Positions 1-33,064 of a stretch of DNA of 33,064 bases are shown here, piece after piece (position 1 is the first letter of the stretch; every line of letters starts with the position of its first letter). The translations under genes were made by a program, and so were the position numbers. A model generated the notes under the pieces. It ran no database searches and had not been told where the DNA came from. It saw only the letters and a list, made by a program, of their open reading frames with translations. Source of the DNA: Thermodesulfovibrionales bacterium (lineage in GTDB: Bacteria; Nitrospirota; Thermodesulfovibrionia; Thermodesulfovibrionales; UBA6898). The stretch is taken from NCBI GenBank assembly GCA_020056455.1, contig JAGVHR010000157.1, positions 1 through 33,064 on the forward strand. The letters are read 5' to 3'.

Positions 1-270
1 AACTCATATACCCTTGCTGTCAAAAACAAGAGCAGGCAGGACCTTGTCGTTGGCCTGAGCGCTGCTCTTCCGGGGAAAAGGCTCAGGGTCGTACCTCAAC
101 GTATCCGGCTTGCCGCAGGAGAGTACAAAAGAGTCGCTGCTTATGTTTTTGTTGCCGGCATAAATACAGGGCCTGGAAACCGGAATATAGAACTAACACT
201 TGCAACAGACAGTCCTGAACACATTACAATAAGCAGAAAAACGAACTTTATCATTCCGGAGGCACAGTGA
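1..270 (+). CDS. ccoG: Cytochrome c oxidase accessory protein CcoG/FixG, C-terminal fragment
   Basis: Frame 1 is open from the first base to the TGA at 268-270, giving about 89 residues of a gene that begins outside the window. The piece is beta-rich (NSYTLAVKNK near the start, ISRKTNFIIPEAQ at the end), as expected for the Ig-like C-terminal domain of CcoG, a membrane-bound ferredoxin-like protein tied to copper handling during cbb3 oxidase assembly. The cysteine motifs and membrane segments would lie upstream, so the call depends mainly on this fragment plus the genes that follow: FixH, a SafE-type protein, CcoI and CcoS, the usual ccoGHIS order. The stop overlaps the GTG start of fixH (GTGA). 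Confidence 0.72.
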   Translation, partial: NSYTLAVKNKSRQDLVVGLSAALPGKRLRVVPQRIRLAAGEYKRVAAYVFVAGINTGPGNRNIELTLATDSPEHITISRKTNFIIPEAQ

Positions 271-722
271 AAACACTATTGATGATCGTATCTCTAATCG
301 GGCTTGCCGCTGTCATCGGAGCGATCGCTGTCGGCAGAAGCGCCTTTGACGGGACTGTTACGGACAAACCCTTCGAAAGAGGCCTCGTCTGGGATGATGT
401 TCAGAAAGAAAAGGCAGCCTCAGGGTGGAGTGTAAGCATTCAAGGTTCTTCTATGAGAGTCGGCCATAATGAAATCATCATATCAGTGACTGACCGTGAG
501 AAAAAACCGCTTGCAGCAGCAGGGGTATCACTTACCCTCAGCAGGCCCTCATCAGCCTTCCATGACAGGACATACGCAATGCCTGTGTCAGACGACAGCG
601 GTCAGTCAAGGGCTGAAGTTGAATTGCCGCTCTACGGATATTGGGACGCAAAGGTCCTGATTTCAAAGGAGGGAAAAAATATTTCTTTTGATAACAAAAT
701 CTTCGCGGCGCAGGGGAAATAA
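267..722 (+). CDS. fixH: FixH family protein (CcoH-like cbb3 oxidase assembly factor)
   Basis: A 151-residue protein with one N-terminal membrane segment (LLMIVSLIGLAAVIGAIAVG) followed by a periplasmic beta-rich domain. FixH/CcoH is a small membrane-anchored protein needed for stable assembly of cbb3 cytochrome oxidase. The stretch FERGLVWDDVQKEKAASGW is a recognisable FixH feature, placed just after the membrane anchor as usual, and the C-terminal half (LPLYGYWDAKVLI) matches the immunoglobulin-like fold of the family. The start is GTG at 267, overlapping the ccoG stop, with GGAGG about six bases upstream (CCGGAGGCACAGTG). Its position between ccoG and a CcoI-type ATPase supports the assignment. 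Confidence 0.82.
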   Translation: MKTLLMIVSLIGLAAVIGAIAVGRSAFDGTVTDKPFERGLVWDDVQKEKAASGWSVSIQGSSMRVGHNEIIISVTDREKKPLAAAGVSLTLSRPSSAFHDRTYAMPVSDDSGQSRAEVELPLYGYWDAKVLISKEGKNISFDNKIFAAQGK

Positions 723-725
723 TTG

Positions 726-1136
726 ATGAAAAAATTTGTTATAGGTCTACTCATTATACTTATTTTGCTGCCTGCCTTTTATGCATGGTCTGCGCAGGGG
801 CCGGATTGCAGCATCAACCTGGGGCCATGCGCCAAAACAGCCGGGACCAGGGAAGTCATTCTGGATATCTCACCTAAACCGGTAACCTCCATGAAAGAGC
901 TTACGTTTGCAGTCAGCGTAATAGGCGGGAATCCTGCTCCATCCCTGTTTCTCAGCCTCTCCATGCCGGGCATGTACATGGGCAGAAACGAGGTCCTCCT
1001 GAAAAAAAATCAGGCCGGAAAATATACTGGAAAAGGCGTTATACCTCGCTGCCCAAGCGGCAGGAGGCTCTGGCAGGCAGAGGTCGATGTTCCGGGATCC
1101 GGCAGTATCAGATATACCTTCAATGTTGAAAACTGA
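726..1136 (+). CDS. Small exported FixH/YtkA-like protein, possible copper ligand
   Basis: A 136-residue protein starting at ATG 726; the ORF track starts one codon earlier at TTG 723. It has a signal peptide or anchor (FVIGLLIILILLPAFYAWSA) and a beta-rich domain. MPGMYMG, two cysteines near the mature N-terminus (PDCSINLGPCAK) and a conserved-looking CPSGRRLWQAEV stand out. The middle resembles YtkA/FixH domains, in which a Met-rich loop of similar sequence occurs. Because it lies between fixH and a copper-oxidase maturation transporter, a role in periplasmic copper delivery is a reasonable inference, but no catalytic motif is visible. It starts just after the fixH TAA, and its 3' end overlaps the next gene. 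Confidence 0.7.
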   Translation: MKKFVIGLLIILILLPAFYAWSAQGPDCSINLGPCAKTAGTREVILDISPKPVTSMKELTFAVSVIGGNPAPSLFLSLSMPGMYMGRNEVLLKKNQAGKYTGKGVIPRCPSGRRLWQAEVDVPGSGSIRYTFNVEN

Positions 1137-1854
1137 CTCTCTCAATCTTCTGATGTTAGGCTCAGGACTGTTGGGCGGATTCGGTCACTGCGCTGGGATG
1201 TGCGGCCCTCTTGTTGCTGCCTGGTCCCTGAACCTTGGCTCAACTTCGTGCCCTCAATCATCCAGCCCTTCACTGGCGCATCTGCTTTATAACCTCGGCA
1301 GAGTCACCACCTACAGCGTCATCGGCGGCATTATGGGCCTTACAGGCTCCTTTGCCGGTGTCGTCCGGTCCATTGAGAGCTTTCAGGACCTATCCATGGC
1401 AGCGCTGGGACTGTTGATGATCATCATGGGGCTTGCCTCATCCGGCTGGCTGTCCTTTTCAGGAAAAAACAGAGGCTCGTCCGCACAGAAGGGAATAACT
1501 TCCGTAATTTCCAGGGCTGTCAACCGGATGATCCGGTTTATCTCCGGGACTAACACTACAGGATCTTTTTATGCGATAGGTCTGGCAACCGGTTTCATCC
1601 CCTGCGGTCTGCTCTATACCGCTTATATCGCGGCAGCAGGCGCTGGAGCCGGGGCACATAGCCAGGCAGAAGGCTTTCTGAAAGGCATGCTTATGCTCTT
1701 CCTCTTCGGCCTCGGTACTACGCCCGCGCTGTTTCTCATTGGCCGGGTCGTTGCCCTCAAGGGGGAATGGATACGGAGCAGACTTTACAGTACCTCAAGC
1801 CTGTTTATGATTATAACCGGCGCAATCCTTATTTATCGGGCATTCAGGCGCTGA
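1123..1854 (+). CDS. SafE/DsbD_2-type membrane protein of the cco cluster
   Basis: A polytopic membrane protein of 243 residues if it starts at ATG 1123 (MLKTDSLNLL). The ORF track extends to ATG 1087, but that lies deep inside the previous gene, and 1123 gives the short overlap used elsewhere in this operon. GFGHCAGMCGPL near the N-terminus and GFIPCGLLYTAYIAAAGAG in the middle are the paired Cys/Pro motifs of the cytochrome c biogenesis transmembrane family (DsbD_2), often annotated as sulfite exporter TauE/SafE family. Members in ccoGHIS clusters are thought to move copper or reducing equivalents across the inner membrane for oxidase maturation. About six hydrophobic segments are visible. 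The TGA at 1852-1854 overlaps the ccoI start (TGATG). Confidence 0.8.
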   Translation: MLKTDSLNLLMLGSGLLGGFGHCAGMCGPLVAAWSLNLGSTSCPQSSSPSLAHLLYNLGRVTTYSVIGGIMGLTGSFAGVVRSIESFQDLSMAALGLLMIIMGLASSGWLSFSGKNRGSSAQKGITSVISRAVNRMIRFISGTNTTGSFYAIGLATGFIPCGLLYTAYIAAAGAGAGAHSQAEGFLKGMLMLFLFGLGTTPALFLIGRVVALKGEWIRSRLYSTSSLFMIITGAILIYRAFRR

Positions 1855-4337
1855 TGGCCCCCCTTACCTGTGACCACTGCCTCCTGACCTTTCCAGAGCA
1901 TGATGCTGTGTATGAAGAGATAGACGGGAAAGGGCATGTTTTTTGCTGTAACGGCTGCAGAGGAATATTTCTGCTTATAAGGAGCGAAGGGCTTGATGGT
2001 TTCTATCTGAGACGGCAATGGAAGGAGACCGGAATGCCGGTCCGGCAGAACAGAGCGCTCGATATCAGGGCCTTCAGCGACGATGTAAGGGAAAAACAGC
2101 AGAGCAGAGAAATCGATATCTTCATAGACGGCATACGGTGCGCTTCCTGCGTATGGCTGAACGAGAGGTTCCTTTCGAGGACCGAGGGAGTTGAATATGC
2201 GCGTATAAATTTTGCTACTCATAGGGCAAGGATCCAATGGAATCCGGAGATCACGGCACTGGACAAGATACTCAACAGGATACGGACAATAGGATATGAC
2301 CCACAGCCTTACAGGGAATCGGAGCAGTTCAAACTGCAAAAGGCAGAGGCACGGGACTTGCTCGTCAGGTTAGGCACAGCAGCCTTCCTCTCATCTCAAT
2401 TGATGATATACAGCATAGCGCTCTACGCGGGGTATTTTCAGGGCATTGATCCGCAGCTCAGGACCATTTTAGAGGTCATCGCCATGGCCTTCACTGTCCC
2501 GGTCATCCTCTACTCAGGCATGCCCTTTATAAAAAATACATTCAGAGGACTGCGACATCTGCATTTCACCATGGACTCACTGATAACTATCGGAGCGGGC
2601 TCTGCCTTTGTCTATAGCATATATCAGATGTTTATCGGCGGCACAGTTTATTTTGATACCTCAGCCATGATCATCACCCTCATACTGCTCGGCAGGTACA
2701 TTGAATCAACGGCAAAAGGCAGGGCCTCGGAGACCATAGAAAAACTTACAGAACTGAACCCGAAAGAAGCAAGGGTCATTCAGGCTGACGAAACATCGGA
2801 ATTTCTCCTCAATGAGGCGATCATGGTCCCTGTGGCGTCATTAAAAAATGGAGATCATGTTAAAGTCCTGCCGGGCGAAAAAATACCTGCTGACGGCAGA
2901 GTAACACACGGGGAATCAGAGACAGACGAATCGGTCCTTACAGGCGAATCAAAACCTGTGCTGAAAAAAACAGGCAGCGAGGTCATCGGCGGCAGCATTA
3001 ACCTCTTCGGCATGCTCATTTTTGAAGTGACCCGTACAGGCAGAGACACAGTCCTTGCCGGTATTATCAAGGCAGTTGAGGATGCCCAGTCCGGCAAGCC
3101 CAGGATTCAGATACTGGCCGACAGGATCGTGGGCTACTTTGTCCCTGCAATCCTCCTCATGGCATTTATGACCTCAGCAGCATATATCCTTAACGGCTTG
3201 CCGGTCAATTCCGCCCTTATGACCGGGATCTCCGTACTGGTCATAGCATGTCCCTGCAGCCTCGGCCTTGCAACGCCTCTCGCTGTGCTGGTATTCACTA
3301 CCATGGCTTCCTCGCGCGGCATTTTGATCAGGTCAGGAGAGGTCATAGAAAACATGAGCAGGATCAGCCATGTCATCTTTGACAAAACCGGCACAATCAC
3401 CGAAGGCAGACCATCGCTCAAGGAAACCATACCGGTTGATGCCGCTATCAGCAGGGAGGAGCTGGTCAGGATTGCCGCAGCGCTTGAAGATTTATCTGAG
3501 CACAGTCTCGGCAAGGCAATTTCAGCTGCAACAAAAAGCAGGCCACTTAAAGTTACAAATTTCAAGGCACTGCCAGGAAGAGGGATACAGGGGACTATTG
3601 AAGGGAAAAAGATATTCATCGGCAGCAGGGCCTTCATGCTTGAAAGCGCCACAGTATTGGAATATCAGGGTTCAGGCCTCGACGAGGTCAGCCTCTCCCA
3701 CGAAAAGGCAGGAGACACTGTAATATATATGGGCTGGGAAGAAAGGGTCCGGGCGCTCTTCATTGTGTCCGACTGCCTTCGACCTGAAGCTGCGGAAACA
3801 GTCAGGATGCTTCGCGGCCTGGAAAAAATTGTTTCAATTGTCAGCGGCGACAATCGGGCCACTACTGAGGCTATAGCAGCGTCTGCAGGCATCGGAGATG
3901 CTGTGCCGGAGACGTCACCTGAAGGAAAACGTGATTATATCCGGCAATTACAGAAAAGTGGGAAGAGGATTCTTATGGCAGGAGACGGCATAAATGATGC
4001 GCCTGCCCTGACTGAAGCGGTTGTCGGCCTTGCCATGGGCAGGGGCACGGACATTGCCATGGAAAGCGCAGACGCAGTGCTTGTGCGAAATGACCTTACG
4101 CTGGTCCCGTACTTCATCGAACTCTCACGCCGGGCTTATGCGATAATCAGGCAGAATATCTTCTGGGCCTTCTTCTATAATATTGTCGCTATACCCCTGG
4201 CGGTCTCAGGAGTTCTTCACCCCATAATGGCAGCCGGGGCTATGGCTGCAAGTTCTCTTTTTGTGGTGCTCAATTCACTTCGGATCCGCTACAAAATATA
4301 TGAGCCAAAAACAATCGAAAAAGGAGCAGGCGCCTGA
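1854..4337 (+). CDS. ccoI: Heavy-metal P1B-type ATPase CcoI/FixI (copper export for cbb3 oxidase)
   Basis: Translation from ATG 1854 gives 827 residues; the ORF track's 1767 start would add 29 residues encoded inside the previous gene. Order: an N-terminal cysteine-rich metal-binding region (CDHCLLTFP, then FCCNGCRGIF), an HMA domain with IRCASCVW, membrane helices, the actuator TGES, the CPC ion-binding motif in ACPCSLGLATP, the phosphorylation site DKTGTITEG, and the hinge GDGINDAPAL. This layout matches FixI/CcoI/CopA2 ATPases that move copper to the periplasm for cbb3 oxidase rather than for detoxification. The nucleotide-domain motif normally SEHPL reads SEHSLGKAI, so the proline is replaced by serine. 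Overlapping start and stop codons on both sides indicate translational coupling. Confidence 0.93.
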   Translation: MAPLTCDHCLLTFPEHDAVYEEIDGKGHVFCCNGCRGIFLLIRSEGLDGFYLRRQWKETGMPVRQNRALDIRAFSDDVREKQQSREIDIFIDGIRCASCVWLNERFLSRTEGVEYARINFATHRARIQWNPEITALDKILNRIRTIGYDPQPYRESEQFKLQKAEARDLLVRLGTAAFLSSQLMIYSIALYAGYFQGIDPQLRTILEVIAMAFTVPVILYSGMPFIKNTFRGLRHLHFTMDSLITIGAGSAFVYSIYQMFIGGTVYFDTSAMIITLILLGRYIESTAKGRASETIEKLTELNPKEARVIQADETSEFLLNEAIMVPVASLKNGDHVKVLPGEKIPADGRVTHGESETDESVLTGESKPVLKKTGSEVIGGSINLFGMLIFEVTRTGRDTVLAGIIKAVEDAQSGKPRIQILADRIVGYFVPAILLMAFMTSAAYILNGLPVNSALMTGISVLVIACPCSLGLATPLAVLVFTTMASSRGILIRSGEVIENMSRISHVIFDKTGTITEGRPSLKETIPVDAAISREELVRIAAALEDLSEHSLGKAISAATKSRPLKVTNFKALPGRGIQGTIEGKKIFIGSRAFMLESATVLEYQGSGLDEVSLSHEKAGDTVIYMGWEERVRALFIVSDCLRPEAAETVRMLRGLEKIVSIVSGDNRATTEAIAASAGIGDAVPETSPEGKRDYIRQLQKSGKRILMAGDGINDAPALTEAVVGLAMGRGTDIAMESADAVLVRNDLTLVPYFIELSRRAYAIIRQNIFWAFFYNIVAIPLAVSGVLHPIMAAGAMAASSLFVVLNSLRIRYKIYEPKTIEKGAGA

Positions 4338-4510
4338 TGTGGACCCTTGCCTTTCTTATCTTTCTTTCGATAGCGCTTGGTCTCGGAGCCTGGCTCTTCT
4401 TTCTCTGGGCCGTCAAGAGCGGACAGTACGATGACCCTGAAGGGCCGAAATATCGCATGCTTGAGGATGACGAGGACGAGAAACCATCCAATAAACCAGG
4501 GGAGGTCTGA
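4337..4510 (+). CDS. ccoS: cbb3-type cytochrome oxidase assembly protein CcoS
   Basis: A 57-residue protein missing from the ORF track because of its length. The ATG at 4337 overlaps the ccoI TGA. It has one N-terminal membrane helix (LAFLIFLSIALGLGAWLFFLW), then the diagnostic CcoS stretch AVKSGQYDDPEGPKYRML and an acidic tail (EDDEDEK). CcoS is required for cofactor insertion into cbb3 oxidase and is typically 50-70 residues and encoded directly after ccoI, as here. The sequence match, size and context agree closely. A weak imperfect hairpin (about 4522-4541, CCTGAGG against CCTTCGG) follows within the 115-base gap to nifU and might end the transcript. Confidence 0.93.
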   Translation: MWTLAFLIFLSIALGLGAWLFFLWAVKSGQYDDPEGPKYRMLEDDEDEKPSNKPGEV

Positions 4511-4590
4511 TCTGCAGATATCCTGAGGAAAATGCCTTCGGGGCTTTATCAGCTTCCTTCCTGACCTGAAATGAATCGAATGGGGAAACA

Positions 4591-4619
4591 TTGACATCTC
4601 ATTCAGGCTATGTGAATAT
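4591..4619 (+). promoter_or_regulatory. Candidate sigma-70 promoter for nifU-nifS
   Basis: A perfect -35 hexamer TTGACA (4591-4596) is followed after 17 bases by GAATAT (4614-4619), a weak -10 match. Transcription would begin about 7 bases later, essentially at the nifU ATG at 4626. No purine-rich ribosome binding site is visible in front of nifU, which would fit a leaderless transcript. The -10 is poor, so an activator or a different start point is possible. Confidence 0.4.
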
Positions 4620-4625
4620 GTACGT

Positions 4626-5459
4626 ATGTGGGAGTATACAGACAAGGTCAAAGAGGCTTTTCTTCATCCGAAGAATGTCGGAGAAATCGAAGGAGCTGAC
4701 GCAGTCGGGGAGGTAGGCAGCATTGTCTGTGGCGATGCCCTGAAGCTATATCTCAGAATAGACAAAGAAACAGGCACAATTACAGATGCAAAATTTCAGA
4801 CCTTCGGCTGTGCAAGCGCGATCGCAAGCTCTTCAGCCCTTACCGAACTGGTCAGGGGAAAGACCCTTGATGAGGCAATGACCATTTCCAATCAGGACAT
4901 TGCCGGGTTTCTCGGCGGACTTCCTGACCAGAAGATGCACTGCTCGGTCATGGGCAGAGAAGCCCTTGAAGCCGCTATCGCCAACTACCGTGGACAACCT
5001 GTAAAGCAGAAGGATGAGGGAAGGACCGTCTGCAAATGTTTTGATGTAACTGAAGAGAAGATAAGAAAAGTAGCGATCGAAAACCACCTTACTACAGTTG
5101 ATGAAATAACCAATTTTACAAAGGCAGGCGGAGGATGCGGCGAATGCCTTCCGGCCATTGAGGCGCTCCTTCAGGATATCTGGTCTCTCAAACCTGTTGA
5201 TAAACCTTCGAAGCCGAAAATACTGACCAATCTTCACAGGATAGCCCTTATTCAGGAGATCATCGAAAGCGAGATCAGACCCGGGCTCCAGGCTGATAAC
5301 GGCGACGTGGAGCTGATAGATATCGAAGGCAGCAGGGTGAGCATCGCACTCAGGGGAATGTGCACTGGATGCATGATGGCTGACGTTACTGTAAAGGGCA
5401 TTCAGTCCAAACTGCGCGAACTGGTGAGCAATGATATCGTGGTTGAGGCCCTACAATGA
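4626..5459 (+). CDS. nifU: Fe-S cluster assembly scaffold protein NifU (three-domain form)
   Basis: A 277-residue protein with the complete NifU architecture. Residues about 1-130 are the IscU-like scaffold with its three cysteines (CGDALKLYL, FGCASAIASS, MHCSVMG). Residues about 138-185 are the central [2Fe-2S] ferredoxin-like domain (VCKCFDV, then GGGCGECLPA). Residues about 205-277 are the Nfu-type domain with ADNGDVELI and the CTGC pair. It assembles transient Fe-S clusters from sulfur supplied by NifS, for nitrogenase or, in many anaerobes without nitrogenase, as the general system. No nif structural genes lie in the window, so general Fe-S assembly is equally possible. Its last codon overlaps the nifS start (ATGA). 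Confidence 0.95.
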   Translation: MWEYTDKVKEAFLHPKNVGEIEGADAVGEVGSIVCGDALKLYLRIDKETGTITDAKFQTFGCASAIASSSALTELVRGKTLDEAMTISNQDIAGFLGGLPDQKMHCSVMGREALEAAIANYRGQPVKQKDEGRTVCKCFDVTEEKIRKVAIENHLTTVDEITNFTKAGGGCGECLPAIEALLQDIWSLKPVDKPSKPKILTNLHRIALIQEIIESEIRPGLQADNGDVELIDIEGSRVSIALRGMCTGCMMADVTVKGIQSKLRELVSNDIVVEALQ

Positions 5460-6628
5460 ACCCTGTTTATCTTGACAATAACGCGACTACCCGCGTAGCG
5501 CCTGAGGTGCTCGAAACCATGCTCCCCTATTTCAGCGAGCTCTTCGGCAACCCATCAAGTATGCATACCTTTGGAGGACAGCTGCACCGGCGCATCGAAG
5601 AAGCCAGGGAAAAGGTCGCTGCGCTTATAAATGCCGAACCTTATGAAATCATCTTCACGAGCTGCGGCACTGAAAGCGACAATGCCGCGATCATGAGCGC
5701 TGTGGAGTCGCAGCCTCGCAAGCGGCATATCATCACCACACGCGTGGAGCATCCTGCGGTCCTGAATTTCTGTCAGCATCTGGGCAGAAAAGGTCATCGC
5801 GTAACACTCCTGCCGGTCAATAAGCAGGGACAGCTCGATAGCGACACTCTCCTGAGGACACTGGATGACGATACTGCCGTGGTGTCCATAATGTACGCAA
5901 ATAATGAGACAGGCGTAATCTTTCCAGTCGAAACTCTCAGCAGTATTCTGAAAGAGCGCGGCATACTTTTTCATACTGATGCGGTGCAGGCTGTGGGCAA
6001 GATACCCATCGATGTTACAAAAATACCGGTTGACATGCTTACCATCTCAGGCCACAAGCTTCATGCGCCAAAGGGCATAGGCGCTCTTTATGTAAGGAAG
6101 GGAACGCGCTTTCACCCCTATATTATCGGTGGCCACCAGGAGGGCGGCAGACGGGCCGGCACGGAAAATGTCGCGTCCGTAATTGGTTTCGGCAAGGCTG
6201 CAGAACTTGCAAGAGGCCACCTGGGCGATGATTCAGCATATCTTGGCAAGCTCCGTGACCGGCTTGAACAGGGACTTCTTGCGTCATGCCCCAATGCAGG
6301 AGTAAACGGCGACATCTCAAACAGACTTCCAAATACATCAAACATCAGTTTTGAATATGTTGAGGGCGAGGCAATTCTGCTCAGGCTGAATGAGCACAAC
6401 ATCTGCGCATCATCAGGCTCTGCCTGTTCATCAGGCTCTCTTGAACCATCTCACGTACTCAGGGCAATGGGTGTGCCATATACTACAGTGCATGGCTCGA
6501 TCCGCTTTTCCCTGAGCAGATTCAATACTGATGGAGATGTTGACGCAGTCCTCGATGTTATGCCTGGAATCATAAATGAACTACGGGAACTCTCACCTTT
6601 CGGCAAAAAGCATTCGGCAAAGGCATAG
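5456..6628 (+). CDS. nifS: Cysteine desulfurase NifS
   Basis: A 390-residue class V aminotransferase-fold enzyme that uses PLP to remove sulfur from cysteine and pass it to NifU. Visible landmarks: YLDNNATTRVAPEV at the N-terminus, the cofactor-binding FHTDAVQAVGK, SGHKLHAPKGIGALY carrying the PLP lysine, GGHQEGGRRAGTENV, and the mobile loop SSGSACSSGS with the catalytic cysteine. The length is normal for NifS. ATG 5456 overlaps the nifU stop by four bases, so the two are translationally coupled. The gene ends 33 bases before the convergent sbcC gene, and no clear terminator hairpin is visible in that gap, which marks the left edge of the defence and repair island. Confidence 0.95.
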   Translation: MNPVYLDNNATTRVAPEVLETMLPYFSELFGNPSSMHTFGGQLHRRIEEAREKVAALINAEPYEIIFTSCGTESDNAAIMSAVESQPRKRHIITTRVEHPAVLNFCQHLGRKGHRVTLLPVNKQGQLDSDTLLRTLDDDTAVVSIMYANNETGVIFPVETLSSILKERGILFHTDAVQAVGKIPIDVTKIPVDMLTISGHKLHAPKGIGALYVRKGTRFHPYIIGGHQEGGRRAGTENVASVIGFGKAAELARGHLGDDSAYLGKLRDRLEQGLLASCPNAGVNGDISNRLPNTSNISFEYVEGEAILLRLNEHNICASSGSACSSGSLEPSHVLRAMGVPYTTVHGSIRFSLSRFNTDGDVDAVLDVMPGIINELRELSPFGKKHSAKA

Positions 6629-6661
6629 ACCTTGTAGCAGTTTTACCTAAACTCAGACATC

Positions 6662-9600
6662 TTACACTGAACTCCTGCATCCTGGGCCTGTAATAACACT
6701 GCGGCCGCCTGCTTGGGTAGATACTTGTATTTGTGTGCTGATCCGTTCCTTGAGCGCAGGCACATGAGATATCACGCCGATCAGCTTGCCGTCCTGCTGC
6801 AATCCTGCGAGAGTCTCCAAGGCAGTTTCCAGCGCATCCTCGTCAAGGGTGCCAAAGCCTTCATCAAGGAAAAGAGAATCTACCTGAACATTACGACTGG
6901 CCATATGAGAAAGCCCAAGAGCCAGAGATAGGCTGACGATGAAGCTCTCGCCGCCGGACAGATTCTTGGTAGACCGAATCTCCCCCGCCTGATAGTTATC
7001 GATCACATTGAGTTCCAGCGGTTGCGCGTTATCTCGGATCAAAAGATACCGGTCGGTCATTTTCTGGAGTTGCCGGTTGGCATGACTGACCATCATTTCA
7101 AAGGTCAGTCCCTGTGCAAAATTCCGATATTTCTTTCCATCTGCAGATCCGATCAGCTCGCGTAGATTTTCCCATCGACGGCACTCTTTTTTCTGGGCCT
7201 CGATAGCCGTTTGCTTTGCCTCAATCCGCTCTTTGGCGGCTGTATTTTCACTCAGTTTGTGCTTAATACCGGCAATGACGTCCCGCAGCTCTTTCAGAGA
7301 ATCTTCGTACTCTTTGTATTGCGGCTCCAGTTCCTCAAGAGATTTGTCGGTAACCCTTTTGGCCATTTCCGTAGCCAAACGTGTATCTCTATCTTTTTGT
7401 CTGGCCTTGAGGTCTGTTTGACTATCGTCTATCTTCTTTGCTTTTGAAGACAGTTTATCCCTCTGCTCAGCGGTCAGTATGGCCGCAAGAAACTGTTTTT
7501 CATCCGAAAAGCCGACAGGCCCAAGTGCTGCGGAAAATTCAGTTTCCGCATTCTTCAGTTCCGGTTCTCTCTGGTCGATGCGCTTTTTCAAAGATTCAAC
7601 ATGGGTCTTTGCGGTGCTCCATTTTTGCTGCATTTCATTGTGCCGGTCTCTGGCTGTCTTTTCGGCATCCTCGGCGTCAGAAACAGCCTTGTTCAAGCGA
7701 AGCTCTTCATCGTCGGGACTTTTGTCGCCGTACAATTCTTTCCGCTCATGACTCCCGATGGTGTGATCCTTTTTCAGAGTCTCCAAACGCTCACTTTTCT
7801 CAGCCAAGGCTTTACCTTGGGTTTCAATGACCGCATCAAGACGATTCATCTCACTGTCGAGATCTGCAATCCGCTTCTCGATTCCAGCCTTTTTCTTAAC
7901 CTGGGCCTGCCATGCATTCAGTCGAGCTCTGAGTGACTCAAGCAGTGATGATACATCGGCATCGGGGATTTCCGTGATGCCAAGCGGCAAAAGTTTGGCA
8001 GAGACGGCCAGCCTGCGTTCGGTAAAATCAGTCCGGAGATTTTCCAGGCCTTCCTTCACCTCGGCAAGGGCTTTCTCGGCAGCCTTCTTGTCATTAGCCG
8101 CTGCTGTCTCCTGCTTTTCACCCTCCGTCAGATTATTACGGGCCTTGACCTCAGCTTCTTCCAGTTTCTTGATGGCGGCTTCCTGATCCTCAGCCTTGCT
8201 GATCAGTTTAGTGTGCGCTTCAATCTTCTGTTCGGTTTCATCGGTAACGGGAACATTGCCTTCCGCGAATGGGTGTTCTGTCGCACCACAGAGCGGACAG
8301 GGTTTACCATCTTCCAGTTTGGCCCGGTGGTCTTCAAGCTCCGCTATTTTCGCCAGGAAAGCCATTTCACGAAGCAGGGTTTCCTTCTCGGTGCGGTATT
8401 CACGCAACAGTCGATCCCCCAGCAACTGGCGTAATGCGTCTTTGCCTTGCTGAAGCCTTTTTGATGAGTTGTCCAGCTCCTGCTTCTGAGTGCCGCATTG
8501 CTTTTGGCAATCATCAAGTGATTTTGTCGCTTGTTCCAGCGCCGTCACTGCCTTTTCTCGATCAGCCTTTTTTTGAACGATTTCTTTTTGCCTGGAGATC
8601 AGGCCGCCCAGCTGCTCTTCAACACCGGCCAGCCCGCTGATCAGCCATTCATCCTGTGCATGCTCCTTGAAATGGCTGTCGACAAGTTCAAGAGTTTTTT
8701 GGGCTTCGAAACGTTTTTCCTGCTCTTTAAGTATGGCCTGTTTATCCATAACAATCGTTGCCGCATCTTTTTGGCAGCGCTCTTCACCTTCCGAAACAGC
8801 CTTTTTCTGGTCGGCAAGCTTCTGATCGAGAAAGCGAACCTTCTGAATGAGCGGCGCAGCGGCTTTCAGTTCCTCTTTGACTTTAACAGCCTTCTGTTCA
8901 GCCAATTTCAGCGATTCGGCCTGTCCCTTGGCAGAGGATTCCAGCTTGGGAAGGGCCTCTTCCTCAGCTTTCAGTGCCGTCTGATCATCCACCTGTTGTT
9001 TTCGAATTGCTGTGAGCGTTGCGTATGAGCCATCCAGTGACGCTGCGCTCAAAGCCCGGCTGAGTTTGTCGCGCTCTGGGTTAAAGGCATCGATATCGCT
9101 TTGCAGCTTGCTCGCTTCGTCTGCCAGGCTGATAATTTCCTTCTTCAGGCCATCGATGGCGGTCAGCCATGAAATGGCCTTCCCTGTGTCAGCGAACTTG
9201 GTAGTGAGGTCTGACTCTTCCTTCTGCTTTGACTTGAGTGCCTGTTGAATCTCTTTTTCCTGTTCTGGCTCCAGAATCACAATTCCTGCTATTTCAGCCT
9301 GAAGGATGTTCAGCTTTTCCCGCTCTTCACGCTGGCGTTCATGGACTCGAATCGAAATCTGACTGTAAATCTCCGTTCCGGTGATCTGTTCCAGAATGGG
9401 GGCACGTTTGTCTGGATCTGCCTTTAAGAAAGCATCAAAACCACCCTGAGCAAGGAGCATGGAGCGGGTGAAACGATCAAAATCCATACCGGTTACTGCC
9501 TCGACCTGCTCAGCCACGCCTCTGAGCTTCACCTCAAACACTTTTCCAGATGCGGTATCCGTGATCTCATGCTTAGGTGGCTGCAGTTCTCCGTCTGACT

Positions 9601-9910
9601 TTTTACGTGCACGGCGCTGGCTCCAGTGACATCGAAAACTGCCCTTCTGGGTTTCAAAAGATACTTCGGCAAAACACTCGCCTTTTTGCCTCGACATAAT
9701 TTCGTTGTCAGTCTTTGTGACTTTATTAAGCCGCGGAGTCCTTCCATACAAAGCCAGGCAGATCGCGTCAAGAATAGTAGTTTTCCCGGCTCCTGTAGGG
9801 CCTGTTATCGCAAAAATGCCGTTAGATGTGTAAGCGGAATGGGTAAAATCAATTGACCATTCACCTGATAGTGAGTTCAAATTATTGAACCTGACTTCAA
9901 GAATTCGCAT
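6662..9910 (-). CDS. sbcC: Nuclease SbcCD subunit C (Rad50-like ATPase)
   Basis: A 1082-residue SMC/Rad50-type protein, within the usual SbcC length range. Walker A GPTGAGKTT is near residues 37-45. Long charged coiled coils flank a zinc hook CPLCG near residue 537. The ABC signature LSGGESFIVSLSLALGLS lies near 983, and Walker B with D-loop (LFLDEGFGTLDEDAL) near 1008. With SbcD it forms an ATP-gated nuclease acting on DNA ends and hairpins, and Rad50/Mre11-like complexes can also serve in defence. It starts 11 bases after sbcD and is the last gene of a five-gene operon beginning at 13753. The sequence does not show whether this is the housekeeping copy or a system-specific one. Confidence 0.95.
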   Translation of the reverse strand: MRILEVRFNNLNSLSGEWSIDFTHSAYTSNGIFAITGPTGAGKTTILDAICLALYGRTPRLNKVTKTDNEIMSRQKGECFAEVSFETQKGSFRCHWSQRRARKKSDGELQPPKHEITDTASGKVFEVKLRGVAEQVEAVTGMDFDRFTRSMLLAQGGFDAFLKADPDKRAPILEQITGTEIYSQISIRVHERQREEREKLNILQAEIAGIVILEPEQEKEIQQALKSKQKEESDLTTKFADTGKAISWLTAIDGLKKEIISLADEASKLQSDIDAFNPERDKLSRALSAASLDGSYATLTAIRKQQVDDQTALKAEEEALPKLESSAKGQAESLKLAEQKAVKVKEELKAAAPLIQKVRFLDQKLADQKKAVSEGEERCQKDAATIVMDKQAILKEQEKRFEAQKTLELVDSHFKEHAQDEWLISGLAGVEEQLGGLISRQKEIVQKKADREKAVTALEQATKSLDDCQKQCGTQKQELDNSSKRLQQGKDALRQLLGDRLLREYRTEKETLLREMAFLAKIAELEDHRAKLEDGKPCPLCGATEHPFAEGNVPVTDETEQKIEAHTKLISKAEDQEAAIKKLEEAEVKARNNLTEGEKQETAAANDKKAAEKALAEVKEGLENLRTDFTERRLAVSAKLLPLGITEIPDADVSSLLESLRARLNAWQAQVKKKAGIEKRIADLDSEMNRLDAVIETQGKALAEKSERLETLKKDHTIGSHERKELYGDKSPDDEELRLNKAVSDAEDAEKTARDRHNEMQQKWSTAKTHVESLKKRIDQREPELKNAETEFSAALGPVGFSDEKQFLAAILTAEQRDKLSSKAKKIDDSQTDLKARQKDRDTRLATEMAKRVTDKSLEELEPQYKEYEDSLKELRDVIAGIKHKLSENTAAKERIEAKQTAIEAQKKECRRWENLRELIGSADGKKYRNFAQGLTFEMMVSHANRQLQKMTDRYLLIRDNAQPLELNVIDNYQAGEIRSTKNLSGGESFIVSLSLALGLSHMASRNVQVDSLFLDEGFGTLDEDALETALETLAGLQQDGKLIGVISHVPALKERISTQIQVSTQAGGRSVITGPGCRSSV

Positions 9911-9921
9911 GCGTAGCCTTT

Positions 9922-11151
9922 TTATTCCGCCAGTGCATCTTCTTCATGTAGAGAAGTGACTATTTCCTGGTATGCACTTAGCAATTCGCTGCGTTGGTCC
10001 TCTGGAACAGCATGCTGATCCAGACATCTTAAGAAAACATCGTTTGCATCCAGATCAACCAGTTCTTCATCCTCATGAGCACGACTCAGCGCGCGTTCCA
10101 TTACACGATTGTTCTTAACGCGCAGGATTTCCATCTTTGTTCCAGCAACGGCTCCGTCAATATGTTCGCTCAAATTGCCTGCAACCTCTTCTCCTTCATA
10201 GAAAATCTCGATCCAGGCATTGCTGCCTGCAAATTTCAACTCACCAAGGCGGGAGGCAATCTGATCCCAATTTCCACAGATACGCTCCAATGTTTGAAAT
10301 CGTGGAACTGTGATGCGAGTAACAACTGACATCGAGTCAGACATTTCTATTAAGCAGATGCTTTTGTCATGATTTGCCTCACCGAAACCCATAGGTAACG
10401 GCGATCCTGAATATCTCACAATGTCAGAATGACCGATTATCTGGGGAACATGCAGATGACCAAGAGCCACATAATTGATATATTCAGGGAATACATCTGT
10501 GTCTACATGAGATAAAGAACCTATGTATAGTTTCCCTACACCATCCCCTTCCACTGTTTGCGCCCCGGTCGTAAAAAGATGCCCCATGGCGATGATAGGT
10601 ACTGGGTGATCCATTGCTGCTTTCTGCAGTCTTGCCAGTTCACAGACCTCCAGATAGTGGGAGCTTATCCCTTCTATCAGCTTCCTGTCCTTGTCCTCAA
10701 GGGTTTCTCCGGCTTCAGCAGTACGAATATCCCGGTCTCGCAGATAGGGAATTGCACAGACAATCAGTTCTTCTACTCCGGATCGATCCTTCAGGACCAG
10801 AACTTCGTCGGCCAATGATTCCGTAATGGCGCCTACGACATGAACATTCAGAGAACCCAAGAGCTGTTTAGGAGCATCAATAAAGGAGGGAGAGTCGTGG
10901 TTTCCGGCAATAATAACCACATGCCGGCATGATGATCCGGCGATGCGATAAAGAAATCGATAGTAAAGCTCCTGAGCCCGATTGCTCGGGGCGCTATTAT
11001 CGAAGATATCTCCTGATACAAGAAGAGCGTCTACACGCTCAGACCGAATCAGATCAGCCAGCCAAACGAGGAACTCCTCATATTCTGAGTATCTCTTCCG
11101 GCCATAGAGCATGCGACCGATATGCCAGTCAGAGGTGTGAAGGATTTTCAT
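9922..11151 (-). CDS. sbcD: Nuclease SbcCD subunit D (Mre11-like phosphoesterase)
   Basis: A 409-residue calcineurin-like phosphoesterase with the full Mre11/SbcD set of metal ligands: HTSDWHIG at the N-terminus, VSGDIFD, AGNHDSP, MGHLFTTG and ALGHLHVPQ. It is the nuclease partner of SbcC. It begins six bases after the stop of the RNA-ligase-family gene, with no good ribosome binding site in between (ACTGAAACCAAATG), so translation probably depends on coupling to the ligase gene. That ties SbcCD to the upstream AAA-PIN-ligase trio. The C-terminal part (about 290-409) is the usual SbcC-binding region and looks intact. Confidence 0.94.
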   Translation of the reverse strand: MKILHTSDWHIGRMLYGRKRYSEYEEFLVWLADLIRSERVDALLVSGDIFDNSAPSNRAQELYYRFLYRIAGSSCRHVVIIAGNHDSPSFIDAPKQLLGSLNVHVVGAITESLADEVLVLKDRSGVEELIVCAIPYLRDRDIRTAEAGETLEDKDRKLIEGISSHYLEVCELARLQKAAMDHPVPIIAMGHLFTTGAQTVEGDGVGKLYIGSLSHVDTDVFPEYINYVALGHLHVPQIIGHSDIVRYSGSPLPMGFGEANHDKSICLIEMSDSMSVVTRITVPRFQTLERICGNWDQIASRLGELKFAGSNAWIEIFYEGEEVAGNLSEHIDGAVAGTKMEILRVKNNRVMERALSRAHEDEELVDLDANDVFLRCLDQHAVPEDQRSELLSAYQEIVTSLHEEDALAE

Positions 11152-11157
11152 TTGGTT

Positions 11158-11859
11158 TCAGTCGGCTTTGCAACTCAACATTATGCTAAGCCGGTTCCAG
11201 ACAATACCTTTTCGACTCCAGTGTTCCACTATGGTCTGAGTAAAATCAGAACGGACCAACTTGGCGCGCGCTTCCAGCCATTCTCCAGACTCGCGACGAA
11301 CCACTATTCCCTCTAAAGGCCCAGTTCGATAAAAACTTTCCTGCAGTTGTAGTAGTCTATTTAGTTCAGCTATAGTTGTTCGCCCAGTTAAAACAGTAGT
11401 TACTATTTCAATTCCGATTTGTTTGAATAATTTATTGCGGCGCGAAGTACTCCAAAATCGCCTCGCCGTCCTGTCGTAGACATCAAATCCCAAGAACCAG
11501 TCAGGCAGTCGGTCATAGGCAATATTATGGCGAGCTGCACACCACTCTCCAAAGAGAATAAGGTCTTCAGTTAATTCATCAAACAGCACCTCAGAATGTT
11601 GTGCAAGCCACTTGCCAAGCTTTTCGAATTGTCCGGCAAAGGGCTCCTGAAGATACTGGCCGCGATTCTGTGCTCGGAGTTCACCATCTATGCCGATCGA
11701 AATTCCAAGGTTAGCTCCATCCACTTTTTCTTCGACCACCACTTCAGCCTCGATTAATTTCTGAGCCGCGGCTATCGAAAGCACCTTGTCATCACGCGGA
11801 ATCCCATTGCCCAGCCAAGCCAGATGTGGTGTGTGAGGAAAGCGGAAGAAGCTGCTCAT
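11158..11859 (-). CDS. RNA ligase family protein (Rnl2-like nucleotidyltransferase)
   Basis: A 233-residue member of the covalent nucleotidyltransferase superfamily. Motif I is EEKVDGAN with the AMP-accepting lysine near residue 45. Further matches are RAQNRGQY near 63-70 (motif Ia), GEWCAARHNIAYDRLPDWFLGFDVYDR split over about 104-130 (motifs III/IIIa), GPLEGIVVRR near 181-190 (motif IV), and ARAKLVRSDF (motif V). These fit the RNA_ligase family represented by T4 Rnl2 better than replicative DNA ligases, because OB-fold and zinc domains are absent. It would seal 3'-OH/5'-phosphate breaks in RNA or in RNA/DNA hybrids. Its ATG overlaps the PIN gene stop (ATGA), and sbcD follows six bases later. 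The substrate is unknown. Confidence 0.85.
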   Translation of the reverse strand: MSSFFRFPHTPHLAWLGNGIPRDDKVLSIAAAQKLIEAEVVVEEKVDGANLGISIGIDGELRAQNRGQYLQEPFAGQFEKLGKWLAQHSEVLFDELTEDLILFGEWCAARHNIAYDRLPDWFLGFDVYDRTARRFWSTSRRNKLFKQIGIEIVTTVLTGRTTIAELNRLLQLQESFYRTGPLEGIVVRRESGEWLEARAKLVRSDFTQTIVEHWSRKGIVWNRLSIMLSCKAD

Positions 11860-12368
11860 GTTCCGAATTTATTCCTATGGAATCGCTCAATATCAGTTTT
11901 ACAGATAAACTCCACCTCGATCCCATATTTTTGTAATGTCGGAGCCCAATCAAGCCATTTGGAATCTGCAGCCTCTACAATCGGAGGATGCTCTGCGTGG
12001 GAGGCCGATACAGCAACAAATTTTCTATCCGGCTCGTCAAACTTGTTCAGTTTAGAGTCATCGGGAAAACTCTCGAACCCCCTACCGGAATCTTGTTTCA
12101 AAGGAACCCTATCACACTTCGCCTTATTTGCGTTATTTTGCAATGCCCACTTGACGAAAGCATCGCCTGGTCTATTGCCAATCTTGGGCTGGGTTTTATT
12201 TTGGTATTCACTAAGAATCAAAAATTTATCGTCAATAGCAAAGCGGCCTTTTTGCATAATAGTCTGTAAAGCAAGCGCACATTCAGCTCTACATGATGGA
12301 GAGACATCATGATGCTGTCCATTGGCCACCAATATCACGTTGGTATCGATGATTTTAGTAGCAATCAT
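11856..12368 (-). CDS. PIN-like nuclease domain protein of unknown target
   Basis: A 170-residue soluble protein. The acidic residues expected of a PIN nuclease occur in order: D8 in IIDTNVI, E29 in RAECALAL, D111/D114 in FDEPDRKFVAVS, and D135 in AADSKWLDW. IDDKFLILSEYQ around 45-56 also fits the fold. Most PIN proteins are metal-dependent RNases, often toxins cutting tRNA or rRNA. This one is longer than a VapC and has no RHH-type antitoxin next to it. Instead its ATG overlaps the stop of a DUF3696 ATPase, and its own stop overlaps the start of an RNA ligase. Such paired ATPase and nuclease genes are typical of phage-response modules, but the family is not one I can name, and the function is inferred. 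Confidence 0.72.
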   Translation of the reverse strand: MIATKIIDTNVILVANGQHHDVSPSCRAECALALQTIMQKGRFAIDDKFLILSEYQNKTQPKIGNRPGDAFVKWALQNNANKAKCDRVPLKQDSGRGFESFPDDSKLNKFDEPDRKFVAVSASHAEHPPIVEAADSKWLDWAPTLQKYGIEVEFICKTDIERFHRNKFGT

Positions 12369-13753
12369 TTAGCTTGTTCTTCCTCACGTCGTTTTGTTGC
12401 AGCTGCAGCTACAGTGCGAGCTGTCAGGTCTGCCATCTCATCACCAAAAAAATTAGGCGGCCAGTTTTCGATATCTCCGAGCAAGTTAAGACGAAGGGGT
12501 TCCAGTTCCGCCGCCTTGCCGTTGCGCTTACAGAAATATATAGCCACCTCTTCGGGACTAAGGGTACCCTCTGCAACTCGTCTCTGCAGACGATTAAGAA
12601 AATGTTCGGAATGGCTTTCTATAATCAACTGTACGTTTCTATCGTTGCCGTTTTCGCGTGACTTTATGGCGGATATAAATACATCAGCAAGCTCTGCCTG
12701 CACCTGAGGATGAAGATGTATTTCAGGCTGTTCCATCCAAACCACTGACCCTGGAGGGCAATAAAAAGCATCTACCAACACCGGCAGGACTTGCGAAACG
12801 CCAAATCCCACGTCTGTAATTTTCACCTCTGAGGCGCTACTGTGAGTTTTCACCAGTACTTCATACTCCTTGCGACCTTCTGCTACCGGTTTAACTGAAA
12901 AACTGTGAATAATCCCTAAATCTTTCAGCCATCCGGCAATAAATTCTGCAAAATGTTGTTGCTTGCATTTTCGACCACGGTTTAGTTGGCGGCCCTGATT
13001 TTGGGCAGCTAAAAAGGCGGCAATTGTGTATTCGCCTTTGATACCGACATGATCCGGGGTTTCCCCAGACCATGGATAAATTCTTTTAGGATGTTCACGC
13101 AGAGGCCCGAGGTAATAAAAATGATCAAGCATCTGTTCGGCAGCAAGGGCAAAGTCCGAAAGAAATCCTGCGTTTTGGAATCTCGCCCGGCTTTGCTCTG
13201 ACATACGATAAAATTTCTCAGGTTTATCCAATGGCCAACTTCGTCCGACTGTTCGAACAAATTTATAGGCGTTTGATTGCAGATCGAACTGTCCGTCATC
13301 CTTCCGCGAATAAATAACATCCAGAACATCATTCTTTTTTTCTTTCAATAAGAAGCATAGTTCTGTCACCTCAGGCTGATCATTCTTATCTGCCAGCAAA
13401 GTGACATTAAGCTCAAGCTGATCTCCTTTATAGCGTGTCTCCTGTAACGGGTCCTCGACCTTAAGGCCCTGCGGCAGTTTCCAGGCAAGATGAAAGGAGA
13501 GAGGCTGAGAGAGATCATGGTCGTAGATACACTCCTTGAAAGTGCCAAGGTCGATTAAGGAATTAGAATCACCCAAATGTATTGCCCGACGGCGGTCCAC
13601 CGAAAGTGTAGTTTGTTTGAGAGCCAACAGCAAATGCCCCAGGCTACTCTTCCCGGCGCTGTTGGCGCCAAAAATTACAGTGAGAGGAGCAAGTCGAAAC
13701 TTACCGGTATCTTTCCATGCTTTAAAATTTTGAATCTGCAGGGAAGTCAGCAT
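12365..13753 (-). CDS. AAA ATPase with C-terminal DUF3696 (OLD/RecF-like)
   Basis: A 462-residue ABC-type ATPase. IFGANSAGKSSL (about 27-38) is Walker A. VVWMEQPEIHLHPQ (near 336) is the Walker B region with the EQPE variant common in this family, and IIESHSEHFLNR (near 376-386) is the H-loop region. The C-terminus contains DIENWPPNFFGDEM, a DUF3696-like ending. There is no TOPRIM or HNH nuclease, so the effector is probably the adjacent PIN protein. Relatives act as sensor or regulator ATPases in defence gene pairs. The ATG at 13753 has AAGGAG about eight bases upstream. It is the first gene of the five-gene operon and its stop overlaps the PIN start (ATGA). Confidence 0.85.
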   Translation of the reverse strand: MLTSLQIQNFKAWKDTGKFRLAPLTVIFGANSAGKSSLGHLLLALKQTTLSVDRRRAIHLGDSNSLIDLGTFKECIYDHDLSQPLSFHLAWKLPQGLKVEDPLQETRYKGDQLELNVTLLADKNDQPEVTELCFLLKEKKNDVLDVIYSRKDDGQFDLQSNAYKFVRTVGRSWPLDKPEKFYRMSEQSRARFQNAGFLSDFALAAEQMLDHFYYLGPLREHPKRIYPWSGETPDHVGIKGEYTIAAFLAAQNQGRQLNRGRKCKQQHFAEFIAGWLKDLGIIHSFSVKPVAEGRKEYEVLVKTHSSASEVKITDVGFGVSQVLPVLVDAFYCPPGSVVWMEQPEIHLHPQVQAELADVFISAIKSRENGNDRNVQLIIESHSEHFLNRLQRRVAEGTLSPEEVAIYFCKRNGKAAELEPLRLNLLGDIENWPPNFFGDEMADLTARTVAAAATKRREEEQAK

Positions 13754-13839
13754 ATTCTCATCTCCTTATTTTGTTATATTCCTAACCCGGACAAGCCGGA
13801 AGTTAATAGGGAATAGTCAGGAACATGCTATATACGTTC

Positions 13840-13868
13840 ATTATTAAGGAGACTTTGCCTGCTTTCAA
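13840..13868 (-). promoter_or_regulatory. Candidate sigma-70 promoter for the AAA-PIN-ligase-sbcD-sbcC operon
   Basis: On the minus strand TTGAAA (13868-13863) and AATAAT (13845-13840) are separated by exactly 17 bases; each matches consensus at five of six positions. Transcription would start near 13833, giving a leader of about 80 bases before the ATG at 13753. The 230-base gap 13754-13983 otherwise holds no gene I can support. The promoter suggests that the downstream block can be expressed independently of the DISARM-like block. Confidence 0.5.
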
Positions 13869-13927
13869 GCGCCTTATCCTCTTTTCTGGACCTAAGCAGT
13901 TTTGCCGTCAAATTTTTCCTTTGGCTG

Positions 13928-13962
13928 AACCTCTTAGCTGTCTCCTTGCCCTTTCAGAGGTT
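13928..13962. repeat. Short inverted repeat upstream of the five-gene operon
   Basis: AACCTCT (13928-13934) and AGAGGTT (13956-13962) are perfect 7-base arms around a 21-base spacer. The site lies between the stop of the 58-aa gene and the candidate promoter. It could be a weak hairpin or a protein-binding site. No T-run follows on the minus strand, so it is not a convincing intrinsic terminator. Confidence 0.3.
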
Positions 13963-13983
13963 GTCTTTGCATCAGTCCTCTTT

Positions 13984-14160
13984 TTAAGCAAGTATTTCTT
14001 CCGGGGCAAGCCAGACAGGTTTGCCGTCGCGCCAAATGACAACCGGATTGCCTGCCTGTTTGTGCTTAACCAAAGCCTCACGCACACCCTGAGTTAAAGC
14101 TTCTGTTATCCTGTCAGGATTAGAAAAAACTTCAAAAATTATGTCTTTATTGTCTTCCAT
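13984..14160 (-). CDS. 58-aa putative antitoxin partner of the zeta-like toxin
   Basis: A short gene missing from the ORF track. From ATG 14160 it reads MEDNKDIIFEVFSNPDRI and later VREALVKHKQAGNPVV, WRDGKPVW and PEEILA before TAA at 13986-13984. AAGGAA sits a few bases upstream of the ATG. It starts 14 bases inside the end of the zeta-toxin-like gene, so the two are translationally coupled. Small proteins of this type, with an N-terminal helix and a 'GNPVV.WRDGK..W' ending, commonly accompany chromosomal zeta-family P-loop kinases, and I infer an antitoxin role. The toxin-first order is the reverse of the classic epsilon-zeta arrangement. Confidence 0.72.
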   Translation of the reverse strand: MEDNKDIIFEVFSNPDRITEALTQGVREALVKHKQAGNPVVIWRDGKPVWLAPEEILA

Positions 14161-14740
14161 AGCGTTCCTTTATAGTATGCCAAATACTTGAATTGTTTAC
14201 AATAATGCAGTTTTTATGATCTTTATGAGCTATCAGCTTTGGACCGGTTCCTGAATTATCATAAAAATACCAGGTATCAGCCAGATCGCAATAAAGATGA
14301 AAGAAGTTTCGAAGACCGGCATGGTAGCGCCGTTTTATTGTAGATTCAGGCACATCATGTCCGCCCATTCGCACCCGGTCGCTTACACGCTCGACAGCAA
14401 AGTTTTCATCAGGCAAATATAAAAACACAAGATTAAATTTATAGCCTGAATTGCGAAGATCTGAAATCCATGGCGCAAAGGTCTTACTGGCAAGGGTTGT
14501 TTCAAAAGCAAAATTCACCTGCTTACCGGCAAGAGTCCGCAACCTGGCAAGCATAATTCGGCCTGCCTGAAATGCCGTAAGATCAGGTCTGAAGGCTGAT
14601 AAGCCTTGGGCAATCATATCAGCGTTCACAAATTCGCTAACGCTGAGGGTTCCCCTCAGCAATGCAGGGGCTGTCGTTGACTTGCCGGCGCCATTTGGAC
14701 CTGCAATGATTATTAGATTTGGGGAATGTATATCAGGCAT
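14147..14740 (-). CDS. Zeta toxin family P-loop kinase
   Basis: A 197-residue protein with Walker A AGPNGAGKSTTAP at about 13-25, the zeta-like FVNADMIAQGLSAF, the FAFETTLAS strand, and a lid-like RVSDRVRMGGHDVPESTIKRR split over about 117-137. Zeta toxins phosphorylate UDP-N-acetylglucosamine or other small molecules and block growth; relatives may act on other substrates. AAAGGAG lies seven bases before the ATG, and the gene begins 13 bases after the methylase stop, so it is probably read from the same transcript as the DISARM-like genes. A 58-aa probable antitoxin overlaps its 3' end. The protein is compact and appears complete. Confidence 0.83.
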   Translation of the reverse strand: MPDIHSPNLIIIAGPNGAGKSTTAPALLRGTLSVSEFVNADMIAQGLSAFRPDLTAFQAGRIMLARLRTLAGKQVNFAFETTLASKTFAPWISDLRNSGYKFNLVFLYLPDENFAVERVSDRVRMGGHDVPESTIKRRYHAGLRNFFHLYCDLADTWYFYDNSGTGPKLIAHKDHKNCIIVNNSSIWHTIKERYGRQ

Positions 14741-14753
14741 TCATACGCTCCTT

Positions 14754-17700
14754 TCACTTGAATAGCAATTTATCATAGTCAGGGGCTACAATTGCCGTGC
14801 CCTTCTTTGCAGTTTTCTTCTTTTCCCACAACCCTGCTTTGACTTCCCGTTCATGTATTTCATGGTTGAGTTTCAACAGGCATTTGAGTACTTCGCGTCG
14901 AGCGTCGGGAGAGATGGTGAAGCGGATACGGTCGTTTTCCGGCAGATAGTCAACCTCATAGAAGCCATGGGCTAGATTGAGACCTGTCCAGCCGTAAGCA
15001 GCAAGAACGGCGTTGTCCATCTCGATATGAAGATCGCGAAGTTTTAGGATATCTTGATAGCCTTTTTCACAGACAGCAATCGGCTGTTTTGATACCTTCT
15101 CGATATTGTCAAAGCCGAGATCTCTTTTGTGAAATAGGTTATATGTCTTAGTCAAACCGATTTGTAAAGAGAACATAAGCTCTCGACGATGCTCATGGTA
15201 CCTCTCGCCAATAAGTTCAAGGGTTGCTCTAGTGTTTTCAGGCATTGATTGCGGAAACGGAAAGGTTTCAAAAACATCTGACGGCGTATACCTTAAATCA
15301 GATTTCATTGAACTCGCATATTTCCATGCCCAATTATTATGGAGTGTGCATTGAAGCACGGCAAAAAAATCAAACGAATCATATGCAATTACGCCGACCG
15401 CATGCGAAAACACTATGCCAAGGGGTGCAAATGAAAAACCGACAGTCTTGCTGGTCAATGCCAAAACAATCACTCTTCTTAACGGCACGATAGTTCGATA
15501 AAGTTCTGGCCTTTTATCTCCATAGATCCACCATTTTTGCGGCAATGGGTTTCTCAGAACAAATTTTCCGTATTGATCTACGCGAGTTCTTTCCGGCTTT
15601 ACTCTTTCTTCAACTATCTTGAAACAATCTGTATATTGCTGAGCCTTAGATAACTCCCAGTCAAAAAAGTTAATAACCCAACGGCTTGGTAACTGTTGTG
15701 GACTTGAGTTCAAATCCTCACCGTTAATGTATGGGAACAGAACATCGTTAGTCATTGAGTCTCTATTGATTAGCTCTCTGGCTTCCTCTGGAGAGACAAT
15801 GAATCCTTTTCCTAAAACATAGCTTCCTATGAAACTCTTACTTTTATTTCCTTTTAGAGCGTATGGATTTCCAACATCTCTGGAATCATCAAGATAGGTA
15901 CTAATATATTCGACTTTGCGGTTATCCAATATCCGCTGATTCTTCCAAATACCTTTGTGTATAGCCAATAAAGAGACATTGACTGCGGCAACGCCAGGCC
16001 ACTTGATTGACCTTACAGCAAAGTTAATCATCCCGCCGTTCTTTTCTATTACTTCAACTCCACCTTCACGAGTGCCGCCCTGTGCTATTGTATTCGTGGA
16101 AATAAGGGCCATGAATGCACCATTCTTAATCAGTTCAAAATTTCGCCTAAAAAAGTAACCAACGAGGTCGATCGCCCCTGCAGGTGCATATGCCGCAGTA
16201 AGCCAGTTAAGGAAATCTGCACCAAAAGATCCTTTGATTCCCCTATTACCCAGAAATGGCGGGTTTCCGAGAATACAATCAAATCCCCCCGCTGCAAAGA
16301 CCTCTGGAAATTCTACAAACCAGTGGAAAAGTTTTTTATCTGACGAAACCGCACCAGCTTCAGCAACTCCCCGGCCAAGTAGCTTCTTTTCCCCCGCCAA
16401 AAGCTGCCGATATACACCATCTGTGATTATCTTTGCCTGATTCTCCTTAGTCTTTGAAATAAAGAATTGTGCAACCTGAATATCAGCGAGAGTCTTGAGC
16501 CTCTGATATTCATCACTGCTTGTGAGTTTTAAGTAAATCTTGCCTTTTTCCTCTATCTCCTCGGGTGTGCTTTCCGGCAATTCGCCGAATCTCTTTGAAA
16601 GTGTTGATATAGTTTTATGCTGCCCCCCGACAGTTATTTTAAAATCCAATGAAAGTTGATTGCCCCGTTCCGCCTTATTGACCTTTCTCAACGTCGCGCA
16701 GACATCTTTGTCATCATCCGGCAACCTATTAAACGCTTCTTCAGCTATTCCCTTCTGAAGCTCTTCCATATGCGCAAGCCCGACAATCGAATCACCGCAT
16801 TTTATATGATGGTCAAGGAAGTTGAGCGGCTGACCTGGATTATGAGCCTCAAGCCAGAGGGCGATCTTGCAAAGCTCAACCGCAAGAGGGTTCTTGTCAA
16901 CGCCGTAAATGCAGGTTCGGATAACATCGCGGACAGCCTCCCTAAAAGCGGTTGGGGAAGGCTGGTCTTCACCGGTGCGCACCTTTGCAAGTTCAGTCCC
17001 GATCCGGCGGGCAGCATTCAAGAGAATGTGCCCGCTGCCGCTTGCGACATCACAAACCCTTATTGAAAGAAGGGCTTTTTCTTTGTCAGGTTCTTTCAGC
17101 TTTTCTTCGATGATGTAATCAAGGGAATGCTTGATGAGTGGCTGCACAAGTTCATCAGGCGTATAGTGAGAGCCAGAAGCTGACCTGCCCTCACCCTTGA
17201 TAAACAGAAACTGCCAGTGGCTGTTCTGTTTTTCGACCAAAGGATCATACTCAAGAAGCCCTTCGTATACAGAGCCGAACTCCTCGACGTTAAGAGAGGC
17301 ATAGTTGACTCTCATCTTCTGGTTGTTGTTCTTATTGGTAAAAACTGTCAGGTTCTTGAGACACTCAAGAAGCACACTGTTATCGAGATTGCAGTTGTTT
17401 AAAATACCAATAGCATTAGGGCTGAAGAGTTCACCGCCAAGAGGATTTATATCAAGCTGCTGACCGTAATATTCCTTTTCAAAAATGCGGAAGGTGTTCT
17501 TCATCGCTATCCAAAGGTCACTACTGCCCCTTTCCAGAAGATGCACCTTTTCGCAGTGGCGCCGGAGATGACCGATGCTGTAATAATCGTAATAGATTCT
17601 CACCTTCCGCTGGTCTGCGTTCGACGGATAGATGATATTGCGTTCTTCGATGACCATCAGGAACAAAAGCCGGTAGATGAGACGAAGATGATACTGGTAG

Positions 17701-18530
17701 AAGGTAAAGTGGGGCAACTGGTCTGACTCAATGGCTTCCCTCAGTGCATTATTCGACGGATGATTCAGGAACCCTTCTGCCAGAGACTTGATGGAGTTCT
17801 CGACCGCTTCGGATAGACCTTCTCGAATGCGGGAGCCTGAATCAAGTGCGTCCTGATGATATTTTTCGATAAGGCTCTCGGCTCCTCCATCCTGCCTGAC
17901 CGGCATCCGGGAGGCATGAATAAGGCGGTACATGATCGCAAAGTCGGCAAAATGCTCTTCTTCCATCATGGACTGAAGATCAAACTCTATGAAAGACAAT
18001 TTCACAAGCCGGCTGCTGTCCCTAAGAAGGCGGAGATAAATGCCGTTTGTGACAACAGCATAGAGATGTTCGGTAATGTTGATATACTCCTGCACCAAGG
18101 CATGGGGTGACATCCGGGGGCCGCTGTCTTCCCGTTTTTTGTCGAGGCTGTCATTGAAGCCCATGATATGGATCGGAAAGCCGTCCAGCTTAGCGGTGCG
18201 ATGACTAATGGCGTAAGACTTGCCGCTTATCTCCTCAGCTCGTGCAACCTCGGCATCATAGCCGAGGATTCCCAAAAGTGGGAGTATCCAGTATTTCCTG
18301 GTTTCTGAGGTGCCCGTCCCCTTATCGCCGAGACGTTCACGCTGGCGGTTGAATATGCGCCATAGGTCATGGGCATCTGCCCAGGCACGGGCTATCTCAT
18401 CTTTTACCTTGATGCGTGATTCAAAGTTGAAATCTTCAGGCCTCTGGCCTCCGAGTTCGCCCTGTTCGAGCTTGTCGAGTATGTCCGAGGAAAGTATGCT
18501 GCCTTCTATGCGGATAGTGGTGTATTTCAT
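14754..18530 (-). CDS. Adenine-specific DNA methylase, Eco57I/PglX/DrmMI type
   Basis: A 1258-residue class I N6-adenine methyltransferase. Motif I is [14 protein letters not shown] near residue 493, next to [10 protein letters not shown] and [22 protein letters not shown] (split for quotation). Catalytic motif IV is GNPPFLGN near 752. The N-terminal 400 residues include the [12 protein letters not shown] and EFDLQSMM strands typical of Eco57I-like proteins, without a nuclease motif I can point to. The C-terminal 350 residues are probably the target-recognition region. It would mark host DNA as self, as DrmMI does in class 1 DISARM or PglX in BREX. The 17 bases before the ATG (CAGTTAAAAACTATCTG) contain no ribosome binding site, which is odd and may follow from insertion of the toxin-antitoxin pair upstream. 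Confidence 0.88.
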   Translation of the reverse strand: [1258 protein letters not shown]

Positions 18531-18547
18531 CAGATAGTTTTTAACTG

Positions 18548-18979
18548 TTAAGGCGAGAAATCCCTGAGCAGGTTTATGTGCCCTTCTGCTTTTGCTTTTT
18601 TATAATACGCCTCATCTGCCGTAACAAACAACCCCTTGTTACTTATGGCAACAGCATGGTAAATGGCATCGTAAAAAGCAACTTTGTATTTTTTCATCAA
18701 TCTAAAAGCTTCACGACAAAGACTTGTAGACAGGGCAATACTCTCAAACTGAAAATCAAAAAACATCTTCATATAATCATTTGCCATATCCGGAACCTTC
18801 AGGGCAACCACATTGGCCACTTCAAAAATCCAATGAGACGGCAGCAGTATGGCATAAGTGCCAGCCAACCATGCCTGCAATAATTGAAGCGCCCTGGCAG
18901 CATCCTGTTCGTCAGGCCTGTCTTGAAACGCTATCTTTAATAACACAGAGGAATCCGGGATTATAACGTAAGGCTTCAT
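18548..18979 (-). CDS. vapC: VapC-type PIN domain toxin
   Basis: A 143-residue PIN protein with the four acidic positions in place: D9 in IPDSSVLL, E53 in HWIFEVANVV, D104 in FYDAIYHAVA, and D122 in VTADEAYY. This is the standard size and pattern of VapC toxins, Mg-dependent RNases that cut tRNA or rRNA. The ATG overlaps the stop of the upstream RHH-type gene by four bases (ATGA), the usual vapBC coupling. The pair sits between the SNF2 helicase and the methylase on the same strand. The exact RNA target cannot be read from the sequence. Confidence 0.87.
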   Translation of the reverse strand: MKPYVIIPDSSVLLKIAFQDRPDEQDAARALQLLQAWLAGTYAILLPSHWIFEVANVVALKVPDMANDYMKMFFDFQFESIALSTSLCREAFRLMKKYKVAFYDAIYHAVAISNKGLFVTADEAYYKKAKAEGHINLLRDFSP

Positions 18980-19221
18980 TTAGAGTCCCTGGCCCTATCA
19001 GCGCGCAGGACTTCCAATATTTCATCAGTACTTATAACCGGACATTTCTCACGCAACGTCATTAATTTTTCTACTGCCTTTTGTCTCCTGATACGCATAA
19101 GCTCCTTACTAAGAGCTTCATTAACAACCTTGCTTCTCATGCCGGCCGGAACTATTGCCTCAAACTCTTCAGCCAGTTCAGTCTTTATCATGAAATTTAA
19201 TCTTTTTGTTGCGGTAGCCAT
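18976..19221 (-). CDS. vapB: Ribbon-helix-helix-like antitoxin (VapB-type)
   Basis: An 81-residue protein beginning MATATKRLNFMIKTELAEEF. The RLNFMIKTEL strand followed by two helices (MRSKVVNEALSKEL) fits a ribbon-helix-helix DNA-binding fold, and the charged C-terminal tail (ISTDEILEVLRADRARD) is the likely toxin-neutralising segment. AGGAGG lies about seven bases upstream of the ATG. A candidate promoter and a perfect palindrome lie directly in front, as expected for an autoregulated toxin-antitoxin operon. The gene precedes and overlaps vapC. Confidence 0.82.
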   Translation of the reverse strand: MATATKRLNFMIKTELAEEFEAIVPAGMRSKVVNEALSKELMRIRRQKAVEKLMTLREKCPVISTDEILEVLRADRARDSK

Positions 19222-19247
19222 ATAAAACCTCCTGAGTCAATTAGTTA

Positions 19248-19283
19248 TATAATAATTATACGCAACATTTATACATATTACAA
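19248..19283 (-). promoter_or_regulatory. Promoter and palindromic operator of the vapBC-like pair
   Basis: On the minus strand TTGTAA (19283-19278) and a perfect TATAAT (19260-19255) are spaced by exactly 17 bases. The -10 is part of the perfect palindrome TATAATTATTATA (19260-19248), a likely operator for the antitoxin. The -35 overlaps the TAA stop of the SNF2 helicase gene. The pair can therefore be expressed separately from the surrounding operon. Confidence 0.6.
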
Positions 19284-22127
19284 GATTGCTGTTTGGTTGT
19301 CAGGCAACAGAATATAGACGCCCATCAAGTCCATAGGGAGCACAGGCTCTACTACCTTATAGCGGGTGCCACCCAGGACTTTCCTGAAGCGTTCATGGGC
19401 CTCAATAAGGATGTTTGCCCTTTCCATAGCAACTCTGTCTAACTCGGTCTTTAGTTCTGGGATCTCCACTAATTCATCAGTCAGCCACTGACCTCTCTCA
19501 TGCTCAGTCATGTTAGCTGATGGCAGGGCACTATTCATAAGCTCCATTGCACGCTCATGGGTGAGAGCCTTTTTCTCAGGCGGGCTGCCTTCGAAACCCC
19601 AGACAAACATCTCTTCAGCCACAAGCTGGCTTGCCCCTGATTTTTCCTGAATAACATTCCTGACCCTGAAGAGCAGAAGCGTAGTTTTGACAGCAACCTC
19701 TCTGCATCTTATAACCGCTGACCTGCCTGGCCCCTTGCCTTTGCTCTGCTTCATTGCATGGGCAATAAGCTGCTGACAGAGCTGTTCAACAAAAGCATGG
19801 TTACGACCGAGATACATATACCCCTCAGGTGCAGGAGAGTGAAAGGTCACCTTTAATCTGTTGGAGGTCGGGAGGGCTGATTTCAGAGATTCGGGAAGGT
19901 TCTGGGTAAAGAGGAGAAACCCCTTTTTATCTTTTGTAATCTGTACGCCGAGGATATTGTTAAGCGCATCCACCACAAAGGACTCTACCGTTTTGGGATT
20001 GCCAATGGCCTCATCCGATTCTTTCAGGTCGCTCTCTATCTCCTCAGCCTTAATCGAGTGCTGGGCAAAGATGGAGCGAGAGGCGGTCTCACGGTCAGCA
20101 GCCTTTTTTATCGCATGGCTGACCTCAAGCTCAGCCTTTATGACTATATCTATTTCACCGAAATCAAGGCTCTGCTGAAGGCTTTCAATTTTACTTTCTC
20201 TGGAGAACAAAACCGCCTGCATGACAGAATCCATCAGGGACTTGCTGTCTTCAGGGAAGGGGACAGAAATGCCCGTTGCCTTGCGGATCTCCTGAACCTT
20301 TCTTAAAAGGACTTTTAAGACAACGCCGTCTATGGGATTGTTCTTGCCGTAATAAAGATAGGTCTTCACAACCGGCTCGGTCTGGCCGAATCTGTCTATC
20401 CTGCCTTCCCGCTGTTCAAGGCGGTTGGGGTTCCAGGGGAGGTCATAATGCAGAACTGCCGTAAATTTGTCCTGAAGGTTAATGCCCTCGGACAGGCAGT
20501 CAGTAGCAACCAGCACACGAAGCGAATCCATCCTCATGCCGTCTATGCGTTCCTTGCGGACTTCATCAGGGTCCTCGCTGGTAACAACCTGGATGTCTAT
20601 GCCTCCAAAGCGCTTTAAAAGTTCCTGTTTCAGAAGTGCACCGATATATTGCGCGGTTGCGATATACCGGCAGAAGATCACCGGATGGAACCCCTTTCTG
20701 AGCCATCCCTCAATAACCGAAACAAGATCAATGACCTTGGCGTCATGCTGCAGCCCTTTCAATTCCTCAAGCCTCTCGGCAAAGTCCCGAATCTTTCTCA
20801 GTTCGCTATCAGTCCAGTCTGTTTTATCTATAACCCTGGTGGAGGGATAGTCTTTTTCAATGTCAAAGTCTTCATCTATGAGGGGATTGCTTTCGAGCTC
20901 AACCGTTTCGTAGCTCTCTTCAGCCTTGCTGGCGCGGTTCTTGAGCATTTCGAGTCCTGCAGCAGGAGATGACATGATCCCGCGTAAAAGAGCGAGCGCT
21001 GACCAGTAGCGCATCCTCATCTTGCCCTTATGTTCATCATGCTTTTGGGTAAGGCCAAGGGCAAAGTCCACTACATCAATATAAAAGGAGTGGTATTTGG
21101 AGGCTACCTCATACGCGATCTCTCCGGAGTCACGCTTTGGGAATGGCGTATCCTCCCCAAGCCACTTTTCAACATCAGCCCGCCGCCGCTGGACATAATA
21201 TTGGGCAAACTCCTTCCGCTTATCAGGGGAAGCAGTGGGGAGATCAAGATTGAAATAATCAGTATTAATGAGTGAAATCAGGGATCGGAACTGTTCCGGC
21301 TTTCCGCTATGCGGGGTTGCAGTCAACAGGATTATATGCTGATCTTTCTTGGCCGAGATATCCCTAATTAATGCATATCGCAATTGCTGATTGCTGTATT
21401 GAGACCCGGTTGGCTCAGAGCAGGTATGGGCCTCATCAACGATAACAAGTTCAGGACATTGCTCCACAAAGACTGCCCTGCGCTGGTCAGACTTAATGTA
21501 GTCTATCGAGATGATCTGATAGGGATAGTATGAATAGACGCTGGTATCCCCCTGGATCTCCCGGTCAAGGCGAGCCTGCGTGTTGGAACGGATAATTACG
21601 GCATCTATGCCGAATTTATCTTTAAGCTCCTCCTGCCACTGTTCACAGAGATGGGGAAGGACCACTATAGCAAACCTTTTAATCTCCTTGCGTTCGAGGA
21701 GTTCCTTCAGAATAACAAGTGCCTCGACTGTCTTTCCGACGCCGACATCATCGGCAATGAAGAGGCGATATGGCTTTTCCTGCCGCAATGCCATGATGAG
21801 CGGCACCATCTGATAAGAACGGGGTCTGAATGAAAGTTTTGCGAGAGACCTGAAAGGCCCTGCACCGCTCCGGAATGACAGCCTTGTGGCATTATAAAGG
21901 AGACGGGCAGAGGAGATATCCGAGAGGTCTTCAGTGGAAGGGACAGGGAAGTTGGTAGATTCTATCCTGTCCTCCGGAAACCTTAGCGGAAGAAATATGC
22001 CCGTTATTTCGTCTTCAGAACCGCCCAGTGGTTTGAGAAGCACAAGTTCTGGATCAGGGGATGGCTGAACAACCCAATCTCTGTCTCTGACACGAACCAA
22101 TGCCCCAGGTCTATATTTTGTTTCCAA
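19278..22127 (-). CDS. SNF2-family helicase, DrmD-like
   Basis: A 949-residue superfamily 2 helicase. The ATP site ADDVGVGKTVEA is near 125-136, DEAH near 231-234, motif III LLTATPHSG follows, and the C-terminal motor half has ATDCLSEGINLQ and motif VI NRLEQREGRIDRFGQ. This is the RapA/HepA-like SNF2 subfamily that includes DrmD of class 1 DISARM. It has about 300 residues beyond the motor core. The start is TTG at 22127, because the only upstream in-frame codons before a stop are non-starts; AAGG lies about ten bases before it. It follows the giant helicase by two bases, so the two are translationally linked. It would move along or remodel phage DNA together with the adjacent helicase and methylase. 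Confidence 0.87.
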   Translation of the reverse strand: METKYRPGALVRVRDRDWVVQPSPDPELVLLKPLGGSEDEITGIFLPLRFPEDRIESTNFPVPSTEDLSDISSARLLYNATRLSFRSGAGPFRSLAKLSFRPRSYQMVPLIMALRQEKPYRLFIADDVGVGKTVEALVILKELLERKEIKRFAIVVLPHLCEQWQEELKDKFGIDAVIIRSNTQARLDREIQGDTSVYSYYPYQIISIDYIKSDQRRAVFVEQCPELVIVDEAHTCSEPTGSQYSNQQLRYALIRDISAKKDQHIILLTATPHSGKPEQFRSLISLINTDYFNLDLPTASPDKRKEFAQYYVQRRRADVEKWLGEDTPFPKRDSGEIAYEVASKYHSFYIDVVDFALGLTQKHDEHKGKMRMRYWSALALLRGIMSSPAAGLEMLKNRASKAEESYETVELESNPLIDEDFDIEKDYPSTRVIDKTDWTDSELRKIRDFAERLEELKGLQHDAKVIDLVSVIEGWLRKGFHPVIFCRYIATAQYIGALLKQELLKRFGGIDIQVVTSEDPDEVRKERIDGMRMDSLRVLVATDCLSEGINLQDKFTAVLHYDLPWNPNRLEQREGRIDRFGQTEPVVKTYLYYGKNNPIDGVVLKVLLRKVQEIRKATGISVPFPEDSKSLMDSVMQAVLFSRESKIESLQQSLDFGEIDIVIKAELEVSHAIKKAADRETASRSIFAQHSIKAEEIESDLKESDEAIGNPKTVESFVVDALNNILGVQITKDKKGFLLFTQNLPESLKSALPTSNRLKVTFHSPAPEGYMYLGRNHAFVEQLCQQLIAHAMKQSKGKGPGRSAVIRCREVAVKTTLLLFRVRNVIQEKSGASQLVAEEMFVWGFEGSPPEKKALTHERAMELMNSALPSANMTEHERGQWLTDELVEIPELKTELDRVAMERANILIEAHERFRKVLGGTRYKVVEPVLPMDLMGVYILLPDNQTAIL

Positions 22128-22129
22128 CC

Positions 22130-25100
22130 CTATTTCACCTTCTTAAATACATCAGGCCTGCGGGCCACAAGGGCATCAAGGTCGTCTTTATAGTAGTAGA
22201 CAATAAGCTGGTCTCCCCTGTTTCGTATAGCATCCCGAACAACCTTGTCATTTGCCTTAACATCAGGCTCGTCGTGCGGGGTGCCATCACAAAAGACCCA
22301 TATATTCGGCTCGTAGAAGAAATCAGGCTGAACGAATATCCCCTCTACCCGCTTTTGGGCTGAATCCGGAAGCATCACCCCCCGCTGATACAGGAAGTCT
22401 ACGAACTTATGCTCAGTAGAGGAGTTGGGATCGCACTGTCTTTTAAGGGACTGGTAGTGTTCGTCATAGCTCCCTTTTGCCCTGTTGCCGATAATTTCAA
22501 CATTGCAGACACGGAGCTTTTCGAGGGCGTCTTTAATGGCGAATCGGTCTATCTTGTCATGGTAGGGCTGGTTATAGTAACTCAGAAGATCATCGTATGA
22601 TGCAGGGTCAGTATAAGATTCATCGTCAAATCGGCAGATTCTGGTGGCCTCTTCTATAATCTGCCTGAATATCCCTGCATCCTCTATGAACTGAGAGAGA
22701 ACCCCAAGGCTGCCTTCTGAGGCTTCATAAAGCATTATATTCTGCTGCTTCTCATCCCCCATGAGTACTGCTCCAATTTCACTGCTTTCCACCTGAAAGA
22801 CATTTTCTATTGCTCGTTTTATTGCATATTGAAGGGTAATGACACCTTCAGGCTCAAGGGCAAGGGCCTTGATCGGCTCTATATAGAGGGCATCTGCAGT
22901 ATCCCATGTAAAAAGCTTCACCGTACGGTTTTCTTCCTTTGCATCTTCTGTAACCTTGCTCTTCCATCTGCCGGACTGCAGTCCCATCAAGAATCCGTCT
23001 TCCTTGGAAGTCCGCCATTTTTTGTTTATCTGTACCAGTTTTGCTGTTGGGATAAAACGGACATTCAGGAACTCCTCTGCGTCATTCTTTATCAGCGCTG
23101 TCTTAACAGTATTGGGACCTCCGGGGACTGAGAAAAAGGTGCGAATATCATATCCCTGCCTGAGCCTTTCTTCTTCCTCACAAGTAATCCTTATCTCTTC
23201 GCTGCATTTGGTCTCACCCATCTCCAATAGGTCAGTAAAAATTTCTCTGTTGCTTGCATCGCTCAGGGACACGCCTGTGAAGGGACAGACCTCAAAGTCA
23301 TATTCATTATCCATGAGTATATAGCCTGCATTCTTGCTGATTTTTGCCTTATTGAAACTCTTGTCAGCCTCCTGCATCAGGATCTGATCAACCCTGTATC
23401 GAGTGCCATTATGATATATCCTGTTTCTTGGCCCAAATTCTCTCAGTGCTATAAACCGCGAGCGGGAAATATACTCTCCCGAATCACCTATGGGGATAAA
23501 CGTGCGGATCGGCAACCTGGTGAAATTGTATCCCGGAAGAAAACCCTCGGAGGCAAGATAGCGATAAGGATAAAATTCAGAAATGGAAACACTCTTTCCC
23601 TTAGTCTGTTCATTCCTCAGCAAAAATAGCTGTTTTTCGGCCTGCCGTTCACGCCGACGCGCGTCCATCAGCTCGGGGGAGCCTTCCTTATACCTGCCGT
23701 CCCGGATAATATTCTGGGCATCTATAAGCTGGGCCATAGCTGAACGGTAGAGCTTTCTCCAGCGATCAAAAGCCTTATCAAAACTCTTAGGCGCATTACT
23801 AAGGACAATATCTATCCACTCCTGAGTGAGCCATGAAGGAATGGCGCCGACAATGTTTTTCATGTCATCAATAAGCCGCGCAAATACAACCTTTATCTCT
23901 CCCCTCTGTCGCGGAGCAATATTCAATTTTTCTACAACATCGTTTTTGAGTTCCAACCGGTCAGTATTGGATTTATCGATGATATCAGAAACGCTCTGAT
24001 TCAGCTCATTCAGCCCGCTCTTCGCAATATAGAGAGAATGAAGGTGAGATTCCCATAGCTCCTTATTGAAAAGGTCGAATTTAGGCGGAGCGACAGCACC
24101 GGAGACCATCGCTTGTTTCACGCGGAAATAATGACGGTCATGAGGCGAATAATTGGAGCAATTTACAAATACCAAGGCTGCCTGACCGCTTCTGCCGGCA
24201 CGCCCGCTCCTCTGGGCATAGTTCGCCGGATTAGGCGGGACATTCCGCATATGCACGACATTCAGGGTGCTGATATCAACACCGAGTTCCATGGTAGGAG
24301 AACAGAACAAGGCGCTACACTCACCCTTTTTGAACTTATCCTCCCGTTCCTGGCGCATGTCAGTATTAAGCTGCCCGGTATGTTCCATCCCAATGAGCTG
24401 CTTCATACTTCCGAAGTCGATCTGGTACATATCCTGAAAGAATTTATTTGGAATAAGCTTAATCTCTTTATATATGCGAGTCCGTATCTTATCCGGAAGG
24501 ATTGTTTTTCCATCTCCCCTTTGCCATATTATCTGATCTATCTTGAGCTGGTAAAGCCTGGTCTCAGCACCTTTTCCCATAGGCCATGGTGTGCTTTTCA
24601 GCCAACCGGCATTTTCAAGAAGCGCCAGCAGGACTTTCATAAACTCTATATACTCCCCATCCCCCATCCTCTGATCATTTATTCTTGCAATATCCTTTAG
24701 GTAGCGTCCGAGTGGGGATCTTGGGCCAATGCTCTGTGTGTATATACGATTTCTGCTGGGCGGCAAGGTTTCAAGCCTCATATAATATGGCTCTTTTATG
24801 TCATCTTTGTTTTCGAGCGTCCAGGGCTCCCGCAACCTCTCACGAATTATCTTAGACTTCTCTTCAATGGCCCGCTGCGTCAGATATTCATTACTGTGCA
24901 GAGCATAACTTTTTCTGAAGTAATCGAGTATCTGATGGATAAGATCAGCCCTTTCTTCCTTCTTTAGGCCATAGATGAAAGGCAGGGATTCCCACGGTTT
25001 ATCCACAGAGCAGTTCTCTTCAACATTTTTGTATCCGATCTTAAGCAGCGCGCATTGTTCAAGGTTCGGCAATATGACACGCCATGCATGCCTGAGGTCG

Positions 25101-27214
25101 TAAAGTGCACGATAGGTCAGATAATACTTCAGGGCCGTTTCATTGTCACGAATGACTGCGGGAAATTCAGATGAGTTCTGCGCATAATCTTTCTGTTCAA
25201 GATTAAGAACACTGAAAATTGCATTATCCAGACTTGCATGGTCTATTTCTCCTTGCTTCTGGACTGCCTTGCACGTTGCCGCTCTCAGCCTGATTACTCT
25301 GATGTAGTCATTGAAGTGGCCGGCCTGCAAAGCCGCATCCTGCCGATTATCTGTAAAACTCAGGAGTTTCTGCTCTGATTCACTGAAACCGTGTTGTGAT
25401 AAACGTTTGAGAATGGCAAAGGTAATAACAGTAGTTGAAGTGCTTCGGCCCTCGCTACCGAGTCTTGTCAGCTTTGTTCCTTCGCTGGTCTTGCCGGCAA
25501 AGAATGCTCCTGCAGTGGGGTCAAAAAGCAGAGGAGCCGGCATAAACCAGCCTGAATATTCATATTGAGGTTTCAGCGAAAAGTTACCCTTCTTATCAAA
25601 ATAGATCTGGCGGGGGAGTCGCACTTCATAGTCCTTTGCAGGCTTGAAATCCCCCTTTTTATCTATTTTTCCCCATGCGTCGGGCAGCATGGCAATGTCT
25701 TCTTCGGGATTCCAAATGCCTTCGCCCATAATGATATAGCCGTCATTGACACTTTCCTGCTCTTCAGTTGAATCCTGAAACTCTCTTGGTTTAAGCAGCA
25801 GCTTGTCATCATCTTTGGTTACACATATGAAAGGGTGCCCGGAAAGACGACTGAATACGGCAGGGAAAAGCGGAGTCCGATCTTCACCTTTGCTCGGGCC
25901 AGGGTCAAGTGTAATTATGTTGTCATCACGATAACCAAGAGAAAGATATACGGTACCAGTCTGGCTTATGAACTGATGAAGCCTGTAAGGAAGATAGGAA
26001 TATTTCTGATTCAGCTTGGCCGCGTTTACATTTGCAAGCCATAGCAAAAACGAGAGCATCTGTTTCCCGCAAATTGATTCATCAATCCCGGAATCTTTAG
26101 AAAGCAATCTGACTATATCCCCAAAGGACATAGGGGCTCTTCGTATGAGAATCCCCTCCTTATTTTCAATGGCAATGCGGTTTTCAAGCCAAATGGATAA
26201 AACATATTTTTTGAGATCATCTTCGCTGCCAGAAATGTTTATTCCACGGTTTAGGGCATCACTTAGGGCTTCTCTTGTAGGAAGTGGCGTGCCGGTTAGA
26301 AAACATTGTATCAGGGACTCCATAACGATCTGGTCCCTGCTGAACTTTGTTCCAAATATGCCTGTTGCTACTTTAGCAACTTGTGCCGCCTGTTCTGGTA
26401 TGGTCCCCCCGGAAACCATGGTGGCTGACGTACCAATACAGACCACCTTGTTGGTAGCCTGGGCCTTTATCCTCCGAATCAGCATGGCTACATCAGCACC
26501 CTGTCTTCCACGATAGGTGTGGAGTTCATCAAAGACAAGGAATCTTAGATTATCAAAGATGGAATCCCTTATAGAGGCTTCCTGTGGACGGGTCAGCAGC
26601 AACTCCAGCATCATGTAGTTGGTTAGGATGATGTCTGGTAATTCCTCCCGAACTCGGGTCCTTTCAGCTTCATCCTCCTGGCCGGTATATTGGGCAAAGG
26701 TAATAGGAAACTCTCGTCCTGTTGATGATTCAAAGGTTTTGCTATAAGCCTTGAGTGCATCACTCTGAGAATTAATGAGAGCATTCATGGGATAAACAAT
26801 GACCGCTTTAATGCCCTTCGTTTTTTCACTTTTCAGTAGAAAGTCAAAAATGGTTCCAAGATAGGCAAGCGATTTCCCCGAGCCAGTACCGGAGGTCACA
26901 ACAAAATCACGGGATTGAATACCGAGACTAATTGCTTCTACTTGATGCTTAAATAAGTTGTATCCCTTCAGGATGTGGACTATATCCGGATGAAGGCGCT
27001 TGCCTGTGCCACAGAAATCAGCAACAGGACCAAGAATTTCAAAGGAAGGATTAAACTGAATGAGAGGCTCAGGCCAGAACTTCCCGGCCTGCATCTCTTT
27101 TTCTACAACTTGCCTGATCTGTTCATCGCCGATATTAATAAAGCTGCTAACGAATTGTTTATAATCTGAGAGAATATCTGAATGGAGATTAAATATATTT
27201 GTGGTCTTTTGCAT
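22130..27214 (-). CDS. Giant DEAD/DEAH helicase with DUF1998 region and Vsr-like nuclease tail (DrmA/DrmB- or DruE-like)
   Basis: 1694 residues from ATG 27214, or one more from GTG 27217. The helicase core has TSGTGSGKS near 108-116, FDELH near 229-233, GTSATM near 262, and PTMELGVDIS followed by QRSGRAGRSGQ near 1030-1060. A DUF1998-like segment (LYEASEGSLGVLSQFIEDA) lies near 1535. The last 100 residues contain EHKFVDFL, VQPDFFYEP and VFCDGTPHDEPD, which resembles the Vsr/PD-(D/E)xK pattern. In DISARM the helicase DrmA and the DUF1998 protein DrmB are separate genes of about 1100 and 600 residues; here both lie in one chain, as in DruE of Druantia. It heads the defence operon, two bases ahead of the SNF2 gene. 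Confidence 0.85.
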   Translation of the reverse strand: MQKTTNIFNLHSDILSDYKQFVSSFINIGDEQIRQVVEKEMQAGKFWPEPLIQFNPSFEILGPVADFCGTGKRLHPDIVHILKGYNLFKHQVEAISLGIQSRDFVVTSGTGSGKSLAYLGTIFDFLLKSEKTKGIKAVIVYPMNALINSQSDALKAYSKTFESSTGREFPITFAQYTGQEDEAERTRVREELPDIILTNYMMLELLLTRPQEASIRDSIFDNLRFLVFDELHTYRGRQGADVAMLIRRIKAQATNKVVCIGTSATMVSGGTIPEQAAQVAKVATGIFGTKFSRDQIVMESLIQCFLTGTPLPTREALSDALNRGINISGSEDDLKKYVLSIWLENRIAIENKEGILIRRAPMSFGDIVRLLSKDSGIDESICGKQMLSFLLWLANVNAAKLNQKYSYLPYRLHQFISQTGTVYLSLGYRDDNIITLDPGPSKGEDRTPLFPAVFSRLSGHPFICVTKDDDKLLLKPREFQDSTEEQESVNDGYIIMGEGIWNPEEDIAMLPDAWGKIDKKGDFKPAKDYEVRLPRQIYFDKKGNFSLKPQYEYSGWFMPAPLLFDPTAGAFFAGKTSEGTKLTRLGSEGRSTSTTVITFAILKRLSQHGFSESEQKLLSFTDNRQDAALQAGHFNDYIRVIRLRAATCKAVQKQGEIDHASLDNAIFSVLNLEQKDYAQNSSEFPAVIRDNETALKYYLTYRALYDLRHAWRVILPNLEQCALLKIGYKNVEENCSVDKPWESLPFIYGLKKEERADLIHQILDYFRKSYALHSNEYLTQRAIEEKSKIIRERLREPWTLENKDDIKEPYYMRLETLPPSRNRIYTQSIGPRSPLGRYLKDIARINDQRMGDGEYIEFMKVLLALLENAGWLKSTPWPMGKGAETRLYQLKIDQIIWQRGDGKTILPDKIRTRIYKEIKLIPNKFFQDMYQIDFGSMKQLIGMEHTGQLNTDMRQEREDKFKKGECSALFCSPTMELGVDISTLNVVHMRNVPPNPANYAQRSGRAGRSGQAALVFVNCSNYSPHDRHYFRVKQAMVSGAVAPPKFDLFNKELWESHLHSLYIAKSGLNELNQSVSDIIDKSNTDRLELKNDVVEKLNIAPRQRGEIKVVFARLIDDMKNIVGAIPSWLTQEWIDIVLSNAPKSFDKAFDRWRKLYRSAMAQLIDAQNIIRDGRYKEGSPELMDARRRERQAEKQLFLLRNEQTKGKSVSISEFYPYRYLASEGFLPGYNFTRLPIRTFIPIGDSGEYISRSRFIALREFGPRNRIYHNGTRYRVDQILMQEADKSFNKAKISKNAGYILMDNEYDFEVCPFTGVSLSDASNREIFTDLLEMGETKCSEEIRITCEEEERLRQGYDIRTFFSVPGGPNTVKTALIKNDAEEFLNVRFIPTAKLVQINKKWRTSKEDGFLMGLQSGRWKSKVTEDAKEENRTVKLFTWDTADALYIEPIKALALEPEGVITLQYAIKRAIENVFQVESSEIGAVLMGDEKQQNIMLYEASEGSLGVLSQFIEDAGIFRQIIEEATRICRFDDESYTDPASYDDLLSYYNQPYHDKIDRFAIKDALEKLRVCNVEIIGNRAKGSYDEHYQSLKRQCDPNSSTEHKFVDFLYQRGVMLPDSAQKRVEGIFVQPDFFYEPNIWVFCDGTPHDEPDVKANDKVVRDAIRNRGDQLIVYYYKDDLDALVARRPDVFKKVK

Positions 27215-27279
27215 CACAATAAGAACTTTTTCCCCCTCTTAACAACCTTGCCGACAATCCGATATTTTATTCTTGACAT
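27214..27279 (-). other. Possible 21-codon leader ORF coupled to the giant helicase
   Basis: ATG 27279 opens a short frame (MSRIKYRIVGKVVKRGKKFLL) whose TGA overlaps the helicase ATG (TGATG). The peptide is strongly basic. The helicase ATG itself has only a distant AGAGGGGG, so coupled translation from this leader is conceivable. A chance ORF or a decayed gene end is equally possible. Confidence 0.25.
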
Positions 27280-27320
27280 CAGTTCGATATCTTGTCTCTC
27301 GAATTAGAAGATGAGGTATC

Positions 27321-27336
27321 GCTGAACTTCTTCAGC
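27321..27336. repeat. Tetraloop hairpin in the gap upstream of the defence operon
   Basis: GCTGAA-CTTC-TTCAGC is a perfect 6-bp stem with a four-base loop; the flanking ATC and TGAT can extend it across a one-base bulge. It lies in the 237-base gap 27218-27454 between the giant helicase and mtgA. Apart from this hairpin and a possible short leader ORF, I see no gene, no tRNA and no clear promoter in that gap. The stem is not followed by a T-run on either strand. Confidence 0.4.
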
Positions 27337-27454
27337 TGATTGAATGTGGCTTACCTTCACCCTTCGAGCTCAAGCTATCACCTTGAAATACGTAGCTTTT
27401 TAGGCTGGGCTTATTTTATCACACTCTTACATTCAAAAAATCTGAGAAAGGTTG

Positions 27455-28276
27455 TCAATTGTGTGAAGCAGGCGCTGTCTCTTCAATGGGAGTGTTCAAG
27501 GGCAGGACCGGAGAACTTTCTTTCTCATCATTGTTTTCGGGCAGTCCTGTGACGACCTCCTCATATTCCGGCACAACAATACCTCTTCTGACCATGATAT
27601 TGTAAATCAGCCGGGAGCGGTTGACTACATATCGCGAGGACCCCAGAGGGTTGAACTTTCGCGGGTTCGGCAGGACTGCTGCAAGCCGCGCAGCCTCCTC
27701 AGGGCCAAGGGCAGAGGCTGATTTTCCATAGTACCGGCGTGCAGCAGCTTCAATGCCAAAGGTCCCCCTGTCACCCCATTCAGCCACATTAAGGTAGAGC
27801 TCCAGGATACGCTTTTTGGAGATTGCCTTCTCCATCCGCCAGGTAATAATAGCCTCCCGTATCTTCCTTAAAGGGTTTTTTGACGGAGACAGATACAGAT
27901 TTTTTGCAAGCTGCTGACTGATCGTACTGCCGCCGAGCTTGAATTTCTTTTCCCTGATGTCCTTTTCCATCGCCTTTTGCATGGCCTCGTAATCAAACCC
28001 TTCATGCCTCCAGAATTTGTCGTCCTCACCTATCAGCACCGCCTTGACAAGATATGGAGATATTGAGCCATAGGGGACCCATATCTGCTGTATCTTATGC
28101 TTCTTTCCTTGCCCGGCCCACTCCTGTTGGCGGTATTCCATAAAAGCGGTCTTTTTGGGATTTACCTTCTTCAGCCTTGAGACAGACGGAAAAATGAGAT
28201 GGTATCCCAGGAAAAGAATAACAGCAATAAAAGAAAGGAGCTTGATCTTTCCAAGCAAAGATTTCTTCCTGGCCAT
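27455..28276 (-). CDS. mtgA: Monofunctional biosynthetic peptidoglycan transglycosylase
   Basis: A 273-residue GT51 glycosyltransferase anchored by an N-terminal membrane helix (LLSFIAVILFLGYHLIF). It polymerises lipid II into glycan strands at the outer face of the inner membrane. The family motifs are clear: EDDKFWRHEGFDYEAM with the catalytic glutamate, GGSTISQQLAKNLYL, RKIREAIITWRMEKA, KKRILELYLNVAEWG and GIEAAARRYYGK. No transpeptidase domain follows; the tail after NPRKFNPL is a short polar extension (ESSPVLPLNTP). It lies 14 bases downstream of rmuC on the same strand and is the last housekeeping gene before the defence block. Confidence 0.93.
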   Translation of the reverse strand: MARKKSLLGKIKLLSFIAVILFLGYHLIFPSVSRLKKVNPKKTAFMEYRQQEWAGQGKKHKIQQIWVPYGSISPYLVKAVLIGEDDKFWRHEGFDYEAMQKAMEKDIREKKFKLGGSTISQQLAKNLYLSPSKNPLRKIREAIITWRMEKAISKKRILELYLNVAEWGDRGTFGIEAAARRYYGKSASALGPEEAARLAAVLPNPRKFNPLGSSRYVVNRSRLIYNIMVRRGIVVPEYEEVVTGLPENNDEKESSPVLPLNTPIEETAPASHN

Positions 28277-28290
28277 GGCGCCGAAAGGTA

Positions 28291-29610
28291 TCAGAGTTCT
28301 TCAGCCGCCCCGGGAAGGCCGGGAGCGGCGGCAACAGGAAGGGCCTGAACACCCTTGAGCCTTTTTTCGATTGTGCGCGACTTCTTTGTCGCGTCCTCGA
28401 TGGTGTTGCTCGCCTCCTGAAGTTTTTTCTGTGTCTTTTCGAGGATATCGCCGAATTTGCCGAACTCTGTCTTTACAGCGCTAAGAAGTGTCCAGACCTC
28501 GCTCGACCGCTTTTCTATCGCAAGCGTCCTGAAGCCCATCTGAAGGCTGTTCAGTATTGCGGCAAGCGTCGTTGGGCCTGTGATAATGACCTTGAAGTCT
28601 CTCTGAAGCGCTTCGAACAAGCCTGTCCTCTTCACCACCTCAGCATAAAGCCCCTCGAAGGGAAGGAACATGATGCCGAAGTCAGTGGTTGCAGGAGGAT
28701 CAATATATTTGTCCCTGATGTCCTTTGCGCATTTCTTTATGGTTGCATCGAGCTGCTTGACGGATTCTTCAATGACCGCATGGTCACCATGGTCATAGGC
28801 CTCAAGAAGGACCTGATAGTTTTCATTCGGGAATTTCGAATCTATGGGAAGATAAACAACATCTCCGGACTCTTCCCTGCCTGGCAGTCTGACAGCGAAC
28901 TCGACATATTCCCTGCTGCCCTTCTTTGTTATGACGTTCTTTGCATACTGCTCCGGCGCAAGGATCTGTTCAAGGATGCTGCCGAGCTGGAACTCTCCGA
29001 GTATCCCCCTGGTCTTCACGTTGGACAGGACTTTTTTGAGATCACCGACACCAGCGGCAAGATTCTGCATCTCGCCGAGCCCCTTATGCACCAGTTCGAG
29101 CCGTTCGCTTACAAGTTTAAAGGATTCGCCCAGCCTCTTCTCAAGTGTTGCGTGCAGTTTCTCATCTACGGTTTCCCGCATCTTCTCAAGCTTCCTGGCA
29201 TTGTCCTCCTGCAGGGATGTCAGCCGCTGCTCTACGGTCTCCCGCATCTTCTCGATTCTCTGCTCGTTTGTCTGCATCAGCGTATTAAGCTGCTGTGAGA
29301 AGATGCCTAATTGCTCTGCCTGAAGGCTTGATACCTTCTGCATCTGGTTCAGGAGCGAATCATTAAAACCCTTCAGGGTATTCATCATCTCTTCCCTCAG
29401 ATTGCGTGAGGCATTGCCTGATTCTTCCCGGCTCCTGCCTATTTCGTCCTTGACTGTCCTCTCAAGCCTCTCCTGATTGCTTTCAATACCTTCGATCTTC
29501 GCCCTTGCCTGCTCCAACTGCGGAGTCGCGTCCCGCTTCAATAACAGCAGGCCCATACCGGCGATTGCAATGATCCCGATGACGGAAATGAACAAGAGGA
29601 CTTCAGTCAT
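28291..29610 (-). CDS. rmuC: DNA recombination protein RmuC
   Basis: A 439-residue protein with an N-terminal membrane helix (LLFISVIGIIAIAGMGLLLL), a long coiled coil (about 30-180, with repeated EKMRETVEQRL-like units), and the RmuC core with LPGREESGDVVYLPIDSKFP, FGIMFLPFEGLYAEV and ILNSLQMGFRTLAI. RmuC limits inversion and rearrangement at repeats and has a PD-(D/E)xK-like core; its biochemical activity is not settled. The start at ATG 29610 places the membrane helix at the very N-terminus, as usual. It precedes mtgA by 14 bases, probably in one transcript. Confidence 0.92.
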   Translation of the reverse strand: MTEVLLFISVIGIIAIAGMGLLLLKRDATPQLEQARAKIEGIESNQERLERTVKDEIGRSREESGNASRNLREEMMNTLKGFNDSLLNQMQKVSSLQAEQLGIFSQQLNTLMQTNEQRIEKMRETVEQRLTSLQEDNARKLEKMRETVDEKLHATLEKRLGESFKLVSERLELVHKGLGEMQNLAAGVGDLKKVLSNVKTRGILGEFQLGSILEQILAPEQYAKNVITKKGSREYVEFAVRLPGREESGDVVYLPIDSKFPNENYQVLLEAYDHGDHAVIEESVKQLDATIKKCAKDIRDKYIDPPATTDFGIMFLPFEGLYAEVVKRTGLFEALQRDFKVIITGPTTLAAILNSLQMGFRTLAIEKRSSEVWTLLSAVKTEFGKFGDILEKTQKKLQEASNTIEDATKKSRTIEKRLKGVQALPVAAAPGLPGAAEEL

Positions 29611-29668
29611 TCGTTTGCCTGCGATAGCCTGACAAAGGCAGGGAGATTTTTATCTGTCCACATCGCAG

Positions 29669-30553
29669 TCAGGCATTCAGGATCTCGGTGCCGATCCCCT
29701 CTTTTGTGAAGATCTCAAGCAGAAGACAGTGAGAGACCCTGCCGTCGACAATGTGGGTCTTTCCGACGCCCTGATCAAGCGCTGAAGTGCAGGCCTGAAC
29801 CTTGGGGAGCATACCGCCGGTTATGGTGCCGTCCTTTATAAGCCCTGCAATCTGTTTTTTCCTGAGCGTGGATATGACCTTTCCATTTTTGTCGAGAAGC
29901 CCTGGGACATCAGTCAGCAGGATGAGTTTTTCAGCCTTCAGCGCAGATGCAACAGCAGCTGCGACATAGTCGGCATTAATGTTCAGCGTCTCACCCTGTG
30001 GCCCTACTCCGACAGGCGCTATGACCGGGATAAAACCGCTTTTCTCGAGTCCGTCCAGGACAGAGGGATTAATGGCGATAACTTCACCCACAAGGCCGAG
30101 GTCAACGATCTCGCTCACGCCGGTCTCCGGAGTAACTTTTTTAATGATCTTCTTCCTCGCCTTGATCAGTTCTCCGTCTTTGCCGCTCAGGCCGACAGCC
30201 CTGCCCCCCTGCCTGTTTATAAGCGAAACGATCTCCTTATTTACAAGGCCTCCAAGCACCATCTCAACTATATCCATGGTCTCCTGATCAGTAACACGCT
30301 GGCCATGAACGAATTCCGGTTTTTTGCCCATCTTCTCCATTATGGCTGATATTTTTGGCCCGCCGCCGTGCACGATAACAGTCCTGATACCGATAAAATT
30401 AAGCATGGCTATGTCCTGGGAAAATGACTCTTTCAGTTCATCTTTTGTCTGGGCAGCGCCGCCGTACTTGATGACCAGTGTCTTGCCGCAGAAGTTCCTG
30501 ATGAAAGGCAGGGCATCGATCAGCACTTCTGCCTTGCGTATGATCTCCTTCAT
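29669..30553 (-). CDS. argB: Acetylglutamate kinase
   Basis: A 294-residue amino-acid kinase catalysing the second step of arginine synthesis, phosphorylation of N-acetylglutamate. Visible motifs are TLVIKYGGAAQ at about 25-35, IRTVIVHGGGPKIS with the substrate-binding glycines, GLSGKDGELIKARK, INADYVAAAVASAL and GTITGGMLPKVQA. The N-terminal helix (IIRKAEVLIDALPFI) is the extension found in hexameric, arginine-inhibited ArgB enzymes, so feedback inhibition is likely by family knowledge. Its ATG overlaps the stop of the FmdE-domain gene by four bases, an unusual operon partner. Confidence 0.95.
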   Translation of the reverse strand: MKEIIRKAEVLIDALPFIRNFCGKTLVIKYGGAAQTKDELKESFSQDIAMLNFIGIRTVIVHGGGPKISAIMEKMGKKPEFVHGQRVTDQETMDIVEMVLGGLVNKEIVSLINRQGGRAVGLSGKDGELIKARKKIIKKVTPETGVSEIVDLGLVGEVIAINPSVLDGLEKSGFIPVIAPVGVGPQGETLNINADYVAAAVASALKAEKLILLTDVPGLLDKNGKVISTLRKKQIAGLIKDGTITGGMLPKVQACTSALDQGVGKTHIVDGRVSHCLLLEIFTKEGIGTEILNA

Positions 30554-31143
30554 CTTTTTCTGCCTTTCTTTTCAATACACGGTATACATAGCATCTTTCC
30601 GTCCCTGAGCGCTGCCTTAGGCTCTGCCACCTTCTCATTACAAACCGCACATCTGAGACTCTGATAAATCTCCGCCTGAGAAGGCAGAGGGCTTTTCCCC
30701 TTTGTTACAGCAAAGAGTTCATCATCTCCGGCCTCAAGTATATGCCGCGTTTTTGCGGCCTTCCTTGAATGCACCAGCTCCGTAATTTTTTTTGACCTGT
30801 CGCCCTTTGAATAAGCCTCCCACGACTTTATTTCCTCCTTTGTCTCAGCAGGCTTTTCCCATATGACTGATATTCTGATACTCTTGCCGGACGGCCTTTT
30901 GATGAAGGTATAGACCTGCTTGCCGTAGTCCCTGAAGATAAGGTTTCCCTTGCCAAAAGTACAGCCTGTCATCACCTGCACTGCATCCGCTGCGCAGGAA
31001 TTATTCTCAACAATCGCAACAAGCTCCTCATCTTCCGAGCGACATTTGAACTCTTTGAGCGCCAACTGAGCAACCCTGTAGCCCAGGGCAAGGCCAGGAC
31101 ACGAATGACCGTGGAAATCAATTACATCGCTATATCGTTTCAT
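30550..31143 (-). CDS. FmdE family protein with C-terminal zinc finger
   Basis: A 197-residue protein with an N-terminal FmdE domain (HGHSCPGLALGYRVA at about 10-24, then NNSCAADAVQVMTGCTFGKG, and FRDYGKQVYTFI) and a C-terminal treble-clef type zinc site CAVC...CIPC with basic flanks. FmdE-domain proteins are named after a subunit of formylmethanofuran dehydrogenase and are widespread in anaerobes without that pathway, where their role is mostly unknown; the Cys/His residues suggest a metal or molybdopterin link. No other formylmethanofuran genes are nearby. Four bases of overlap couple it to argB. The upstream gap holds an inverted repeat but no clear promoter. Confidence 0.87.
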   Translation of the reverse strand: MKRYSDVIDFHGHSCPGLALGYRVAQLALKEFKCRSEDEELVAIVENNSCAADAVQVMTGCTFGKGNLIFRDYGKQVYTFIKRPSGKSIRISVIWEKPAETKEEIKSWEAYSKGDRSKKITELVHSRKAAKTRHILEAGDDELFAVTKGKSPLPSQAEIYQSLRCAVCNEKVAEPKAALRDGKMLCIPCIEKKGRKR

Positions 31144-31291
31144 AGGTGAATTTTACACAAAAAGTTTATTTTTTGACAGGTTTTGCTAAAAGCCTTTTCG
31201 CTTGAGGCTCGCGCAATAGTACGGGGATTCACATTTTTTATCATTCAGGACCAGGGGAGGAATCTATTGCAATCAGTAAGTTCCAATATCC

Positions 31292-31327
31292 CTCCCTTGC
31301 CCTACCCATTGAGGGGGGGCAAGGGAG
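31292..31327. repeat. Strong inverted repeat (REP-like or terminator hairpin)
   Basis: CTCCCTTGCCC (31292-31302) and GGGCAAGGGAG (31317-31327) form a perfect 11-bp stem, and CCC/GGG inside the loop can add three more pairs across a TA bulge. It lies in the 197-base gap between the FmdE gene and the exported-protein gene, just after the stop of the latter on the minus strand. No T-run follows. It could be a dispersed REP-type element or a transcript-stabilising stem. Confidence 0.6.
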
Positions 31328-31340
31328 AGGCTGGAATATA

Positions 31341-32363
31341 TTATCTTTTCTTACCCTTCTTTCCAGGTTGGGACTTTCCCTGCTCATTTTTTAAGGGTTC
31401 ATACAAAGGCCTGGCAACAGGCTTTTCCGAATATCCTGCCTCCCTGACGAGCGCAGCAAAGACATTGTCCGCATCCGTGCCATAGCCGTTAATAAACGCA
31501 TCATAGATTATGCCGAGGTTGCTTTGCAGATTTTCCTGCAGAGGGCGACCGGCAGGGACCTCCTGAAGAGAAGTCTTGCAGCGGCGAAGCAGGTCTATCA
31601 GCTCGGATCTTTTGATCAGGTTGGAGCTGAACCTTCTGCCCCATTCGTCTCCCATCACTTTGAAGGTCTGATGGTAAATCTCGGTTTTGAGCGAATCGGG
31701 ACCGGGTATGTCCAGGGCGCCGAGGGTTTTGCCTTTGCTGTAATCAAGGAAAAGCATGGTGCCTCCCTCAGACATCTGAGCCATGACATTGCGACCCTTG
31801 AGAATCTCCTGAGTGCTCTGCCATTTGGCGCTGTAGACATCAGAGAAATTTTTAATGAATACCTCCCTGTCGGCCTGGGAGCCCTCGGAAATAAGGACAA
31901 TGAAGACATTGATGGCATTTCTTATCGTGTCCGCCCACCCCTGCTCAAAATCGTTGATGACCTTTACGAATCTTCCCGATGTCTCGTTTCCTATCCTGCC
32001 GGCTGCCGCTGTAAGATGAGGGCCGAGCACGAGGTCAGCAATCCTGTCCTCAAACCCCATCCTGAATCCCTTCTTAAAGGCCTCTTTAAGATCAGAATGG
32101 ACATTGAAAAAATCGATATCCTCAGGGTCTTTCAGCACATTTACAAAGTCATCGTTAAGTGGACCTGTGGGTGTTATTCGCTCATCCAAAAGGGTCTTTC
32201 CCCAGCGTCTTCCGGCATCCTCATACGATGCCACCGTCCTCTCAGGCCTGGAATGCCCACCCAAACCGAACAGCCCGGCTTCACCTTTTGAAATTAAAAT
32301 AGCGCTCATAAGGAAGGAAAGAAGAAATGCAGACGCGAATAGGAAATATTTTCTGTAAGCCAT
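31341..32363 (-). CDS. Exported protein of unknown function
   Basis: A 340-residue protein with a signal peptide or membrane anchor (FLFASAFLLSFLMSAILI) ending near KGEAG. I do not recognise the family. The mature part looks helical, with regions such as DLKEAFKKGFRMGFEDRIADL (split for quotation), NDFEQGWADTIRNAINVFI and FINGYGTDADNVFAALV, and ends in a basic tail KSQPGKKGKKR. There are no conserved cysteines or obvious catalytic motifs. AAGGGGG lies about six bases before the ATG, and TATACT (32400-32405, minus strand) about 40 bases upstream is a possible -10 with only a weak -35. It appears to be a single-gene unit, followed by the strong inverted repeat. Confidence 0.78.
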   Translation of the reverse strand: MAYRKYFLFASAFLLSFLMSAILISKGEAGLFGLGGHSRPERTVASYEDAGRRWGKTLLDERITPTGPLNDDFVNVLKDPEDIDFFNVHSDLKEAFKKGFRMGFEDRIADLVLGPHLTAAAGRIGNETSGRFVKVINDFEQGWADTIRNAINVFIVLISEGSQADREVFIKNFSDVYSAKWQSTQEILKGRNVMAQMSEGGTMLFLDYSKGKTLGALDIPGPDSLKTEIYHQTFKVMGDEWGRRFSSNLIKRSELIDLLRRCKTSLQEVPAGRPLQENLQSNLGIIYDAFINGYGTDADNVFAALVREAGYSEKPVARPLYEPLKNEQGKSQPGKKGKKR

Positions 32364-32509
32364 GACAAACCCCCTTTGAAATTTTTTAATGTATTTTTAA
32401 GTATATCATGCTAACGAAAACCCCTAACATAGTAAGCCCATTCAGGCATGTTTAGCCGTGTGTTGCCGGACTGACAATATTGCCGTGCAATATCCGGACG
32501 TACTCAGGT

Positions 32510-33064
32510 TCAGAATTTGTGCACTGCTATCCAGAGCGCGTGGTGGCCGCCGCCTCGGGGACCGCGCGCCCGGGCACGGACTTCGGTCACCTCAAAGCCG
32601 GCCGCTCGCAAGCGCCTGGAAAAGGCCTGATCGTGACTGGCCGACCATATTGCCAAAACACCCGCAGGCCTCAGCGCTGCGAAGGCCGCACCCAGTCCTT
32701 CCGGACTATATAGCCAGTCATTGCCTTTGCGGGTGAGGCCACTGGGGCCGTTATCCACGTCCAGCAAGATTGCATCATACGCCTGCGGCTTTGCCTGCAG
32801 AATACGGGCAACGTCTATCACGCGGACATTGACTCGTGCGTCTTTAAGCGGATGGCCGGCCAAATGAGCAAGGGGGCCCCTGTTCCATTCCACTACCTCA
32901 GGCACCAGCTCGGCCACCACAACACGGGCCTCCGGGTCTGTCTTTTTAAGCGCTGCAGCTACGGTGTAGCCCATGCCCAGACCGCCGATCAGAATCCTGG
33001 GGTTGGGACGGCCGGCAATTTTTGCACAGGCCAGCTCGGCCAGAGCGTCCTCTGATCCATGGGC
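32510..33064 (-). CDS. Spermidine synthase-like SAM-dependent methyltransferase, partial
   Basis: The frame stays open from the window edge (33064) to the TGA at 32510, about 184 residues, so the ORF-track start at 32974 is internal. The SAM-binding motif ILIGGLGMGYTVAAAL lies just before and over that ATG. Then come VVVAELVPEVVEWNRG (acidic residue binding ribose), YDAILLDVDNGP and a C-terminal WIAVHKF. This is the Rossmann fold of spermidine-synthase-like proteins; the polyamine-binding residues cannot be judged because the N-terminus is missing. The gene is clearly more GC-rich than its neighbours (one 60-base line is about 78% GC), which may indicate a different origin. Confidence 0.82.
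   Translation of the reverse strand, partial: AHGSEDALAELACAKIAGRPNPRILIGGLGMGYTVAAALKKTDPEARVVVAELVPEVVEWNRGPLAHLAGHPLKDARVNVRVIDVARILQAKPQAYDAILLDVDNGPSGLTRKGNDWLYSPEGLGAAFAALRPAGVLAIWSASHDQAFSRRLRAAGFEVTEVRARARGPRGGGHHALWIAVHKF

Follow-up and report, generated by a model that had tools for sequence, protein, structure and literature searches.

An RNA ligase gene as a frequent third member of the HEC-03 candidate defence system

Analysis of a 33,064-nucleotide stretch of DNA from a Thermodesulfovibrionales bacterium (assembly GCA_020056455.1, contig JAGVHR010000157.1; the whole stretch is hereafter called the window) revealed three overlapping genes on the minus strand, which encode, in this order, an ABC-type ATPase, a PIN-like protein and an RNA ligase (Table 1). 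The first two products are the HEC-03B and HEC-03A proteins, encoded side by side with a 4 bp overlap, as expected for HEC-03 (Hma-embedded candidate 3, PADLOC-DB 2.0.0), and relatives share the same ATPase and PIN-like proteins, their order and their coupling. The window's cassette differs from HEC-03 in its third gene, as the RNA ligase lies outside the PADLOC definition. We conclude that the ligase is a true partner of the PIN-like protein, strong but not obligate, and that the unit amounts to an extended form of the HEC-03 candidate defence system. The first-pass annotation had described a free-standing PIN–ligase pair with a 4-base gene overlap; both reading frames and the overlap were found on the minus strand, and the pair is genuine and widely conserved, but the upstream ATPase gene, missed at that stage, is its usual third member. 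HEC-03 is already a named candidate, and what would be new is the ligase as one of its components. Our literature searches on HEC-03, on DUF3696 with an RNA ligase and on PIN/ligase defence returned nothing on point, HEC-03 being mentioned merely as a list entry; preprints, where the HEC systems were described, lay outside these searches, and the HEC-03 authors may have noted the ligase already.

Table 1. Positions of the cassette genes and their overlaps in the window
Feature	Position	Strand	Basis
ABC-type ATPase with DUF3696 (HEC-03B), 462 aa	12365..13753	-	PADLOC, Pfam, motifs
PIN-like nuclease (HEC-03A), predicted, 170 aa	11856..12368	-	PADLOC, AlphaFold, Foldseek, residue counts
RNA ligase, 233 aa, nucleotidyltransferase core	11158..11859	-	Pfam, Foldseek, residue counts
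ATGA overlap of ATPase and PIN genes, 4 bp	12365..12368	-	ORF coordinates; gap of -4 bp in 65 loci
ATGA overlap of PIN and ligase genes, 4 bp	11856..11859	-	ORF coordinates; gap of exactly -4 bp in 49/78 loci

The ATPase matched the PADLOC model HEC-03B with an E-value of 4.9e-132 and the Pfam families AAA_15, AAA_21 and DUF3696, and a sequence search of the PDB with it gave no matches. Its Walker A (G29-x-N-x-x-G-K35-S), Walker B (E341-Q-P-E-I-H-L-H) and H-loop (S380-H-S-E-H) motifs are invariant across 88 relatives.

The PIN protein matched HEC-03A (E 4.4e-23). No Pfam family, PIN included, matched it at E 0.1, and a profile search of the PDB retrieved unrelated chains only. Its AlphaFold model (pLDDT 95.5) was compared with the PDB using Foldseek; PIN or PIN-like structures made up nearly all of the top 15 matches, with probabilities of at most 0.97 and weak E-values (0.018 or higher), the best being the SMG6 PIN domain, VapC-family and archaeal PIN proteins and PRORP/HARP. 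On the strength of this model, the 170-residue protein appears to be a divergent PIN-like fold. Six acidic residues are conserved among 99 relatives, namely Asp8 (96), Asp46 (99), Glu54 (99), Asp111 (97), Asp114 (99) and Asp135 (98). The protein had been put forward as a putative RNA-cutting enzyme with Asp8, Glu29, Asp114 and Asp135 at its active site; the three aspartates and the predicted fold agree with this proposal, but position 29 is a glutamate in just 34 of the 99 relatives, and we rejected it as a catalytic residue, Glu54 being invariant instead. The additional conserved Asp46 and Asp111 are reminiscent of FEN-group PIN-like nucleases, which, together with the DNA restriction genes in the neighbourhood, would suit a structure-specific DNase working in defence or repair with a ligase that seals DNA or RNA/DNA nicks. 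However, the fold matches are to RNases and not to FEN-type enzymes, and the ligase is closest to RNA ligases in both sequence and fold, so that an action on DNA seems distinctly improbable. The likeness to VapBC systems lies in the PIN-like nuclease, with a VapC structure among the Foldseek matches, whereas the cassette has no adjacent VapB-like antitoxin (its neighbours are the ATPase and the ligase) and no Pfam PIN match. A separate VapBC-like pair is encoded elsewhere in the window (18548-18979 and 18976-19221, minus strand; Pfam PIN 5.7e-10, with a weak antitoxin match), between the DrmMI-like methylase and the DrmD/DpdE-like helicase described below.

The ligase matched the Pfam family RNA_ligase (E 1.2e-32) and no PADLOC model. 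Its motif residues Lys45-x-Asp47-Gly48, Arg66-Gly67, Glu105, Asp126, Glu183-Gly184 and Lys200 are invariant or nearly so among 86 ligases, and its predicted structure (pLDDT 92.5) matched the Naegleria RNA ligase, archaeal Pab1020, trypanosome REL1 and T4 Rnl2, all with a Foldseek probability of 1.00. The model consists of a nucleotidyltransferase core followed by a short conserved tail, with no recognisable second domain; judged by both ORF length and model, the 233-residue protein lacks an Rnl2-like C-terminal domain. In T4 Rnl2, the second domain matters for full ligation. The first-pass description of an Rnl2-like ligase is thus borne out for the intact motifs I, III, IV and V (across the 86 ligases) and the T4 Rnl2 fold match, and falls short at the second domain. 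One relative (L183:3286-3984, minus strand) is a chimeric ORF, whose front resembles the downstream HNH-type gene and whose remainder is the second half of a ligase, without the KxDG motif.

A genome scan of GTDB with an alignment of HEC-03A yielded 425 relatives, and the ATPase, PIN and ligase were sought by profile searches in the nearest 80 loci. The order ATPase–PIN–ligase on one strand is common to loci in this set, with the ligase directly after PIN in 72 of the 79 assessable ones (the contig of the eightieth ends inside the PIN gene). The hosts, as given by the record titles, include Pseudomonadota, Verrucomicrobiota, Planctomycetota, Acidobacteriota, Myxococcota, Chloroflexota and Cyanobacteriota, to which a Rhodococcus plasmid adds Actinomycetota. 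A search of viral contigs found a single locus (L099), where all three genes of the cassette are present on a contig of 23 kb that IMG/VR lists as viral. In the window's own genome the PIN and ligase genes are each single-copy, and neither was found in seven other genomes of the genus, which makes horizontal acquisition of the cassette probable.

Because the nearest 80 loci were chosen by their similarity to the window, we also searched genomes not so chosen with the ligase profile: 399 Burkholderiales, 231 genomes of the window's class, and phylum samples of 289 and 297 genomes centred on Verrucomicrobiota and Acidobacteriota respectively. By construction, the cassette is present in the centre genomes and in the window, all of which are part of these samples. 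Across the four, every assessable ligase scoring above about 270 bits (22 of 22) had PIN and ATPase genes upstream, one further such ligase running off its contig. Among the 399 Burkholderiales, the PIN and ligase subfamilies occurred together in ten genomes, the ligase alone in one, where it was cut by a contig end, and PIN alone in two (Fisher p 3e-17). The reciprocal dependence was less strict, with a ligase in 10 of the 12 PIN genomes; only the top candidates per genome were scored in these samples, and very divergent PINs can escape, one (in G345) having been recovered only via its ligase. A merely accidental proximity of the ligase gene to the HEC-03 pair might have been argued from the HEC-03 loci without a ligase, five of which are in the window's class, but the arrangement in 72/79 nearest loci and behind 22/22 ligases of the even samples already refutes this idea and leaves it virtually no probability.

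The identities of PIN and ligase to those of the window are correlated (r 0.62, a value reached in none of 1000 permutations), thus the two mostly travel together. In Tistrella the ATPase is 35% identical to that of the window, compared with 56–61% for PIN and ligase, and three Burkholderiales loci (L038, L040 and L041), which share a chromosomal place beside ExeA-like genes, have PIN and ligase without any ATPase, so gating by the ATPase would not be universal. Four loci (L136, L138, L139 and L184) combine a ligase of the same clade with a very divergent PIN; in the first three, the ligase is 54–63% identical to that of the window, PIN 20–25% and the two ATPases measured about 30%. Judged by these sequences, the divergent PINs suggest a second HEC-03 subfamily.

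The HEC-03 loci without a ligase are scattered over the PIN tree, requiring nine parsimony changes, at least two of which are forced by well-supported branches. Moreover, an IS256-family element splits the ligase gene on an Aeromonas plasmid and leaves ATPase and PIN intact. Both observations show that the ligase is not obligatory, and they speak against the ligase as an obligate antitoxin of PIN.

In the ligase tree, all PIN-linked ligases fall on one side of a branch with an SH-aLRT value of 99. The sister ligases adjoin an AAA_33 and/or HD protein in 10 of 11 loci and a PIN gene in none of the 11; we take the AAA_33/HD architecture to be that of HD-Pnk, an end-healing enzyme. The HD-Pnk-linked ligases (L016-L018, L180-L182, L189 and L191-L193) belong to the same ligase family and share its small size and a two-gene neighbourhood, but their partner is the HD/AAA_33 end-healing protein instead of PIN, and the HEC-03 ATPase is absent. 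As the first-pass annotation had remarked, the PIN–ligase pair comes without a kinase-phosphatase or Hen1; neither was present among the window genes scanned, and neither recurs as a conserved neighbour of PIN–ligase loci. The cassette resembles the bacterial Pnkp-Hen1 system in being a bacterial RNA-sealing module, but has a predicted nuclease in the place of the kinase-phosphatase and the Hen1 methyltransferase. A Zeta-toxin/AAA_33-like kinase is encoded near the cassette in the window (14147-14740, minus strand), its end overlapping a 58-residue ORF (13984-14160, minus strand); we rejected it as an end-healing partner, as it matched in 0/107 cassette relatives. Likewise, sbcD begins 6 bp past the ligase stop and is followed by sbcC (6662-11151, minus strand), and these genes were rejected as members of the system, with SbcD matching none of the 107 relatives and SbcC giving one weak match in 107.

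That one ligase lineage keeps company with a healer, and its sister with PIN, is what would be expected if the ends left by PIN need no healing. The partners of the sister clade thus fit, independently though indirectly, the earlier argument that the predicted PIN cleavage would need no end repair; a literature search on PIN end chemistry found nothing. The same exchange of partners may also be read in another way, with PIN as an end-preparing enzyme that trims damaged RNA ends into a ligatable state, as HD-Pnk presumably does for the sister ligases, the ligase sealing them and the ATPase recruiting both; the cassette would then repair RNA attacked by hostile RNases. The healing-type HD/AAA_33 proteins in the same position beside the sister ligases, the PIN–ligase pairs without an ATPase and the lack of an antitoxin are all in its favour. 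However, trimming would shorten the RNA, and a role in repair only leaves unexplained why ligase-less HEC-03 loci keep an intact PIN and ATPase. We therefore consider an end-preparing PIN unlikely.

The neighbours of the cassette include type I restriction–modification (R-M) genes, type IIG/DrmMI-like methylases, HNH_2 endonucleases and a Wadjet JetA gene. Two loci (L074 and L078) have the cassette within a type I R-M operon, in the order hsdM, hsdS, ATPase, PIN, ligase, hsdR, and HsdM and HsdR matches place that of L069 inside one as well; this linkage was seen in these three loci, but not in the window or most loci. The window's own cassette has a DrmMI-like gene close by, in an island of DISARM/Dpd-like character; encoded in the segment 14754-27217 (minus strand) are a type IIG/DrmMI-like methylase, a DrmD/DpdE-like helicase and, matching DpdJ weakly, a DEAD helicase, which together make up a restriction locus of mixed DISARM/Dpd-like type. 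The HEC-03 identity and these specific operons suggest that the cassette is defence-linked. An HNH_2 endonuclease is found repeatedly next to the cassette, in most cases immediately downstream (L094:7223-8017, L046:7235-7999, L013:6538-7296 and about eight further distinct loci); L013 has it after PIN, with the ligase absent.

A close parallel is the anticodon nuclease PrrC with the T4 enzymes Pnk and Rnl1. Linkage to type Ic R-M systems has been described as invariable among PrrC orthologues, and PrrC leaves a cyclic phosphate, the damage being repaired by phage Pnk and Rnl1 (PMC2610378). Both cases bring together an ABC-type ATPase, an RNase (predicted for the cassette) and an RNA ligase, and three loci of the cassette share with PrrC the type I R-M operon. 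In the cassette, however, ATPase and nuclease are separate ORFs and not fused, the nuclease is PIN-like, and the ligase shares their operon instead of coming from the phage, with no end-healing enzyme.

Taken together, the best explanation of the cassette, to which we assign a probability of about 0.5, is an ATPase-gated RNase with a co-made RNA ligase that seals its cuts, the three forming one defence-linked system. It draws on the conservation of the cassette and its overlaps, the reciprocal association in the even samples, the catalytic residues of all three proteins, the predicted folds, the partners of the sister clade, the hsd operons, the adjacent DrmMI/type IIG methylases and the co-variation of PIN and ligase; against it are the ligase-less loci, the three loci without an ATPase, the weak E-values of the PIN fold matches and the missing second domain of the ligase. 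By analogy with the respective protein families, gating would fall to the ATPase, metal-dependent chemistry to PIN and nick sealing to the ligase. For the sensing, the RNA cleavage with its target and end chemistry, the ligation and the role of the ligase, we infer the following course. The ATPase would hold PIN, or trigger it on sensing infection or the failure of a neighbouring restriction system. The RNA cut by PIN would be that of the host or the phage, with tRNA or rRNA as the most plausible target, and the cuts may leave 5'-phosphate and 3'-OH ends, which the co-made ligase could rejoin directly, without an end-healing enzyme. Background cutting would then be repaired by the ligase, and the cell could recover if the attack fails.

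A nuclease and a ligase made together could also serve a cut-and-rejoin attack, in which PIN would excise or rearrange stretches of RNA, leaving the ligase to seal an altered product (shortened, circular or chimeric) as permanent damage or as a signalling RNA, and RloC is indeed known to use nucleotide excision to defeat simple repair (PMC2610378). A second cutter is not conserved in the cassette, however, and the persistence of ligase-less systems implies that altered re-joining is not needed, making this course quite unlikely. The sealing of PIN cuts by the ligase can be extended to reversible defence, a tentative proposal that we rate at somewhat below even odds: the operon would combine an ATPase alarm, an RNase making sealable cuts and a ligase undoing them, so that translation might be shut off and then restored without healing, and it would have arisen when a repair-ligase lineage, whose sister is paired with HD-Pnk, took the HEC-03 nuclease as its partner.

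RNA-cutting defences such as PrrC are usually viewed as one-way, with repair coming from the phage, whereas here, in many phyla, a single operon encodes both a predicted cutter and a sealing enzyme. Should the ligase reverse the cutting, the cassette would provide a model of reversible abortive immunity that can be tested directly. The HEC-03 candidate would then gain a third gene, and a small RNA ligase with its matching nuclease would become available.
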